From Bacteroidia bacterium (GTDB taxonomy: Bacteria > Bacteroidota > Bacteroidia > J057): a DNA stretch of 64,000 nucleotides. Below the pieces are notes generated by a model. The model did not search any database. It was not told the origin of the DNA and saw only the letters and a program-made list of their open reading frames with translations. Below are positions 1-64,000 of this stretch, piece after piece. Position 1 is the first letter of the stretch. Each line of letters opens with the position of its first letter. Made by a program: the position numbers and the translations under genes. Location of the stretch: positions 1 through 64,000 of the forward strand of contig JAUIKF010000023.1 in NCBI GenBank assembly GCA_030430575.1. The letters are read 5' to 3'.

Positions 1-123
1 TTCCTCGTAACCGCCAGAATGCAAGGGTATACCGCTTTCCAAGCACTCAATGAGCTTTTTCTAAACCCAGATCAGATTAAAGACAGGCTCATATTGGGGC
101 CAAGTCAAGTGAGGGCTGAATAG
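1..123 (+). CDS. C-terminal fragment, possibly a LacI-type regulator
   Basis: An open frame enters from the left edge and ends at a TAG at 121-123, giving 40 residues. The segment reads like the end of a periplasmic-binding-fold regulator: a helix (QGYTAFQALNELF) followed by a short basic strand region ending in VRAE. This resembles the C-terminus of Bacteroidota LacI/GalR-family sugar regulators, but the fragment is too short for a firm call. The DNA-binding part would lie to the left of the window. The next gene starts about 150 bases downstream on the same strand. Confidence 0.45.
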   Translation, partial: FLVTARMQGYTAFQALNELFLNPDQIKDRLILGPSQVRAE

Positions 124-273
124 TTACTTCCTTTCATCCTGCATTTCAGTATAGAATAGGGGGGATTATTGACCGATGAGTGGTCAAGATAACATCTTCT
201 ATTGAATCATTTTTGATATTGAGGAAAGTAATTGAGTGAACTATTCGCCTTATTAATCCTAATCAACTCAGGT

Positions 274-3200
274 ATGAATCGATTATCCAAGCTCCTGTTT
301 GTCACCATTTTAGGGTTCCTTATCGTCATCCCTAACTCGCTAATGGCAGGTCACCTTATGGGAGGTAGCATATCCTATTCGTGTATTACCCCATGTACTT
401 ACAGGATCACCCAGAAAATCTATCAGTATTGCACGGGAAATATGCCGCCAGGCCCGCCGATCCCCTCAAACCCTTTTGTAACCTTTACTGGTAATCCTCC
501 CAATTGCACCGTTCCGGTACCATTGAATTCATGGACACTGGTGCATTATATTCAAGTGACACCTGTCTGCCCAAGTGTGACGATTGGATGTCCTACGCCT
601 TTTGGCCCAGTCGCATCTTTCATGGAAGCCATTTACCATAGAGATTATGATTTTTGTCCTGTAGGCGGATGTATGCAGGTGGATGTTATTTGGGATAATT
701 GTTGTAGAAATCCTGCGATTAGTTCGGGAGCTGCTGCTAAAGGAATTCACTTTGAAGCATCAATTGATCTATCAGTAAGTCCCTGTAATAGCTCCCCCCA
801 GTTTGTGAATCAGCCTGCCATCATGCTTTGTGTAGGGACCGAAATGGCTTTTAGCCAATGTGCCTATGATCCCGATGGCGATTCTCTGGTTTATTCGCTT
901 ACAGCGTGCAAAGATGGCAAAACCTCTATCGTCCCTTACAGTACTGGATTTAGCCCTGCTTCTCCCTTGGGCCCTTCCTGGCAGGTAAGCCTAGACTCCG
1001 TCACAGGTGACCTGAGATTTGTCCCCAATCCTGGCGGACTGGTCGTAGGGGTTGTATGTATCATGGTATCTGAATACCGCAATGGGATCAAAATTGGCGA
1101 AGTGACACAGGATATAAATGTCCATGCAGAAAATGTATGTTCTCTGGCCTTTATGCCACATATCGATTCTTTGATGCAGGTGAATGGAGGGAAAAAGGTG
1201 GGGCCTTGGGAAATAGAAGCGTGTAATGGAATTCCTCTTAGTTTTCAAATCGCGGCAAGCGACATGAGCAGTGCTGATACCTTGGCTATGTACCTCAATT
1301 GCCAACTCCCGGGAGCTAGTATTACTTATACCGGTGTGAACCCCATTATCGGCACGGTGACATGGACGCCTCCGAAAGGCGGCACTTTTCCCTTTTCGGT
1401 GTTGGTGAAAGATAATCAATGCCCACTACCCATCTCCAATACCCAAAAAATCACCATCACGGTCGATCCTATCTGTATTGATGGGGCCATTACACATACC
1501 ATGTGTGGACATAGCAATGGCGCAATCGACATTACTGTCATTGGAGCAGCTTTGCCAATATCTTATTTGTGGAGTACTGGAGATACTACGGAAGATCTCT
1601 CGGGCCTGCAGCCTGGGAGTTATAGCTTGACGGCGACAGATGCGAACGGAGTAGTTCGGTCAAAGACGTTTTATGTAAATGCCAGTGACCTGGTATTGAC
1701 ATCTCACATCACTCAACCTACCTGCAACAACTTAGTAGATGGACAGATTGTCGTATCTGTCAAGGGGGGCAACGCGCCTTATACTTATTCATGGAATACG
1801 GGCGCTACTACGGATAGCATCGGTGGCCTCTCGCCTGGAGGCTATGCTGTGAATATTGTAGATGCGCAGGGGTGTCCAACTCGCGCTGTATTTATCCTCC
1901 AACAACCAGATTCCTGTTTTAATATCATTGAAGGTGTGGTATATGATGATGCCAATGGCAATTGTGTGCAGGATGTTGGGGAGGCTGGCCTTCCCAATAT
2001 TTTGGTGGACCTCACGCCTGGAGGGGTTGTTTTTACAGATGCAAATGGAGGGTATAAGTTTCGAGCCGATTCGGGCAATGTCTCGGTAACTATAGGGGCT
2101 CAGCCTTATTATCAAGTCAATTGCCCTATATCGAAAAAATATGACTTCCAGTTTCAAGGGTTTCATCATAGCTCCACCGGAAATGATTTTTCGCTGAATT
2201 TCCTTGTCATTCAAGATTTACAGGCGAGGTACTTCCCCGTGAGAGCAGTCCCCGGATTTGATCAGCTACATTACCTTTCTGCTAAGAACAATGGAAGCAC
2301 CCCTATCAGTGGGACCTTGGTGTGGATGCATGATCCCATATTTGATTTCAAATCTTCCAGCCTTTTGCCTGCTATCTATAATCCTGCTACACGTGAAGCT
2401 CAATGGACCTTTTCTAATCTTTTACCAGGGTACACTTTTCGTGTTGTTACGAGAACTCACGTCGATTCCACGGTTGCCCTTGGGACATGGTGGGACAATT
2501 TTGTCGAAGCCTTGCCGATTCTTGGCGATACGACACCTGGAGACAACCATGTAATGGTGCATGATACCACAAGAGGCTCTTTCGACCCCAACGACAAAGT
2601 CGTAGCCCCTCGTGGCATCCGCACGCCTGGCTATATCCTCGCCAGCGATGAGCCGATGGACTACCACATTCGCTTTCAGAATACGGGGACAGATACTGCC
2701 TACTTCGTCGTGATCCGCGATACCTTGGATGATGATTTGGACTACCTGACCCTCCAGCCAACGGGGGCTAGTCATCCCTATTCCGTGAAGATCGAAGATG
2801 ACAAAGTCTTGGTCTTCACTTTTGCCCATATCTACCTCCCTGATTCTACCACAGACTATATTGGTAGTCAAGGATTTGCAAGTTTTAGGATTAAACAAAA
2901 GCCTAATCTCCCTGCGGGAACTGAACTCCGAAATAGCGCAGCTATCTTCTTCGACTTCAATGCGCCCATCATCACCAATGAGGTGCTGAATACGATTTAC
3001 ACCCAGCCAGTGGTGAGCGCAGGATCGGATACGACTTTTTGTGGAGATGGGGACATTTCCGCCCTGATCACAGCCGCAGGCATGCCGCCGTATGACTTCT
3101 CTTGGAGCCATGGGCCAGTTGATCCTGGCAATAGTACTGGAATGACTTCCACCAATGTCGCTGTATCAGGCATGTATCATGTCAACGTTACGGACGCATT

Positions 3201-3738
3201 TGGCTTTACGACCGATGACTCGGTGCAGGTCACTGCCCTTCCGCTACCTGACGCGACTTTCCAGGCGGCCATCAATTTCCTCGCAGTGGACTTCACAAAT
3301 ACTTCTCCTAGCAATACCAGTTGGGCGTGGGATTTTGGGGATGGGAACGGTTCAAGCGGCCAAGGCACAGTTTCGCATAGTTATGCCTTGCCGGGGATGT
3401 ACACGGCGACCTTGATTGTGAGCAATGACTGCGGGGCGGATACGGTGACTCAGACGATTGATGTGCAGGTCAATGGCTTGGCCGATGATGCTTTTGCGCG
3501 GTCTGTGCGTTTTACCCCAAATCCCATGACTCAGCAGGCACTTTTGACCTTTGATAACCCTTCCTCTCACTTATTTACCCTTCAACTCTATGATATGAAA
3601 GGACGAGTTGTGATGGCCCAAAAACCAACACGTGGTGGCGTATTTGAGGTAAATCGAGGCGATTTGGTGGCAGGGGTATATGTGTACACTTTGAGTGGAG
3701 GTGGGCAAAATTATGTGGGACGGATGATGGTGAGGTGA
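274..3738 (+). CDS. giant T9SS-secreted surface protein, paralog 1
   Basis: A protein of 1154 residues. I prefer the ATG at 274 over the in-frame TTG at 232 because it directly precedes a classic signal peptide (MNRLSKLLFVTILGFL, cleaved near LMA). The order is: Cys-rich N-terminal module beginning HLMGGSISYSC (about 27-390), two SprB-like repeats (about 400-535), an SdrD-B-like segment (VYDDANGNCVQD, about 547-610), a module starting FDPNDK and ending NEVLNTIY (about 768-909, the DUF7619/DUF11-like type), a third SprB-like repeat, a PKD domain (WDFGDGNGSS, about 995-1062) and a T9SS type A sorting domain ending in GRMMVR. These parts are typical of cell-surface adhesins of gliding Bacteroidota; the ligand is unknown. 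The next gene is a full-length paralog with the same order, so this is a tandem duplication. Confidence 0.88.
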   Translation: MNRLSKLLFVTILGFLIVIPNSLMAGHLMGGSISYSCITPCTYRITQKIYQYCTGNMPPGPPIPSNPFVTFTGNPPNCTVPVPLNSWTLVHYIQVTPVCPSVTIGCPTPFGPVASFMEAIYHRDYDFCPVGGCMQVDVIWDNCCRNPAISSGAAAKGIHFEASIDLSVSPCNSSPQFVNQPAIMLCVGTEMAFSQCAYDPDGDSLVYSLTACKDGKTSIVPYSTGFSPASPLGPSWQVSLDSVTGDLRFVPNPGGLVVGVVCIMVSEYRNGIKIGEVTQDINVHAENVCSLAFMPHIDSLMQVNGGKKVGPWEIEACNGIPLSFQIAASDMSSADTLAMYLNCQLPGASITYTGVNPIIGTVTWTPPKGGTFPFSVLVKDNQCPLPISNTQKITITVDPICIDGAITHTMCGHSNGAIDITVIGAALPISYLWSTGDTTEDLSGLQPGSYSLTATDANGVVRSKTFYVNASDLVLTSHITQPTCNNLVDGQIVVSVKGGNAPYTYSWNTGATTDSIGGLSPGGYAVNIVDAQGCPTRAVFILQQPDSCFNIIEGVVYDDANGNCVQDVGEAGLPNILVDLTPGGVVFTDANGGYKFRADSGNVSVTIGAQPYYQVNCPISKKYDFQFQGFHHSSTGNDFSLNFLVIQDLQARYFPVRAVPGFDQLHYLSAKNNGSTPISGTLVWMHDPIFDFKSSSLLPAIYNPATREAQWTFSNLLPGYTFRVVTRTHVDSTVALGTWWDNFVEALPILGDTTPGDNHVMVHDTTRGSFDPNDKVVAPRGIRTPGYILASDEPMDYHIRFQNTGTDTAYFVVIRDTLDDDLDYLTLQPTGASHPYSVKIEDDKVLVFTFAHIYLPDSTTDYIGSQGFASFRIKQKPNLPAGTELRNSAAIFFDFNAPIITNEVLNTIYTQPVVSAGSDTTFCGDGDISALITAAGMPPYDFSWSHGPVDPGNSTGMTSTNVAVSGMYHVNVTDAFGFTTDDSVQVTALPLPDATFQAAINFLAVDFTNTSPSNTSWAWDFGDGNGSSGQGTVSHSYALPGMYTATLIVSNDCGADTVTQTIDVQVNGLADDAFARSVRFTPNPMTQQALLTFDNPSSHLFTLQLYDMKGRVVMAQKPTRGGVFEVNRGDLVAGVYVYTLSGGGQNYVGRMMVR

Positions 3739-3777
3739 GGGGGTAAAGTAAAAATAATTAACAAGAAACAAGGCATG

Positions 3778-3796
3778 TCCTGAGCGGAGCCGAAGG
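3778..3796. repeat. dispersed CTTCG...CTCAGG intergenic repeat
   Basis: The string TCCTGAGCGGAGCCGAAGG lies between the two paralogous surface-protein genes. Its reverse complement is a variant of the words at 7627-7651 and 43252-43287 (CTTCGACAAGGCTCAGGG and relatives). It is noncoding and of unknown function. Confidence 0.6.
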
Positions 3797-4033
3797 GAAG
3801 TAAAAAGGGAAGGGGAATAGGTTTTTACCTAATCAGGCAAGACACGCTTGAACAATGTTGAACGCTTGAACCTTTGAACTTCTTCCCGTCTCAGGTGAAG
3901 GAGCTATTCTGACCGTCGATACAGGATGAAGGCGTAGAAATACGCGGATTTCGGATATTTGTCTCAGGCACAGGGTTTTTTGAATACAGCATTTGGCCCC
4001 TTTTGTATCAACCCTCAAATGAACATTTATCAC

Positions 4034-7000
4034 ATGAAACAATTATCCAAACACTTATGGCTAGCCATTTTAGCCTCTTTTTGCTGCATCCCGCTTAGCC
4101 TACAAGCTACCCACTTCGTAGGCGCGGACATTACTTACTCTTGCCTAACTCCGTGTACCTACCGGGTATTCCATACGACTTTTTATGACTGTGCAGGAGC
4201 TGCTACTCCTACGCCTCCTGCTTCGCCTCCAACGCCATTTATTAACTTTATTGGCAGCCCGTCCAACTGTACTACAACTCCCCTGGCTCAAGGCGTGTGG
4301 GTGCTAGCTCATTATCTCGAAATTACCCCTGTATGCCCCCAAGTGGCAACTAGTTGTACAAATCCTAATTCTCCTATTTATGGGACACTAGAAGCACTGT
4401 ACTACCGCGATTATAACCTATGTGCAGGTGGAGCTACTGCTTGTACCAAATATGATATTACTTGGGGAAGCTGCTGTCGTTCGGCTGCGATCACTTCGGG
4501 AGCTGCGAATGATGGGATTTTTGTAAAAACGACCATTGACCTTACTGCCAGTCCGTGCAATAGTTCGCCTAAATTTGTGAATTACCCGGCTATTTTGGTG
4601 TGTAGTGGTAGCAAAACTGTAGTCGAGCAATATGCCTTTGATCCTGATGGAGATTCACTTGTATATAGCCTTGGGCCTTGTCAGGATAATGCAAGTGCTG
4701 CTGTAGGGTATAATACAGGGTATAGCCCCACTGCGCCCTTGGGGCCTTCTTGGAATGTGAGCATTGATCCAGTAAATGGGGACCTTACTTTTGACCCTAA
4801 TCCTGGCGCTGCCGTACAAGCGGTGTTATGTCTCAAGATCGAAGAGTATAGAAATGGGGTCAAAGTGGGGGAAGTATGGCGAGATTACCCCGTATCGACT
4901 ATCAATTGCAATGCGTCTTCTGTCCTTCCTCAGGTAGATTCTATCTACCTAGTAACGGGAGGTCAAAGACAAGGGCAATGGAATATCAAAGCCTGTGTAG
5001 GCAATGCGGTCAACTTCCAAATCGCTGCCAGCGATTCTAATGCCACAGATACCTTGGGCATGTATGCCAATACGAGCCACATTCCTGGGAATGTCAACCT
5101 CACCTATTCTGGAACAAATCCCCTGATTGGGAATTTCACCTGGACACCTACTCAAGCAGGTACCTATACCTTCTCGCTCAAAGTATTTGACCAGCGATGC
5201 CCCGTTCCACAACAAAACTTCCAACGCATCACCGTTACCGTCGATTCTGTCTGCTTGGATGGGGTCGTAGTACATACCCAATGTAACCTCAGCAATGGCT
5301 CTATCGACCTCACGCCTAATGGCATGGTAGCGCCGATTACCTACCTATGGAGCAATGGAGCCACCACCCAAGATATCACAGGGCTGTCTCCTGGGACCTA
5401 TACCGTCACGGCTACAGATGCCAATGGCACCACAGCAACAAAATCCTTCATGGTAGATGCGAGCAATATTATCCTGAACGCGAGTGTGAATGACCCAACC
5501 TGTGCGGATCGCTTTGCTGGGAGTATCTCGATTTCTCCTTCAGGAGGAACTGCGCCTTATTCTTACTCGTGGACTACAGGCGCTTCTACTGATAGCATTG
5601 GAGGATTGTCTTCTGGGGGATATACAGTGTATGTCCAGGATTCTGATGGCTGCCCCAAACATGCCGTATTTATCCTTCAGCAACCAGATTCTTGTTTCAA
5701 CATCATCGAAGGGTTAGTATATGATGATCAAAATGGTAACTGTACCCAAGATGCGGGAGAAATGGGGATTGCAAATGTATTTGTGGATATTACTCCTGGC
5801 GGAGGGGTATTTACAGATTTAAATGGCGCCTATAAATTCCGAGCAGACTCTGGAAATAGTACGGTGACAGTTTATCCTCATCCCTATTACTCGGCCAATT
5901 GCCCGGTAGGTGGAAGCCATAGCTTTTCTTTCTCAGGCTACCACAATTCCTCTTCGGGCAATGATTTTGCCATGGACTTTATTCAAGTACAAGACCTCAA
6001 AGTAGGGTATAGCCGTGTCAGAGCAAGGCCTGGATTTAATCAAAGTCATTATTTGTATGTGAAAAATAATGGGAGTATTCCCATGTCAGGAACGTTGAAG
6101 TGGACACATGATCCGATTTTTGATTATTTGTCTGCCAATCCTACGCATACGACCTATAATGCAGCGACACGCGAAGCTGAATGGGCTTTCACCAATTTAC
6201 TTCCAGGAGATTTCTTCCGAGTAGGCGTGCTTACCCATATTGATTCTACCGTAGGACTAGGGGTTTGGTATACTAATACTGCTGAGGCACTGCCTACAGC
6301 GGGTGATTCCACGCCATCGGACAATTACAAAGCATGGCAAGACACGACGACCAATTCTTTTGATCCTAATGACAAGGCGGTTGAACCTAAAGGGATTCGT
6401 GAGCCTGGCTATGTCAAGGCCAATGATGAATTGATGGAATACCATATCCGCTTCCAGAATACCGGAACAGATACGGCTTACTATGTCATGATCCGCGATA
6501 CGCTGGATGATGATTTGGACTACAGGACGCTTCAGCCTGCTGGCGCTAGCCATCCATACACCCTTACAGTGGAGGATGACAAGGTCCTTGTCTTCATGTT
6601 TGCTAATATCTATTTGCCAGATTCAGGGGCAAATTATGCTGCGAGTCAAGGCTATGCGAGCTTTACGGTCAAGCAGCTGCCAGGACTGGCTGCTGGTACT
6701 GAAATCCGCAATAACGCCGCGATATACTTTGACTTCAACGCTCCTATCATCACCAATGAAGTATTGAATACCATCTACACGCAGCCTGCCGTGAGTGTCG
6801 GGGCAGATACGATGTTCTGTGGAGATGGAGGTGACTTAACTGCTGATATCGTCGATGCGGGTATGCCACCTTATGACTTCACTTGGAGTCATGGCCCTAC
6901 AGATCCCGGCAATACAAGTGGCCAGAGTACTTCGTCTGTAACGACAACAGGTTCATATACTGTTAGCGTCATTGACGCATTTGGATTTGTTACCAACGAT

Positions 7001-7519
7001 ACGGTTCAAGTGACCACAGTTCCGCTGCCAGATGCTGCCTTCCAGGCTACCATTGCCAACCTTACCGTTGGCTTCTCCAATACTGCAACTGGAAACGCCA
7101 GTTGGATGTGGGACTTTGGAGATGGCAACAGTTCATCGGGGCAGGCAACAGTGGCGCACAATTATGCCATGCCAGGGTTATATACAGCAACCCTGATCGT
7201 GCAAAACGATTGCGGTTCGGACACGGTTACTCAAATCGTGGACTTACGAGTTAATAGCCTAGATTTGGACCTTTTTGCCCGATCTGTGCATTTTTCTCCT
7301 AACCCTATGACAAAAAGTGCTACCTTAAGCTTCAGTAATCCAACTTCAAGCTCATTTACCCTGAAAATTTATGATACACAGGGAAGGCTTGTCCAGCAGG
7401 CAATGAAGACCCAAGGAGAGAAATTTGAGGTAAATCGAGGGCAATTGACGAGTGGGATTTATCTATATGAGTTGCGTAGCGAAGACAAGCAGTTTGTTGG
7501 AAGGATGGTCCTGAGGTAA
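4034..7519 (+). CDS. giant T9SS-secreted surface protein, paralog 2
   Basis: A protein of 1161 residues with the same domain order as its upstream neighbour, and near-identical stretches in the SdrD-B-like, FDPNDK...NEVLNTIY, PKD and sorting domains. I chose the ATG at 4034 (MKQLSKHLWLAILASF, a signal peptide). An ATG at 4019 is also possible. The in-frame TTG at 3959 sits in a promoter-like GATATTTG (3954-3961), so it is unlikely to be the start. The N-terminal Cys-rich module (HFVGADITYSC) is the most diverged part between the copies. The C-terminus (VHFSPNPMTKSA ... GRMVLR) is a T9SS type A signal. A role in adhesion or the gliding surface is inferred from the family. A strong terminator follows at 7729-7764. 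Confidence 0.88.
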   Translation: MKQLSKHLWLAILASFCCIPLSLQATHFVGADITYSCLTPCTYRVFHTTFYDCAGAATPTPPASPPTPFINFIGSPSNCTTTPLAQGVWVLAHYLEITPVCPQVATSCTNPNSPIYGTLEALYYRDYNLCAGGATACTKYDITWGSCCRSAAITSGAANDGIFVKTTIDLTASPCNSSPKFVNYPAILVCSGSKTVVEQYAFDPDGDSLVYSLGPCQDNASAAVGYNTGYSPTAPLGPSWNVSIDPVNGDLTFDPNPGAAVQAVLCLKIEEYRNGVKVGEVWRDYPVSTINCNASSVLPQVDSIYLVTGGQRQGQWNIKACVGNAVNFQIAASDSNATDTLGMYANTSHIPGNVNLTYSGTNPLIGNFTWTPTQAGTYTFSLKVFDQRCPVPQQNFQRITVTVDSVCLDGVVVHTQCNLSNGSIDLTPNGMVAPITYLWSNGATTQDITGLSPGTYTVTATDANGTTATKSFMVDASNIILNASVNDPTCADRFAGSISISPSGGTAPYSYSWTTGASTDSIGGLSSGGYTVYVQDSDGCPKHAVFILQQPDSCFNIIEGLVYDDQNGNCTQDAGEMGIANVFVDITPGGGVFTDLNGAYKFRADSGNSTVTVYPHPYYSANCPVGGSHSFSFSGYHNSSSGNDFAMDFIQVQDLKVGYSRVRARPGFNQSHYLYVKNNGSIPMSGTLKWTHDPIFDYLSANPTHTTYNAATREAEWAFTNLLPGDFFRVGVLTHIDSTVGLGVWYTNTAEALPTAGDSTPSDNYKAWQDTTTNSFDPNDKAVEPKGIREPGYVKANDELMEYHIRFQNTGTDTAYYVMIRDTLDDDLDYRTLQPAGASHPYTLTVEDDKVLVFMFANIYLPDSGANYAASQGYASFTVKQLPGLAAGTEIRNNAAIYFDFNAPIITNEVLNTIYTQPAVSVGADTMFCGDGGDLTADIVDAGMPPYDFTWSHGPTDPGNTSGQSTSSVTTTGSYTVSVIDAFGFVTNDTVQVTTVPLPDAAFQATIANLTVGFSNTATGNASWMWDFGDGNSSSGQATVAHNYAMPGLYTATLIVQNDCGSDTVTQIVDLRVNSLDLDLFARSVHFSPNPMTKSATLSFSNPTSSSFTLKIYDTQGRLVQQAMKTQGEKFEVNRGQLTSGIYLYELRSEDKQFVGRMVLR

Positions 7520-7728
7520 TTGGTAATGGTAATGGTAAATGGTTAATTGATAATGGTAAAAGATCGGTGTTGAATACATGAGGCATCTCTTGTGATCACT
7601 CATTTTATCACTTATTCATCTACTCCCTTCGATAAACTCAGGGCAAGCATTTAATCATTTCATTCCCCATTCTCTCCTTCACTCATTCCATCATTCACTC
7701 ATTGTACACAGAGGCTCTCTTGAGCATA
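7520..7728. repeat. low-complexity spacer with dispersed repeat words
   Basis: The gap 7520-7873 holds no gene. The first part is simple sequence: repeated GGTAATGGTAA words, then CCTTCGATAAACTCAGGGCAAGCAT-type sequence at 7627-7651, shared in part with 43252-43287, then CATTCACTCATT-type runs. A terminator (7729-7764) and a promoter (7795-7825) fill the rest. Confidence 0.6.
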
Positions 7729-7764
7729 AAGGCAGTCCCAAATTTGGGGCTGTCTTGTTTTTTT
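7729..7764 (+). terminator. intrinsic terminator
   Basis: The stem AAGGCAGTCCCAAAT pairs with ATTTGGGGCTGTCTT through a few G-U pairs and is followed by a T run (7757-7764). It closes the tandem surface-protein unit. Confidence 0.8.
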
Positions 7765-7794
7765 AGGGATATTCTTACCCTTATAGGCAGAAAC

Positions 7795-7825
7795 TTTGCC
7801 CCCTAGGGAAATAATCCTAACTTTG
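7795..7825 (+). promoter_or_regulatory. Bacteroidota-type promoter
   Basis: TTTG at 7795-7798, a 19-base spacer and TAACTTTG at 7818-7825 exactly match the Bacteroidota consensus TTTG-N17-23-TAnnTTTG. Transcription should begin near 7832, leaving a leader of about 40 bases before the TTG start at 7874. Confidence 0.75.
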
Positions 7826-7873
7826 CGGATCAGTTTTTTTCGGATTATTGTTTAACTAACAAATTGAGAAAAC

Positions 7874-9127
7874 TTGGATATTTTTGACAAAATCGACCGC
7901 ATCATGTCTACTGACCTGGGTCAGTGGGCGACTGTAGGCTCCAAAGGATACTTCACTTATCCCAAATTGGAAGGACCTATAGCACCTCGGATGAAATTCC
8001 GTGGAAAGGAAGTCCTCACTTGGTCTATCAACAGCTACCTAGGACTAGCCGATCACCCTGAAATCCGTAAAGTAGACGCAGAAGCCGCTAAAGATTGGGG
8101 GCTTGCTTACCCGATGGGCTCCCGCATGCTTACGGGTAATTCAGACTACCACGAGGAGTTTGAAGCGAAAGCTGCTGAATTTATGGGCAAGGAAGATGCC
8201 TTCCTTATGAATTTTGGCTATCAGGGATGTATCTCTATCATCCAGGCACTGACAGACCGTCGGGACGTCATCGTTTATGACCAGCTTTCGCATGCTTGCA
8301 TCATGGATGGTATGAGCATGAGCCTCGCCAAGCGCTTCGTCTTTGCACATAACGACATGGAGCAGCTCGAAGACCGCTTGCAGAAAGCCCAGCGGATCAC
8401 TGAGCGTACTGGGGGGGGAATCTTGGTCATTACCGAAGGAGTCTTTGGAATGAAAGGAACCTTGGGCCGACTGGATTTGATCACTGCGCTCAAAGACAAG
8501 TATGAGTTTCGTCTATTTGTAGATGATGCACACGGATTTGGGGTAATGGGTAAAACCGGAGCAGGTACCGCTGAGCACTTTGGGGTTCAGGACAAAGTAG
8601 ATGTAACCTTCTGTACCTTTGCCAAGTCTATGGCTGGGTTTGGTGCATTTGTCACGGGTGATGCCAAAGTAGTCCACTATCTCAAATACAATATGAGAAG
8701 TCAGATCTATGCAAAGTCACTCTGTATGCCTATGACTGTTGGGGCGATCAAGCGCCTAGAAATGCTGCGTGGCATGCCCGAACTTCGCGAGAACCTATGG
8801 AATGTGGTAAATACCCTTCAAAATGGCCTACGGGAACGTGGTTTCGACATTGGAAATCCTCAGTCACCCGTGACACCTGTATTTATGCAAGGGTCTCCTG
8901 TCTTAGCAGGTCTGATCACGGTAGAATTGCGTGAGAAGTATGGCATCTTTGTTTCCATCGTCACCTACCCTGTAGTGGAGAAAGGTGTGATCATGCTCCG
9001 GATGATTCCGACGGCTGCGCATACCATAGAAGACGTAAAAGAAACCCTCGACGCATTTGAAGCAATTCGTACCAATATTGAGAATGGGACTTATGATAAC
9101 ATGGAACTTTCCATGATTCAGGCCTAG
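7874..9127 (+). CDS. serine palmitoyltransferase-like alpha-oxoamine synthase
   Basis: A PLP enzyme of 417 residues in the alpha-oxoamine synthase family (serine palmitoyltransferase, AONS, KBL). Such enzymes condense an amino acid with an acyl-CoA or acyl-ACP. Visible motifs are NSYLGLADHPEI near the N-terminus, the glycine-rich GSRMLTGNSDYH, the PLP-binding DDAHGFGVMG and the Schiff-base lysine in TFAKSMAGFG (about K251). The YPKLEG N-terminal segment resembles Bacteroidota serine palmitoyltransferases more than biotin-pathway BioF, and no bio genes are near. A sulfonolipid enzyme using cysteate is a real alternative in this phylum. The TTG start at 7874 is kept because MDIFDKI is typical of the family; an internal ATG lies at 7904. 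The gene stands alone behind a consensus promoter. Confidence 0.82.
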   Translation: MDIFDKIDRIMSTDLGQWATVGSKGYFTYPKLEGPIAPRMKFRGKEVLTWSINSYLGLADHPEIRKVDAEAAKDWGLAYPMGSRMLTGNSDYHEEFEAKAAEFMGKEDAFLMNFGYQGCISIIQALTDRRDVIVYDQLSHACIMDGMSMSLAKRFVFAHNDMEQLEDRLQKAQRITERTGGGILVITEGVFGMKGTLGRLDLITALKDKYEFRLFVDDAHGFGVMGKTGAGTAEHFGVQDKVDVTFCTFAKSMAGFGAFVTGDAKVVHYLKYNMRSQIYAKSLCMPMTVGAIKRLEMLRGMPELRENLWNVVNTLQNGLRERGFDIGNPQSPVTPVFMQGSPVLAGLITVELREKYGIFVSIVTYPVVEKGVIMLRMIPTAAHTIEDVKETLDAFEAIRTNIENGTYDNMELSMIQA

Positions 9128-9151
9128 AATATGCATTTAATGCGTATTTTT

Positions 9152-9182
9152 TTTGCAAAACCCTATTTTTCTACTAACTTGC
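9152..9182 (+). promoter_or_regulatory. Bacteroidota-type promoter for the histone-like gene
   Basis: TTTG at 9152-9155, 19 bases, then TAACTTGC at 9175-9182 (one or two mismatches to TAnnTTTG). It is placed about 25 bases before the ATG at 9208. Confidence 0.6.
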
Positions 9183-9207
9183 CCGCGTTCACTATAAAGT
9201 AAAAATT

Positions 9208-9381
9208 ATGGAAAAATACAGCAAACTAAAAGAATTAGTAGTCGCTATCGAAGAAGACTTCGCAAAGTTTTACGAAAAAGGAAATAAGGCCGCTGGCACC
9301 CGTGCTAGAAAAGCCATGCAAGATGTGAAGACACTTGCTCAAGATATTCGTAAAGAAGTCCAAGACATGAAGAACGGGTAA
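9208..9381 (+). CDS. Hc1-like small histone protein
   Basis: A short gene of 57 codons starting MEKYSKLKELVVAIEED. The sequence is lysine-rich and helical, with the motif FYEKGNKAAGTRARKAMQD and a basic C-terminus (IRKEVQDMKNG). This matches the small histone H1-like Hc1 proteins that occur widely in Bacteroidota as abundant nucleoid proteins; a DNA-binding role is inferred from that family. It has its own promoter (9152-9182) and a strong terminator (9416-9453), as expected for a highly expressed monocistronic gene. Confidence 0.85.
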   Translation: MEKYSKLKELVVAIEEDFAKFYEKGNKAAGTRARKAMQDVKTLAQDIRKEVQDMKNG

Positions 9382-9415
9382 TTTATTATTACCTTCTTTA
9401 TTCTAGCGAAACATT

Positions 9416-9453
9416 AGAACTGCCCCTACTTTAGTAGGGGTAGTTCTTTTTTT
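9416..9453 (+). terminator. intrinsic terminator overlapping the dapA 3' end
   Basis: The stem AGAACTGCCCCTAC / GTAGGGGTAGTTCT with loop TTTA is followed by seven T residues. It terminates the histone-like gene. The stop codon of the convergent dapA (9426-9428) lies inside the left arm. Confidence 0.88.
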
Positions 9454-10307
9454 ATGGCGGCTACTAAGTCGTCACTTGCTTGTACCAAAGGCAGCCGAAC
9501 CCTCCGATTGCATAGACCCAATAATTCCATCGAAGCCTTCACACCAGCCGGATTTCCTTCAGAAAAATGAAGCTGCATTACCTTTAGCAAACGGTATTGA
9601 TATTTTTTCGCCTCATCGAAATTTCCGTTTATCGCTGCCCTTATCATTTCACTAAAAAGTTGAGGAAATGCATTCGCAGCTACCGAAATTACCCCTTCAT
9701 AACCAACTGCCACTTGTGAGACCCCAAGGGTATCATCCCCTGAAAGGACCTGAAAATCCGCTGGTTTTCCCGCAATTACATTCATTCCCTGCTCTATATT
9801 GCCTGAAGCCTCTTTTATGGCAGTAATATTGTTGTGGTCATGTGCGAGCCGAAGGGTGGTAGCCGCTTCCATATTAGAAGCAGTCCGTCCAGGTACGTTG
9901 TACAAGATGATCGGGAGATCGGTATTGGAAGCCACCGCATGAAAATGGGCGTATATGCCTTCCTGGGTAGGTTTGTTGTAATAGGGACTTACCGAAAGGA
10001 TGCCCGCAGGCTGAAAATGCTTTTCGATTTCTTTGATAGACCTAATGATTTTAGCAGTATCATGTCCACCAGCGCCTACTACGATAGGGATTTTTCCGCC
10101 TGCTTCGTCAAAAAAGGTCTCAAGTACTTGATGGGTCTCTTGAGCTGAGAGGGTAACGGACTCTCCCGTTGTTCCCAGCGCAACCAGGTATTCTACCTTT
10201 CCCCCGATCAAATGGCGAATAACGCCACGAAGTGCCAGGTAGTCAGGATTTTGGTCTTGTCCAAAAGGCGTGACAACAGCTACACCTGTTCCAGAAAATT
10301 TTTGCAT
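9426..10307 (-). CDS. dapA: 4-hydroxy-tetrahydrodipicolinate synthase
   Basis: A 293-residue TIM-barrel enzyme that condenses pyruvate with aspartate semialdehyde in lysine and diaminopimelate synthesis. It is of normal family length. Visible motifs are GTTGESVTLS (substrate loop), SPYYNKPTQEG, YNVPGRTASN with the active-site tyrosine region, and IKEASGN carrying the Schiff-base lysine (about residue 166). It starts at an ATG and is divergent from the sulfatase gene. Its leader carries a small inverted repeat (about 10341-10361, TTAGCC ... GGGCTAA). The 3' end runs into the terminator of the convergent histone-like gene. Confidence 0.95.
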   Translation of the reverse strand: MQKFSGTGVAVVTPFGQDQNPDYLALRGVIRHLIGGKVEYLVALGTTGESVTLSAQETHQVLETFFDEAGGKIPIVVGAGGHDTAKIIRSIKEIEKHFQPAGILSVSPYYNKPTQEGIYAHFHAVASNTDLPIILYNVPGRTASNMEAATTLRLAHDHNNITAIKEASGNIEQGMNVIAGKPADFQVLSGDDTLGVSQVAVGYEGVISVAANAFPQLFSEMIRAAINGNFDEAKKYQYRLLKVMQLHFSEGNPAGVKASMELLGLCNRRVRLPLVQASDDLVAAIKKELPLLK

Positions 10308-10423
10308 AAAATGAGGAGTTAGAATTAAAAATGAAAGGTTAGCCTCAATCGAGGGCTAAAATTACTCATTAAGTTGTGAAAAGCGATAACTTGTGACTTC
10401 AGGTTTAGACTATTCGCTAACAT

Positions 10424-11896
10424 ATGCATTTTCATCGCTTTTTCTTTTTACTGATAGCTTGTGCCTTCCTTTCGGCTTGCACAGGTTCGACTGTCGTTGA
10501 TTTCCCAAAAGCTACTTCAGAAAGCCCGAACTTGATTTTTGTATTCACAGATCAGCATGCTGCCAAGGCATGGTCCAGAGGAGGAATTGCAGAATTGGAA
10601 ACGCCCAATTTGGAGCGGTTGGCAGATGCTGGAATGACCTTTACCAATTGCATTTCCAATAATCCTATTTGCACGCCTTATCGAGCGAGTCTGTTGACAG
10701 GATTGCACGGCCATCAAAATGGCTTTTTGAACAACCACGACGATTTCCCCCTTGACAAAAATTTGCCTTCATGGTCGAAAATATTGAAAGCAGGAGGCTA
10801 TACGATGGGATATATCGGGAAATGGCACCTTTATCCAGAATGTGAAGTGCCAAAATTTAAGGAGGGAAAAGTAGATAAACCAGCTGCGCTCACGCCTCCT
10901 AAATACCGCCACGGATTTGATGACCTCTGGATTCAAACCAGTAACCACAATAAGCCGCGTTCGACCTATTATTGGGATACAGATGGCCAGTACAAGCAAT
11001 ATGAAGGCTATGCGCCCACAGGGGAGATGGACCAATTGCTAGGGTTTGTCACAGCCCACCAGCAAGATTCCATGCCATTCTGTGCGGTATTATCGCTTTT
11101 ACCCCCCCACAATACCTATGCGGGGGCACCAGCCCATTGGGTGGCCCATTATGACAGCATTGATACCCCTTTTTGGGAAAATGTGCCTGATCGCTATCGG
11201 ACAGCACGGAATATGCGCAACCTCAAGGATTATTACGCCCAGGTATCGGCTATTGATGAGGAAATGGGGCGTCTACTTAATTTTTTGGAAGACCAAAAAA
11301 TGGTAGATAATACCATCGTTATTTTCACCGCCGATCATGGAGATCTGCATTATGCCCACGGAAATTTTTGGAAAAGATACCCTTGGGAAGAGTCTGTCAA
11401 TGTCCCATTTATCGTTCGGTTTCCTCGAAAAATACAGGCGGGTACAGTTTCAAAAACATTGTTAGGCGCAATAGATTTGGCACCCACAATTCTGGGGTTG
11501 ACAGGATTTGGAGAAGCGATCCCTGAAAACATGCAAGGAATGGATCTTTCGCACGTATTTTTTGGCACAAAAGGACCTACACCTACTTCTCAACTAATAA
11601 TGTATAACCTTCCCTCTCCAGATCACTATATTCATCGAAATCAGCCCAATCTCCCTGACTATCGGGGCGTCAGAACAGCCGAATGGACCTATGCCGTGCG
11701 AAAGCTGCCACGAACGGGAGAAGTTGTTAATTACCTGATGCACAATAACTTAACTGATCCTTTTCAACTGAATAACCTGATCAATAATCCTAAATTTGAA
11801 AAGCAGCGCGTCCTACTTCATGAGGAACTCGTGAAACAACTGGCGAAGGTAGGGGAGGAGAAATGGTTGGAGAATGTGCCGAAAAGATTCAGATAA
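10424..11896 (+). CDS. lipoprotein sulfatase (S1 type)
   Basis: A 490-residue type I sulfatase that would hydrolyse sulfate esters from polysaccharides or small sulfated compounds. The N-terminus is a lipoprotein signal with lipobox FLSAC, so it is probably anchored to a membrane. The first metal-binding segment is NLIFVFTDQHA. The formylglycine motif is CTPYRASLLTG (Cys about 83), the standard CxPxR form that needs a maturase encoded elsewhere. Further on are GYIGKWHL and the second metal site FTADHGDLHYAHG. The substrate cannot be told from sequence; no susCD pair or PUL is adjacent. The gene is divergent from dapA. Confidence 0.88.
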   Translation: MHFHRFFFLLIACAFLSACTGSTVVDFPKATSESPNLIFVFTDQHAAKAWSRGGIAELETPNLERLADAGMTFTNCISNNPICTPYRASLLTGLHGHQNGFLNNHDDFPLDKNLPSWSKILKAGGYTMGYIGKWHLYPECEVPKFKEGKVDKPAALTPPKYRHGFDDLWIQTSNHNKPRSTYYWDTDGQYKQYEGYAPTGEMDQLLGFVTAHQQDSMPFCAVLSLLPPHNTYAGAPAHWVAHYDSIDTPFWENVPDRYRTARNMRNLKDYYAQVSAIDEEMGRLLNFLEDQKMVDNTIVIFTADHGDLHYAHGNFWKRYPWEESVNVPFIVRFPRKIQAGTVSKTLLGAIDLAPTILGLTGFGEAIPENMQGMDLSHVFFGTKGPTPTSQLIMYNLPSPDHYIHRNQPNLPDYRGVRTAEWTYAVRKLPRTGEVVNYLMHNNLTDPFQLNNLINNPKFEKQRVLLHEELVKQLAKVGEEKWLENVPKRFR

Positions 11897-11933
11897 AAAG
11901 ATGATCTATTAAACCGTATACAACTCATTTCAA

Positions 11934-12150
11934 GAACTAGTGCATCAAGCCCTAAGTTCTTATCGGTTTGGGGCCGGATTACGCTCAAAAGCCAACTCAC
12001 GCGCCGGAAATCCGGCCCAGCGCAAATAAATGCGCATGTTCTTAGTTGCCAAGCAAGCTGGCGCGGATTTCCGGATTTGAGGGGTTGGATCTTTGGAGTA
12101 ATCCGCGCCCCACAGAATAACCGCTAACTATATTGTGCTTGATGAACTAG
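11934..12150. repeat. nested palindromic noncoding element
   Basis: The gap between the sulfatase and the next gene is a multi-stem inverted repeat. Outer arms are CTAGTGCATCAAGC (11937-11950) and GCTTGATGAACTAG (12137-12150). The next layer is GGGGCCGGATTAC near 11970 against GTAATCCGCGCCCC near 12100. Inside lie two copies of CCGGAAATCCGG-type palindromes (about 12004-12015 and 12065-12074) and a stem GCGCAAATAAATGCGC (about 12020-12036). It encodes no protein. It resembles a REP or MITE-like palindromic unit. Confidence 0.6.
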
Positions 12151-12159
12151 TATAACAAA

Positions 12160-12456
12160 ATGAAAACTTTTTTAATTGCTTCAATTTCATCAGGATTTAT
12201 TGCCGTGGGATTGTTCTTTTTAAGGGTGCTTCATCTTATTTCTCCCAGAAATGACGATAATCTTACACCTATTTTATTGGGGGCAATATTTTTCCATATT
12301 TTCTTTTTAGCTATCGCTCGTTTTGGAAATAAGCAAAACATTAATAAACGCCATTATTTGATTTTGCTGCGCCTCAGTTATTTATTCCTTTTGTTGATAG
12401 TTTTATTGGTTGGGTTGGTGTTATTTGTAGCCTCTTCAATTCCTTGGCGTTTTTAG
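12160..12456 (+). CDS. small membrane protein of unknown function
   Basis: A 98-residue protein with three predicted membrane helices: about residues 5-25 (IASISSGFIAVGLFFL), 38-55 (LLGAIFFHIFFLAIA) and 70-92 (YLFLLLIVLLVGLVLFVASS). It carries a basic loop (GNKQNINKRHY) between the second and third. I do not recognise the family. It lies directly after the palindromic element and is convergent with aroC. Hydrophobic patterning and a clean ATG favour a real gene. Confidence 0.6.
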   Translation: MKTFLIASISSGFIAVGLFFLRVLHLISPRNDDNLTPILLGAIFFHIFFLAIARFGNKQNINKRHYLILLRLSYLFLLLIVLLVGLVLFVASSIPWRF

Positions 12457-12495
12457 AAGCACGACACTAGCCAAAACTTTAAACGAACTCTTGCC

Positions 12496-13572
12496 TTATA
12501 ATCTCCTCCCCCGATGGATCATCCACTGATCCAATAGAACCATCGCAGCCATTGCCTCCACAATAGGCACTGCTCGTGGAACCACGCAAGGGTCGTGGCG
12601 ACCTTTCCCTTCCAATATGACAGATTCCCCTTGTTCATCCACACTTTCTTGGGGCTGCATAATCGTAGCCGTGGGCTTAAAAGCAACGCGAAAGTAGATG
12701 TCTTCGCCATTGCTGATACCACCTTGAATGCCCCCAGAGTGGTTGGTATGGGTACGAATTCGGTCCCCTTCGCGATAAAACAGGTCATTGTGCTCAGAGC
12801 CTTTCATGCGCGTACCTGTAAAACCACTGCCCAGCTCAAATCCCTTCACGGCATTAATACCTAACATAGCAGCACCTAATGCTGCTGAAAGCTTATTGTA
12901 AATCGGCTCGCCGATACCTGGCGGAACGCCGCGGACACGGCAAGTGATAACGCCTCCCACCGAATCACCCGCTTTGCGGATGCTATCGATGAAATGGTAC
13001 ATTTTTTCCGCAATGATGGGGTCAGGACAGCGGACCGCCTGTTGGAAGGAGGTGTCCAACTCAAAAGATGTTGGTTCTTCCTTCATCTCAATCTGGTGAA
13101 TGGAACTCACCCATCCTTGAATCTCAACATGAGAAAGCCTTCCAAGCACTTGCTTGGCGACAGCCCCGCCGATGACTCGAGCCAGGGTCTCCCTGGCTGA
13201 AGCGCGGCCTCCACCGCGATAGTCTCGGGTGCCATACTTGGCCTGGTAGGTGAAGTCTGCATGAGATGGGCGAAAGGCTTTTGCCAAATGATCGTAATCG
13301 CGTGATCGCGCTTGCTGATTGGGCACCCAAAAGGAGATAGGGGTGCCAGTAGTCAATCCTTCAAAGACCCCTGACTGAATCACAAACTGGTCGGGCTCTT
13401 TGCGCTGCGTCGTGATACGACTTTGTCCCGGACGACGACGGTCTAGTTCGGCCTGGATGGCCGACAGGTCCAGTGCTATCCCTGAAGGACAGCCATCGAT
13501 CACCACGCCGATGCCTGCGCCATGTGATTCTCCAAAGGTGGTTAGGGTAAATAGCGTGCCAAAGGTGTTCAT
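12496..13572 (-). CDS. aroC: chorismate synthase
   Basis: A 358-residue enzyme of the shikimate pathway that converts 5-enolpyruvylshikimate-3-phosphate to chorismate using reduced FMN. Diagnostic motifs are GESHGAGIGVVIDGCPSG at the N-terminus, RRRPGQSRITTQRKE, the arginine-rich YRGGGRASARET and GGISNGEDI near the C-terminus. Length is normal. It lies downstream of the mlaF-like gene on the same strand, separated by a palindromic repeat array, so read-through is possible but would have to cross that structure. Confidence 0.95.
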   Translation of the reverse strand: MNTFGTLFTLTTFGESHGAGIGVVIDGCPSGIALDLSAIQAELDRRRPGQSRITTQRKEPDQFVIQSGVFEGLTTGTPISFWVPNQQARSRDYDHLAKAFRPSHADFTYQAKYGTRDYRGGGRASARETLARVIGGAVAKQVLGRLSHVEIQGWVSSIHQIEMKEEPTSFELDTSFQQAVRCPDPIIAEKMYHFIDSIRKAGDSVGGVITCRVRGVPPGIGEPIYNKLSAALGAAMLGINAVKGFELGSGFTGTRMKGSEHNDLFYREGDRIRTHTNHSGGIQGGISNGEDIYFRVAFKPTATIMQPQESVDEQGESVILEGKGRHDPCVVPRAVPIVEAMAAMVLLDQWMIHRGRRL

Positions 13573-13575
13573 AGT

Positions 13576-13813
13576 GGTTGAGACCGCTCCCTGCGGTCGC
13601 TGCGAGACCGTTCGCTAGCGCTCACTGCGAGATCGTTCGTCGCTTTGCTCCTCACTGCGAGACCGCTCGGCTCGAAGACTCGCCTCGCTACGAGACAAAA
13701 GACACTTTTTCCTGTCTCGTAGCGAGTCTTCGAGCGGTCTCGCAGTGAGGCCTTCAGGCCGAACGATCTCGCCTCTCGCAGCGAGGGCTGAGCTTGCCGA
13801 AGCCCGAGCGGTC
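13576..13813. repeat. modular palindromic repeat array, copy A
   Basis: This GC-rich spacer is made of short units with the core GAGA(C/T)CG followed by TTCG or CTCG. The centre is a long hairpin: 13651-13696 pairs with 13714-13749 (words CTCACTGCGAGACCG, CGAAGACTCG, CGCTACGAGAC and their complements), with two 5-base bulges and a loop of about 17 bases. Similar arrays lie at 14597-14745 and 42334-42568. No protein is supported here. Confidence 0.75.
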
Positions 13814-14557
13814 TCACCGCCGCTTGATTAAATCTGATACAAAAATAAATTCTTCTAATGGCTTACAATCTGCATGAAAGGCCTCCTTATTGGTGCCTTG
13901 CCATTCCTTTTTTCCTTTATACAGAAACATGATCTTATCACCGATATTCATCACTGAATTCATGTCATGAGAGACCACGATAGTGGTCATATTATACTCA
14001 TAGGTGAGTTCCTGGATGAGCTTGTCGATGACAGACGCAGTGAGAGGATCGAGGCCAGAATTGGGCTCATCTACAAAGAGATATTTGGGATTCATGGCGA
14101 TAGCCCGGGCGATGCCTACGCGTTTCATCATCCCCCCAGAGAGTTCAGAAGGATATAGCTTTTCTGATCCAGGGAGGTTCACACGATCGAGGCAAAATGC
14201 GATACGCTCCGATACTTGGGCAGGGCTATCATTGGTGAACATTCGGATGGGAAAGCCTACATTCTCCTCTACATTCATAGAATCAAAGAGGGCGGAGTTT
14301 TGGAAGAGCATGCCGATATTTTTGCGCAATTCCTTTTGTATGGCATAATCCGCCTGGTGAAAGTCAGTTCCATCAAAAGAAACTGTGCCCCTATCAGGCT
14401 TCAGTAAGCCTACAATACACTTCATCATGACACTTTTTCCACTGCCACTGGCCCCAATAATCATATTGATCTTGCCTTGTTCAAAGGTGAAATCGATGCC
14501 TTTTAATACTTCCTTGTCACCAAAGGATTTGTAAATATTTTGAACTTCTATTGCCAT
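13814..14557 (-). CDS. ABC transporter ATPase, MlaF type
   Basis: A 247-residue ABC ATPase with Walker A GASGSGKS, signature LSGGMMKR, Walker B YLFVDEPNSGLDP and the H-loop VSHDM. The LSGGMMKRVGIARA signature and the DEPNSGLDP form are typical of MlaF/Ttg2A ATPases, which power retrograde phospholipid transport between membranes with MlaE and MlaD. Neither MlaE nor MlaD is adjacent: on both sides are palindromic arrays, with a P-loop kinase upstream and aroC downstream. It is therefore either an orphan whose permease is elsewhere or a remnant of a split operon. Confidence 0.85.
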   Translation of the reverse strand: MAIEVQNIYKSFGDKEVLKGIDFTFEQGKINMIIGASGSGKSVMMKCIVGLLKPDRGTVSFDGTDFHQADYAIQKELRKNIGMLFQNSALFDSMNVEENVGFPIRMFTNDSPAQVSERIAFCLDRVNLPGSEKLYPSELSGGMMKRVGIARAIAMNPKYLFVDEPNSGLDPLTASVIDKLIQELTYEYNMTTIVVSHDMNSVMNIGDKIMFLYKGKKEWQGTNKEAFHADCKPLEEFIFVSDLIKRR

Positions 14558-14596
14558 AAAATCAATTGAAAATGGGGAATTAAAAAATGGAGAATA

Positions 14597-14745
14597 GACC
14601 GCTCGGCTCGAAGACTCGCCTCACTGTCAGATCGTTCGCTTTGCTCACTGTCAGACCGCTTCGCTATGAGACCGCTCGAAGACTCGCTGTCAGACAAGAA
14701 GATTTGCCTTTAGTCTGACAGCGAGCCCGAAGGGCGAGCGGTCTC
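14597..14745. repeat. modular palindromic repeat array, copy B
   Basis: Same architecture as copy A. The central hairpin is 14668-14695 against 14713-14745 (GAGACCGCTCG and CTCGCTGTCAGAC with complements). In this copy the arm word is GTCAGAC/GTCTGAC, and the two flanking units also carry GTCAGA where copy A has GCGAGA. The end of the array touches the stop codon of the upstream P-loop gene. Confidence 0.75.
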
Positions 14746-15247
14746 AAAAATCATAGGCATATGCCTTTAAAAATTGCTTCATATCTGCTTCTGTTTCGAT
14801 AATATGTGTGCCAAATGTCAAGTTTGCCTCTGCCAATTGCTCAAAGACAATCGGCCGATCTTCCTCGTTGAAATTATACACATACGTTAGAAAATCCCAA
14901 TCCCATTCCTCTTCACAGCCTTCGGGCATCTCAGGACGTACCTCCCCTGCATAAGTAACCCAGCGCTTGACGACCCGCCAGACGGAAGTCCACTTCGACT
15001 GATCGATGAAGATAGCCATGTCTGCTCGTGCTAGTTGTATGTCCAATTCCTCTACATAAATGCCCTCAATGATCCAGGCATCTTTTTCCACCAAGCGCTT
15101 TAAAGTCGCTTTCCATGCCTCTGGACTAGGTTCTCGCCAACCAGGCTTCCAGTAATGCTGATCCAGATGGATCAATTCCAAGCCCGTCAATTTGGCCAGC
15201 TCGTGGGCAAAAGTGGTCTTTCCGGCACCGCAGTTGCCGAGGACCAA
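14744..15247 (-). CDS. P-loop nucleotide/adenylate kinase-like protein
   Basis: A 167-residue P-loop NTPase of the small AAA_17/adenylate-kinase-like (FlaR-type) group. Walker A is GNCGAGKTTFAHELA near the N-terminus, followed by the LIHLDQHYWKPGW motif typical of this family and a basic region around VKRW. The substrate is unknown. The first canonical start, the TTG at 15247, cuts into the first beta strand. The frame stays open upstream, and an ATT at 15266-15268 would give IKSPQRILVLGN, the expected N-terminus. The stop codon lies in the edge of repeat array B. Confidence 0.75.
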   Translation of the reverse strand: MVLGNCGAGKTTFAHELAKLTGLELIHLDQHYWKPGWREPSPEAWKATLKRLVEKDAWIIEGIYVEELDIQLARADMAIFIDQSKWTSVWRVVKRWVTYAGEVRPEMPEGCEEEWDWDFLTYVYNFNEEDRPIVFEQLAEANLTFGTHIIETEADMKQFLKAYAYDF

Positions 15248-15270
15248 AATACGCTGGGGAGATTTAATGA

Positions 15271-15355
15271 GATTATTAATTGAGTGATTATTAATTATTG
15301 ATTCAGGGCAGTGTTTTAATGATTCAATTTATCCAATCATTAATCAATAATTGTT
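15271..15355. repeat. AT-rich inverted-repeat spacer (ATTGATTAAT words)
   Basis: The spacer between the acyl-CoA dehydrogenase and the P-loop gene contains ATTATTAATTATTGATTC on the left and AATCATTAATCAATAATTG on the right. They can pair into a long imperfect hairpin. The same word family appears at 34480-34568. Confidence 0.6.
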
Positions 15356-16561
15356 TTACCTAAACGCACTTATACCTGTCACGTCCATGCCTGTAATCAA
15401 CAGATGAATATCATGTGTCCCTTCATAAGTAATGACAGATTCCAGGTTCATAGCATGGCGCATCAAGGGATAATCACCTGTAATGCCCATACCCCCAAGG
15501 ACTTGGCGTGCTTCGCGTGCGATGTTGATCGCAATGTTCACATTGTTTCTTTTGGCCATAGAGATCTGCTGAGTCGTGGCTTTGCCTTGATCTTTGAGCT
15601 GGCCCAGACGCCAAGCGAGTAGTTGTCCCTTGGTGATCTCGGTGACCATCTCAGCTAACTTTTTCTGTTGGAGCTGATATGAGCCGATGGGCTTGCCAAA
15701 CTGTGTGCGTTCCTTGGAATAAGTAAGGGCAGTATAATAACAGTCCATCGCAGCGCCGATAGCGCCCCAAGCAATCCCAAAACGCGCAGAGTCCAGACAC
15801 CCCAGCGGCGCACCGAGTCCAGACTTTTTTGGAAGTAAATTTTCCTTTGGCACTTTCACATTGTCAAATACCAATTCGCCCGTAGCAGAAGCCCGCAAGG
15901 ACCATTTGTTGTGGATCTCTGGCGTTGTGAAGCCTTCCATGCCACGCTCTACGATCAGGCCGTGGATGCGTCCTTCTTCATTTTTGGCCCAGACAATCGC
16001 GACCTGTGCAAAGGGAGAATTAGAGATCCAGGTTTTGGCCCCATTGAGCAAATAGTGGTCCCCTTCGTCTGTGAAATGGGTTTCCATTCCGCTAGGGTTG
16101 GACCCATGATTGGGTTCTGTCAGGCCAAAGCAGCCCATCCACTCGCCGGTGGCGAGTTTGGGAAGGAATTTTTTCTTCTGTGCTTCGGAGCCGTAGGCGT
16201 AGATGGGGTACATGACCAAAGACCCTTGGACTGAGGCCATAGAGCGAAGGCCCGAATCGACGCGCTCGATCTCTTGCATAATCACACCGTAGGTGGAATA
16301 GTCAAGGCCCATTCCACCATATTCCTCTGATACGAATGGCCCAAACATCCCCAATTCACCCATTCCAGGGATCAGGTGAGTAGGGCAGTGATTGTCTTGT
16401 GCCCATTGGTTGATATGGGGCGCGGCGTGTATATTGAGCCAGTCACGGACACTGCTCCGAATGAGTTTTTGTTCCTCTGTAAGTAAGTCATCCACCAGGT
16501 AATAATCCGAATGCTCATAGCGATGAGCTACATGGGCGTTTTGTTGCGTTGTTGTTGACAT
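15356..16561 (-). CDS. gcdH: acyl-CoA dehydrogenase, probably glutaryl-CoA dehydrogenase
   Basis: A 401-residue FAD flavoenzyme. The sequence GLRSMASVQGSL carries the arginine that binds the glutaryl carboxylate in glutaryl-CoA dehydrogenases. CFGLTEPNHGSNPSGM is the FAD-binding loop, and the catalytic glutamate is in ITYEGTHDIHLL near the C-terminus. It would oxidatively decarboxylate glutaryl-CoA to crotonyl-CoA in lysine or tryptophan degradation. A TAATTTTG -7 element sits 23 bases before the start. The next gene on the strand is the P-loop protein, across an AT-rich hairpin spacer. Confidence 0.88.
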   Translation of the reverse strand: MSTTTQQNAHVAHRYEHSDYYLVDDLLTEEQKLIRSSVRDWLNIHAAPHINQWAQDNHCPTHLIPGMGELGMFGPFVSEEYGGMGLDYSTYGVIMQEIERVDSGLRSMASVQGSLVMYPIYAYGSEAQKKKFLPKLATGEWMGCFGLTEPNHGSNPSGMETHFTDEGDHYLLNGAKTWISNSPFAQVAIVWAKNEEGRIHGLIVERGMEGFTTPEIHNKWSLRASATGELVFDNVKVPKENLLPKKSGLGAPLGCLDSARFGIAWGAIGAAMDCYYTALTYSKERTQFGKPIGSYQLQQKKLAEMVTEITKGQLLAWRLGQLKDQGKATTQQISMAKRNNVNIAINIAREARQVLGGMGITGDYPLMRHAMNLESVITYEGTHDIHLLITGMDVTGISAFR

Positions 16562-16583
16562 AGATAATATTTGATTGAAACAA

Positions 16584-16591
16584 CAAAATTA
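16584..16591 (-). promoter_or_regulatory. -7 box of the gcdH promoter
   Basis: On the minus strand TAATTTTG fits the Bacteroidota TAnnTTTG element, at the expected distance from the start at 16561. No clear TTTG -33 box was found, so only the -7 part is supported. Confidence 0.5.
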
Positions 16592-16676
16592 GGCAAAATT
16601 TGGTTTCTTGAGCTAACTTGTTTGCTATTAAAAATCAGCATTAATATTGTTATAGAATCATAATATCCTGAATCAC

Positions 16677-16895
16677 ATGGTCACCTATTACCTCATGAAA
16701 GTCAAAGGGAAGGCGAAAATCCCTGACTATATACAACTTCGAGACGAGCAACTGACACTCATTGGCTATTTCAGGCCAGGCCGCAAGGAGCGCCTTGAAA
16801 AAGTCGTCAAGAATGCCGAGTATGCAGCGCAATTGCAATCGGTGATCGACGGCATGGAGGCGTATGGTAAGATGCAGAAGGTGGAGTTGGAGTGA
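16677..16895 (+). CDS. small conserved hypothetical protein
   Basis: A 72-residue protein, MVTYYLMKVKGKAKIPDYI at the N-terminus, with a predicted beta strand followed by a helical C-terminus rich in charged residues. A second in-frame ATG at 16695 (MKVKGKAKI) is possible. I do not recognise the domain. It lies directly upstream of ftsE on the same strand and is divergent from gcdH. Codon pattern and the absence of a competing frame favour a real gene. Confidence 0.6.
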   Translation: MVTYYLMKVKGKAKIPDYIQLRDEQLTLIGYFRPGRKERLEKVVKNAEYAAQLQSVIDGMEAYGKMQKVELE

Positions 16896-17049
16896 GGGTG
16901 AGGAGGAGGAAAGTAAAAATAATTAATAATAAACAAGGAAGTCAAAAAGGAAGAATGACTTGGTTTGTAAACTGTTCTCCTGCAGGCATCTACGCATCTC
17001 CTCATTCAAAATTCAACATTCAATCATTCAAAATTCAACAATCACCTCC

Positions 17050-17760
17050 TTGTCCCAAACAAAATCCATTATCACATTTAAGAGCGTAAGTGCCCAATTC
17101 CTTGACCGTACCGTGTTAGAAGGGATTGATTTTGAGGTTCATATGGGCGAATTTGTCTACTTGGTGGGACGTACAGGTTCGGGCAAAAGTACGATCCTTC
17201 GCATGATCTATGCGGACCAGCACCCATCGAACGGTTTCATTCGAGTAGGAGACATGCATTTGGGGCAATTGATGGGAAATGATATTCCTTTCCTTCGGCG
17301 GAAGATGGGCATTGTCTTTCAAGACTTCCAACTTCTCCCAGACCGTACGGTGTACCAAAATATTCATTTTGCCCTCCGCGCCACGGGCTGGCGCGACAGC
17401 CGCAAGATCAAGCAACGCATCAGCGAAGTTCTCATCCAGGTGGGGATGACTGGCAAAGGCGAAGCCATGCCTCACCAGCTCTCAGGCGGAGAGCAGCAGC
17501 AAGTCGCCATCGCACGTGCGCTTATCAACGACCCAATCGTCCTCATCGCTGACGAACCCACCGGAAACCTCGACCCCGAGGCCAGCGACAAAGTCATGGA
17601 CATTTTACAAAAAATCAACCTCTCTGGAACGGCCGTCCTCATGGCGACGCACGAATACAGTATCCTGAAGCGATATCCTTCGCGGGTGATTCAGATCGTG
17701 GATCAAGGCTTGGTGGATCATCCCAAGGCGCAAGGGTTTTTAGAGGAATATTGGAAGTGA
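17050..17760 (+). CDS. ftsE: cell-division ABC ATPase FtsE
   Basis: An ABC ATPase of about 236 residues. Motifs are [10 protein letters not shown] (Walker A), the Q-loop [16 protein letters not shown], the signature [15 protein letters not shown], Walker [13 protein letters not shown] and the switch His in ATHEYS. The [11 protein letters not shown] and EPTGNLDPE forms are diagnostic of FtsE, which with FtsX controls peptidoglycan hydrolases at the septum. I start at the TTG at 17050 ([13 protein letters not shown]); the frame extends to an ATG at 16960, but that stretch is ATTCAAAATTCAACA-type spacer repeat. ftsX is not adjacent, as is common in Bacteroidota. Confidence 0.85.
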
Positions 17761-17790
17761 TAGGTAAAAACTTCTTTACTTCCTAAATCT

Positions 17791-17810
17791 TCATTCCTTG
17801 TTCGATATTC
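17791..17810. repeat. 20-bp dispersed repeat
   Basis: TCATTCCTTGTTCGATATTC is found again without a mismatch at 47228-47247, where it is one arm of a hairpin. Here it lies just before the AraC-type regulator and contains the in-frame TTG at 17798, which argues against that codon as the start. Confidence 0.75.
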
Positions 17811-17821
17811 TGAAATCAATC

Positions 17822-18652
17822 ATGACCTTCTCTACCCATCCTCTCCCCCCATCGCTCTCGCCATTTATCCACTCCATCTTCCACTTCAAGGACTTCGTTC
17901 CAGACCATCATATCGAGCGAGTCGTCCCCACAGGGCATGTGTTTCTCATCTTTGAGCTGGATGGTATGCCACGGCATACCTTTGACAATGCCACCTTGAA
18001 GCCCAATGCGACCTTCACAAAGGCCTGGATTTCAGGTATGCACCGAAAGTATATTTCGATCTCTGCCCACCCCAAGTCTGAGATGTTGGTTGTGCAATTC
18101 CGAGCTACGGGTGCATACCCCTTTTTGCACGTACCCATGCAAACGATAAATGAAGAAATCTTTCCAGCTGAGAAGCTATTGGGAGAGGAGGTATTGGCTT
18201 TGAGAAGTGCATTGATGGATGTCGATATAGTAGAAAAAAAGTTATTAGTTGCTGAGGAATGGCTGCTAAGACGATTTGACGCAAATAAGACGCCGCCAAC
18301 TGATTTATTGACCTTGATTAACCACCTTCAAACGGGTCCTACAGTTGGCTATCAGGAGGCTTTGAATAATTACCCCAATTCCCAAAAGCACCTCATCCAT
18401 CAATTCAAGAAATATGTAGGCCTGACACCAAAGTATTACCAGCGAATTTTGCGCTTCAATGAAATTTTGCAAAAAATTCAGCAAAAAGAAGAAATCGCTT
18501 GGGCACAAGTAGCCTATCAGTGCGGCTTTACGGACCAATCTCACTTTATCAAGGAATTTAAACACTTCTCAGGGTTCAATCCTGAATCCTTTACTCAACA
18601 AGCATTTCATCAGCAAGAACCCAATTTTTTCCCATTAGATCGAGAAGGTTAA
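17822..18652 (+). CDS. AraC-family transcriptional regulator
   Basis: A regulator of about 276 residues. The N-terminal half is a cupin-like sensor of the DUF6597 type (SPFIHSIFHFKD ... VPTGHVFLIFEL). The C-terminal 90 residues hold the AraC helix-turn-helix pair: SQKHLIHQFKKYVGLTPKYYQRILRF, then WAQVAYQCGFTDQSHFIKEFKHFSG. I start at the ATG at 17822 (MTFSTHPLPP), since the in-frame TTG at 17798 lies in a dispersed repeat. The effector is unknown. It is followed in the same direction by two small genes that it may control, which is inference from position only. Confidence 0.85.
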   Translation: MTFSTHPLPPSLSPFIHSIFHFKDFVPDHHIERVVPTGHVFLIFELDGMPRHTFDNATLKPNATFTKAWISGMHRKYISISAHPKSEMLVVQFRATGAYPFLHVPMQTINEEIFPAEKLLGEEVLALRSALMDVDIVEKKLLVAEEWLLRRFDANKTPPTDLLTLINHLQTGPTVGYQEALNNYPNSQKHLIHQFKKYVGLTPKYYQRILRFNEILQKIQQKEEIAWAQVAYQCGFTDQSHFIKEFKHFSGFNPESFTQQAFHQQEPNFFPLDREG

Positions 18653-18708
18653 TTTTTTACTATATCGTGTGTTAATCACATGTTAATATTGTAAAAATTA
18701 ACAATAAG

Positions 18709-19119
18709 ATGAACATGGAAATTGCATTTGGAAACATTAATTGGCTATCAGTGATAGCTGCGGCCTTGTCCGCTTTTTTGATTGGAGGCATCTGGTATGG
18801 CCCATTATTTGGCCGAAGCTGGATGGCCGCATTTGGGAAAACGGAAGAGATGCTGAAGCAGCGAAGCGTGCCCAAAACCTTTGGTATCTCTTTACTTCTG
18901 GCATTGATTGCGGCAGTCAATTTGGAAATGTTTATCGGGGTGGAAGCGGATTTGGCATTTGGGACGATGGCCGGATTCTTTGCAGGTATCGGCTGGGTAG
19001 CTACATTTTTGGGAATTTTGTATGTATTTGAAATGCAGTCTTTGAAAGCCTATCTCATCAATGCGGGCTATTGTGTAGTAGCCTTAACAGTGATGGGAAT
19101 GATTTTGGGCGCATGGTAA
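18709..19119 (+). CDS. DUF1761 small membrane protein
   Basis: A 136-residue protein with four predicted membrane helices. The N-terminal motif NWLSVIAAALSAFLIGGIWYGPLFGRSW is the hallmark of DUF1761 (helix followed by WYGPLFG). Its function is unknown. It lies 57 bases after the AraC regulator and 28 bases before the DUF4287 gene, on the same strand. An alternative start, the ATG at 18715, would change little. Confidence 0.8.
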   Translation: MNMEIAFGNINWLSVIAAALSAFLIGGIWYGPLFGRSWMAAFGKTEEMLKQRSVPKTFGISLLLALIAAVNLEMFIGVEADLAFGTMAGFFAGIGWVATFLGILYVFEMQSLKAYLINAGYCVVALTVMGMILGAW

Positions 19120-19147
19120 AATGAAATAATTGAATTGACATAAAAAC

Positions 19148-19678
19148 ATGGAAAAAGGACTATTAGAAAAAACGGGAAAACCCCTTTCGCATTGGATTGA
19201 GGTCGTTAAGCAATCCAAGCTAGACAAGCATACTGCGATTTTGAATTTCTTGAAATCCGAGCATGGATTCACCCATGGCTTCGCCAATTTTGTTTCGATG
19301 AAAGCCCGCAAGGCCGACGCAGGCTCCATGGATGACGCTGATCTCCTCTCCGATCAATACAAGGGCAAGGAACACCTTAAGCCCATCTATGAGAAACTCA
19401 TAGCAGAGATCAGCACCTTTGGCACAGATATTACCAAGACACCCAAGAAGGCGAGCGTCAGCATGATCCGCAAGCGTCAATTTGCCCTGATCAAGCCCGC
19501 TACCAAAACGCGAATCGACTTGGGCCTGAAGCTGAAAGGCGTTCCTACGACTGATCGGCTGGAGAATTCAGGCCCTTTTGGGGCGATGTGCACCCATCGT
19601 GTCAGACTGACGACGGTAGAGGAAGTGGACGCGGAGCTGATTGGTTGGATTAGGGAGGCGTATGAGAAGGCGGGGTGA
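19148..19678 (+). CDS. DUF4287/DUF5655 protein
   Basis: A 176-residue protein. The N-terminal half (LLEKTGKPLSHWIEVVKQS ... FLKSEHGFTHGFANFVSMKA) matches DUF4287. The C-terminal half (KKASVSMIRKRQFALIKP, RIDLGLKLKG) matches DUF5655, which is often fused to it. The role is unknown. No signal peptide is visible, so it is probably cytoplasmic. It is probably co-transcribed with the DUF1761 gene. Confidence 0.8.
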   Translation: MEKGLLEKTGKPLSHWIEVVKQSKLDKHTAILNFLKSEHGFTHGFANFVSMKARKADAGSMDDADLLSDQYKGKEHLKPIYEKLIAEISTFGTDITKTPKKASVSMIRKRQFALIKPATKTRIDLGLKLKGVPTTDRLENSGPFGAMCTHRVRLTTVEEVDAELIGWIREAYEKAG

Positions 19679-19753
19679 GTGAAGCTAGGAAAGACCTAGG
19701 AGGATTCACCCAAAATCGCCTATTAATCCTCCGAGGTCTTCTAATTTTACTAA

Positions 19754-20149
19754 TTAATCACACCACACAACCGAAGCCATCTTCCATTCCTCATTCACTT
19801 TAATAAACTGAATCGTTTTCATCCCTGTCGCTTCAAAATACTGACCATTCAGTACCCCAGACTTCTCATAGCGACAAAACCGCTGGGCGATTTTTTTGAA
19901 GATTTCGGTTGTATGCGAGGTTTCCCTTTCACGAAAATCTGTCAACGTACCATCGGTAAGCATTTCTTCTCTTGGTTTGATAAAACTGTCAAGATCGTAG
20001 ATGGCAGGTGTTTCAGCTGTATTATTGATGATGATTCCCTGAGGAATAAAGAGATTTTTGATGTCTTGAACATTGGGAGGTTTCCCTCCTGTGTTGGTGA
20101 ATACTTCGAAGAAGCGTTCGGTAAGGGTGTCGATTGCTTGTTGGTCCAT
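19754..20149 (-). CDS. NTF2/SnoaL-like protein
   Basis: A 131-residue single-domain protein with the helix-then-sheet pattern of the NTF2-like (SnoaL/DUF4440) fold. It has an N-terminal helix TLTERFFEVFTN, a central GIIINNT strand and a C-terminal IQFIKVNEEWKMASVVWCD strand pair. Such proteins are binding or enzyme scaffolds and the substrate is unknown. It is convergent with the DUF4287 gene and divergent from the GH9 gene. Confidence 0.7.
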   Translation of the reverse strand: MDQQAIDTLTERFFEVFTNTGGKPPNVQDIKNLFIPQGIIINNTAETPAIYDLDSFIKPREEMLTDGTLTDFRERETSHTTEIFKKIAQRFCRYEKSGVLNGQYFEATGMKTIQFIKVNEEWKMASVVWCD

Positions 20150-20195
20150 GTTAGGCTTTTTTTTAGGTTGAAGTAATTATTTCAAGGTAGAGAAT

Positions 20196-20203
20196 TACTT
20201 TTG
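20196..20203 (+). promoter_or_regulatory. -7 box of the GH9 gene promoter
   Basis: TACTTTTG fits TAnnTTTG and lies 37 bases before the ATG at 20240. The only upstream TTG (20168-20170) is about 25 bases away, slightly beyond the usual spacing. Confidence 0.45.
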
Positions 20204-20239
20204 ATCTATCAGAATCCTTATTGCTAACAACACATCAAC

Positions 20240-22417
20240 ATGAAACGCCAGACGCTTTTTTGTCTTCTCCTTTTACCTCCATTTTCCTTCCTTTTGGCTG
20301 CGCCTACTACCATCAGCCACCACCTCAAGATAGATCAACTAGGCTACTTGCCCACTGCGACCAAAATCTGTGTGATTTCTGATCCGCAAACGGGATACAA
20401 TGCTGCGGCCAGCTTCACGCCGAGTTCCACTTACCAAGTCCGTCGTTGGGACAACGATCAGGTGGTTTTTAGCGGTAGCCCTACAGCCTGGAATAGTGGT
20501 GCAACCCATACACAATCAGGCGATAAGGTTTGGTGGTATGACTTCAGCGCACTCACGACTGCAGGTAGCTATTATGTCTATGATGTGACACAGGGAGTGG
20601 GCTCTTATCAGTTTTTTATCGGAGAAAATGTCTATCAAGAGGTGCTCAAGCAGGCTGTCAGGGTCCTGTACTATCAGCGGTCTGGGTATGCTAAATTGCC
20701 CATCCATGCAGGCGCATGGAGTGATGGCGCCAGTCACTTAGGGACAGGACAAGACCTTGCTAATCGACTCGTCACAAGTCCCAATGATGCCAGTACAGAA
20801 AAGGACCTCTCAGGCGGCTGGTACGACGCAGGAGATTATAATAAATACGTCAATTTTACCTTCACGACCCTCCATGATTTGCTATTTGCCTATCAGGAGA
20901 ATCCCATGGTATGGGGTGATGACTACATCATCCCCGAATCCAATAATGGCATGCCAGATCTTTTGGATGAAGTGAAATGGGAGCTTGATTGGCTACTCAA
21001 AATGCAGCTGGCCGATGGCTCTTGCTTGATGAAAGTAGCGGTGACCGCCTTTCAGTCCGCGAGTCCACCTAGCGCGGACGCCTCGCCTCGCTACTATGGC
21101 GCTGCCCAAAGCTCCGCTACGCGGACCATCGCCAGTATCTTCGCCCATGCCTCGCTGGTCTACCGTTCGGTGGGCGTAGCTGCCTGGACGACGTATGCGG
21201 ATACCCTCTTGGCGAGGGCGCAACGCGCCTGGAATTGGGTCGCAGCCAATCCTGGCTACTCTACCTATGGCAACACGGGATTCTCCAGTGCCAATCCCGA
21301 AATCAGCACCTATGAGCAGGATGCTCGCTTGGCGTGCGCAGCCGCATTTCTATATGCGGCCACAGGGAATACCAGTTATAAAACCCATTTCGAAAACTAC
21401 TACCTTTCCTTCCACTCCATGGACTGGTGGTATTGGTACCCATTTGAATCCACTTTTCAGGATGTATTGCTGTATTACGCTTCCCTTAGCGGTGCCGATC
21501 CTACCGTCACCAGCAATATCCATGTACGCTGTATCACCTCGATGACAGGCAATAATCCTGAATTTTTGACGGCTTTTAACAACCAAATGGACGCCTACCG
21601 TGCCTACCTCAAAGACGCCGACTACGTCTGGGGCAGCAACCGGACCAAATGCCATGCAAGCTTACAATACCTCAGCATGAACACCTATGGTTTGGATGCA
21701 GGCAACGCCGCCAAATACCAAGAGGCGGCTGGCGGCTATGTGCATTTTCTTCATGGCGTCAACGCCCTGGGCTTCATGCTACTCTCCAATATGTCTAGCC
21801 TAGGCGGTGACAGCTCCGCCAATGAGATCTACCATGCTTGGTTTGCCGACGGCACCGTCTATGACAATGCCATGACGTCCGCTATCGGCCCGCCGCCTGC
21901 TTACTTGACGGGTGGCATCAATCCCAATTATAGTCCTGATGCTGCGTACATGGGGCCTCCCTTGATTCCCCCCTTATCTCAGCCTGTACAGAAATCCTAT
22001 AAAGATTGGAACACCTCCTGGCCAGAAAACTCTTGGGAGATCACAGAGCCAGGGATTTACTACCAAGCGGCTTATGTCCGCTTATTGTCGCACTTTGCGC
22101 CTGATATTCAGAATCCTTTGGTGATAGGGGATCTCTGGGGACAGGGTTCCGATGAAAAACGAGAGGAGGTCTTCCTTTTACGACATTATGTGGATCCTTC
22201 GAACGTAGTGCTAGAAGTGGAAGGGCCACCTTCTTTCGCTATCGAAGCCGCTTTGCTGGCTTTGGACGGGAGCCTGCTAGTGACACAGACGGGACGGCTG
22301 AATGCTGCTGGCAATGGGACAATGGCGCTGCCATTGGAGAGCGTAGCATCGGGGTATTATGTCCTGCGTGTGCAAGTAGGGGAGGAGGTGGTACACCGAA
22401 AGGTGAGGAGGTTTTGA
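20240..22417 (+). CDS. T9SS-secreted GH9 endoglucanase
   Basis: A 725-residue secreted cellulase-type glycoside hydrolase. The order is: signal peptide (MKRQTLFCLLLLPPFSFLLA), CelD_N Ig-like domain (about 25-125, beginning LKIDQLGYLPTATKICVIS), GH9 catalytic domain (about 130-620) and a T9SS C-terminal sorting domain (VVLEVEGPPSF ... HRKVRRF). GGWYDAGDYNKYVNF carries the catalytic aspartates (about 196-199), and SWEITEPGIYYQAAYVRLL carries the general acid Glu (about 600). It should cleave beta-1,4-glucans outside the cell. No SusC/SusD genes are adjacent. Confidence 0.92.
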   Translation: MKRQTLFCLLLLPPFSFLLAAPTTISHHLKIDQLGYLPTATKICVISDPQTGYNAAASFTPSSTYQVRRWDNDQVVFSGSPTAWNSGATHTQSGDKVWWYDFSALTTAGSYYVYDVTQGVGSYQFFIGENVYQEVLKQAVRVLYYQRSGYAKLPIHAGAWSDGASHLGTGQDLANRLVTSPNDASTEKDLSGGWYDAGDYNKYVNFTFTTLHDLLFAYQENPMVWGDDYIIPESNNGMPDLLDEVKWELDWLLKMQLADGSCLMKVAVTAFQSASPPSADASPRYYGAAQSSATRTIASIFAHASLVYRSVGVAAWTTYADTLLARAQRAWNWVAANPGYSTYGNTGFSSANPEISTYEQDARLACAAAFLYAATGNTSYKTHFENYYLSFHSMDWWYWYPFESTFQDVLLYYASLSGADPTVTSNIHVRCITSMTGNNPEFLTAFNNQMDAYRAYLKDADYVWGSNRTKCHASLQYLSMNTYGLDAGNAAKYQEAAGGYVHFLHGVNALGFMLLSNMSSLGGDSSANEIYHAWFADGTVYDNAMTSAIGPPPAYLTGGINPNYSPDAAYMGPPLIPPLSQPVQKSYKDWNTSWPENSWEITEPGIYYQAAYVRLLSHFAPDIQNPLVIGDLWGQGSDEKREEVFLLRHYVDPSNVVLEVEGPPSFAIEAALLALDGSLLVTQTGRLNAAGNGTMALPLESVASGYYVLRVQVGEEVVHRKVRRF

Positions 22418-22448
22418 GTTTTGGGAAGATCGTTTTTTTACCTTGAAA

Positions 22449-22510
22449 ATTTGCTGCAGATTACATGGATTAATGAAGGAAATCCGTGAGAATCTGTGAA
22501 ATCCGCGACT
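22449..22510. repeat. intergenic ATCCGTGAGAATCTGTG word repeat
   Basis: The spacer after the GH9 gene contains GCAGATTACATGGATTAATG, then TCCGTGAGAATCTGTG and AAATCCGCG. Related words occur at 33212-33265 (CACGGATTAAAGAAG, AAATCTGTGACATC) and 58548-58575 (AAATCCGTTTAATCC, AATCCGCG). This is a dispersed noncoding family. Confidence 0.5.
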
Positions 22511-22549
22511 TCTTATTCTTTCGCCTTTAAAACCCTTGATGACTCAATC

Positions 22550-22897
22550 TTACACTATAAAAAGCTTAAAGTCCTCTTGATAAAGGGTCGCACTATAGCA
22601 GTAGTTTTCATCAAAAACCAGCCCTTCTGTTTGGGCACCTTGAAACTGTGTCCCTTCTACTGCTACCCGGCGGAAGATGGAATTTGTCAAATTTGCATAG
22701 CGAAAGTCAGAGTATTTGACATTGCCATTGAGAAATTGCGCATTTGAGAGGTTGCAATGACTGAAATCAACCAATAAAAAGCATTTCTCGAAGATCGCTC
22801 CGCTTAGGTCTTGACCTTTCAAGCTTCCTTGTAGGTCCAAGTCAGTGAAATGCCTTTGGCCGTTTTGGTAGCGTAGGAGGAGTTCTGGAAGCTTCAT
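22550..22897 (-). CDS. pentapeptide-repeat protein coupled to Fic
   Basis: A 115-residue protein made almost wholly of pentapeptide repeats with central L or F, for example DLSGAIFEKC, DFSHCNLSNAQFLNG and DFRYANLTNSIFR. About a dozen repeats would form a short right-handed quadrilateral helix. Its ATG overlaps the Fic stop codon (ATGA), so translation is probably coupled. Some pentapeptide proteins (Qnr, MfpA) mimic DNA and bind gyrase, and Fic toxins of the FicT type AMPylate gyrase and topoisomerase IV. A link of that kind here is inference. It is shorter than the Qnr proteins. Confidence 0.82.
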   Translation of the reverse strand: MKLPELLLRYQNGQRHFTDLDLQGSLKGQDLSGAIFEKCFLLVDFSHCNLSNAQFLNGNVKYSDFRYANLTNSIFRRVAVEGTQFQGAQTEGLVFDENYCYSATLYQEDFKLFIV

Positions 22898-24303
22898 TTA
22901 GTCTGATTACCCTTTTCTTGGACTTTCTTGAGTTCAGCCTGAATTTGGGAAAGCATGTAAGAGGATACTTTTTGAGATACTTCTACTATTTCATTTGGGG
23001 AAATGATTTGGTGGTAGAGCTTTTTAGCTTTTATGAAATGAGATTCGGTACTCCCTGTTCTGGAAAAGACCTCAGCTTGATAAAAGAATTCTTTGAAGTG
23101 GATATTTAAATGAATGGTTTCCTTATAGTCGGCTAGCCCTAACTTCTCAAAAGCTTGGTAGCCATATGAGATGGAAATCGTAGACAAATCATTTTTCCCG
23201 ATGTGCTCTTTGATATTTGTGATGATATTTGAACGAACTATTCCAGAATATTTCCATTTACCCATCTTTAAATTATCCATTCTGAGATCAATTTCCACCT
23301 TCTTAAAGTATCGATCAAATTTCCCTAAGGTTGATAATGTTGATTGGATAAATGGCTCAAAACTGCTTTGAAACAACGTTTTTTGAACATCGATACTTCT
23401 TTCCGTTTTAACGCTTTGATCCTCATCCAGCCCCTCCAACTGCCGATCCAGCATCGCCAGCATTTTATCCAAATCCCCTTCCTCCTCAATAGATTCTCCA
23501 AGAGCAACTTTTTTCAAAAGCGACAAAGATTTGACCAATTGTTCCCCCACAAACATGACAAACTGATCGATTTCACCTTCATCGGCCAATTCAAGAGCGG
23601 TTATATAGGAGGTTCGCTCATCGGTAGGAATGATGGCAGGCGGAAATCCATTCATCATCAAAATGAAATTCATCAAAATCCTTGAAATCCTTCCATTGCC
23701 ATCATCAAAAGGGTGAATGCGCACAAATCTGTAGTGAAAGATGCAAGCAATCAATAAAGGGTGATCCTTCTTTTCCTCACTTACCTTGCGGTACCAGGCC
23801 ATCAATTCCTCCATTTTGGCAGGTGTCTCTTCGGGAGAGGCAAAGTAAAATGTTTCTCCCGTTTTTGTTAAGACATGGTTGGGAAGCCGTTTGTATTGCC
23901 CCACCAAAATTTTCTTTCTGCTCGGTTTTCCATCAAGGGTTCGCCCCTCACTATAAGTATCTGGGGGCATGATGATTGAATGCAGTTCGCGGATAAAGGT
24001 TTCCGTTAATCTTTCCTTCTGTTTGACAACATCATAGATATATTCAACTGCCTCATTGTGCCCTTTGATCTCTAAGTGATCTTTAAAGGGCTTTCCCTTT
24101 GCTGTAATTCCATGAAGGAGGAGGGCTTTTGTCTCTCCATACGTCAGGGTATTTCCCTCAATATTGCAGGAGTGATAGTTCCAGTCTAGCCGCAGTTTTT
24201 GGGTTAATCGGGCTGTTTGTTCACTGGTCAAGGGCCTGTAAGTGTCTACCTCTGTCTGCAAGGCATTGATTTGGTCAATTATATGTTTGAGTTCTGTGGC
24301 CAT
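22894..24303 (-). CDS. Fic-domain AMP-transferase with N-terminal inhibitory motif
   Basis: A 469-residue Fic protein. The catalytic loop HPFDDGNGRISRIL (about residue 195) is the intact HPFxxGNGRxxR motif, so AMPylation activity is expected. SCNIEGNTL near residue 45 fits the inhibitory helix (S/T)xxxE(G/N) of class II Fic proteins, which blocks ATP binding until released. The C-terminal 200 residues (from about DKMLAMLDRQL) form a largely helical region that I do not recognise; it may bind the target. The pentapeptide gene follows with an ATGA overlap. A regulator of a cellular enzyme or a toxin is possible. Confidence 0.88.
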   Translation of the reverse strand: MATELKHIIDQINALQTEVDTYRPLTSEQTARLTQKLRLDWNYHSCNIEGNTLTYGETKALLLHGITAKGKPFKDHLEIKGHNEAVEYIYDVVKQKERLTETFIRELHSIIMPPDTYSEGRTLDGKPSRKKILVGQYKRLPNHVLTKTGETFYFASPEETPAKMEELMAWYRKVSEEKKDHPLLIACIFHYRFVRIHPFDDGNGRISRILMNFILMMNGFPPAIIPTDERTSYITALELADEGEIDQFVMFVGEQLVKSLSLLKKVALGESIEEEGDLDKMLAMLDRQLEGLDEDQSVKTERSIDVQKTLFQSSFEPFIQSTLSTLGKFDRYFKKVEIDLRMDNLKMGKWKYSGIVRSNIITNIKEHIGKNDLSTISISYGYQAFEKLGLADYKETIHLNIHFKEFFYQAEVFSRTGSTESHFIKAKKLYHQIISPNEIVEVSQKVSSYMLSQIQAELKKVQEKGNQTK

Positions 24304-24369
24304 TTTGGGGGAAATGAGAATAAAAAGGGACTTTGTAGGGTTTCAGGATAAAGGTAGCGAAAATTGGAT

Positions 24370-25350
24370 TCAACGTTTTTTCCTTTTTCGCTTTTTCCCT
24401 TTTAATGATTCCTCATCTTTTTTTGGGTAAAGGTAGCCATTAAGTTCCTCCTCCCAACCAGGATACAGCCAGTCTAGCTGTTTTCGCATCATGTCGTTGA
24501 TGATATCACAAGCAATAGTCGTTTTCCTAGTAAGGCTATGCGAATAAAATCCAACATAGGTGAGGCTAAATTTTGATGCGTAGGGGTTTATCCAGTCAAT
24601 ATTTTTGAAAGAATACCCTTCATAGCTATAAATACCATCAACTAACATAAGATAGATACCCTTTTCAATCAAATGCTGGGTGATTTGCCGAATCCGTTGA
24701 TGAACGTGGGCCATTTCCGTGGCGTATAGTGGGTCATCTATTGATCCTTCATCCAGTTCAAAAAAGGCCATACAACTTGCTAAATTATCAAAACTGCGTC
24801 TTCCCAGTGATTCTAGGAAAAGAATTCCTTCACTTTTAGGTAAGTCAGGCCAGGATTTATTGAGGAAGTATAACGGGTCATATTCTGTTAAATTAGGACG
24901 GCCTGAAATATGATGTAGCGAAGTGTCTGCTAGTCTCTTGAGAGAAAGAGAGCAACTGTCCAAAGAAAGGATTTTATACCTTTTTAGGATAAAAGGAGGT
25001 TCTTTGGTTTCTTGGTCCCAATGGACCTTGATATAGTATAGGTGCAATTCATCTTGGGAAGTGGGTTCCCATTTGACTGGGCAATATTTTTTGGTGGAAA
25101 AGTGGAAAAGCCTTCCTAAACGCATAAACTGGGCACTTTCTTCTAAAAAGAGCCGCTGTTGCCCTTGGATTAAGGTATTGATCATACAGGCTTCATAATG
25201 AAGATTTTGATCTTGCTCATCATAGGATCTATACCAATGATTTGCCAATAGACTGAAATCAAATCCTTTCTCAGAAACAGGTATTTGGGCATTCAGGGAA
25301 GAAAAGAATGATAAAGAGATTAAGAAGAAATAATGAAAATAAAGCTTCAT
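24370..25350 (-). CDS. secreted protein of unknown function
   Basis: A protein of about 326 residues when started at the ATG at 25350 (MKLYFHYFFLISLSFFSSLNA, a signal peptide). An ATG at 25365 adds five residues before the signal. No known domain is recognised. Aromatic-rich segments (NHWYRSYDEQDQN, WDQETKEPPFILKRYKIL) and a basic tail (GKKRKRKKR) are visible. It lies between the Fic gene and the divergent miaB, and is more AT-rich than miaB. An envelope location is inferred from the signal peptide. Confidence 0.65.
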   Translation of the reverse strand: MKLYFHYFFLISLSFFSSLNAQIPVSEKGFDFSLLANHWYRSYDEQDQNLHYEACMINTLIQGQQRLFLEESAQFMRLGRLFHFSTKKYCPVKWEPTSQDELHLYYIKVHWDQETKEPPFILKRYKILSLDSCSLSLKRLADTSLHHISGRPNLTEYDPLYFLNKSWPDLPKSEGILFLESLGRRSFDNLASCMAFFELDEGSIDDPLYATEMAHVHQRIRQITQHLIEKGIYLMLVDGIYSYEGYSFKNIDWINPYASKFSLTYVGFYSHSLTRKTTIACDIINDMMRKQLDWLYPGWEEELNGYLYPKKDEESLKGKKRKRKKR

Positions 25351-25426
25351 GGACCTTTTTGGCACAAGTTAACCTTTGATAAAGTACATTTGTGTACCAA
25401 ATAAAATCCTAATTTCCCCCAAATCC

Positions 25427-25457
25427 TTTAGCATCCCCCAAACTCTCCGTATCTTTG
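25427..25457 (+). promoter_or_regulatory. miaB promoter
   Basis: TATCTTTG at 25450-25457 is a full match to TAnnTTTG, and TTTA at 25427-25430 lies 19 bases upstream. The in-frame TTG at 25455 falls inside this -7 box, which places the translation start at the ATG at 25485. Confidence 0.65.
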
Positions 25458-25484
25458 CGGTTTCAAATTCAGATCAGAAGAATT

Positions 25485-26978
25485 ATGCGGGACAAGATCA
25501 CCAAAAAGACATTTAACCCAGCGGTGCTGGAACGGACGATAGACGAAGCCAAGCAAGGCGTGGCTTATGATGGTCAGAAAGTCGAAGGCCAGAAGCTGGC
25601 CTATATCGAGACCTACGGCTGCCAGATGAACTTTTCGGATACCGAAATCGTGGCGTCTGTGCTCACAGAGATGAACTACGGCTTCACCACTGACGAGAAC
25701 GCCGCTGACCTGGTATTCATCAATACCTGCTCGATTCGCGAAAACGCTGAATCCAAAGTGTGGAATCGCCTGCGTCAGCTCAAAGGTCGCAAGCGTCGCA
25801 ATCCTTCTCTACTGGTCGGGGTCTTGGGCTGTATGGCTGAGCGCCTGCGCGACAAGCTCATTGAGAAAGAGCAACTTGTCGACATGGTCGTAGGGCCTGA
25901 TGCGTATCGTACGATTCCTGCGTTGATCGCAGAGGCTGAGACAGGCCAAAAGGCCGTAAACGTCTTGCTCTCTCGCGAAGAGACCTATGCAGAGATCGCC
26001 CCTGTGCGCCTCAATACCAATGGCGTATGCGCCTTTGTGACCATCATGCGTGGATGTGACAATATGTGCAGCTTCTGCGTGGTGCCCTTTACGCGTGGGC
26101 GCGAGCGAAGCCGTGATCCGCATTCTATCGTCAGAGAAGTGGAAGAACTGGTGGCACAGGGCTATAAGGAGGTCACGCTATTGGGCCAAAATGTAGATTC
26201 GTACAAATGGTCATCTGACAGCTCTCTCAAGGGTAAAGCGCAGATCGAAAAAGCAGAGCGCAAAGGGGAAGAAGTGGAAACGGTCAATTTTGCTGAATTG
26301 CTGGATCGGGTGGCGAAGGTGAGCCCAGAGCTGCGTGTGCGTTTCTCTACCTCACACCCCAAAGACATCACCGATGACGTCATTCATACAATGGCGCGTC
26401 ATGAAAATATTTGCAATTACATTCACCTTCCTTGTCAGGCAGGCAACAGTCGCATATTGGAACTGATGAACCGTGGCTATACCCGCGAATGGTATATGGA
26501 CAAGGTGAACCGCATCCGCGAGATCATCCCTGACTGTGCCATCTCTACAGATGTCATCACAGGCTTCTCGTCAGAGACGGACGAAGAATTCGAAGACACT
26601 TATACTTTGTCGGAGTGGGCGCGATTTGAATCTGCGTTTATGTTCACTTACAGTGAGCGTCCCAATACGGCTGCAGCTAAGCGTATGCCTGATGATGTAC
26701 CAGAAGATGTGAAAAAAGCGCGCCTGCAGCGCATCATCGAATTGCAAAATCGCATCTCTCATGAGAAGAATCTGGCTGATATCGGTAAGACGTTCAAAGT
26801 CCTTATCGAGGGCAATTCCAAGCGTTCCAATGACGACTGGTGTGGAAGGACGGATCAGAATAAAATGACGATTTTCCCTAAGACTGGCAATCATAAGCCA
26901 GGGGATTATGTGATGGTGAAAATTGAGTCAGCTTCGAGCGCTACGCTGAAGGGCGTGGAGGTATCATTGATGAAATGA
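25485..26978 (+). CDS. miaB: tRNA-2-methylthio-N6-dimethylallyladenosine synthase
   Basis: A radical-SAM methylthiotransferase of about 497 residues that makes ms2i6A at position 37 of tRNAs reading UNN codons. The N-terminal MTTase domain has the cluster cysteines in [20 protein letters not shown] and VLGCMAERL. The radical-SAM motif is [15 protein letters not shown] (about 190-200), and a C-terminal TRAM domain begins near [11 protein letters not shown] use the ATG at 25485 because the frame upstream runs through the promoter. The stop codon is the first base triplet of a TGATAGAA tandem repeat. Confidence 0.93.
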
Positions 26979-27077
26979 TAGAATGATAGAATGATAGAAT
27001 GATAGAATTGAGGATGAGTGAATGGTAATGTCTTGTTCTAATTCTATCATTCACTCATCCCCTCATGCTATCATTTC
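26976..27077. repeat. TGATAGAA tandem repeat and long inverted repeat
   Basis: Four exact copies of TGATAGAA (26976-27007) begin at the miaB stop codon. The sequence then continues TTGAGGATGAGTGAATG, and after a short loop the complement appears: AATTCTATCATTCACTCATCC and CATGCTATCATTTC. The whole gap between the convergent genes can fold into one hairpin and may act as a bidirectional terminator. Confidence 0.7.
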
Positions 27078-27082
27078 TTCCC

Positions 27083-29806
27083 CTACTGCTTTACAAGCTT
27101 AACATGAGCTTTCTTGTCACCTTGACTGACTTCTAGTACATAAACGCCTGCGGCCAATTCCTGTGTTGGAAGGGAAAAAGCATTTTTTCCTGGGAAGGTC
27201 TCTACCCTTTGATGATATGCCTGTTGACCTACCGCATTTAATAGGGTGAGATCCAATGTTCCTGGCTGAGAAGCCATCAATTCAACAAAAAGCTGGTTGT
27301 TGACGGGATTGGGAAATGCCTTTAAATCTTTGATGCCAATGAGTTGATCATCAATTGCAGCGGCCCCGAGGGTTACGGTATTTTCATAGACACAGTGGTT
27401 CTTGTCTGTGATCTTCACATCATATTGGCCAATAGAGAGGCCAGAGGCCGTTGCGGTGGTAGAACCATTGCTCCACCGATAGGTAAATGGACCAAAGCCT
27501 CCATTAACATTTGCTACTATACTTGCATCATTAACCCCTGTACCCTGGTCGATATCAAAGTCTGCGGAGAGAATTCGATAACCATTTGGATAAAGATCAC
27601 TTTCCCATACGCCTCTTCCGTAAGTCGCTGCACGAATTTTCCCAAAACAATAACTGATCTCCAGTTCACGAATCCTGACATTAGGAAGGTTGTCCATAAA
27701 GGGCTCCCAATCTCCTAACGTGCTGTCTCGGTAATAAATGCCTACACTAGTTCCAGCATATAAAGCTTCTTTGCTGCCATGCTGATAAACAATTGTCTCG
27801 ACTGGCAGATTCGGCAAAGATCCAGAAATGTCCGTCCAGTTCTCGCCGGCGTCAGTGGTTTTCCATACACCGTTGGAATGAGATGCATAAATGGTGTTGG
27901 GACGTTCTGGGTCAACAGCCAAATCCATGAAATTACCTTGACCATCTTTAAAAGGAAATGATTCCCAGCTCACCCCTTTGTCCAGAGAGCGGTGAAACCG
28001 TCCAGAAGAAGCAGCGAAGATGAAAAATCCTTGGGCAAATTGAGGGAGTTCAATTTGAGAAAGGGTAGCTCCACCGAGGCTTCCTGATAGGTTATTCCAA
28101 TTGGTGCCATCAGTCGTTTTCCAGATGCTTTGGAAACCAGCGTAATAGGTATTGCCATCGTTAGGGTCCTGGACAAATGGGGTAGTCCAAGCGCCAGTCT
28201 CATTGATGTTTTGGGCCCTGATCCAGCTACTTTGTACCCCAAAATCATTTTTGATCAGGTTGCCGTTTTGCCAGGAGTAAGCCATGAATAAGGGGGATTT
28301 CCAACTAAAAAGGCACTCCATGCCATCAGCCCCAAACTGATTAACCCACAGCGAACCATCATAGCGCATGGTACCGTTGTCTTGTGAGCCTGCCAGGATG
28401 CTTCCGTAGTCGTGGACTGAGGTCCCTAGGCGATAGAATTGGGTGATTGATAAATTATTATTACGGGCTGTGTATCCGGTTCCTAAAGGCAAACCAGAAG
28501 CCTGATATACGCCTCCATCACTTCCCACCCACAGCTCTCCTGTGACAGGACTGAACTCTATGTCATGAATATCTACGTGCATTCTTCTGCTTCCAGAACC
28601 TAATGCATTGCCCCAGTTCGTGCCACCATCTGAAGACCTTACACAGGGTGCATCACCCATAAATACATTGTCTGCATTTGCTGGATTTACACTCAGAGCT
28701 AGGTCATACCAAGATTGTCTAAAATTTAAATTAGCTGAGGTATTGGACTTTTGGGTAAAACTCTGCCCCGCATTTGTTGATAGATAAAGCCCCTCAAAAT
28801 CAAATCCACCTCCTGACCCATGGGTATTTAAGACATAGACATAATCTGGTTCATCAGCTGAAACAGCCACCATCATCCGTCCCGAAGAACCTCCCCCAAC
28901 AGAAGACCCAGATAATCCAGTTGCCCCTTGTGTCCAGGTATCACCTCCATCAACAGTTTTGTAATAACCTGTGTTGCCGCCAAATCCCACTGCATACATG
29001 ATAGAGGGGTTAGTAGGATGAAAAACAATGTCTTCCAGATTAGCATTTAAGACATTGGTCCAGTTGGCGCCACCATCATAAGACCTGTCTACGCCTCTGG
29101 TACCAGCAGCAATGATGGTATCAGGATTGGTCGGGTGAATAAGCAATTCTTCAAAATACAAGCCATTGTTGCTTGCAGGGAACACATTTGTCCATGTATT
29201 TCCTCCGTCCGTGGATTTCAGAATCCCAAAACAAGGGGTATTCTGACCATCATTGTCGCCTGTTCCCATGTATAGAATATCGGGATTGGTAGGGTGAACG
29301 ACGACATCTGAAACTCCCAAGGAGGGCAGATGGTCAGTTAGGTTAATCCAGCTTAGGCCGCGATTAGTGGTTTTCCAGAGGCCTCCACCAGGGGTGCCGG
29401 CATACATAATATCTGCGTCAGTAGGATGGAAGGCGAGGGCATTTACACGCCCCATACCTGTCGGCGTGGCGGCTATAGGACCTACAAGCGACCAATTTCC
29501 GCCATTTCTGGAAGAATTTTGGTGCAAGCGCATGTATTCTTGGAAAGTGCTTACCTCATGGCTCCTGTCAATATTTCCATTTTCATCCGCATAGCTTTTC
29601 ATCAAATCCAGCCATCGAGCTATGGGTTTGTATCCTTTTTCCGTTGTTGGACGATTGCCCCACCAGTCTTTGACCGCTTTTTCGATCTCATACAGGTTTC
29701 GATTTTCACTATTCATCATAGATACCCAGTCCTTTTGAGCGCTGAGAGCTAGGGGGGCAACTAAAAAAACCGTCAAGATTACCTGAATCGTAAGCCTTTT
29801 TTTCAT
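27083..29806 (-). CDS. T9SS-secreted BNR/sortilin-type beta-propeller protein
   Basis: A 907-residue secreted protein. The signal peptide (MKKRLTIQVILTVFLVAPLALSA) is followed by many Asp-box/VPS10-type repeats of the form GGLWKTTNRGLSW, GILKSTDGGNTW and GVWKTTDAGENW (about 110-710), which should form one or two beta-propellers. Next come a SprB-like repeat (GFGPFTYRWSNGSTTATA) and a T9SS sorting domain (AFPNPVNNQLFVEL ... AHVKLVKQ). Propellers of this kind bind glycans or proteins, or form surface hydrolases; no sialidase active site is obvious. It is convergent with miaB. Confidence 0.85.
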   Translation of the reverse strand: MKKRLTIQVILTVFLVAPLALSAQKDWVSMMNSENRNLYEIEKAVKDWWGNRPTTEKGYKPIARWLDLMKSYADENGNIDRSHEVSTFQEYMRLHQNSSRNGGNWSLVGPIAATPTGMGRVNALAFHPTDADIMYAGTPGGGLWKTTNRGLSWINLTDHLPSLGVSDVVVHPTNPDILYMGTGDNDGQNTPCFGILKSTDGGNTWTNVFPASNNGLYFEELLIHPTNPDTIIAAGTRGVDRSYDGGANWTNVLNANLEDIVFHPTNPSIMYAVGFGGNTGYYKTVDGGDTWTQGATGLSGSSVGGGSSGRMMVAVSADEPDYVYVLNTHGSGGGFDFEGLYLSTNAGQSFTQKSNTSANLNFRQSWYDLALSVNPANADNVFMGDAPCVRSSDGGTNWGNALGSGSRRMHVDIHDIEFSPVTGELWVGSDGGVYQASGLPLGTGYTARNNNLSITQFYRLGTSVHDYGSILAGSQDNGTMRYDGSLWVNQFGADGMECLFSWKSPLFMAYSWQNGNLIKNDFGVQSSWIRAQNINETGAWTTPFVQDPNDGNTYYAGFQSIWKTTDGTNWNNLSGSLGGATLSQIELPQFAQGFFIFAASSGRFHRSLDKGVSWESFPFKDGQGNFMDLAVDPERPNTIYASHSNGVWKTTDAGENWTDISGSLPNLPVETIVYQHGSKEALYAGTSVGIYYRDSTLGDWEPFMDNLPNVRIRELEISYCFGKIRAATYGRGVWESDLYPNGYRILSADFDIDQGTGVNDASIVANVNGGFGPFTYRWSNGSTTATASGLSIGQYDVKITDKNHCVYENTVTLGAAAIDDQLIGIKDLKAFPNPVNNQLFVELMASQPGTLDLTLLNAVGQQAYHQRVETFPGKNAFSLPTQELAAGVYVLEVSQGDKKAHVKLVKQ

Positions 29807-30191
29807 GTTAGAGAGGTTAGTTTATGTGTTGTTACAAAAATGATTCGCATCATGGCTTTTGCCAATCAGCTAATTTAACACATAACTATCTGTAGGCAAA
29901 GTCAGTTGGCTGACATCGCAAGAATGGCATACAGGTTTTGAGTTTTAGGTTGAGTGTTTTGGGTTGAATTTGCGCGGATGTACCATCGCTTTTTTGCTTT
30001 GTAAAAGGTAAAGATGTGATATTCGATCACTATACATCCAAACGGTTGTGGTGATAATATAAAAATAGAATCAGCATTTATTGTAAAAGACCTGCCAGGA
30101 TCACTCCTAGCAGGTCTTTTCAAATTTGTCATGTTTGAAGCTTCCCAAAAAGAATCCCCAAACTCAAAACGCAAAACCCCAAACTCAAAAC
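29807..30191. repeat. spacer with large GGTTTTGAGTTT inverted repeat
   Basis: This 385-base gap has no gene. The left arm at 29934-29972 (GGTTTTGAGTTTTAGG and following) is complementary in large part to the right arm at 30160-30192 (CCCCAAACTCAAAACC and preceding), which abuts the pckA stop codon. The pckA terminator (30085-30120) lies between the arms. Related words occur at 53450-53551 and 58499-58520. Confidence 0.6.
30085..30120 (-). terminator. intrinsic terminator after pckA
   Basis: The arms AAAAGACCTGC and GCAGGTCTTTT are separated by a short spacer that can pair further (AGGA/TCCT). Read on the minus strand the stem ends in a T run. The near symmetry would let it work in both directions. 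Confidence 0.8.
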
Positions 30192-31772
30192 CTATCTCTT
30201 AGGTCCAGCCTCTACAATAGCAGGGTGCACTTGTTCTGCAAATTGGGTGAAGTTCTTTTGGAATAGCTGAATCAGCTTGTTCTTAGTTGCATCATATCCT
30301 GCCTGGTCCGCCCAAGTGTTTTTGGGGATCAAAAGTTCTGAAGGGACATTGGGACATGAAGTAGGTACTTCGAAGCCAAAATGTGGATCCACCACCATCT
30401 CTACTCCCTCAAAGTCGCCGTTGTGAATGGCATCGATGATCGCCCGGGTGTATCTCAGTTTGATCCGAGACCCTACGCCATGAGCTCCGCCTGTCCAGCC
30501 TGTATTCACGAGCCATGCAGTCGCATTGTTTTCCTTGATCTTGCGGGCCAGCAATTCCGCGTATTTGTTGGGGTGCCACATCATAAAGGCCGCGCCGAAG
30601 CAGGCAGAAAAAGTAGCCTCAGGCTCGGTTACGCCCATTTCTGTCCCTGCTACTTTGGCGGTATAGCCAGAGATAAAGTGATAACTCGCCTGCTCAGGAG
30701 ACAAACGACTGATGGGAGGAAGTACGCCAAAGGCATCACAAGTGAGGAAAATTACATGATTGGGCTGTCCAGCGGTACAGGGGATTTGGACGTTATCGAT
30801 GAAATTGATAGGGTATGATGCACGGGTATTTTGGGTAATAGATACATCGGTGTAATCTACTTTGTGAGATTTGGGGTCATAGACGACATTCTCCAATACA
30901 GTCCCAAAACGAATGGCATTGAAAATGTCTGGTTCCTTTTCAGCAGACAAATCAATCACCTTGGCATAACATCCTCCTTCAATGTTGAAGATTCCATTAT
31001 CAGTCCAGCAATGTTCATCGTCACCGATGAGCCTACGCTTAGGGTCGGCACTCAAGGTGGTTTTGCCAGTACCTGAAAGGCCAAAGAGAACAGAGACATT
31101 ATCGTTTTCACCGACATTGGCAGAGCAATGCATAGGGAGAACATTGTGCAATGGCATCAGGTAATTCATCACCGAGAAAATACCCTTTTTCATTTCCCCT
31201 GCATACTCAGTTCCCAAAATGACAATCTCCTTGGTTTCCAGGTTCATGTTGATACTGGTTTTGGAGGTCATTTTGGAAGTGTAGCGGTTGGCGGGAAATC
31301 CTCCCCCATTGTACACGATGTAGTCGGGTTCGCCGAAGTCAGCCAATTCCTCGGCTGTAGGCATGATCAGCATGTTTTGCATAAATAGGGCATGATAGGC
31401 CCGGGTGCAAATAATGCGGACTTTCAGCCGATATTTGGGGTCCCATCCTGCAAAAGCGTCAACGACAAACAACTGCTCACGGGTGTTTAAGTAGTCACAT
31501 GCACGCTCTTTGTTGATCATGAACACATGCTCGTCCATTTCAATATTGACACTGCCCCAATCTATATTGGTATCAGAAGGCGATTGACGGACAATGCGCT
31601 TGTCTTTAGGGCTACGGCCCGTTTTTTCGCCTGAATAGACCAGCAAAGCACCGGTATCTGAAATGGCAGTGCCTTTCTCTGTGCGAAGCGCAATTTCATA
31701 CAGACTTGGCACACTACTGTTTCGGTGAATCTTTTCCACCTCAATTTTGTACTGATGAAGGTTAAAACTCAT
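30192..31772 (-). CDS. pckA: phosphoenolpyruvate carboxykinase (ATP)
   Basis: An enzyme of about 526 residues that converts oxaloacetate to phosphoenolpyruvate in gluconeogenesis. Visible motifs are [19 protein letters not shown] (kinase-1a region), the P-loop [16 protein letters not shown] and the metal-binding [19 protein letters not shown]. Length is normal. I start at the ATG at 31772 ([11 protein letters not shown]). The frame also contains a start at 31814, but that lies inside the promoter -7 box. The promoter carries a perfect palindrome at 31837-31858, which points to specific transcriptional control. Confidence 0.95.
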
Positions 31773-31811
31773 TGTTTTTCCACTTTTGTTGATGGTTGCT
31801 AAAAATCGGCG

Positions 31812-31819
31812 CAAAACTA
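31812..31819 (-). promoter_or_regulatory. -7 box of the pckA promoter
   Basis: On the minus strand TAGTTTTG matches TAnnTTTG, 40 bases before the ATG at 31772. No TTTG -33 element is present at the usual spacing; a palindrome occupies that place. Confidence 0.6.
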
Positions 31820-31836
31820 GTACTTTTTCATAACCC

Positions 31837-31858
31837 TATCACTATGCCTATAGTGATA
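31837..31858. promoter_or_regulatory. 22-bp perfect palindrome, putative pckA operator
   Basis: TATCACTAT, four bases GCCT, then ATAGTGATA, with no mismatch in nine paired bases. It lies 18 bases upstream of the -7 box, where the -33 element would be. This fits a dimeric regulator that either blocks the promoter or replaces the -33 contact. The regulator is not identified. Confidence 0.6.
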
Positions 31859-31893
31859 AAAGTCACCAGAAGATAAAATCAGAATTTAAATAG

Positions 31894-33171
31894 CTATTTT
31901 GTCAAATTGGCCCTGCCAATCTCAGCTATCGATCTACACCCTGCCAGCCCCATGGTAAGCTCAAAATCTGCCAAATAATTTCGAATCAATTCTTCCACCC
32001 CTGCCTGTCCGGCAACAGCCAAAGCGTAAGCATAGGGCCGCCCTATGCCTACAGCCGTAGCACCCAGCGCCAACGCTTTGAACATATCGGCGCCGCCTCG
32101 TATGCCACTATCCAAAATGATGGGGACCTTGCCCTCCACTGCCGACACAATAGCTGGCAGGGCTTCTATAGCCCCGATGGCACCATCCACCTGGCGGCCA
32201 CCATGATTGGAGACGAGAAGGCCATCGACCCCATGGTCGAGTGCCTTTTTGGCATCTTCAGGGTGTAATATGCCTTTGAGCAAAATGGGCAATTGTGTCC
32301 GTTCCCGAAGGAAGCTGAGGTCATCCCAGTTGAGGGTGGTTCGGGAAAAAATATTGAGAAATGTGCGGACAGCTTGGAGGGGTCGGCCTGAACGGAGATT
32401 ATTAAAAAAATTGCCTGGATAAGTCCGATTCAGCGCTATGAGCATCCCAAGCGTATCCAGCGTAAGCCTTGGTTTGGGGCCAGCAGGCTGTGTTTCTTGG
32501 GGCGCGTCTATAAGTTGCTGGAAGACAGGGTCACTCACATATTGGGCTATGCCCTTGCCACGCAAGAAAGGCAAAGACGCCATATCGAGGTCGCGAATGC
32601 GCCAGCCTAACAAAGTAGTATCTAGTGTCACTACTATTGCCTCACAGCCGCAAGCTTCGGCGCGCTGGACCAGGCTCTCAACCAGTTCATTGGACTTGGA
32701 CCAATAGAGCTGGAACCACCGAGGACTATCGCCCATTTGTTGAGCGACTTTTTCCATAGGCTCGGAAGCCTGATTGGAAAAAATCATGGGAATGCCTGTG
32801 GCCGCTGCAGCAGCCCCGACACGCAAATCACCTTTTTTACGCGCCAAGTCTAGGACCCCAACTGGGGAAAGGAACAGGGGTCCTGGCAGTTTTCGCCCAA
32901 ATAATTCTATCTGGATATCTCGCTGGGATACGTCTTTGAGCATTTGAGGCTGGATACGCCATTTGTCAAAACCTGAGCGATTGTTGCGCATGGTATGCTC
33001 CAGCCCCGCTCCTCCAGCGATATACGCAAAGGCCTTAGGGGACATGTGATCCTTTGCTGCAGTTTCAAGGGCTTCAGGGTGTAAGGGAATCCTAGGACGT
33101 GTACCAGAAACGCCCTTTAGGTAGATTTCGCGCTGGCGCTCGCTAGGGGAGGAAGAAGTGGAGGTAGCCAT
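31894..33171 (-). CDS. FMN-dependent alpha-hydroxy-acid oxidase/dehydrogenase
   Basis: A 425-residue TIM-barrel flavoenzyme of the lactate/glycolate oxidase family. Motifs are PLFLSPVGVLDLARK, FQLYWSKS, VVTLDTTLLGWRIRDLD, LLKGILHPEDAKKALDHG, the active-site LVSNHGGRQVDGA and the FMN-phosphate site ILDSGIRGGADMFKALALGATAVGIGRP. A long insertion (about 200-270) is typical of lactate 2-monooxygenase-like members. It probably oxidises L-lactate or a related 2-hydroxyacid to the keto acid. It lies upstream of pckA on the same strand, so lactate use feeding gluconeogenesis is a reasonable inference, although pckA has its own promoter. Confidence 0.87.
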   Translation of the reverse strand: MATSTSSSPSERQREIYLKGVSGTRPRIPLHPEALETAAKDHMSPKAFAYIAGGAGLEHTMRNNRSGFDKWRIQPQMLKDVSQRDIQIELFGRKLPGPLFLSPVGVLDLARKKGDLRVGAAAAATGIPMIFSNQASEPMEKVAQQMGDSPRWFQLYWSKSNELVESLVQRAEACGCEAIVVTLDTTLLGWRIRDLDMASLPFLRGKGIAQYVSDPVFQQLIDAPQETQPAGPKPRLTLDTLGMLIALNRTYPGNFFNNLRSGRPLQAVRTFLNIFSRTTLNWDDLSFLRERTQLPILLKGILHPEDAKKALDHGVDGLLVSNHGGRQVDGAIGAIEALPAIVSAVEGKVPIILDSGIRGGADMFKALALGATAVGIGRPYAYALAVAGQAGVEELIRNYLADFELTMGLAGCRSIAEIGRANLTK

Positions 33172-33369
33172 GGGAGTAAATTAACAGGAAGAATACACTA
33201 ACCTATAAAATTCACCACGGAATACACAGGTTTGCACGGATTAAAGAAGAAAATCTGTGACATCTATTGTTTTTTCATACCTTCAACCTCAAACAAATGA
33301 TAGAATAGGAAGTATGAAGATTGCGAAAAAATTTCATTCCTATTCATCCATCATAATTTCTTCTTTTTT

Positions 33370-34467
33370 ATGTCAACTGAAACTCGATACGCTGCTTTTC
33401 AAGAGGAACTCCAAAAGTCGGAGGCCATGGTATCAGCCTACCTTCACGATCACTATGCAGCTCGCAAAGATATCCGTCCGTCCATATTGGAGTTAGGGAC
33501 GATGAGCTATTTAAAAGGGGGGAAAAAATTGCGACCTGCCGTGCTCATGTTGGCTTGTGGGGCTGTTGGCGGGGATAAGCAAAAGGCGCTGCCAGCAGCT
33601 GCTGCCGTGGAGTTATTCCACACCTGGACCCTCGTCCATGACGACATCATCGACAATGACGCGCAGCGCAGAGGGGTAGACACGGTACATATCGCCGGAG
33701 CTAAACATGGCAAAAACCATCATCAACTCTCAGATGAGCAAGCTGAGAAGTACGGAAGAGATGTCGCCATCCTTACGGGAGATATTCAGCATGGCTGGTG
33801 TATTTCGCTCCTGTCCGAAGGGTTGATGGAAACAGGGGTAGACCCTGTTGTCATTCTAAAGCTCATTACTGAATTGGAAACGCGGGTGTTGCGGACATTA
33901 GTTGAAGGCGAAATGCTGGATGTCGATTTTGGGTTGACTTCGAATGCAAATGGCTTGGAGGACGAGCAGATCATCGATATGCTCTGGAAGAAAACAGGAA
34001 TCCTGTATGAATTTGCTGGATTAGCGGGGGGATTATTGGGAAAAAATCAGGCGGAGCCTGATGAGGAGATACATGCGCTCAAAGACTTTTGTTCCCTCTG
34101 CGGGACTGCTTTCCAGATACGGGATGATGTCTTGGGCATTGTAGGAAAAGCCGCCAAGCTGGGCAAGCCCGTAGGGTCCGACATCCGGGAAGGCAAGAAA
34201 ACCCTCATCGTCAAGGAGGCTTTGCGCAATGCCAAAGATGTGCAAAGTGAGAAGCTCCTCCAGACCCTTGGCAATGCCAAGGCTTCTAGCAAAGACATCG
34301 ACGATGCCATCCAACTCCTCGTTGACCTAGGCGGCGTAGAGAAGGCGCGAGGAATCGCCAATGGCTATATAGAGCGAGCCGTCAAGAAACTGGAGGTCGT
34401 CAGGCCTTCCCCCAGCAAAGACCTGCTTTACGATTGGGCACAATATCTCATAGATAGAAACCATTAG
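33370..34467 (+). CDS. polyprenyl (geranylgeranyl-type) diphosphate synthase
   Basis: A 365-residue trans-prenyltransferase. The first Asp-rich motif is LVHDDIIDND and the second is FQIRDDVLGI, with GGKKLRPAVLML upstream and a basic IREGKKTLIV after it. An insertion after DDIIDNDAQRRG (HIAGAKHGKNHHQLSD) makes it slightly long. Such enzymes make C15 to C20 or longer isoprenoid diphosphates for quinones or carotenoids; chain length cannot be set from sequence by eye. It is followed by a rhomboid gene across an AT-rich hairpin spacer. Confidence 0.87.
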   Translation: MSTETRYAAFQEELQKSEAMVSAYLHDHYAARKDIRPSILELGTMSYLKGGKKLRPAVLMLACGAVGGDKQKALPAAAAVELFHTWTLVHDDIIDNDAQRRGVDTVHIAGAKHGKNHHQLSDEQAEKYGRDVAILTGDIQHGWCISLLSEGLMETGVDPVVILKLITELETRVLRTLVEGEMLDVDFGLTSNANGLEDEQIIDMLWKKTGILYEFAGLAGGLLGKNQAEPDEEIHALKDFCSLCGTAFQIRDDVLGIVGKAAKLGKPVGSDIREGKKTLIVKEALRNAKDVQSEKLLQTLGNAKASSKDIDDAIQLLVDLGGVEKARGIANGYIERAVKKLEVVRPSPSKDLLYDWAQYLIDRNH

Positions 34468-34479
34468 AAGAATTATTCA

Positions 34480-34568
34480 TTGATTGATTATTGATTCATA
34501 AATTGTTCGTTTTTAGCAATGCATAATCAATAATCATTCATTCATTCAATCACTCAATTAATAATCTT
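34480..34568. repeat. AT-rich inverted-repeat spacer (ATTGATTATTGATT words)
   Basis: ATTCATTGATTGATTATTG on the left is complementary in part to CAATAATCATTCATTCATTC on the right, giving a long imperfect hairpin between the prenyltransferase and rhomboid genes. Confidence 0.6.
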
Positions 34569-34571
34569 TAC

Positions 34572-35195
34572 ATGAACGACCTCGAACTCTTTATGGAAGC
34601 GCCTGTGGCAACAGTGATCTTTGTGATCACCATTATCACGAGTATTCGCGCTTTTCAGAACCCCTTGATGCGGGAAAAGATGCTGTTTATTCCCTACAAT
34701 GTACAGCATATGAAGGAATATTATCGCCTGTTCACCTCAGGCCTTATTCATGCCAATGGTATGCATTTGGGGATGAATATGATTGCCTTTTATTTCTTTG
34801 CTTTCTACCTGGAGTTGCAAATAGGTCATTGGCAATTTGCTGTGTTATATGTAGGATCTCTCTTACTCAGCGATCTTCCTTCCATGATCAGGCATAATAG
34901 CAGTTCGGTGTTTAGAAGCTTGGGCGCCTCTGGGGCTGTCAGTGGGGTGGTGATGAGTATGATTTTATTGGCGCCTGATATGGGTTTGGGCTTACTTTTT
35001 CTTCCCTTTATTCCCCCGATTCCCGCATGGCTTTTTGGCCTCCTATATATGGGCTATAGCTTTTATGCTTCCTTTAAAGGGCGCAGTATTATCAACCATG
35101 ACGCCCATTTATGGGGAGGAATAGCAGGTATTTTAATTACTTTACTCCTACAACCAGAATCAGCGGCAAATTTTATTGATTGGATGACAGGGTAA
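34572..35195 (+). CDS. rhomboid-family intramembrane serine protease
   Basis: A 207-residue membrane protein with about six helices. The conserved features are HANGMHLGMNMIAFY in the second helix region, the catalytic serine in LGASGAVSGVVM and the catalytic histidine in HDAHLWGGIAGIL near the C-terminus. This is the standard rhomboid Ser-His dyad, so it is probably active. Substrates are unknown. It starts with an ATG at 34572, 104 bases after the prenyltransferase. Confidence 0.88.
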   Translation: MNDLELFMEAPVATVIFVITIITSIRAFQNPLMREKMLFIPYNVQHMKEYYRLFTSGLIHANGMHLGMNMIAFYFFAFYLELQIGHWQFAVLYVGSLLLSDLPSMIRHNSSSVFRSLGASGAVSGVVMSMILLAPDMGLGLLFLPFIPPIPAWLFGLLYMGYSFYASFKGRSIINHDAHLWGGIAGILITLLLQPESAANFIDWMTG

Positions 35196-35258
35196 TTTCA
35201 AGAAAAAATATTATCCTTATAGGCAAAATTATTCCCTCATTACCTTATACACACACAC

Positions 35259-37196
35259 ATGGGTGATCTTAATGTAACCTCGATCAAAAATCGCGAAGAA
35301 CTTCAACAGTTCGTCAAATGCTTACTCAAAGATGTCTATGCACTGGAGCGGATGCTCAAGGAAGAGTGGTTCGAAGATGACATCACGCGGATAGGCGCAG
35401 AACAAGAAATGTGTATCGTTCTCAAGGATCGTAAGCCTGCCAGCTTAAATCTGGAAGCCTTAGACCTCATCAGTGATGAGGATTTCACGACAGAGCTGGC
35501 TCGTTTCAATTTGGAGACCAATCTGCCTCCTTTGGAATTCAAAGGAACGTCTATCTCCGATATGCATAAATACTTGAAGAATAGCCTCGAAACGGCGATA
35601 GAGAAAATGAAACCCCTTGGCGTGGAAGCTGTTTTTACAGGCATTTTGCCTACCATCAGGCGATCTGATGTAGACCTCAAGAAGATTACTCCATTGGCGA
35701 GATACCATGCATTGATGGGAGGGCTTAAAGAAATGCGGGGGGACGAATTCTTTGAATTACGCCTTTCGGGGTTGGATGAGATCAATATCAAGCAGGAGTC
35801 GGCTATGCTGGAAGCCTGTAACACCAGTTTCCAGGTACACTTGCAGGTCGCTCCCAAAGATTTTGTATGGAAATATAATATTGCCCAAGCAGTCGCAGCC
35901 CCTGTGATGTCCCTGGCAGTCAATTCGCCTATGCTCTTTGGGCGGCGTCTGTGGAAAGAAACGCGCATCGCGCTGTTTCAGCAATCTCTAGACATCCGCA
36001 CGTTCAGTGAGCACCTGAGAGATCGTAGCCCCCGGGTAACCTTTGGCACCGATTGGCTCAAAAATTCGCCTGCAGAGATTTATCATGAGGATATTGCACG
36101 GTTTCGGGTGCTATTGGCAACGGAGATCGATGAAGATGTTTTTCAAAAAATGGACGAAGGCATTACCCCAAAATTACGTGCCCTCAATATCCACAACTCT
36201 ACAGTTTACCGTTGGAATCGCCCTTGTTATGGCATTTCTGGCAATGGCAAACCGCATTTGAGGATTGAGAACCGAATCCTCCCAGCAGGCCCCAGCCTTC
36301 CCGATGAATTCGCCAATATGGCCTTTTGGCTGGGCTTGATGAATGGCGTAGAAGAAGAGCAGAAATTTGTAGACAAAGTCATGCGATTTGACGATGCCAA
36401 AAACAATTTCTTCAGTGCCGCACGATTTGGGCTAGACACTAAATTTCACTGGTTCAATGGCCAGCGGATCTCTCCTTCCCAATTGATTCTCAAGCAATTG
36501 CTTCCGTTGGCAAGGGTCGGACTCGAAAAAGCCAGTATCGCCAAAGACGATATCGATTATTACCTCGGCATCATTGAAGAGCGTACCAAATCAGGCCAGA
36601 CCGGATCTCAATGGATTCTCAATTCCTATGCAGAATTGAAATCTCAGGGAACCCCCAGAGATGAAATTTCTACTGTCCTGACGGCGAATATTGTCGAGAA
36701 TCAATATGAAGGGAAACCGATCCACGAGTGGGATCTGGCTTCGCTAGATGCTGTCGATTATGAGCCTAGCTCAGTATTGGTGGAAGAATTCATGAATACA
36801 GACCTCATCACAGTGCGTGAAGACGATATCCTTGATCTGGTCGCCAACCTGATGGACTGGCGGCGCATCCGTCATGTATTGGTCGAGGACGAAAAAGGCA
36901 AATTGGTCGGCCTGGTTTCATCCAGAATTGTGTTGCGCTATTTCGCCAAGCGACACTTGGAAGCGGATCACACAGCTATTGCACCAGTAAGCGATATCAT
37001 GGTTACCAATCCTGTTGTCGTAAACCCAGGGGATACCCTCCTACATGCAATGGCCTTGATGCAAGAACACAAAGTCAGTTGCTTGCCAGTAGTCAAAAAT
37101 AAAGAGCTAGTAGGCGTGATTACCGAATCAGATTTTATGACTATCACGGGCAATTTGATGAAGCGGATTTCTCGCAAAAAAGAAAGCGGGTCATGA
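35259..37196 (+). CDS. glutamate-cysteine-ligase-like (GCS2) protein fused to CBS pair
   Basis: A 645-residue two-part protein. Residues about 40-430 resemble the GCS2 carboxylate-amine ligase family: RIGAEQEMCIV, SFQVHLQV, the HLRDRSPRVTFG segment and RIENRILPAGPS. Residues about 505-640 are two CBS domains (VEEFMNTDLITVREDDIL ... VSDIMVTNPVVVNPGDTL), which usually bind adenosyl ligands. The fusion suggests an ATP-grasp-like or ligase activity gated by adenylate, but the substrate is unknown. Its stop overlaps the next start as ATGA, so the lipoprotein downstream is translationally coupled. Confidence 0.8.
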   Translation: MGDLNVTSIKNREELQQFVKCLLKDVYALERMLKEEWFEDDITRIGAEQEMCIVLKDRKPASLNLEALDLISDEDFTTELARFNLETNLPPLEFKGTSISDMHKYLKNSLETAIEKMKPLGVEAVFTGILPTIRRSDVDLKKITPLARYHALMGGLKEMRGDEFFELRLSGLDEINIKQESAMLEACNTSFQVHLQVAPKDFVWKYNIAQAVAAPVMSLAVNSPMLFGRRLWKETRIALFQQSLDIRTFSEHLRDRSPRVTFGTDWLKNSPAEIYHEDIARFRVLLATEIDEDVFQKMDEGITPKLRALNIHNSTVYRWNRPCYGISGNGKPHLRIENRILPAGPSLPDEFANMAFWLGLMNGVEEEQKFVDKVMRFDDAKNNFFSAARFGLDTKFHWFNGQRISPSQLILKQLLPLARVGLEKASIAKDDIDYYLGIIEERTKSGQTGSQWILNSYAELKSQGTPRDEISTVLTANIVENQYEGKPIHEWDLASLDAVDYEPSSVLVEEFMNTDLITVREDDILDLVANLMDWRRIRHVLVEDEKGKLVGLVSSRIVLRYFAKRHLEADHTAIAPVSDIMVTNPVVVNPGDTLLHAMALMQEHKVSCLPVVKNKELVGVITESDFMTITGNLMKRISRKKESGS

Positions 37197-38419
37197 AGAT
37201 TTTTTTAGGAAAAAAAATCTTGTTTGTGGGGATAGTAGGGTTGATCTTTGGCGTGTTATGGGGGTGTGGTGAAAAGCCTGCTCCCACAGATAATTCCGCA
37301 AAAGTAGCTAAAAGTCAGTCAGATACTGGCGTTGTTGTCATTCCCGAAAAACCAGTTCAAGTGCCGAAACTTGCCCCGGCTTCTGCGCCTGCTGAAGTGA
37401 GTTACTTGCGACATGAAGGGAATTTGGGAGGGGATCTTCTGATCACGATGCACTTGATCAAGCAAGATTCAGCTATTTCAGGCTGCTATTTTTACCAGAA
37501 AGTAGGCCGCCCCATTGGACTCACTTCTCATGGTATTCCTTCTGGCGTTGAGTTGTGGGAAAATGATCCTGACAACCCAGGCTCAGATGAACCGTCTGGC
37601 ATATTCACAGGAGATTTCCTTACCAGCACCCGCCCAACAGGCTATTGGCGATCCCCCAATACAGATCAGCAAATCGATTTTCAGCTTCAAGAAAATTACC
37701 CTGTTGGTGCAACTCCAATAGCCTTGCAAGCTATCTCTAAAAAGATTCCTTCCTGTCACGACACTGCATGCCTTTCGATTGACCTGTGCTATCCACAGGT
37801 GAAAGCGGATGTTGGAGGTATCAACCACGCCATTGAATTTGAGGTATGTAAGCACTTGACAGGAGAGGATCGCGCACGCCATCCTGAAATGACGGTTGAA
37901 AAGGCTGCTACGGCCTTATTTCAAGAATTTGAAGAGTTGAAGGAGGGCGAAGATGGTAGTTCTTGGCAATGGTCCTATGACATCAATACAAGCGTCTATG
38001 CCAATGAATTTCATGTGCTTTCCCTAGCCCTGGAATGTTATTCCTATTCTGGGGGAGCGCATGGATTGCCTTATGAAACACGGCTCAATTTTGACTTGCG
38101 TACAGGCGAACGGATTCGCCTGGAGGATATCCTGGTGCCCGACTATCAGGCTATCTTGAAAGCAGATGCGCTGAAATACCTCAAGCTAAGTATGCAAGGA
38201 ACGGTAACGGATCGACTATCAGATTTGGGGTTGAGCATCACCCAAGAAGAATTCGCCTTGCCTGAGAACTTTTATCTCTCCCAAGCAGGGCTTTCATTTA
38301 TTTACAATCCGTATGAGATAGGCCCTTATGCCATGGGATTTGTAGAGGTGTTTTTACCGGCAAAAGTGGTCCGGAAGGCGATGCGCGCTGATGGAGTGCT
38401 GGCGAGTTACCTTCATTAA
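37193..38419 (+). CDS. lipoprotein with DUF3298 domain
   Basis: A 408-residue lipoprotein: signal MKIFLGKKILFVGIVGLIFG with lipobox LWGC, then a low-complexity linker (about 25-70). A middle region contains HEGNLGGDLLITMHL. The C-terminal DUF3298/RsiV-like domain contains HVLSLALECYSYSGGAHGLPYETRLNFDL and GERIRLEDILV. RsiV-type domains can bind lysozyme or other envelope ligands, so a sensor or peptidoglycan-related role is possible. It starts inside the stop codon of the GCS2-CBS gene (ATGA). Confidence 0.78.
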   Translation: MKIFLGKKILFVGIVGLIFGVLWGCGEKPAPTDNSAKVAKSQSDTGVVVIPEKPVQVPKLAPASAPAEVSYLRHEGNLGGDLLITMHLIKQDSAISGCYFYQKVGRPIGLTSHGIPSGVELWENDPDNPGSDEPSGIFTGDFLTSTRPTGYWRSPNTDQQIDFQLQENYPVGATPIALQAISKKIPSCHDTACLSIDLCYPQVKADVGGINHAIEFEVCKHLTGEDRARHPEMTVEKAATALFQEFEELKEGEDGSSWQWSYDINTSVYANEFHVLSLALECYSYSGGAHGLPYETRLNFDLRTGERIRLEDILVPDYQAILKADALKYLKLSMQGTVTDRLSDLGLSITQEEFALPENFYLSQAGLSFIYNPYEIGPYAMGFVEVFLPAKVVRKAMRADGVLASYLH

Positions 38420-38428
38420 CTTATACGA

Positions 38429-38650
38429 TTAGGCAGCTTTATCCTGAATTTGAACATCTATTTTATAAGTGATCAAAATATCTTTCAATTCTTCTAAAAA
38501 CCGCATCTTCATGTCTTCATATTGAGAAGCCATTAATGACTGGATTGAATCTTCCTTGTGGAATTCAATTCGTTCATTTAGCTTTTTGACTTGGTCTAAA
38601 ATATCAATTACCCTTGCCAAGTCTTTATCAATTAAAAAATTCTCACTCAT
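38429..38650 (-). CDS. small helical partner protein of the NTase
   Basis: A 73-residue protein, probably entirely alpha-helical or coiled coil (DLARVIDILDQVKKLNERIEF, MRFLEELKDILITYKID). It overlaps the upstream nucleotidyltransferase-like gene by 8 bases, so the pair is probably co-translated. I do not recognise the family. The size and linkage fit an antitoxin or a structural partner, which is inference from gene order only. The DNA is AT-rich compared with the GT4 and cys genes. Confidence 0.6.
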   Translation of the reverse strand: MSENFLIDKDLARVIDILDQVKKLNERIEFHKEDSIQSLMASQYEDMKMRFLEELKDILITYKIDVQIQDKAA

Positions 38651-39140
38651 CTTTAAGGAAATTTATTTGAACAAACCCTTTGGGGTATTGTCTTTTAGCT
38701 CTATTTACCTTTGTCTGACTAAATAAGTCTTTCCAATATAACAAATCTGTGTGAGTAAATGAATATTTGGGATGGGATTCAGGGTAATCTGCCACCACAT
38801 AAGCATCTACTACATAAAGTTTACGGGCATTAAGAGATACAAATTTATCACTTATCTTCTTTGAATTCATTTCGAAGTCCTCGAAATGAATGATAGAAAC
38901 GAGGTCAATATCTCGCGGGTTGTATTTTGTCGTCACAAAACTTCCATCGATCCATTGATAAAAATTTCCGTTGAGGATTTGGCTAAAGTCTTGAAGGTAA
39001 TTCAGATATTTTTCTAGCAAAAGATGCCGCCTTGAATCTTTGTCGAAAGAATTAACAAAAACTTCTTGAAAGTCTTCAAATGATATTTTGATGATCTCAT
39101 AGGGTTTCAAGTTTCCCCTGCTATCGAAATTTAGTTCCAT
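38643..39140 (-). CDS. nucleotidyltransferase-like protein (DUF6932 type)
   Basis: A 165-residue protein with a polymerase-beta-type nucleotidyltransferase signature: GSFVTTKYNPRDIDLVSII (G-S then D-x-D), about residues 65-85. The C-terminal half holds VVADYPESHPKYSFTHTDLLYW. This matches the DUF6932 group of small NTases. Partners of such enzymes include MNT and AbiEii toxin-antitoxin systems. Here the second gene is the 73-residue helical protein. It starts 9 bases after the GT4 gene, so it could also ride in the polysaccharide operon. Confidence 0.65.
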   Translation of the reverse strand: MELNFDSRGNLKPYEIIKISFEDFQEVFVNSFDKDSRRHLLLEKYLNYLQDFSQILNGNFYQWIDGSFVTTKYNPRDIDLVSIIHFEDFEMNSKKISDKFVSLNARKLYVVDAYVVADYPESHPKYSFTHTDLLYWKDLFSQTKVNRAKRQYPKGFVQINFLKDE

Positions 39141-39149
39141 ACGTCCTAA

Positions 39150-40202
39150 TTAATAATTTAAGTATACGTCACGCAATTTCTCAAAATAATCTTCCTTCAG
39201 AAACAATTTGGAACGAAACCGAAGCTTCTCTGCAAAAGAGGATAAGCGGTCAGGACCTGCTAATAACCATTGGATTTTTTCAGAAAGCTGCTCACCCGAA
39301 TCGAAATAATAATCTCCCTCTCCCGCCACTTCCCGGTGCGCCGGAATGTCAGAAAGCAGGCAAGGCAAGCCCGCTGCCATCGCTTCTGCCACAGCCAACC
39401 CAAACCCCTCAAATCGCGAAGCAGATACAAGCAAATCATACGTAGGGAGTTGATTCAACACCTCCTTATCATGTCCCATCAAGCGAACATGGGACAGTTT
39501 TTTTTCGGTAATCATCAAGGCTAATTCTTCGCGAAGAGGCCCTTCTCCAAAAATATCTAGGCTAGCCATAGATGGGGGCAGTTCCAGCATCGCTTCCACC
39601 AAAAGCATTTGCTGCTTCTCTGGCCTTAAATTCCCTACTGAAACAATCTTTACAGGTCCATTTGGTGGCTGTAATGGGCGAATCTTTGTAGGAATATGGA
39701 CAAAATTGTGAAGAACAGTTTCTCGATGTGATATCCCAACTTGTGGTCCCACACATGCTTTCACAGCTTTCGAAACATAAATCGTATGCATACGATCTCG
39801 GTAAGTCAAGCGATCCAGCCAGCGCATCCAGTTGCGATACTGAGCGGTATTTTGGGGATCATACAGCAAGCTGTGGTAGGTGGTGACCAGCTTGACATGG
39901 GAGGGACAAGCCTGCCTCGCTACCATTGTCGCCCAATAAAGGTGGCTGTGAACGATGGCCACTTTTTCTGCTTGAATAATTCGTTTAAGCCGCCTTACAG
40001 CACGGAAAAAATGCCCTTTGCGCTTCATCCCAAGGCAATGCACACCCTTTACCTGTGGTGGCCAATCGTTCCACTCATCTTGTCCCTTCAAGTACACCAA
40101 AATATGCGCAACATCGGGCATGCCATGAATCACATCATGTACGATACGCTCGGCACCGCCAATTCCCAGGCTATCGATGATATGTAAAATGGTAGGCTTC
40201 AA
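39150..40202 (-). CDS. GT4-family glycosyltransferase
   Basis: A 350-residue GT-B glycosyltransferase. The N-terminus IDSLGIGGAERIVHD is the typical acceptor-domain loop. The C-terminal domain has VSVGNLRPEKQQMLLVEA and the donor-binding EGFGLAVAEAMAAGLPCLLSD, the E(x7)E motif of GT4 enzymes. The start codon is TTG (40202); no ATG lies upstream in frame. The donor and acceptor sugars are unknown. It lies behind FkbM and SGNH genes on the same strand, which fits a surface polysaccharide or glycolipid pathway. Confidence 0.87.
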   Translation of the reverse strand: MKPTILHIIDSLGIGGAERIVHDVIHGMPDVAHILVYLKGQDEWNDWPPQVKGVHCLGMKRKGHFFRAVRRLKRIIQAEKVAIVHSHLYWATMVARQACPSHVKLVTTYHSLLYDPQNTAQYRNWMRWLDRLTYRDRMHTIYVSKAVKACVGPQVGISHRETVLHNFVHIPTKIRPLQPPNGPVKIVSVGNLRPEKQQMLLVEAMLELPPSMASLDIFGEGPLREELALMITEKKLSHVRLMGHDKEVLNQLPTYDLLVSASRFEGFGLAVAEAMAAGLPCLLSDIPAHREVAGEGDYYFDSGEQLSEKIQWLLAGPDRLSSFAEKLRFRSKLFLKEDYFEKLRDVYLNY

Positions 40203-40206
40203 GGAT

Positions 40207-40346
40207 GAATTTTGAATGATTGAATGGTGAATTTTGAATGAATGGTGAATGAGTGAATGGTCAACTTAGGGGATAAACGGCGGATCAATTGCACAGCTAC
40301 TTCTTTTTATTCAAAATTCTTTCATTCAACATTCAAAATTAATTCC
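40207..40346. repeat. GAATTTTGAATG inverted-repeat spacer
   Basis: The left arm (40207-40260) has repeated GAATTTTGAATGATTG and GAATGAGTGAATGG words. The right arm (40309-40346) reads TATTCAAAATTCTTTCATTC and TTCAACATTCAAAATTAATTC-type sequence, its complement. The arms enclose a loop of about 48 bases between the SGNH and GT4 genes. The right arm overlaps the SGNH stop. Confidence 0.65.
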
Positions 40347-41431
40347 CTCAAAAACTGATGTCCCAAAGGACTAAAATGCCCGTCACAATCGAATGATAAA
40401 TACGGATAAGTCAAATTATTTTTCTCAATAAAGGTTTTTGCCTCTTTATACCCATCAACAAACGGGATGCCTTCATCCTCCAAAAATGCCCTAAAACGCT
40501 GGTAAGGCTGCTGGAAGTCGTATTTTCCTATTTCCTCCCCCAGCATTTCTGCTAGTTCTGTTTTATTCATAAGCTCATAGATAGAAGGAATGAGGATTAG
40601 GGTAAAATCGATTTCCTGGCTATCACAAGTCGCAAAAAGCGTCTTAGATGAGTGGTTCATTGCCGCTGCCGCTTCGCGCCATGGCTCCGACGGGTTGCGC
40701 AAAAATACGCTTAGCTCGAAAGGCAGTCGAGACTCCCCTCCTGGGGCTGCGCTCATGATATGACGCAGCTTATTGAGCTGCTGGATCACATGACTGCGCT
40801 TGAGCCATTGCCATCGACTGGTCTCACTATAATTTTTGTCCAAGACATAGTTCCCTGCTTTATCCTTGACCCAATGGGCGAGGTAGCCGCGATTGCCGCC
40901 ATTGGCGAGCTGCTCAAGCGCCAGCGAGTTATTGCGGATGTCATTGGCGAGGTAAACAAAAAGGTAGACCTTTTTGAAGGGAATCTTTTGCGAAAAGTGC
41001 AAGAAATGCACCCATTGGGCGGCAGTCCCCGTCGAACTCATGCCAAAATTGAGGTGGTCATAGACGCTGTCGAGGGCGTTTAGTTGATAGATAAAATGCT
41101 CATCCTGAGACACTTGAACCCCTTCCAGCATGGAATCCCCAAAGTAGGCGATTTTTTGCGATTTAGCGGGATTCAACTCTGCGGCGCGCATGCCCAGCGA
41201 ATTGATAGAGAGGTCCTCTACAGTGTAGCAGTCCGCGTAGCGGGCTGCAAGCTGATTGGGGACATGCCAGATGCCTAGGTCCTCATCGACGTAGTGATGG
41301 AGGGTCGTTTTCCCAGGATAAGGAACTACCCGCAAGATACCTTCTGCAATTAACCCCACAGCCAAGAGAATAAACCCCCAAACACTCAATACCCTCAATA
41401 AAAATCTGACCCTCAGGATTTTAATTTCCAT
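40322..41431 (-). CDS. membrane-anchored SGNH/GDSL-type hydrolase
   Basis: A protein of about 369 residues starting at the ATG at 41431 (MEIKILRVRFLLRVLS); an ATG at 41443 is also possible. One N-terminal membrane helix (SVWGFILLAVGLIAEG) anchors a hydrolase domain. Its SGNH signature is visible as block I IAYFGDSMLEG, block III VYLANDI and the late Asp-His pair DCDGHFSPLGHQF. These enzymes often add or remove acyl groups on polysaccharides. It overlaps the FkbM gene end by 11 bases, which supports an operon with FkbM and GT4. Confidence 0.8.
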   Translation of the reverse strand: MEIKILRVRFLLRVLSVWGFILLAVGLIAEGILRVVPYPGKTTLHHYVDEDLGIWHVPNQLAARYADCYTVEDLSINSLGMRAAELNPAKSQKIAYFGDSMLEGVQVSQDEHFIYQLNALDSVYDHLNFGMSSTGTAAQWVHFLHFSQKIPFKKVYLFVYLANDIRNNSLALEQLANGGNRGYLAHWVKDKAGNYVLDKNYSETSRWQWLKRSHVIQQLNKLRHIMSAAPGGESRLPFELSVFLRNPSEPWREAAAAMNHSSKTLFATCDSQEIDFTLILIPSIYELMNKTELAEMLGEEIGKYDFQQPYQRFRAFLEDEGIPFVDGYKEAKTFIEKNNLTYPYLSFDCDGHFSPLGHQFLRELILNVE

Positions 41432-42311
41432 TTTGATTTTCATTTTTATTCCACACGGCCCATAAATCAAAATGACAGCCTTGGAAGTCATCCTGAGCTG
41501 TCACAGGTCTGCCAGTCACAGCCTCTTCCATTTGGTACCCCAATGCTGCCAACCATCCAATAACTGCGGCCGCACTGCTTCCATGCACCTGCAAATTAGC
41601 CTCATCAATTTCAATAAACAGGTTTGGATGAAATCTTTTTAACGTTTTTTGACCGCCCCTCAAAACGGCCCATTCATACCCTTCAACGTCTATTTTTAGC
41701 CAATCCATTCGCTCAAGTTTTAGACGTACCACTGCTTCATCAAGCGTATCAAGTACTACTTGTATTCCCTCATCTGAAACAGCAATGCGTTTCGTCCCCG
41801 AATTGTCTGTCCGAGGTGCATGCATCCATGCGTACCCTGGGGCTTCTCCTAAGGCTTTTTGAACAGCTGTCACTTGCATAGAAGGATTTAAGGCCAAGTT
41901 TTTCTTTAACCGCTCAAAATTACTAGGATCAGGTTCAAAGGCGATTACCGCTCCTTTTTCCCCTACCATTTGTTTAGCTTTCAAACTAAATTCCCCCATA
42001 TTCGCTCCAACATCCAGAAAAGTCACTCCTGGCTGGATCGCCTGAAAAAGGCGTTCCCGCCCTTTGTCTCGAATCCCCCAGTATAAGTGCCAATCCACGA
42101 AATCACTCAAATCCAATTGAAATTGAATTTCATTGATTGTCACAAGGCGTACCGTGCCCTTCGGATATTGATAGGCATTGGGAGGGAGCTTTGCCAGCCA
42201 ATGATTTGGCAATCGCCCATAGGTCAAGGATCGCAACCCTTGCTCTAGCATTGGTATGCGAAAAACCTGTCGTAGCAGGTTGAGAAAATGAGTTTTTGGG
42301 GATTTTTTCAT
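41421..42311 (-). CDS. FkbM-family methyltransferase
   Basis: A methyltransferase of about 296 residues. The SAM site is VTFLDVGANMGEFSL, followed by IAFEPDPSNFERLKKNL and the DWLKIDVEGYEWAVLRGG motif that defines FkbM methyltransferases. These act on sugars or other small acceptors, often in polysaccharide loci. I start at the ATG at 42311 (MKKSPKTHFLNLL); the frame continues upstream through repeat array C, which is not credible coding sequence. It is divergent from cysC. Confidence 0.87.
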   Translation of the reverse strand: MKKSPKTHFLNLLRQVFRIPMLEQGLRSLTYGRLPNHWLAKLPPNAYQYPKGTVRLVTINEIQFQLDLSDFVDWHLYWGIRDKGRERLFQAIQPGVTFLDVGANMGEFSLKAKQMVGEKGAVIAFEPDPSNFERLKKNLALNPSMQVTAVQKALGEAPGYAWMHAPRTDNSGTKRIAVSDEGIQVVLDTLDEAVVRLKLERMDWLKIDVEGYEWAVLRGGQKTLKRFHPNLFIEIDEANLQVHGSSAAAVIGWLAALGYQMEEAVTGRPVTAQDDFQGCHFDLWAVWNKNENQNGN

Positions 42312-42333
42312 AGTTTTGGGACCGTTCGTCGCT

Positions 42334-42568
42334 GAGAGACCGCTCGAAGACTCGCAGTGAGGAAACATCCCCCATCGCACTGGCCGCCCCCTTCTCCTGC
42401 CACACAAGATTCCTTCGCACAAGGGGGATTGCCCGCAAGGCCGACTTCAAAGAAATCTCTTGTCTCGCAGCGAGGCGAGTCTTCGAGCCGAGCGGTCTCG
42501 CAGTGAGGGCGCAGCCCGAACGGTCTCGCCTCTCGCAGCGAAGGCCGTCTTCGGCCTGAGCGGTCTCT
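42334..42568. repeat. modular palindromic repeat array, copy C
   Basis: The divergent gap between fkbM and cysC carries GAGACCGCTCGAAGACTCGC (42336-42355), a 120-base central stretch, then GCGAGTCTTCGAGCC with AGCGGTCTC (42475-42498). Further units AACGGTCTCGC and GAGCGGTCTC follow up to 42568. The unit words match copies A and B. The array ends 15 bases before the cysC -7 box. Confidence 0.75.
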
Positions 42569-42582
42569 CCCAGAAATTCTCT

Positions 42583-42590
42583 TATCTTTG
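42583..42590 (+). promoter_or_regulatory. -7 box of the cysC operon
   Basis: TATCTTTG is an exact TAnnTTTG match, 14 bases before the ATG at 42605, implying a very short leader. No TTTG -33 box is seen; the upstream sequence is repeat array C. Confidence 0.6.
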
Positions 42591-42604
42591 CCCGAAAAAC
42601 CACC

Positions 42605-43207
42605 ATGGCTGAACATATCCATCCTATCTTTGACCGCATTCTGAGTCGTGCTGACAAAGAAACTTTTTTGAAACAGCGCGCTTGTGTCATTTGGCTCACA
42701 GGCCTTTCTGGTTCTGGCAAAAGTACAATTGCCGAAGCCGTAGAGCAAGCGCTTCATGCCCAAGGCATTTTTACCAAACTCCTCGATGGAGACAATATTC
42801 GTAGCGGTATTAACAGTAATTTGGGCTTTTCCGTGGAGGATCGCCGCGAAAATATTCGCCGGATAGCTGAAGTTGCCAAGCTTTTTATGGAAGGGGGCGC
42901 GGTGACGCTTTGCTCCTTTGTGAGTCCTACAAAGGAGATTCGTGCTTTGGCCAAGGAGATTGTCGGAGAAGAAGACTTCCTGGAAGTATTTGTCCATGCG
43001 CCACTAGAAGTATGTGAGGCAAGAGACGTAAAAGGGCTATATAAAAAAGCCCGTGAAGGAATAATAAAAGACTTTACAGGCATCAGTTCTCCCTTTGAAG
43101 CACCAGAAACCCCATTTATTACCCTTCGAACAGATGAACACTCACTTGAAGCTTGTAAAAACGAACTTATTGCTGCTATTTTGCCACGAATTAGAAAGGA
43201 AGAATGA
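42605..43207 (+). CDS. cysC: adenylylsulfate kinase
   Basis: A 200-residue APS kinase that phosphorylates adenylylsulfate to PAPS. Walker A is WLTGLSGSGKST. Family motifs are LLDGDNIRSGINSNLGFS, REDNIRR-like DRRENIRRIAEV, and CSFVSPTKEIRA. The C-terminus has KGLYKKAREG and the usual FTGISSPFE lid segment. It is a stand-alone kinase, not fused to CysN. First gene of a same-strand series with cysD, cysN, a TauE-type transporter and btpA. Confidence 0.94.
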   Translation: MAEHIHPIFDRILSRADKETFLKQRACVIWLTGLSGSGKSTIAEAVEQALHAQGIFTKLLDGDNIRSGINSNLGFSVEDRRENIRRIAEVAKLFMEGGAVTLCSFVSPTKEIRALAKEIVGEEDFLEVFVHAPLEVCEARDVKGLYKKAREGIIKDFTGISSPFEAPETPFITLRTDEHSLEACKNELIAAILPRIRKEE

Positions 43208-43214
43208 GGCGAGT

Positions 43215-43325
43215 AGGAATTCTTTCATTCAACATTCACCCCTTCGATACCCTTCGACAAGGCTCAGGGGGAACTCAGGGCAAGCATCCACTCATTCAAC
43301 ATTCACACATTCTATCATTTCCCCT
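43215..43325. repeat. ATTCAACATTC spacer with dispersed CTTCGACAAGGCTCAGGG
   Basis: The cysC-cysD gap contains CTTCGACAAGGCTCAGGG (43252-43269) and AACTCAGGGCAAGCAT (43272-43287), shared with 7627-7651, flanked by CATTCAACATTCAC-type words. It is noncoding. Confidence 0.65.
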
Positions 43326-43329
43326 TTAA

Positions 43330-44232
43330 ATGGACTATAGAACAAGTCATCTTGACCAATTAGAATCAGAAGCCATATATGTCATCCGCGAGGTGGCGGC
43401 CCAGTTTGAGCGACCTGTGTTGCTTTTTTCAGGTGGTAAAGATTCCATAACCATGGCTTGGCTAGCCAGAAAAGCCTTTTATCCTGCGCGAATTCCTTTT
43501 CCCTTGATGCATATTGACACAGGTCACAATTTTGATGAAACCATTGATTTTAGAGATGATTTTATCAAAAAAATAGATGCGCGTCTGATTGTGGCACTGG
43601 TCCAGGATAGCATTGACCAAGGGCGTGTACAGGAAGAAAAAGGGCCAAATCCCATGCGGAACGCTTTGCAGACGACTACCTTGTTGGATGCGCTAGAAGC
43701 GCATAAATTCGACGCAGCCCTAGGCGGCGCCCGCCGGGATGAGGAGAAAGCACGCGCCAAGGAGCGCTTCTTCTCACACCGCGACGAATTTGGACAGTGG
43801 GAACCCAAAAACCAGCGCCCAGAATTGTGGGACCTCTATAATGGTCACAAGCACGCTGGTGAACATTTCAGGGTGTTCCCTTTGAGCAATTTCACCGAAA
43901 TGGATATCTGGATGTATCTCAAACGGGAGAATGTGCCTTTGCCAAGTCTTTACTTCTCGCATAAGCGAGAAATGGTCAATCGCAACGGTGTTCTGCTTGC
44001 GGTAGGCCCTCACAATAAAGTTTTGGATCACGAGAAATCGGAAGAAATGGTTATCCGTTTTCGGACGATTGGTGACATCCCTTGTACAGGCGCGGTGGCA
44101 TCAACGGCAGACTCTATCGATAAGGTCATTGAGGAGGTAGCAGCCACTCGTCTCACTGAACGCGGTGGCCGCGCAGATGACAAGCGTTCAGAAACTGCCA
44201 TGGAAGACCGCAAGAAAGAAGGATACTTCTAA
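43330..44232 (+). CDS. cysD: sulfate adenylyltransferase subunit 2
   Basis: A 300-residue PAPS-reductase-fold protein of the ATP sulfurylase small subunit. The P-loop is LLFSGGKDSITM, followed by FPLMHIDTGHNFDETI, the GGARRDEEKARAKERFFS motif and the C-terminal SEETSERGGRADD-like RLTERGGRADDKRSE segment. It forms APS from ATP and sulfate with CysN. Length is normal. It is followed by cysN after a 92-base hairpin spacer. Confidence 0.95.
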   Translation: MDYRTSHLDQLESEAIYVIREVAAQFERPVLLFSGGKDSITMAWLARKAFYPARIPFPLMHIDTGHNFDETIDFRDDFIKKIDARLIVALVQDSIDQGRVQEEKGPNPMRNALQTTTLLDALEAHKFDAALGGARRDEEKARAKERFFSHRDEFGQWEPKNQRPELWDLYNGHKHAGEHFRVFPLSNFTEMDIWMYLKRENVPLPSLYFSHKREMVNRNGVLLAVGPHNKVLDHEKSEEMVIRFRTIGDIPCTGAVASTADSIDKVIEEVAATRLTERGGRADDKRSETAMEDRKKEGYF

Positions 44233-44239
44233 AGGCAAT

Positions 44240-44320
44240 GGAAAATTGAAAATGAAGAATTAAGAACGAATAATTCTCAATTTTCTATTCAACATTCATC
44301 ATTCAACATTCATAATTCCC
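44240..44320. repeat. ATTCAACATTC inverted-repeat spacer
   Basis: AAATTGAAAATGAAGAATT on the left pairs in part with AATTCTCAATTTTC on the right; CATTCATCATTCAACATTC follows. It is noncoding, between cysD and cysN. Confidence 0.55.
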
Positions 44321-44324
44321 TTTA

Positions 44325-45566
44325 ATGGATTTACTCAGATTCACCACAGCAGGTAGTGTAGACGACGGAAAAAGTACCTTAATCGGGCGCCTGCTTTACG
44401 ATACAAAGTCAATTTTTGAGGATCAGGTTGAGATCATGGAAGAGACCAGTAAGCGGCGAGGGGCAGATTACCTGGACTTGTCCTTGCTGACTGATGGGCT
44501 AAAAGCGGAGCGGGAGCAAGGCATCACGATCGATGTGGCTTATCGCTATTTTGCTACGCCAGAACGAAAGTTCATCTTGGCAGATACCCCTGGCCATATT
44601 CAATACACCCGAAACATGGTTACGGGTGCTTCAACTGCAAATTTGGCCATCGTCCTCATCGATGCCCGAAATGGGGTAGTAGAGCAGACCAAACGCCATT
44701 CGTTTATCGCTTCTTTGCTCCAAATCAAGCATATAGTGGTCTGCATTAATAAAATGGACTTGGTAGATTATAAGGAAAGTGTCTTTAATAAAATTAAAGA
44801 AGACTTTGAAGAATTCTCATCCAAACTAGATGTGCCAGATGTTCGCTACCTGCCTATCAGTGCTTTGAAAGGCGACAATGTGGTTTCACGGTCTGAAAAC
44901 ATGGATTGGTATGATGGACCTACATTGCTCTATACGTTGGAAAATGTCCATGTAGGGAGTGATCATAACCATGTGGACAGCCGCTTCCCAGTCCAGTATG
45001 TGGTCCGCCCACAATCAGATAAATTTCATGATTTTCGTGGATACGCAGGGCGCGTAGCGGGTGGGGTATTTAAGCCTGGGGACGAAGTCGTCGTGTTGCC
45101 TTCTGGCTATACCAGTACAGTCAAGTCAATTCACCTCTACGATGAACGCTTGGAAGAGGCCTTTGCCCCGATGTCAGTCGTTATGACTTTGGCTGACGAC
45201 TTGGACATCAGCCGGGGAGATATGATCGTCAAGCCCAATAATCAGCCCGATGTAGGGCAGGACTTGGAACTGATGATATGTTGGATGAATGAAAAAAAAC
45301 TCACGCCTCGCGGAAAATACCGCCTCAAACACACTTCGCGGGACGCCAGGTGCATCATCAAAGATGTTCGGTATAAGGTAAATGTGAACACGCTTCACCG
45401 CGTGGAAGATGACAAACAATTAGGACTCAATGATATTGGCAGAGTGGTGGTGCGAACAACGGTCCCAGTGATGCATGATGAATACCGAAAAAATCGCCTG
45501 ACGGGCAGTGTCATTTTGGTGGATGAATTTACCCATGAGACGGTAGCTGCAGGCATGATTCTTTAA
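44325..45566 (+). CDS. cysN: sulfate adenylyltransferase subunit 1 (GTPase)
   Basis: A 413-residue EF-Tu-like GTPase that drives ATP sulfurylase. The motifs are G1 GSVDDGKSTLIGRLLYD, G2-G3 EREQGITIDVAYRYF and ADTPGHIQYTRNM, and G4 VCINKMDLVD. Two beta-barrel domains follow (DFRGYAGRVAGGVFKPGD, then GDMIVKPNNQPDVGQ). There is no fused CysC domain, consistent with the separate cysC upstream. Only four bases separate it from the TauE-type gene, so the two are co-transcribed. Confidence 0.95.
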   Translation: MDLLRFTTAGSVDDGKSTLIGRLLYDTKSIFEDQVEIMEETSKRRGADYLDLSLLTDGLKAEREQGITIDVAYRYFATPERKFILADTPGHIQYTRNMVTGASTANLAIVLIDARNGVVEQTKRHSFIASLLQIKHIVVCINKMDLVDYKESVFNKIKEDFEEFSSKLDVPDVRYLPISALKGDNVVSRSENMDWYDGPTLLYTLENVHVGSDHNHVDSRFPVQYVVRPQSDKFHDFRGYAGRVAGGVFKPGDEVVVLPSGYTSTVKSIHLYDERLEEAFAPMSVVMTLADDLDISRGDMIVKPNNQPDVGQDLELMICWMNEKKLTPRGKYRLKHTSRDARCIIKDVRYKVNVNTLHRVEDDKQLGLNDIGRVVVRTTVPVMHDEYRKNRLTGSVILVDEFTHETVAAGMIL

Positions 45567-45570
45567 TGAT

Positions 45571-46377
45571 ATGGAAATACTAGGCTATGGGCTAGCGGTG
45601 GTGATAGGGCTTGTCATGGGACTCATGGGAGGGGGAGGAGCCATACTCGCTGTAATGGTATTTCTCTACATTTTTCAAATTCCCGATATAGACTTAGTCA
45701 CTGCCTACTCTATCATGATGATAGGGCTAGGGGCTACAGTCGCGACTATTCGACATGCCCAGAAGGGGAATATCGCATTTAAAATGGGGCTTATTTTTGC
45801 GATTCCTGTCATTTTAGGGACGTATTTTGCCAGAATTTACCTCATCAATTTAATCCCAGACCCCATTTTTAGCATTGGGACACTAGATATCAGCAAAAGG
45901 CTATTTATCTTAAGTATCCTGTGTATCCTTCTGTTGTATGCTTCCGTCAGAATGATCCGTTCTGCAAATCAAAAACAAGATTCTGTTGAATCAAAAGTGG
46001 CAGATACCCCTTATGTAAAAGTCATTCTATTGGGGCTTGCCATCGGTTTACTATCAGGTCTTGTAGGTGCGGGTGGCGGATTTCTGATCATTCCTGTGCT
46101 GGTCATGTTTCTTCATTTCCCGATCAAGAAAGCCATCGGTACAACCCTTCTGATCTTAGCCATGAAGTCATTTATCGGCTTTATAGGGGATATGCAAGCG
46201 GGTCGAGACATCGACTGGGCATTCTTAGGCATTTTTGGGACTTTAGTAGTTATTGGGGTGCTTATTGGCGTTGTCCTCTCTTCTCGTGTCCCGTCGCAAA
46301 AACTCCGTCCAGCCTTCGGTTGGTTTATTTTATCGATGGCGAGTTTGATTTTGGTTAAAGAATTTTTGCTGATCTAA
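45571..46377 (+). CDS. TauE/SafE-family sulfite/sulfonate or sulfate transporter
   Basis: A 268-residue integral membrane protein with eight or so helices and the internal repeat of TauE/SafE: the first copy begins GLVMGLMGGGGAILAV and the second GLLSGLVGAGGGFLIIPVL. Members move sulfite, sulfonates or related anions. Its place directly after cysN suggests transport of a sulfur anion for this pathway, import or export not determined. Its stop overlaps the btpA start (TAATG). Confidence 0.85.
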   Translation: MEILGYGLAVVIGLVMGLMGGGGAILAVMVFLYIFQIPDIDLVTAYSIMMIGLGATVATIRHAQKGNIAFKMGLIFAIPVILGTYFARIYLINLIPDPIFSIGTLDISKRLFILSILCILLLYASVRMIRSANQKQDSVESKVADTPYVKVILLGLAIGLLSGLVGAGGGFLIIPVLVMFLHFPIKKAIGTTLLILAMKSFIGFIGDMQAGRDIDWAFLGIFGTLVVIGVLIGVVLSSRVPSQKLRPAFGWFILSMASLILVKEFLLI

Positions 46378-47162
46378 TGTTGTCTCCCAAAGCCATAATA
46401 GGGATGATCCATTTGGCTGCCTTGCCTGGCACGCCGAAAAACACTTTTTCCCCTTCCCAAATCATCGATCAGGCCCTCCAGGAAGCCGAGACCTATCAGC
46501 GTGCAGGAATTGATGCGATTGGATTGGAAAATATGCATGACTTGCCTTATCTGAAAGGGCAGGTAGGCCCAGAGGTCATCGCAACAGCTTGTTTAGCTGC
46601 CTATGAGGTAAAGCGCCTGACAGGCCTTCCTTGTGGCCTGCAGCTCCTTGCTGGCGCCAATCAGGCCGCTATGGCCGTAGCATTTGCAGCTAATCTGGAC
46701 TTTATCCGAGCAGAGGGCTATGTATTTGCCCATGTCGCAGATGAGGGGATCATCGAAGCAAGCGCAGGAGAGCTATTGCGCTATCGGCGTCATATCGGAG
46801 CTGAGAACGTTGCCGTTTTTAGTGACATTAAGAAGAAACACAGCGCCCATGCCATCACAGCTGATGTAGACTTAGTCGAAACTGCTAAAGCAGCAGCATT
46901 TTTTCTGAGTGATGGACTCATCGTCACAGGAACCGCAACAGGAGAACCCGCCTCGCTTGACGATGTCAAGCAAGTGAAAGAAGCAGTGGACCTGCCGGTG
47001 ATGGTGGGATCTGGCGTGACGGTGGATAATGTTTTGGACTATCTGGCGATTGCAGATGGCCTGATCGTGGGAACGTACTTCAAGCAAGGAGGAGACTGGC
47101 GAGAAGCGCCTGACTATGAGCGGGTTATGCGATTTATGGAAAAAGTTAGGGAAGAAAAGTGA
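46377..47162 (+). CDS. BtpA/SgcQ-family protein
   Basis: A 261-residue TIM-barrel-like protein. The motifs GMIHLAALPGTP, GIDAIGLENMHDLPY, AAYEVKRLTGLPCGLQLLAGAN and GLIVTGTATGEP are typical of the BtpA/SgcQ family. BtpA stabilises photosystem I in cyanobacteria, and SgcQ is a predicted sugar-related enzyme, so the biochemical role is open. It overlaps the TauE-type gene by one base and is the last gene of the sulfate operon. A convergent hairpin follows. Confidence 0.85.
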   Translation: MLSPKAIIGMIHLAALPGTPKNTFSPSQIIDQALQEAETYQRAGIDAIGLENMHDLPYLKGQVGPEVIATACLAAYEVKRLTGLPCGLQLLAGANQAAMAVAFAANLDFIRAEGYVFAHVADEGIIEASAGELLRYRRHIGAENVAVFSDIKKKHSAHAITADVDLVETAKAAAFFLSDGLIVTGTATGEPASLDDVKQVKEAVDLPVMVGSGVTVDNVLDYLAIADGLIVGTYFKQGGDWREAPDYERVMRFMEKVREEK

Positions 47163-47254
47163 TTGCGGAACAAGGATTGGAGAACAAGGATTGAAGAAGG
47201 GAAATAGCCTCCTTACTTCATAAATTATCATTCCTTGTTCGATATTCGTCAATC
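47161..47254. terminator. convergent hairpin with the 20-bp dispersed repeat
   Basis: The arms GATTGCGGAACAAGGATTGG (47161-47180) and 47227-47254 (TCATTCCTTGTTCGATATTC and GTCAATC) pair with small bulges. Inside, TTGAAGAAGG pairs with CCTTACTTCA. It lies between the convergent btpA-like and L,D-transpeptidase genes and probably acts as a shared terminator. The right arm is repeated exactly at 17791-17810. Confidence 0.55.
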
Positions 47255-47257
47255 TCC

Positions 47258-47869
47258 CTAATGCCTAATCGCCACCTTAGTCCCCACAGACAAAAAGGGA
47301 TACAATTCATTTACATCTTTATTTTGCATGGAAATGCATCCTAAGGTCCAATTGAAGCGATTGGGGATGGCATAGTCCTGGCCATAAGGTACGCCGTGGA
47401 TGCCGATTTCTCCCCCAATATTTGAACTGGCAGGGATCTGGCCTTCTGCAATCGCTTGGCGATGTTTTTTCCATGAATCCGCTGTAGGGTAATCTATCCA
47501 GATGAATTTTTGCCATTTGGGATGCTCCCGCATTCCTCGGATGTGGAAGGTGCCTTCTGGGGTACACTTATCCCCTTGGCGCAATTTGTCATCTATTGGG
47601 TTTTCTCCAAAAACAACCGCATAATGCTTGACAACGATGCTATCCGCTATGAAAGAGAGTTGGTAGGCAGATTTATGGATTCGCACATAGCAGTCCTTGC
47701 CTTCCAGACCGAGATAAGCCAACCTATTACTTAAGTCGACCGCATACAATGAATCTTTGGGCTCAGCCTGAGGAAGTTCCTGCCGGAAAAAAGGTTCAGG
47801 CCTCCAAAAGATGGTCAATAAAGCGCATCCAAGAACTAAGAGCAATAAGAGATAAAAAAGGGTACGCAT
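47258..47869 (-). CDS. L,D-transpeptidase (YkuD family)
   Basis: A 203-residue envelope protein with one N-terminal membrane helix (MRTLFYLLLLLVLGCALLTIF). The YkuD domain has CTPEGTFHIRG, the HG motif EIGIHGVPYG and the catalytic Cys in WTLGCISMQNKDV. These enzymes form 3-3 peptidoglycan cross-links or attach proteins to the wall. It lies downstream of the ABC exporter on the same strand, with a long hairpin spacer between. Confidence 0.86.
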   Translation of the reverse strand: MRTLFYLLLLLVLGCALLTIFWRPEPFFRQELPQAEPKDSLYAVDLSNRLAYLGLEGKDCYVRIHKSAYQLSFIADSIVVKHYAVVFGENPIDDKLRQGDKCTPEGTFHIRGMREHPKWQKFIWIDYPTADSWKKHRQAIAEGQIPASSNIGGEIGIHGVPYGQDYAIPNRFNWTLGCISMQNKDVNELYPFLSVGTKVAIRH

Positions 47870-47879
47870 GGGGAGGTAA

Positions 47880-47997
47880 TTTTGAATGTTGAATGAAAGA
47901 ATTTTGAATGGGAATTTGGGATTAAATGATAATTATTGATTCACAATTCACTCCTCCCTCATTCAAAATTCATCATTCTCCATTCAAAATTATTTCA
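47880..47997. repeat. TTTTGAATGTTGAATG inverted-repeat spacer
   Basis: TTTTGAATGTTGAATG and GAATTTTGAATGGG on the left are complementary to TCATTCAAAATTCATC and CCATTCAAAATTATT on the right. It separates the L,D-transpeptidase from the ABC exporter. Confidence 0.6.
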
Positions 47998-49902
47998 CTA
48001 TCTATATCCTTCGGCTTGCAGCTCAAAAAGTTCTGCATAGCGTCCACGTAAGGCATGAAGCTCTTCATGGGTGCCCATTTCTAGCCGTTTGCCTCCCTCA
48101 AGCACAAGAATCCGGTCCGCCATACGGACGGTGGAGAATCTATGGGAAATCAATACCGCTGATTTTCCTGCTGTCAACTCAGCGAAACGCTGAAAGACCT
48201 CATACTCAGCGCGGGCATCCAAGGCGGCAGTGGGTTCATCTAGGATCAGAAGGGAAGCGTCACGCATATAGGCGCGTGCCAAGGCGATCTTTTGCCATTG
48301 GCCGCCAGACAGTTCTACCCCTTGATTGAACCGCCTGCCGAGGCGTTGTTGAAGGCCATCAGGCAATTGGCTGATCACGCTGTCTGCCAAGCTCAAAGAG
48401 GCAGCTTCCTCAATTCTAGGCACATCTTCTTTGGCCTCGATCCTACCAACGGCGATGTTTTCAGAGGCACTGAGGTGAAAGCGGACAAAGTCTTGGAAGA
48501 TGACCCCAATGGCCGCCCGATAAGCTGTCAAGTCATATTCTTTAATGTCACGACCATCTAATAAGATACGCCCTTCGTCGGGGTCGTAAAGACGTGCTAA
48601 TAGCTTAACCAGGGTAGTTTTGCCTGCACCATTTTCCCCTACCAGCGCCAATTTTTCGCCTGCATGTAAGTGAAAAGAAAGATCTTTTAAGACATAGGCA
48701 TCTGTTTTCGGATATTTGAATGTGACGTTTTCAAATGTGAACCCTTGTTTAATCTTTTTGGGAAAGGGAAGCGCCTCCGGCGTAGAGGTGATTTTAGGTT
48801 CCATTTCAAAAAAATCGAACAGATCCTGCAAGTACAATGCGTTTTGGGCAATGCTTGAAAAACGAGAAAGAATACCACGTAATAGGCCTCGAAGCCGTGA
48901 AAAAGAGCCTGCCAGGAAGGTAAGGTCACCGATGGTCAATTGATCGCTTCCACTAAATATTGTGATGCCAAATACTTCTATTGGTACACCAATCGTCTGG
49001 AAAATGATGACAATATAGGCCGCATAATACCCTATATCTCCCAACCCGTTAAATACAAACCCCCAGATGGCCCGCTTGATCGCAAGGGCCTTATTGGCTC
49101 GGTAATATTTGTCGGCAAGCTTGGCAAAAGAAGTCCGAATAAAATCTGCCAACCCAAATATCTTCATTTCCTTGGCGGTCTCATCACTGGCCCCGATGTA
49201 TCGGAGGTAGTCGAGTTCTCGACGTTCTGGTGTCCAGTTTCTCGCGAGTGAATAGCTTCGCTGATTGAAGTAAGTTTCACTCAGGAAGGCCGGAATCACT
49301 GCCAAAACGAGCAAAAGGATCAACCAAGGATTGAATATCACCAATCCTGCCCCCAGGAATATGATGGTAATCATATCTTGAACTTGGGTGAACATCTGTG
49401 ACATCAGGACAACTCGCCCAGTCGTCTGACGGCGAGCTCGCTCTAGCTTGTCATAAAAAGTTGCATCCTCAAATTGGGGGAGATCCAATTTGGCAGCATG
49501 TGCAATTAGGCGCTCCGATGTCTTATTGGAAAATAGGTCTCCCAGTAAGGCATCCATCAAGCTGACCGCCCTGCTCAGCAAGGCGCTCAATAAGGCCAGG
49601 GCAAATTCAAATGCCACATAACGCCACATACTTGCCATGTCGCCACCCGTATGGCTTGCCAATAAGACAACCTCATCAATGATGAGCTTTCCGATATAAA
49701 GCGCTGTGACAGGTATCCCTGCTTGTAGGACACGTAATAGGCTGTTGGCCAGGGTCATGGGGGGGTGAGTCACCCAGACCAGTTTGAGAAAGCGTGGAAG
49801 GCTTTTGAGGGCTTGGAGATTCTCCCGCCAGCTAAGCGGTTTTTCTCGCTCCCAGGGTTTACTCGTTTTTTTTACTCCAAATATTCTAGAAAAAAATGAC
49901 AT
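47998..49902 (-). CDS. ABC exporter (fused permease and ATPase)
   Basis: A 634-residue type IV half-exporter. An N-terminal six-helix membrane domain (about 45-330) is followed by an ATPase domain: Walker A GENGAGKTTLVKLL, Q-loop VIFQDFVRF, signature LSGGQWQKIALARA, Walker B LLILDEPTAALD and the H-loop ISHRFSTV. The membrane part (PPMTLANSLLRVLQAGIPVTALYIGKL) resembles lipid or peptide exporters. Substrate unknown. A minus-strand TATATTTG at 50075-50082 could be its -7 box, but no -33 was found. Confidence 0.88.
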   Translation of the reverse strand: MSFFSRIFGVKKTSKPWEREKPLSWRENLQALKSLPRFLKLVWVTHPPMTLANSLLRVLQAGIPVTALYIGKLIIDEVVLLASHTGGDMASMWRYVAFEFALALLSALLSRAVSLMDALLGDLFSNKTSERLIAHAAKLDLPQFEDATFYDKLERARRQTTGRVVLMSQMFTQVQDMITIIFLGAGLVIFNPWLILLLVLAVIPAFLSETYFNQRSYSLARNWTPERRELDYLRYIGASDETAKEMKIFGLADFIRTSFAKLADKYYRANKALAIKRAIWGFVFNGLGDIGYYAAYIVIIFQTIGVPIEVFGITIFSGSDQLTIGDLTFLAGSFSRLRGLLRGILSRFSSIAQNALYLQDLFDFFEMEPKITSTPEALPFPKKIKQGFTFENVTFKYPKTDAYVLKDLSFHLHAGEKLALVGENGAGKTTLVKLLARLYDPDEGRILLDGRDIKEYDLTAYRAAIGVIFQDFVRFHLSASENIAVGRIEAKEDVPRIEEAASLSLADSVISQLPDGLQQRLGRRFNQGVELSGGQWQKIALARAYMRDASLLILDEPTAALDARAEYEVFQRFAELTAGKSAVLISHRFSTVRMADRILVLEGGKRLEMGTHEELHALRGRYAELFELQAEGYR

Positions 49903-50168
49903 GTAGAAAGGAACGCATGTCAGACCCGGATGTTTATGGTGGGGGGATAGATTCCCTAAAACGGGATGTACTTAATTGATGATTACGGGAAAAAGGAAGG
50001 GGTTATGGGTTTCTAATTGAATATTTGAGAAAAAATTGGCTTTTAGGGCGTTATTAGGGGATAAATACCTAAAGCAAATATAGGTGCGGATTTTGGAAGT
50101 TGTTTGAATTGGTCGACAAATAGCAGTGAGAGGGGTATAAGTGGCAATATTAAAGCGACAAGATAAAA

Positions 50169-50894
50169 TTAAAGCAAGTTCAACATGCCCAAAATCCGTT
50201 CTTTATAAGTCCTTCCGATGGGGAGTTGTTCCTCCAAAATGGTCAGATGCCCTTCTTGGGTATCAATACTTTCAATGGCGTTGACATTTATAAGATAATT
50301 GCGGTGGCACCTGACAAAAGTTTCTGGGAGCCTGGGTTCCAATTCTTTCAAGGATATCTTGACGTTGAGGCGTCTTTTTCCCAAAACAAGGGTGCTGTAG
50401 TCCTTTCTTACTTCAATCCAGATGATGTCTTCAAAGAGGACTTTCAGGAGTTTATGACCTACTTTGACAAAAAAGCTATCGCCTTTAATGGTAGATTTTG
50501 GCAGGGATTGGGTGGCTTTTTGAGCTTGGTTCATCTGAGCCAATTCAATCACCATTTTTAATTCTTTATTAGAAAATGGTTTCAAAATAAATCCCATGGG
50601 AAACAGTGATTTGGCCCGATCAAAACTCTCTTCATCATGAGAGTCTGCTGTAAAAATGAGCGTTAGCTCTTTCTTTTTTTGCAATTCCTGGGCAAGTGTG
50701 ATCCCATCCATGTTTCCTTTTGGGGAAACATCTATGAGGGCAATATCAGCAGAGTGGGCGTTAAAAGCAGTCAATGCATCTTTTGCATTGTCTACTAAAT
50801 CCACGAGTTCATATTGCAGATCCTCGATTACGGTTTTGATTTTTTCAGTATTACTATATTCACCCTCTATAGCAAGTACCTTTACTTTTTCCAT
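50169..50894 (-). CDS. LytTR-family response regulator
   Basis: A 241-residue two-domain regulator. The receiver (about 1-120) keeps the phosphoacceptor in ADIALIDVSPKGNMDG, a Thr in LIFTADS and the Lys in GFILKPFSN. The acidic pocket reads VLAIEGE, so one of the usual two acidic residues is a glycine. The C-terminal LytTR DNA-binding domain (about 140-240) contains IIWIEVRKDYSTLVLG and FVRCHRNYLINVNAIESI. No histidine kinase is adjacent, and targets are unknown. Confidence 0.88.
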   Translation of the reverse strand: MEKVKVLAIEGEYSNTEKIKTVIEDLQYELVDLVDNAKDALTAFNAHSADIALIDVSPKGNMDGITLAQELQKKKELTLIFTADSHDEESFDRAKSLFPMGFILKPFSNKELKMVIELAQMNQAQKATQSLPKSTIKGDSFFVKVGHKLLKVLFEDIIWIEVRKDYSTLVLGKRRLNVKISLKELEPRLPETFVRCHRNYLINVNAIESIDTQEGHLTILEEQLPIGRTYKERILGMLNLL

Positions 50895-51485
50895 ATCCTT
50901 CCCTATTACCTGGTTAAAGTGTGGTTTATTATCCCCAATATCGAACCCATTAAGTGCCTATTTTAGACTGGAAGTATAGAGGTAAGTCACATTTCCAGCT
51001 ATAAAGGACACTCATGCATAATTTTATGCAAGAAGGAATCTCTCATTGGGAGAAAGCGACTACAAGCTTTATGAAAAGTAAAAGTGAGGTGGTGAAAAAG
51101 TCTGATTAACCACACTACAATCAATTTTTGCTCCCTTATCGCTTTTTATCTTATCCTAAAGATCTTGATAAAGAATTTCTCATTCTTTACCCATAGAAAT
51201 TAGACAACAAAAGCAAGAAAGCTTTGAAAATATTACGTAATGAATTCCTTTGTTAAAGTACTACCTTCCATCAATTAAGTACCCAATATTACGGATAGCT
51301 GAATGAATTTCCAAATTTTGAGAGCTATTCGTTCAATATTGGATGTGCAATGGACTATATTTGATGAAATAGAGGGTTTTAGAGTAGTTATGCAGAAAAA
51401 TGGGAGGATAGTTAAACTGTATAAATAACAAATTCAGTTTATCGAATAAAAAATGTACGTATTTTAACGTATAAAAATTTTGCCT
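50895..51485. other. AT-rich spacer without a supported gene
   Basis: This 591-base gap lies between arsS and the LytTR gene (both minus). It contains a 16-base palindrome TGCATAATTTTATGCA (51015-51030), a plus-strand frame of 31 codons (51014-51109, MHNFMQEGISHWEK) with no recognised homology, and otherwise AT-rich sequence. A promoter for the LytTR gene must lie near the left end, but no clear TAnnTTTG box was found. No RNA gene was recognised. Confidence 0.5.
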
Positions 51486-52538
51486 TCAAATAGTCTCTCC
51501 TCCACAGCTAGAGCCCGCTCCAGCAGTACAACCATAGCAGTGTTGGTTCAGGATTATATCTCGTTCATTTAATGACTTTAGGTTGAAATCACGGATGTGA
51601 TTGGGGGCATTTCCGGCAAGCTTTAGGTCTAGCATTTGGTTGAAGTCACAGTCATATAGGTGACCATCCCACCCTACAGAGAGGGTGTTTCTACACATGA
51701 CCCCTAAGGCAGCTTCAGGATTGAATGCATTGACAAGTTCTTCCATATAGGTTTCGTACTTACCTGTATTGACCAGGTAGTCGAGGAATCGACTGATAGG
51801 AAGATTGGTGATCGCAAACAAGTTATTGAAAGAAATGCCATAGCCATCTCTGAGTTTTTTCTTAAACTGGGCTTCCAGCGTTCCTTGAGAATCGGGCAAA
51901 AAAGCCCCAGAAGGGTTGTATACAAGGTTTAGGGTCAATCCTGATCCTTCAACGCCATATCCAACGGCATTGAGCATAGTGAGGGCTCGAATGGATTTTT
52001 CAAAAACGCCTTCACCCCGTTGGGCATCTGTCCTTCTAGCGGAAAAGTAAGGCAGGGAGGATACCACTTCGACATTGTGTTTTTTGAAAAAATCTGGCAG
52101 ATCGTAATATTTTTTGTTGGCAACTATTATCGTAAGATTACATCTAACCAGAATATTTTTTTTCATTTCGGACAACTTCTCCACAAACCACCGAAAATGA
52201 GGATTCATCTCAGGTGCCCCTCCCGTCAGGTCCACCGTACTAATAGAAGTTCCTTCAAGCGCATCCAAGCACATTTGCATGGTTTCTTTTGTCATGATCT
52301 CCTTCCGGTCGGGACCCGCATCCACATGGCAATGCTTGCATACTTGATTGCACATTTTTCCAACATTCACTTGAAAGATGTCCAGGGCAGTAGGTTTTAA
52401 TGGCAGCATACCAATTTCCGCCATCTTGCTGGAAAAAGGCGCTACGCCTATGCTTTCTGCATCTGAAAGAATGCCGAGTTGGCGTTCGATATTGGCAAGC
52501 TCATGAGCCTGCGCTTTTAACGATTTTGTTAGTTTCAT
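51486..52538 (-). CDS. arsS: arsenosugar biosynthesis radical SAM protein
   Basis: A 350-residue radical SAM enzyme. The cluster motif is CNQVCKHCHVDAGPDR, with TGGAPEMNPHFRW following, and the C-terminal DUF3641 region ends in CYGCTAGAGSSCGG. These features define ArsS, which adds a 5'-deoxyadenosyl group to dimethylarsinous acid in arsenosugar synthesis. It starts in the stop codon of its partner (TAATG overlap at 52538). An arsM methyltransferase is not seen in the window. Confidence 0.9.
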   Translation of the reverse strand: MKLTKSLKAQAHELANIERQLGILSDAESIGVAPFSSKMAEIGMLPLKPTALDIFQVNVGKMCNQVCKHCHVDAGPDRKEIMTKETMQMCLDALEGTSISTVDLTGGAPEMNPHFRWFVEKLSEMKKNILVRCNLTIIVANKKYYDLPDFFKKHNVEVVSSLPYFSARRTDAQRGEGVFEKSIRALTMLNAVGYGVEGSGLTLNLVYNPSGAFLPDSQGTLEAQFKKKLRDGYGISFNNLFAITNLPISRFLDYLVNTGKYETYMEELVNAFNPEAALGVMCRNTLSVGWDGHLYDCDFNQMLDLKLAGNAPNHIRDFNLKSLNERDIILNQHCYGCTAGAGSSCGGETI

Positions 52539-52873
52539 TACATTAACATTTCATTGGCCTTGTTCATCATCTGTACACCATGGACCAAGGAAGCTCCCCC
52601 ACGAATAGCTGTGGCCACATGTACTGCTTCCATCATTTCTTCCTCCTCACACCCTTTTTTTATCGTGTCCTTGGTGTAAGCATCTATGCAATAAGGACAT
52701 TGAATAGTGTGGGCAACTGCGAGGGCAATAAGCGACTTCTCCCGAGCTGTCAGCGCCCCATCTTTAAAGACACTGCCGTAGTAGTCAAAAAATTTTTTTC
52801 CAAGTTCTTCTTGCCAGTCTGTTACTTTGCCAAATTTTGCAAGGTCTTCAGGATTGTAATATGTATCTGCCAT
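52538..52873 (-). CDS. arsenosugar-associated peroxidase-like protein (AhpD fold)
   Basis: A 111-residue carboxymuconolactone-decarboxylase-fold protein. The redox CxxC is in AHTIQCPYCIDAYT, with the helix ATAIRGGASLVHGVQ after it. The linkage to arsS by a TAATG overlap matches the arsenosugar-associated peroxidase-like family. It may protect or supply reducing power to the pathway. It is divergent from the RidA-type gene at 53039. Confidence 0.87.
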   Translation of the reverse strand: MADTYYNPEDLAKFGKVTDWQEELGKKFFDYYGSVFKDGALTAREKSLIALAVAHTIQCPYCIDAYTKDTIKKGCEEEEMMEAVHVATAIRGGASLVHGVQMMNKANEMLM

Positions 52874-53038
52874 AGGTTATATATTTGTGTATTGCGACAC
52901 GAAGGTATCAAATTAAAGGTAGTTTTTAGTGCAGGTTTGCCACATGGGCGACAAAGCGAGCCCTGAAACTTTTAGCCAACTGATGAAAAGCATATCTTCG
53001 CATTTCTGTTTCTAGTAGGTAGATCGTAATTTTAACCA

Positions 53039-53449
53039 ATGGATAGCAAAGTAGTTCAAGGCAAAGCCACTCCCCGCGGAAAATTTCCCCATGTAAAGCG
53101 CGTCGGTGATTTTATTTTTATATCTGGTACAAGCTCTCGGAGGCCTGACAACACGTTTGTGGGGGTTGAAGTGGATGAAATGGGCACCACCAATTTGGAC
53201 ATCAGAGCGCAGACTCGCGCCGTCATCGAGAATATCAGTGATATTTTGAAGAGCGTCGGTGCTTCCCTGGAAGACGTCGTAGACATTACGACCTTCCTCG
53301 TCAATATGAATGACTTTGGGGGATACAATCAGGTCTATGGAGAAATCTTTGGATTTGATGGACCCACCCGAACTACTGTTGCCGTCCACCAATTGCCTCA
53401 TCCACACTTACTGATCGAAATTAAAGCAGTAGCTTATAAGAAGGTTTGA
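53039..53449 (+). CDS. RidA-family 2-aminomuconate deaminase
   Basis: A 136-residue RidA-fold protein. The features [41 protein letters not shown] and [23 protein letters not shown] fit the 2-aminomuconate deaminase branch better than generic RidA. It would convert 2-aminomuconate to 4-oxalocrotonate. The next genes (a 4-oxalocrotonate-decarboxylase-like protein and tryptophan dioxygenase) support this. A TATCTTCG element at 52993-53000 may be its -7 box. Confidence 0.82.
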
Positions 53450-53551
53450 GGTTTTGGGTTTTGAGTTCAGGGTCTATTTTGAAAATCTATCCTGACTTTT
53501 ACTCCCTAATCTTTGAACCAAAAACACAAAACACAAAACTTAAAACTTTTC

Positions 53552-54316
53552 ATGAACTCTCTTTCCCTTTTTGCTGAGCGCATCGACACAGCTGCAATAA
53601 GCCACACCCCTATTGCACAGTTGAGCTTGGAACAGCCTTTCTCTGTCGATGAGGCTTATGAGATTCAGCGCCAGTCAATTGAGCGGCGCTATGCACGAGG
53701 CGAAACCTATATTGGTGTCAAAATGGGCTTTACCAGTCATGCCAAGATGAAGCAAATGGGGGTACATGACATGATCTGGGGGCGGTTGACAGACGCTATG
53801 CTGATCCCTTCTGGAGGAACCATTTCGTTGAATAACTTTGTTCATCCACGCATAGAACCCGAAATCTGTTTCTTGACCAGTCGGGACATCAATGGTCCTA
53901 TTTCTTTTGATGAAGCCCTCGACTATGTACAAGCTGTGGCACCTGCTTTGGAAGTGATCGATTCTCGGTATGAAAACTTCAAGTTTTCGCTGGAAGATGT
54001 GATCGCGGACAATTGTTCGTCTTCTGCTCTTGTAGTAGGCGATTGGCAGGATAAGCATACCGACTTATCAGCTTTGAAAATGGAAGTGTTTTTTAATGAA
54101 GAAAGGGTTCAGACTGGTACTTCTGCTGAGATTCTGGATCATCCGATTCACGCTTTTGTCGCTGCTGCCCGACTCGCTCATCAATATCACCAACCGCTTC
54201 CTGCGGGTTCGCTGATCATGGCTGGAGCTGCCACGCCAGCCACCCATCTCAAACCCGACTTGCTGGTGAAGGAAACGGTGGAAAACCTCGGAGAGGTGAC
54301 TGTGAGGGTAATATGA
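53552..54316 (+). CDS. 4-oxalocrotonate decarboxylase-like protein (FAH family)
   Basis: A protein of about 254 residues in the fumarylacetoacetate-hydrolase/2-keto-4-pentenoate-hydratase group. Motifs are YIGVKMGFTSHAKMKQMGV, HPRIEPEICFL with metal-binding glutamates, APALEVIDSRYENF and an ADNCSSSALVVG segment. The likely reaction is decarboxylation of 2-oxo-3-hexenedioate to 2-oxopent-4-enoate. I start at the ATG at 53552 because the frame upstream (from 53513) is AAACACAAAAC-type spacer sequence. Confidence 0.83.
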   Translation: MNSLSLFAERIDTAAISHTPIAQLSLEQPFSVDEAYEIQRQSIERRYARGETYIGVKMGFTSHAKMKQMGVHDMIWGRLTDAMLIPSGGTISLNNFVHPRIEPEICFLTSRDINGPISFDEALDYVQAVAPALEVIDSRYENFKFSLEDVIADNCSSSALVVGDWQDKHTDLSALKMEVFFNEERVQTGTSAEILDHPIHAFVAAARLAHQYHQPLPAGSLIMAGAATPATHLKPDLLVKETVENLGEVTVRVI

Positions 54317-54392
54317 GAGGAAGGGAAAAAATAGGAATTGCCTTTTATTCAACATTCAATCATTCAAAATTCAGTCATTCAACATTCATTCC

Positions 54393-55496
54393 ATGCAACA
54401 TAAAGAAGAAGCTTACTCAACTATTCACTATCACAGTTACCTGCAATTGGATAAGATTCTGGATGCGCAAGCACCTAGAAGTGAGGCATTGGGCAATCCC
54501 GCCCACGATGAGACCCTTTTTATCATTATCCACCAGGTGTATGAATTGTGGTTTAAACAAATTATTCATGAGTTGAGTTCGGTGATGGATATGTTTGATA
54601 ATGACCGGGTAGATGAGCGTAATATGGGGGTCGCTGTAGCCCGTTTGGATCGCATCATTGAGATTCAAAAATTGCTCATTGACCAGATCCGAATATTGGA
54701 AACGATGACGCCATTGGACTTTCTAGACTTTAGGTCATACCTGTTTCCCGCTTCTGGCTTCCAGAGCTTTCAGTTTCGGGTGGTAGAAGTGCTATTAGGG
54801 TTGCAAAATTCGCAACGACTGACCTATCACAATACCCACTACGCCAGTGTATTTGCAGAAGATCAACAAGCGATTTTGAAAAAAATGGAGGAAAAACGAT
54901 CCATGCTAGAACTGGCAGAAGATTGGCTGGAACGTACCCCTTTCCTCAATACAGGAAACTTCAACTTTCTCCAAGAGTTCACCGCTGCTGTCAAAGAAAT
55001 GCTTTCCCAAGAGAAGCAAGCCATCCGTGATACGACTGCCTTGACAGAAAGGGAAAAAGAAATGCGCCTGAAGATGCTGGGAGATACAGATACTTATTTT
55101 CTCTCCGTTCTGGACAAGTCCCAGCACGAGAAGCTCCTCGCCGAAGGCAAGCTTCGCCTTTCTTATAAAGCGACCCTGGGCGCCCTCCTCATCCACCTCT
55201 ACCGCGATGAGCCGATCCTTCGAATGCCCTTTGAGTTGCTAGAGCGACTAGTAGACATCGATGAGCTGTTTACGGCCTGGCGCTATCGCCATGCCCAGAT
55301 GGTGCTGCGCATGCTCGGCAAAAAAGTGGGCACAGGCGGCTCCTCTGGCTCTGAATACCTCCATGCGACCGCTGCACGTCATGGTATTTTCTCAGACCTC
55401 CACAATATTAGCACCCTACTGATCCCCCGTTCCTCGCGCCCAGAACTGCCCCCCGAACTCAAAAAACAGCTGGCTTTTCATTATTCTGTGAAATGA
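54393..55496 (+). CDS. kynA: tryptophan 2,3-dioxygenase
   Basis: A 367-residue haem dioxygenase that opens the indole ring of tryptophan to N-formylkynurenine. The N-terminal HDETLFIIIHQVYELWFKQIIHEL carries the distal-histidine helix, with FLDFRSYLFPASGFQSFQFRVVE next. The C-terminal GTGGSSGSEYLHAT is the substrate loop. It is the third gene of a short catabolic run after the deaminase and decarboxylase genes. The other kynurenine-pathway genes are not in the window. Confidence 0.93.
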   Translation: MQHKEEAYSTIHYHSYLQLDKILDAQAPRSEALGNPAHDETLFIIIHQVYELWFKQIIHELSSVMDMFDNDRVDERNMGVAVARLDRIIEIQKLLIDQIRILETMTPLDFLDFRSYLFPASGFQSFQFRVVEVLLGLQNSQRLTYHNTHYASVFAEDQQAILKKMEEKRSMLELAEDWLERTPFLNTGNFNFLQEFTAAVKEMLSQEKQAIRDTTALTEREKEMRLKMLGDTDTYFLSVLDKSQHEKLLAEGKLRLSYKATLGALLIHLYRDEPILRMPFELLERLVDIDELFTAWRYRHAQMVLRMLGKKVGTGGSSGSEYLHATAARHGIFSDLHNISTLLIPRSSRPELPPELKKQLAFHYSVK

Positions 55497-55577
55497 GTTA
55501 CCTCACTTATTTTCTTCCATTTTCTTCTTACTTTTACCGCCTATTTTAACGATCGATTTAAGCTAATTATATACCAC

Positions 55578-58484
55578 ATGCAACAGACTTCAACTTCGAA
55601 TCAGCTTATACATCCAGACCGCTTTGTCAAGCGGCATTTAGGCCCACAAGCGCATGAGCTTGCCGAAATGTTAAAGACCATAGGGGTCGATTCCCTAGAG
55701 GAACTGGTAAATCAGACTATTCCTCAAGCTATCCAAAAATCGACGGCTCTTAGCATAGGGGAAGCAAAAAGTGAATACGATTACCTTTCTGATCTGCGTG
55801 AATTGGCAGCTGAGAATAAGGTGTACAAATCTTATATCGGAATGGGGTATCACGACTGCATCACGCCCTCAGTGATTTTGAGAAATATCTTTGAAAATCC
55901 AGGATGGTATACCCAGTATACGCCTTATCAGGCGGAGATCTCTCAAGGTCGTTTGGAGGCCTTATTGAACTTCCAGACCATGGTGAGTGACCTGACGGGC
56001 TTGCCTATCGCCAATGCCTCTCTTCTCGATGAGGCCACAGCGGCGGCAGAAGCCATGTCCATGACCTATGCCCTCAAACGCAAGAAAAACCGCAAATTGG
56101 AAGCCAATGTCATGCTGGTGTCTTCCAATTGTTTACCCCAAACGATTGATGTGGTTAAAACCCGGGCAGAAGCTGTAGGCATCGACATAGTCGTGGCAGA
56201 TGAGCAAGATTTTGACTTGCATGAAGGGGTGTTTGCCGCTTTGGTACAATATCCACACGCCCATGGACTGGTCACAGACTATCAGTCACTGGGCGATCAA
56301 TTACATGCTCAAGGGAGCTACCTGATTGTCGCGGCTGACTTGATGAGCTTGGCATTGTTAAAGGCGCCTAGTGAGTTTGGAGCTGATGTGGTGTTGGGCA
56401 ATTCTCAGCGTTTTGGGGTACCAATGGGCTATGGCGGACCTCATGCGGCTTATTTTGCGACTAAAGATGAATTTTTGCGCTTGACGCCAGGCCGTATCAT
56501 CGGTGTTTCTATAGACCGTCATGAGAATGCTGCGATGCGGATGACCTTACAGACACGTGAGCAGCATATCCGACGCGACAAAGCGACTTCCAATATCTGC
56601 ACGGCCCAGGCCTTGCTTGCTATTATCTCTGGCATGTACGCCGTCTATCATGGCCCTGATGGACTGAAGGCGATTGCATCGCGGATTCACCTTATTGCCA
56701 GCGGCATTGCGAAAGGCCTTGAAATGCTTCAGGTAGAACAAGCTAACCCGCATTTCTTCGATACCCTCCTGCTCAAAATGGACGCCGAAGAGGTCACGCA
56801 ACTCCGCGAATTGGCAGCTGATGCAGGGGTAAACTTTTATTACCCCGATGAAACCCATGTAGCCATCTCTATCTCAGAATGCACAGATGCGGCCGATGCG
56901 ATGGATATTTTAGGACTCATTGCATCAGCCCAAGGCAAAATGTGGATGGCTACTGACTTTAGCGCCTTTGCCGATGACGCTGACAACCATATTCCGGCTG
57001 CTTGTGAAAGAAATACAGATTATCTGACTCATCCCGTTTTCAATAGCCACCATTCTGAAACGGCAATGATGCGCTATATCAGGCAGTTGGAAAATAAAGA
57101 CTTCTCACTGGACTTTGGGATGATTCCTCTAGGGTCTTGTACCATGAAGCTCAATGCAGCTACTCAGTTGATGCCACTCAGTTGGCCAGAATTTGGAAAA
57201 ATTCACCCTTTTGTCCCCAAAGATCAGGTAAAAGGCTACCTCAAGATGGTGGACGAACTGGGCGATTATTTATGCAAAATAACTGACTTTGACAGTGTTT
57301 CTTTTCAGCCCAACTCAGGAGCTCAGGGTGAATACGCAGGTCTAATGGTCATCCGCGCCTTCCACCATAGCAATGGGGACACCCATCGCAATATCGCCCT
57401 GATCCCCGAATCAGCCCACGGCACCAACCCCGCGAGTGCTGTGATGGCAGGCATGAAGGTCGTCGTAGTCAAAAATGACCCGGAAGGTAATATAGATATG
57501 GCCGACCTTAAGGCAAAAGCGGAACTCCACGCCGATAACCTTGCGTGTCTGATGGTGACTTATCCGTCTACGTACGGGGTATTTGAGGAAGGCATTATTG
57601 ATATGTGTGATTTGATTCACGCTCATGGTGGGCAGGTATATATGGATGGGGCCAATATGAATGCACAGGTAGGATTGACCAGCCCAGGCTCTATCGGGGC
57701 AGATGTGTGTCACCTGAACCTGCACAAGACTTTCAGTATCCCTCACGGAGGAGGTGGTCCAGGGATGGGGCCGATTTGTGTGGCGAAGCACCTCTCGCCA
57801 TTCCTCCCAGGACATAGTCTGGTAGAGACAGGTGGCGACCAAGCGATCAATTCTATCGCCGCAGCGCCCTTTAGTAGTACGTCTATCCTCTTGATTTCCT
57901 ATGCCTATATCAAGATGTTGGGAAGTGAAGGCGTCACGGAAGCCACGCGCTACGCCATTCTCAATGCGAATTATATGAAGTCGCGATTGGAGGCACATTA
58001 TCCTGTCATGTTCCAAGGACCAGCGGGCAAGGTAGCCCACGAGTTTATTCTAGACTTGCGCGCTTTTAAGAGCGAATTGGGACTGGAAGTGGATGACATC
58101 ACCAAGCGCCTGATAGACTATGGCTTCCACGCGCCTACGGTCTCCTGGCCTGTGCCAGGAACGATCATGGTAGAACCTACCGAGAGTGAACCCAAAAGCG
58201 AGCTCGATCGCTTCTGCGACGCGATGATCGCGATTCGTGCGGAGATTCAGGAGATTGCCGACGGCAAGGCCGACCCAGAAGACAATGTCTTGAAAAATTC
58301 TCCCCATACTATGGCCGAAGTTACCGCAGACGAGTGGGATCATCCTTATTCACGTACACAGGCTGCCTATCCGATGGCTGGCATGGCCGCCAATAAGTTT
58401 TGGCCTGCTGTAGCACGTGTGAATAACACGTATGGCGACAGAAATGTCTTCTGTGTGTGCCCTCCGTTGGAGGAATATGCTTAG
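55578..58484 (+). CDS. gcvP: glycine dehydrogenase (decarboxylating), P protein
   Basis: A 968-residue full-length P protein of the glycine cleavage system; it decarboxylates glycine and passes the aminomethyl group to the H protein. The N-terminal half has RFVKRHLGPQ and YIGMGYHDCITPSVI, and GYGGPHAAYFATKDE in the middle. The C-terminal half has the PLP lysine in HLNLHKTFSIPHGGGGPGMG (about K716) and GSCTMKLNAATQL. N and C halves are in one chain, as in most Bacteroidota. A weak TACTTTTA at 55529-55536 may be the -7 box. A terminator with a GAAA loop follows. Confidence 0.95.
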   Translation: MQQTSTSNQLIHPDRFVKRHLGPQAHELAEMLKTIGVDSLEELVNQTIPQAIQKSTALSIGEAKSEYDYLSDLRELAAENKVYKSYIGMGYHDCITPSVILRNIFENPGWYTQYTPYQAEISQGRLEALLNFQTMVSDLTGLPIANASLLDEATAAAEAMSMTYALKRKKNRKLEANVMLVSSNCLPQTIDVVKTRAEAVGIDIVVADEQDFDLHEGVFAALVQYPHAHGLVTDYQSLGDQLHAQGSYLIVAADLMSLALLKAPSEFGADVVLGNSQRFGVPMGYGGPHAAYFATKDEFLRLTPGRIIGVSIDRHENAAMRMTLQTREQHIRRDKATSNICTAQALLAIISGMYAVYHGPDGLKAIASRIHLIASGIAKGLEMLQVEQANPHFFDTLLLKMDAEEVTQLRELAADAGVNFYYPDETHVAISISECTDAADAMDILGLIASAQGKMWMATDFSAFADDADNHIPAACERNTDYLTHPVFNSHHSETAMMRYIRQLENKDFSLDFGMIPLGSCTMKLNAATQLMPLSWPEFGKIHPFVPKDQVKGYLKMVDELGDYLCKITDFDSVSFQPNSGAQGEYAGLMVIRAFHHSNGDTHRNIALIPESAHGTNPASAVMAGMKVVVVKNDPEGNIDMADLKAKAELHADNLACLMVTYPSTYGVFEEGIIDMCDLIHAHGGQVYMDGANMNAQVGLTSPGSIGADVCHLNLHKTFSIPHGGGGPGMGPICVAKHLSPFLPGHSLVETGGDQAINSIAAAPFSSTSILLISYAYIKMLGSEGVTEATRYAILNANYMKSRLEAHYPVMFQGPAGKVAHEFILDLRAFKSELGLEVDDITKRLIDYGFHAPTVSWPVPGTIMVEPTESEPKSELDRFCDAMIAIRAEIQEIADGKADPEDNVLKNSPHTMAEVTADEWDHPYSRTQAAYPMAGMAANKFWPAVARVNNTYGDRNVFCVCPPLEEYA

Positions 58485-58611
58485 GAACGTTTTATGTTCT
58501 AGGTTTTGAGTTTTAAGTTGAGGGCGAGTGGGTTTATTCTTTGCTAAATCCGTTTAATCCACTCAATCCGCGTTCCCTCTTCAGGTGCTAAAGCAAATTG
58601 CTAAATGATTT

Positions 58612-58640
58612 ACGGCTGGGTCGAAAGACCTGGCCGTTTT
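58612..58640 (+). terminator. intrinsic terminator after gcvP (GAAA tetraloop)
   Basis: The arms ACGGCTGGGTC and GACCTGGCCGT enclose a GAAA loop, with two weak pairs, followed by TTTTGG. It lies about 130 bases past the gcvP stop. Confidence 0.7.
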
Positions 58641-58731
58641 GGTTCATTAATTAATGGAAATATTTTTTATATGAAAATTTACTAATACCTTCAAAGAAGA
58701 TTTATCTATCTTTTAACCCAAGTACTTACAT

Positions 58732-60354
58732 ATGAAAAAAATGAATGTAATCAACTGTAAAGGTCAATTAATTGTATTGTTTTTGTGTCTCTCTTTTGGG
58801 ACTCAAGCACAAATTACTTTTCACTCAGTTTTATCCACTCCCACAATATCTACCCCACCCGAAGAGGGACTAAATGCTATTGAGGTAGATGTAGACCAAA
58901 ATTATGTGTCATTAGGATGGGTTGATGACTTTGATTCTACCAAGAATTCAGAATTTTATTTAGTCAAAACGAATCCAAAAGGGGAGCTTATTTGGTCCAA
59001 AACTTATGGAACCCCTTTTCATGATAAAGGCTATGATCTCCTAATTGATTCCAATGGGGATTATGTGCTTGCGGGCGGAATAGAGAAAAAATTCAATGAT
59101 CAAGAAATTCTATTGATTAAAACTGACTCAAGCGGAAATGTTCTTTGGTCCAAGCGCTATGAGGTGCCAGGCGTAAATCGCCTCTTTGACATAGAAAATG
59201 CTAACGATGGCTCCTATATTATGTGTGGAAATATTTATCGTAATTCAAATACAGAGGCCTTTGTTTCGAAGATATCAAAAACTGGAGATATTATATGGAA
59301 TAAGATTTTTGTTAATGGCGCTATAGATATTAAGGCTATCCATGTCACAGACCAGGATGAAATCATAGTTGTAGGTGATTTAAGAGGAGGTAATATGTTG
59401 ATGAAACTAGATAAAAATGGTAACATTATTTGGGAGAAAGAGCTGTCTTCCAATGGGCCTGGAGGCTTACGAGATCCAAGGGCAGTGACGGTTGATAACC
59501 AGGGGAAGATCGTTGTTTCTGGAATGGGAAGGGGGCAAATAGGGTCATTTCATTATGAGGCAGCATTTATTTTAGTTGCAGATAACTTGGGAGAAGTTGA
59601 GTGGGCCAAAAACTATTTTATGGAAGACGATTTTGTAGGGTATGATATTGAGATAGCAGATGATGGTAATTATTTGGTCGCTGCGGGACATGACTTTAAT
59701 AGCAGTTTAGATCCTCCCAATGGCTATGTCATATTCAAAACAACCCGAAGTGGAAGCCTCTTATGGACAAACTGGATACAATCTTACATCAGTGCTGAGC
59801 ATGACCATGTTGATTTAGAGACAACCTCTGACGGGATTATCTATGCGACAAAACATGAATATTGGATTGGAAATGATAGGTTAGAAGATGGGATGATCAA
59901 TAAATTGGATGCAGTAAATACACCAACCCCTTGTTTTTCTGATGTTTCTTTTACGATCGTACCTATTAGCTCTTTCTCTGTAGATACCATTGGCTTCCCC
60001 CTTATTAAAGAGGATATGACTGACTCTGTCTGGGTAGTTCATAGCCAAAATATAGCTACCAGTATTGATGCCCCATGTAAAAATGTCAGCCTTGATGAAC
60101 CTGAGATGTATTCTACGATAAGCCTATTCCCAAACCCTAATAAAGGAATTTTGTATATCTCTGGTCTCGTGGATAGAGGCAGACAAGATGTGACCGCTAC
60201 CTTATATGATTGTCAGGGTAAATTAGTACATAAAACACTACTTAAGTATTCAGAAAATAGGCTTACTCTGCCTAAAATCCCTGACGGAATATATTTAGTT
60301 AAGCTTTCCTCACAAGATGTAAATGTAAGTCGGAAGGTGGTTTTACAGCGTTGA
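58732..60354 (+). CDS. T9SS-secreted beta-propeller-type protein
   Basis: A 540-residue secreted protein. The signal peptide is MKKMNVINCKGQLIVLFLCLSFGTQA. The body has six or so repeats of the type GNVLWSKRYEVPG, GDIIWNKIF, GNIIWEKEL and GEVEWAKNYF, the pattern of delta-60/PQQ-like propellers of Bacteroidota (about 40-400). The C-terminus (SLFPNPNKGILYISGL ... SRKVVLQR) is a T9SS sorting domain. It is distinctly more AT-rich than gcvP. A TATCTTTT at 58707-58714 may be its -7 box. Its function is not known. Confidence 0.8.
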   Translation: MKKMNVINCKGQLIVLFLCLSFGTQAQITFHSVLSTPTISTPPEEGLNAIEVDVDQNYVSLGWVDDFDSTKNSEFYLVKTNPKGELIWSKTYGTPFHDKGYDLLIDSNGDYVLAGGIEKKFNDQEILLIKTDSSGNVLWSKRYEVPGVNRLFDIENANDGSYIMCGNIYRNSNTEAFVSKISKTGDIIWNKIFVNGAIDIKAIHVTDQDEIIVVGDLRGGNMLMKLDKNGNIIWEKELSSNGPGGLRDPRAVTVDNQGKIVVSGMGRGQIGSFHYEAAFILVADNLGEVEWAKNYFMEDDFVGYDIEIADDGNYLVAAGHDFNSSLDPPNGYVIFKTTRSGSLLWTNWIQSYISAEHDHVDLETTSDGIIYATKHEYWIGNDRLEDGMINKLDAVNTPTPCFSDVSFTIVPISSFSVDTIGFPLIKEDMTDSVWVVHSQNIATSIDAPCKNVSLDEPEMYSTISLFPNPNKGILYISGLVDRGRQDVTATLYDCQGKLVHKTLLKYSENRLTLPKIPDGIYLVKLSSQDVNVSRKVVLQR

Positions 60355-60374
60355 TACATATGCAATATCCTTCA

Positions 60375-60410
60375 ATCCCTCGTAGGTTTAAAGACCTGCG
60401 AGGGATTTTT
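60375..60410 (+). terminator. intrinsic terminator
   Basis: The arms ATCCCTCGTAGGT and ACCTGCGAGGGAT with loop TTAAAG are followed by a T-rich run (TTTTATTTC). It ends the T9SS propeller gene. Confidence 0.85.
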
Positions 60411-60483
60411 ATTTCAAACTACCCAAATCATTTTTTATAGGTTTTTAATATCTTTAACAAGACACCCACTTAAACTTAACAAC

Positions 60484-63400
60484 ATGCAAAAGTTATTTAC
60501 CTTATTTTCCTTAATCCTTTCTACCTATTTCCTGAATGCTCAGGTAATCAACACCTTTCCCTACACGCAGGATTTTGAATCTTTTAATACTTGTGGCACA
60601 AACTGTGGCGCTTCTTGCACCTTGCTCGCAAGCTCTGGCTGGTCCAATACCTCAGGGGATGACCTGGACTGGATCGTAGATGTGGGGGGAACTACCTCGG
60701 GTTCTACGGGCCCTTCTCAGGACCATAACCCTGGTACCTCTGCGGGCAAATATATTTATGTGGAGGCTTCTTGTAGCGGAACGGGGTTCCCTACCAAAAC
60801 GGCTTTATTGATCTCTCCGTATTTTGACTTTTCCCAACAGTCTTCGCCCATTCTGGAATTCTGGAACCACATGTATGGCCAGACGATGGGAACGATGCAC
60901 ATAGACGTAGATACTTCTAAATCTGCTACCCCTGTTTGGGTCAATGACATTGTACCAGCCTGGACGAGGAATCAGAATTCTTGGCAGTTCACGAGCATTT
61001 CGCTAGCTGCTTTTGGGAATAAAGATTCAGTCCGGTTTCGGATTAGGGGAATTACAGGCAGTAATTTTTATTCAGATATGGCGGTGGATGACTTCACCAT
61101 TTTCCAACCCATCCCCAATGATGGGGAGATGAAGGAGATCACTGCGCCCATCAGCGGCTGCGCCGCTGGGACCAATACGCCCGTTTCCATTCGCATCGGA
61201 AATTTTGGCACCAATACCTTGGACACCATTCCCGTGGCTTATACCGTCAATGGTGGAGCCCTTACCATTGATACCGTATTTATTCCAATCGCTCCATTAC
61301 AAGACACCGTATTTACCTTCACTGTAGGCGCAAACCTTTCAGTTCCAGGCCCTTATACCATTACAGCATTTGTCAATGGCCTCTCTGGAGACACCAATAA
61401 TGCGAATGATACGGCTACGGCGAATATTACCATCTACCCAGTAGCTAGTGTGACGTTTCCGCATCTAGAGGACTTTGAGAGTGGAACAAATGGCTGGACA
61501 AGTGGCGGGAATAATTCCTCCTGGCAGTTTGGTAAGCCTGCCAATACCATCATCAATGCAGCCTCTTCTGGCGACAGCGCCTGGGTGACCAACCTTACAG
61601 GAAACCACAATGCCAACGAGCGATCTTGGGTCCAAAGCCCTTGTTTTGACTTGAGTTCCCTTTCTTTTCCCCATGTCGAAGTAGATGTCTGGTGGAATTG
61701 TCAAAATAGCACGGATGGGGCCAATCTGCAGACTTCTGTTGATGGCGGACAGACCTGGCAGATCGTGGGGGCTTCTGGCGACCCTGACAATTGGTACACG
61801 GACAATACCATCAATGCCAGCCCTGGTGGCAATCAGCATGGCTGGACGGGCAGAAATAGCCAGAATAATGGTTCTGGCGGGTGGAGAAAAGCCATTCACG
61901 AATTGAATGGCCTGGCAGGAGAGCCTAGCGTGATTTTCAGGATGTATTTTGCGTCAAATGGCGGCACCCATGACGAAGGCTTTGGCTTTGACAATTTCCG
62001 TCTATACCAACCAGGCCCCAATGATGTTGGCGTTAATGGCTTGGCAGCTCCTGGCAATGGAAATGCCCTAAGACCTGCCTGTTTTGGGCTTGATACAATT
62101 AGGGTTTCGGTCAAAAACTATGGTTCAGATACCCTTGACTTTGCCAATTCAAATATTCGTGTGATTTCGGTGGCTACTGGCCCTAGTAGTTCGATAGACT
62201 CAGTGACAATCACATCTGGCACCTTATTGCCAGGTGCATCTCTCCTGGTGACCACCAATGTGAGTTTTAATATGAGCCTGCCGGGCACCTACACCTTTAC
62301 AGGCTACACCAAGTATCTCACGGGAGGCCCTGATTCCAACCCCCCGAATGATACCCTTAATCCCATTTCTATCACAAACGGAGCCGTATCCGTTTTGCCA
62401 GGAAGTCCTTTCTTCGAGGATTTTGAAAGCTTCACTACTGGCTCTCCAGGCACGGTTAGAAATGGATGGTACCGTACCACAACGGGGGGATTTCGCTGGC
62501 AGGTAGATAACGCAACCACCTCATCTGGGAGTACAGGACCTAACCGCGACCATACCTTAGGGACAAATGCAGGGAAATATATGTACACAGAAGCCTCCTC
62601 CACAGGTGGGCCAGCGTATTTGTATAGCCCATGTATAGACCTTACAGGCGTCTTAGGGCCCATCATGGAATTCTGGTACCATATGTATGGGGCCACCATG
62701 GGCAACCTTGTCACTCAGATTTATTCGAATGGGGCTTGGGTCCCTATAGACACCTTGTCAGGTCAGCAGCACGGCGGTAGCGGCGCTGCTTGGACTAAGC
62801 GAACCTTGAGCTTATCTGCTTATGCAGGACAAGTCATCAGACTACGCTTCTGTGGAGAGCGGGGCACGAGTTTTACGGGGGACATGGCAGTGGATGATAT
62901 CAATATCTACGAACCGCAGCCGTATGATTTGGAAATGATTTCCATCGTTTCTCCTGTATCTCCTGGTTGTTCTTATACAGCAGCGGAACCTATTACGATC
63001 CAATTCACCAACGTGGGGATATTCCCCGTCAATTATGACGATGTAGAAGCGACCTTTACAGTAACTGGGCCACCGAATACAGGGCCTTTGAAGGATACTT
63101 TGAGTGGAACAGGCATGATCATGCCTGGGGATACCATTACCTATACCCTCTCGCCTACAGCCAATATGGCCACTTCCACCAATTATACCATTACTTCCTC
63201 GATAGACTTAACTGCTATTTCTGGATTTACGGATGGCGCCCCAATCAATAATTTTGATACGACTACGGTCATTCCAGGCCTGAGTGGCACCTTTACCATC
63301 GATGCCGGTTCACCCCCTAGCAGCACCAATTTCCAGACCTTTGCTGCTGCGCACACTGAGATGCGGACTTTTGGGATTTGTGGGCCTGTCGTTTTCAACG

Positions 63401-64000
63401 TCGTAGCGGGCTCAGGTCCATATCAGGAGCAAGTCCTGTTTGATGCGATTCCAGGCGCTTCGGCGACTAATACCATCACTTTTGATGGAGGACCTATGAT
63501 GGAGACGGTATATGTGAATACCACCACTAATGGGCAGCGGGCGGTATTCAAATTGCGAAATGGCGCCAGTCATTATGTTTTGAAGCGATTGACGATTCTC
63601 AATTATGGGACGAACTGGGGAGTTGGTGTGCATATCCGAGCAGCATCGGATTATAATACGATTGATTCTTGCTTGATCATGGTGGATACCACCTTTAATA
63701 GGACTAGTACCAACTTTGTGGGGATCCAAATGGCAGGCAATGCAGCTACCAGTACCATTAACTCTGCTGATCATACCCTGATTATCAACAATACCATCCG
63801 CAGCGGCTATTATGGGGTGTCTATGACCAATGTCAGCACCACAGATTTTGCCACCAATAACCGCATCATCAACAATGTCTTTGACAACCAATACGCCTAT
63901 GGCATTCGCTCTTATTATCAACATGCACCTGAGATACGCAACAACCATATCAGCCTTAGACATGCGCAAGGCACGATTGGGTACGGCATCTATCTGGGGT
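60484..64000 (+). CDS. giant secreted MAM-like/beta-helix protein (3' end beyond window)
   Basis: An open frame from the ATG at 60484 reaches the window end without a stop (over 1170 residues). The signal peptide is MQKLFTLFSLILSTYFLNA. The body has repeated MAM-like/jelly-roll modules starting with PYTQDFESF, PHLEDFESG and PFFEDFESF (near 60550, 61460 and 62400), each followed by GKYIYVEA/GKYMYTEA and FWNHMYG/FWYHMYG motifs and a CARDB-like linker. From about residue 935 a right-handed beta-helix begins (NFQTFAAAHTEM, DYNTIDSCLIM, NNRIINNVFDNQYAYGI). A T9SS sorting domain is expected beyond the edge. A TATCTTTA at 60449-60456 may be its -7 box. Confidence 0.85.
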   Translation, partial: MQKLFTLFSLILSTYFLNAQVINTFPYTQDFESFNTCGTNCGASCTLLASSGWSNTSGDDLDWIVDVGGTTSGSTGPSQDHNPGTSAGKYIYVEASCSGTGFPTKTALLISPYFDFSQQSSPILEFWNHMYGQTMGTMHIDVDTSKSATPVWVNDIVPAWTRNQNSWQFTSISLAAFGNKDSVRFRIRGITGSNFYSDMAVDDFTIFQPIPNDGEMKEITAPISGCAAGTNTPVSIRIGNFGTNTLDTIPVAYTVNGGALTIDTVFIPIAPLQDTVFTFTVGANLSVPGPYTITAFVNGLSGDTNNANDTATANITIYPVASVTFPHLEDFESGTNGWTSGGNNSSWQFGKPANTIINAASSGDSAWVTNLTGNHNANERSWVQSPCFDLSSLSFPHVEVDVWWNCQNSTDGANLQTSVDGGQTWQIVGASGDPDNWYTDNTINASPGGNQHGWTGRNSQNNGSGGWRKAIHELNGLAGEPSVIFRMYFASNGGTHDEGFGFDNFRLYQPGPNDVGVNGLAAPGNGNALRPACFGLDTIRVSVKNYGSDTLDFANSNIRVISVATGPSSSIDSVTITSGTLLPGASLLVTTNVSFNMSLPGTYTFTGYTKYLTGGPDSNPPNDTLNPISITNGAVSVLPGSPFFEDFESFTTGSPGTVRNGWYRTTTGGFRWQVDNATTSSGSTGPNRDHTLGTNAGKYMYTEASSTGGPAYLYSPCIDLTGVLGPIMEFWYHMYGATMGNLVTQIYSNGAWVPIDTLSGQQHGGSGAAWTKRTLSLSAYAGQVIRLRFCGERGTSFTGDMAVDDINIYEPQPYDLEMISIVSPVSPGCSYTAAEPITIQFTNVGIFPVNYDDVEATFTVTGPPNTGPLKDTLSGTGMIMPGDTITYTLSPTANMATSTNYTITSSIDLTAISGFTDGAPINNFDTTTVIPGLSGTFTIDAGSPPSSTNFQTFAAAHTEMRTFGICGPVVFNVVAGSGPYQEQVLFDAIPGASATNTITFDGGPMMETVYVNTTTNGQRAVFKLRNGASHYVLKRLTILNYGTNWGVGVHIRAASDYNTIDSCLIMVDTTFNRTSTNFVGIQMAGNAATSTINSADHTLIINNTIRSGYYGVSMTNVSTTDFATNNRIINNVFDNQYAYGIRSYYQHAPEIRNNHISLRHAQGTIGYGIYLG

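Follow-up and report, generated by a model that had tools for sequence, protein, structure and literature searches.

ATTC-type words are a real, non-chance component of the spacers of a Bacteroidia bacterium (GCA_030430575.1), and they belong to a wider collection of palindromes that are made of words, run outward in order, and fall into families partly different from those of the nearest relative compared. We lean towards reading these words as arms, some of them unpaired halves, of repeats that are dispersed imperfect palindromes, have a REPIN-like layout, and inflate the spacers. The window is the whole stretch of 64,000 nucleotides that was analyzed (positions 1 to 64,000 of contig JAUIKF010000023.1), and the sample is composed of the window together with 60 stretches of the same genome, with 1.17 Mb readable and 72 kb masked. 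The 60 stretches come from contigs among the matches listed, with the later picks lying mainly at or beside listed words; therefore, the word densities of the sample exceed those of the genome. Whole-genome tallies are given for ATTCAAAATTC and for the 31–32-nt pattern. Genes were called with a simple custom hexamer caller, so gene edges are approximate.

In the whole genome (8.16 Mb), ATTCAAAATTC was found at 314 sites (182 + 132) versus nine (3 + 6) for the reversed word. The window has 25 near matches to it with one mismatch, versus a mean of 4.05 and a maximum of 13 in 100 shuffles. The intergenic and coding counts in the sample are 109 and three, respectively, a near-absence from coding DNA. 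When 676 spacers were each shuffled with dinucleotides kept, the 99 observed sites stood against a mean of 1.03 and a maximum of three in 30 runs, and both ATTCAAAATTC and its close form ATTCAACATTC are strongly over-represented. The first-pass annotation had allowed that the words may be no more frequent than expected from AT-rich simple sequence. The words are indeed AT-rich and the sequence before starts is 65% A+T, but the window, genome, and shuffle counts are all far above that expectation, which rules out chance as an explanation and leaves it a negligible probability.

The usual unit of the ATTC family is 31–32 nt long and consists of two ATTCAAAATT-type words approximately 22 nt apart with ATTC in the middle. 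Among 74 elements, the step types are 7-7-8 in 35, 7-8-7 in 16, 7-7-7 in 11, and other in 12, and the spacings of arrays in the sample are chiefly 7, 14, 15, 21, and 22, i.e., mixed 7 and 8. The common ATTC 32-mer has one strand without G, so no G–C stem is possible within it. Viral contigs gave no exact match to one ATTC 32-mer pattern, and Rfam gave no match on the window at gathering scores. A total of 105 arrays were identified: nine within called genes, five without a called neighbor, and 91 with both flanking genes. The last group lies closer to the edge pointed at in 69 cases and to the opposite edge in 20, with two ties (p = 1.8e-7); the median distance is 10 nt to the edge pointed at versus 85 nt to the edge behind. 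Opposite arrays within one cluster (gaps ≤150 nt) always run GAATTTTGAATG then CATTCAAAATTC, and such strict-word inverted pairs form a minority (13 of 92 clusters). For neighbors 360–400 nt apart, two of opposite order and one of the same order were found.

The words are present at all six places in the window where the first-pass annotation had reported them. Its inverted pairs hold at two of these places (40208–40340 and 47878–47991), and the other four are one-sided. The first pair has a right-type arm on the minus strand at 40208–40239, 5 nt before the TTG start of a minus-strand glycosyltransferase ORF (39150–40202), and, after a 69-nt middle, a left-type arm on the plus strand at 40309–40340, which contains the stop of a minus-strand ORF (40322–41491). 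The latter ORF ends, final codons and stop included, within the ATTC element (40322–40340); at E 1e-6, Pfam gave no match to its protein. In the second pair, a right-type arm with steps 7-8-7 on the minus strand (47878–47909) stands before an L,D-transpeptidase (YkuD) ORF (47258–47869), and a left-type arm on the plus strand (47961–47991) lies 6 nt past the stop of a minus-strand ABC gene (47998–49902). The one-sided sites are all on the plus strand. An element with steps 7-7-8 (17004–17035) precedes an ABC-transporter ATPase gene (Pfam) called at 17050, a start that is uncertain (longest ORF from 16960), and an array at 54347–54386 lies 6 nt upstream of a tryptophan-dioxygenase gene. In the cysC–cysD gap, two ATTCAACATTC words surround a CCCTTCG..CTCAGGG insert (43227–43304). 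In the cysD–cysN gap, ATTC words directly upstream of cysN (44287–44318) stand beside an other-word hairpin on the plus strand (44237–44289, arms 44237–44253 and 44273–44289; fold z −1.75). The CCCTTCG..CTCAGGG motif occurs 41 times in the 1.17-Mb sample, adjoins ATTC-type words in seven of these, and is also found within AACAAGG-family arms. Two contigs of assembly G001 (C32 and C9) both seemingly end in the cysD–cysN gap, so a repeat there may have broken that assembly.

The ATTC family is one of approximately twelve word families alike in layout, a breadth that the first-pass annotation had missed. In the window, other families are represented by an AACAAGG-type palindrome (GATTGC..AACAAGG) at 47163–47257 in a convergent gap (fold z −1.63), a AATCAATAAT-family palindrome at 34468–34571 in a codirectional gap (fold z −3.23), a GAGACCGCTCG-family palindrome at 13573–13813, and a CTATCATT-family palindrome at 26979–27082 in a convergent gap. 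AAACTCA heptads were also noticed at 30152–30192, next to where a minus-strand ORF ends (30192). Among codirectional spacers, 212 of 390 contain words of the approximately twelve families; the convergent and divergent counts are 66 of 111 and 43 of 105, respectively. Most families have one preferred form upstream of starts and its reverse complement downstream of stops; for instance, TTCTATCAT has 26 + 27 preferred versus 1 + 2 opposite placements and CGAGCGGTC has 6 + 23 versus none, and the ATTC word is less strict (67 + 36 versus 9 + 22).

The word order is outward. Searched with regular expressions over the twelve families, 162 spacers have all left-type words before right-type words, none shows the opposite order, and 13 are mixed. 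The CACGGATT family, whose pattern overlaps itself, is involved in 10 of the mixed spacers. With that family set aside, opposite-type word pairs run left–right in 394 cases and right–left in none within a family, and in 154 versus nine between families, and the outward order holds in 22 of the 22 gaps whose left and right arms come from different families only. The twelve families, among which the CCCAAAAC family has hardly any members, and their orientation were chosen by hand from the same data, and the order and pairing counts lean on that choice; the polarity test was therefore repeated without hand-made families. In this half-versus-half test, 348 polar 9-mers were learned from one half and were consistent in 2,231 cases and inconsistent in 155 (93.5% consistent) in the other half, with 192 and 47 in divergent gaps alone, these being counts of overlapping, non-independent 9-mers rather than significance tests.

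Pairing of arms is a property of the gap and not of the gene. Within the outer 70 nt, and over all families, same-family pairs number 54 versus 4.7 expected in 372 codirectional gaps; 100 convergent gaps have 25 versus 3.2 expected. Same-family arms flanking single genes number nine versus 6.0 expected (n = 829), and genes as repeat-flanked cassettes are rejected. For the ATTC family, codirectional gaps contain 19 left and 27 right arms, which form seven pairs. Counted anywhere in the gap, same-family pairs occur in 91 of 384 codirectional, 32 of 103 convergent, and 16 of 99 divergent gaps; in the last, edges are therefore avoided and pairs are not absent. In codirectional gaps, the pairs lie at medians of 14 nt past the upstream stop and 34 nt ahead of the downstream start; in convergent gaps, the two stops are 19 and 20 nt away. 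In 13 divergent cases, the starts are 65 and 88 nt away, in gaps that are also longer, a distance that fits removal of promoter-hitting insertions.

The arms fit their own partners no better than others. The mean own-gap complementarity is below the cross-gap mean in nine of 10 families, in five of which it is lower than in at least 98% of 2,000 re-pairings, and the own partner is the best partner in only three of 133 pairs. Selection for pairing within the gap is rejected by this lack of fit, which is worse than chance partners in several families and is consistent with copies of an asymmetric element rather than arms co-evolving at each place. The AACAAGG family has two types of arm, and 20 of its 25 pairs contain both, 11 one way and nine the other (Fisher p = 0.005); the element is therefore an asymmetric palindrome copied in both directions, a picture expected from the dispersal of a defined element. 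A strict two-type rule was not upheld for paired ATTC arms, two of nine inverted pairs being 7-7-8 on both sides. Judged by eye, paired ATTC elements have loops that seem unrelated, and whole-palindrome copying is therefore the weakest step for this family.

The 31–32-nt ATTC format is lineage-specific: a pattern that matches chiefly the 7-7-8 and 7-7-7 forms was found 85 times (49 + 36) here versus none in 21 other genomes of the order searched. The cysC–cysD gap, whose genes were identified by APS kinase and PAPS reductase domains (Pfam), is 122 nt long with ATTC words here versus 13 nt without repeats in a same-genus genome. Both results support the spreading mechanism that had been proposed as possible from the sequence alone. 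The same-genus genome is the nearest compared, and with CysD at 83% identity, it is too distant for empty sites, and thereby MITE-type target-site duplications, to be read base by base. A total of 37 neighboring gene pairs have the same placement in the two genomes; several are weak matches that may not be orthologues. A few matched gaps (gene identities 38–85%) have different words in the two genomes. For instance, ATTC words here are matched by a GGCAGTT palindrome (L081:1830) and by GATTAGCAGA words (L089:9635) in the same-genus genome, and the AACAAGG palindrome at window 47163–47257 is matched by other nested palindromes. At window 52538, a gene overlap of 1 nt here contrasts with a distance of approximately 180 nt (hit to hit) and a GAGAGTAGAGAT array there (L234, about 2307–2489). 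Other matched gene pairs are repeat-free in both genomes. Shared words exist as well: of the 46 match rows obtained in the same-genus genome, 38 belong to the AAACTCA array at window 30152–30192. Two repeats of approximately 80 bp (L070:8126–8205 and 12582–12661) have 72–94% identity to many same-genus places.

Strong arm complementarity was found in 70 of 340 codirectional gaps of 60–400 nt here versus 5.5% of mismatched pairs, and in 14 of 104 versus 2.9% in the same-genus genome, where direct likeness of the ends is raised too (8.7%). Two other genera gave one of 58 and two of 46, and a more distant genome gave six of 54 versus 8.5%. In convergent gaps, inverted repeats are present in each of the five genomes, as expected from ordinary terminators. 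In the half-versus-half test, the same-genus genome yielded 33 words with 104 consistent and 12 inconsistent cases, 200-kb samples of the two other genera yielded no learnable polar words, and the distant genome yielded seven words with six consistent and 12 inconsistent cases. This genome reduced to 10 loci still yielded 6 to 24 words (19–57 consistent, 0–5 not), so small samples are not the cause of the missing polarity. Words learned here transfer weakly to the same-genus genome (294 versus 181; others 58/44, 104/62, and 240/200), and words learned there transfer well to this genome (129 versus 19). In the same-genus genome, CTGCCAACT is polar (2 + 14 versus 1 + 2) and ACCCGAAAC is not (13 + 22 versus 7 + 20). 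Within the same class, a genome from another family contains ATTCAAAATTC at 85 sites and the reversed word at one. Of twelve of its loci, all but L266 were inspected by eye at their matches: reversed words followed by forward words were seen at L261 and the overlapping L264/L265, a single one-sided array at L267–L270, and a lone word at L260, L262, L263, and L271; further minus-then-plus neighbors are found among the matches listed.

Cyanobacterial spacers contain short tandem heptamers and small dispersed repeats. By description, the present words are similar to these as heptamers and small repeats located in spacers. The small dispersed repeats are named in part of PMC3116915, and the heptamers in part of PMC4679880. 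REPs and REPINs are described, in portions of PMC3116915 and PMC3733652, as extragenic, dispersed inverted doublets with predicted hairpins and with singlets read as remnants, having several families per genome and lying mainly between codirectional or convergent genes; a GTAG or CGTC tag is a further feature (PMC3733652). Measured against those portions, the repeats described here resemble REPINs in the over-representation of inverted doublets (codirectional gaps, all families) and REPs, as a bias only, in the distribution of pairs over codirectional, convergent, and divergent gaps. They differ in that the ATTC unit itself is no palindrome and has one strand without G (this family only), the arms are arrays of 7/8-nt words, and approximately twelve families have a common outward order that extends across families. 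The Y1-transposase domain (PF01797) occurs at three places here, one with an internal stop, with the same number in the same-genus genome and zero to two in each of 11 other genomes searched. The single flank inspected among the three has no word of four families, just one CTTCGAC; a RAYT link was not found there. The organization is REPIN-like, one REP feature fails, and the repeats are at most candidate REPs.

TAACTGA heptads, known from Beggiatoaceae, cyanobacteria, and five Bacteroidetes, are characterized in the corresponding part of PMC4679880 as intergenic direct repeats, mostly a few nucleotides upstream of a start codon and occasionally reversed close to a stop; the main genome studied has one inverted case. 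As far as that part goes, the ATTC words are alike in being intergenic, with an overlap in host phylum (some Bacteroidetes), and unlike in having mixed 7/8-nt arrays, often inverted partners, and approximately twelve families; their arrays face starts in 60 cases and stops in 31. TAACTGATAACTGA is absent from the sample. In the open-access literature, no report of this repeat system was found, and papers containing the 11-mer are, by title, on other subjects.

It is possible, though unlikely, that selected RNA hairpins at transcript ends or between cistrons (terminators, RNase barriers, or processing sites) underlie the pattern and that the shared words are incidental. This would agree with the unpaired arms of codirectional gaps of at least 100 nt, where left arms are on the stop side in 33 of 37 cases and right arms on the start side in 32 of 47, and with edge-lying same-family pairs, which number 79 over 472 codirectional and convergent gaps versus one over 96 divergent gaps. 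Folding beyond shuffles is likewise in its favor, with a mean z of −2.54 in codirectional and −3.16 in convergent gaps (60 sampled gaps each) versus −0.45 in 39 divergent gaps; the whole window gap 47870–47997 has a z of −6.2, and folding is weak at 40203–40321 (−0.58) and 54317–54392 (+1.29). Folding is thus strong in some gaps only, and the common role in transcript processing raised in the first-pass annotation is a candidate role. However, folding is unspecific as proof, because genomes without the words fold too (codirectional mean z −1.56, −1.67, and −2.11). The same-genus cysC–cysD gap has none of these repeats, which also speaks against selected hairpins. A T-run within 25 nt past the last right-arm word occurs in 12 of 81 codirectional pairs versus 37 of 176 gaps without family words; it is not raised, and the arms are therefore not standard intrinsic terminators. 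Short terminator-like hairpins, scanned with loops up to 10 nt, are no commoner with pairs than without words (codirectional 7/91 versus 24/178; convergent 2/32 versus 8/42; not significant), and as RNA the own pair is slightly stronger in two of eight families, none beyond chance.

Start-proximal translation signals similar to TAACTGA heptads, in which the words form an unstructured leader without G, have a rather low probability. The ATTC word does lack G, and 22 of 43 arrays facing a codirectional start end 5–15 nt upstream of it. Nevertheless, of the 91 arrays with two neighbors, 60 face starts and 31 face stops, the latter being at least equally close (median 6 versus 18 nt), and families whose strand facing the start contains G share this layout. 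Both standard terminators and pure start-codon signals are poorer explanations than dispersed repeats. Slightly more doubtful still is edge-writing, by which arms would be laid at gene ends with fixed polarity and independently of a partner: the order kept in every different-family gap and the unrelated-looking ATTC loops speak for it, but same-family pairing is approximately ten times the expectation, and the facing of unpaired arms in divergent gaps is unbiased (13 of 23).

The reading that we prefer, dispersed imperfect palindromes, would work as follows. Approximately twelve families are present in the spacers of this genome, most of them with arms made of 6–9-nt words, and the arms read outward, with the left form behind the left gene edge and the reverse complement before the right edge. 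Short hairpin-forming, non-autonomous, REPIN-like units may have been copied into spacers, after which arms would be altered by 7/8-nt slippage and partners lost, and lone arms would be remnants. Copies hitting genes or promoters would presumably be purged by selection, and transcribed copies would give hairpins between genes. Standing against this reading, the PF01797 places give no transposase tied to any family, ATTC loops look unlike one another, the invariant order in different-family gaps needs nesting and loss under palindrome copying, pairs do occur in divergent gaps, and the opposite polarity of ATTC words is not rare. A bolder proposal, which we hold to be improbable though a little less so than the translation signals, is that one process writes the spacers of the genus, using word arrays that draw on a dozen unrelated vocabularies and take their orientation from the gap, with left-type words first even between non-pairing families; the vocabulary at the same gap would differ between species, and the layout would be kept.

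With dispersed repeats as the favored explanation, this genome provides a case, open to testing, in which short hairpin-type repeats have inflated bacterial spacers and rewritten them within a genus. Every model of repeat spread has to account for an outward order that extends across unrelated families.
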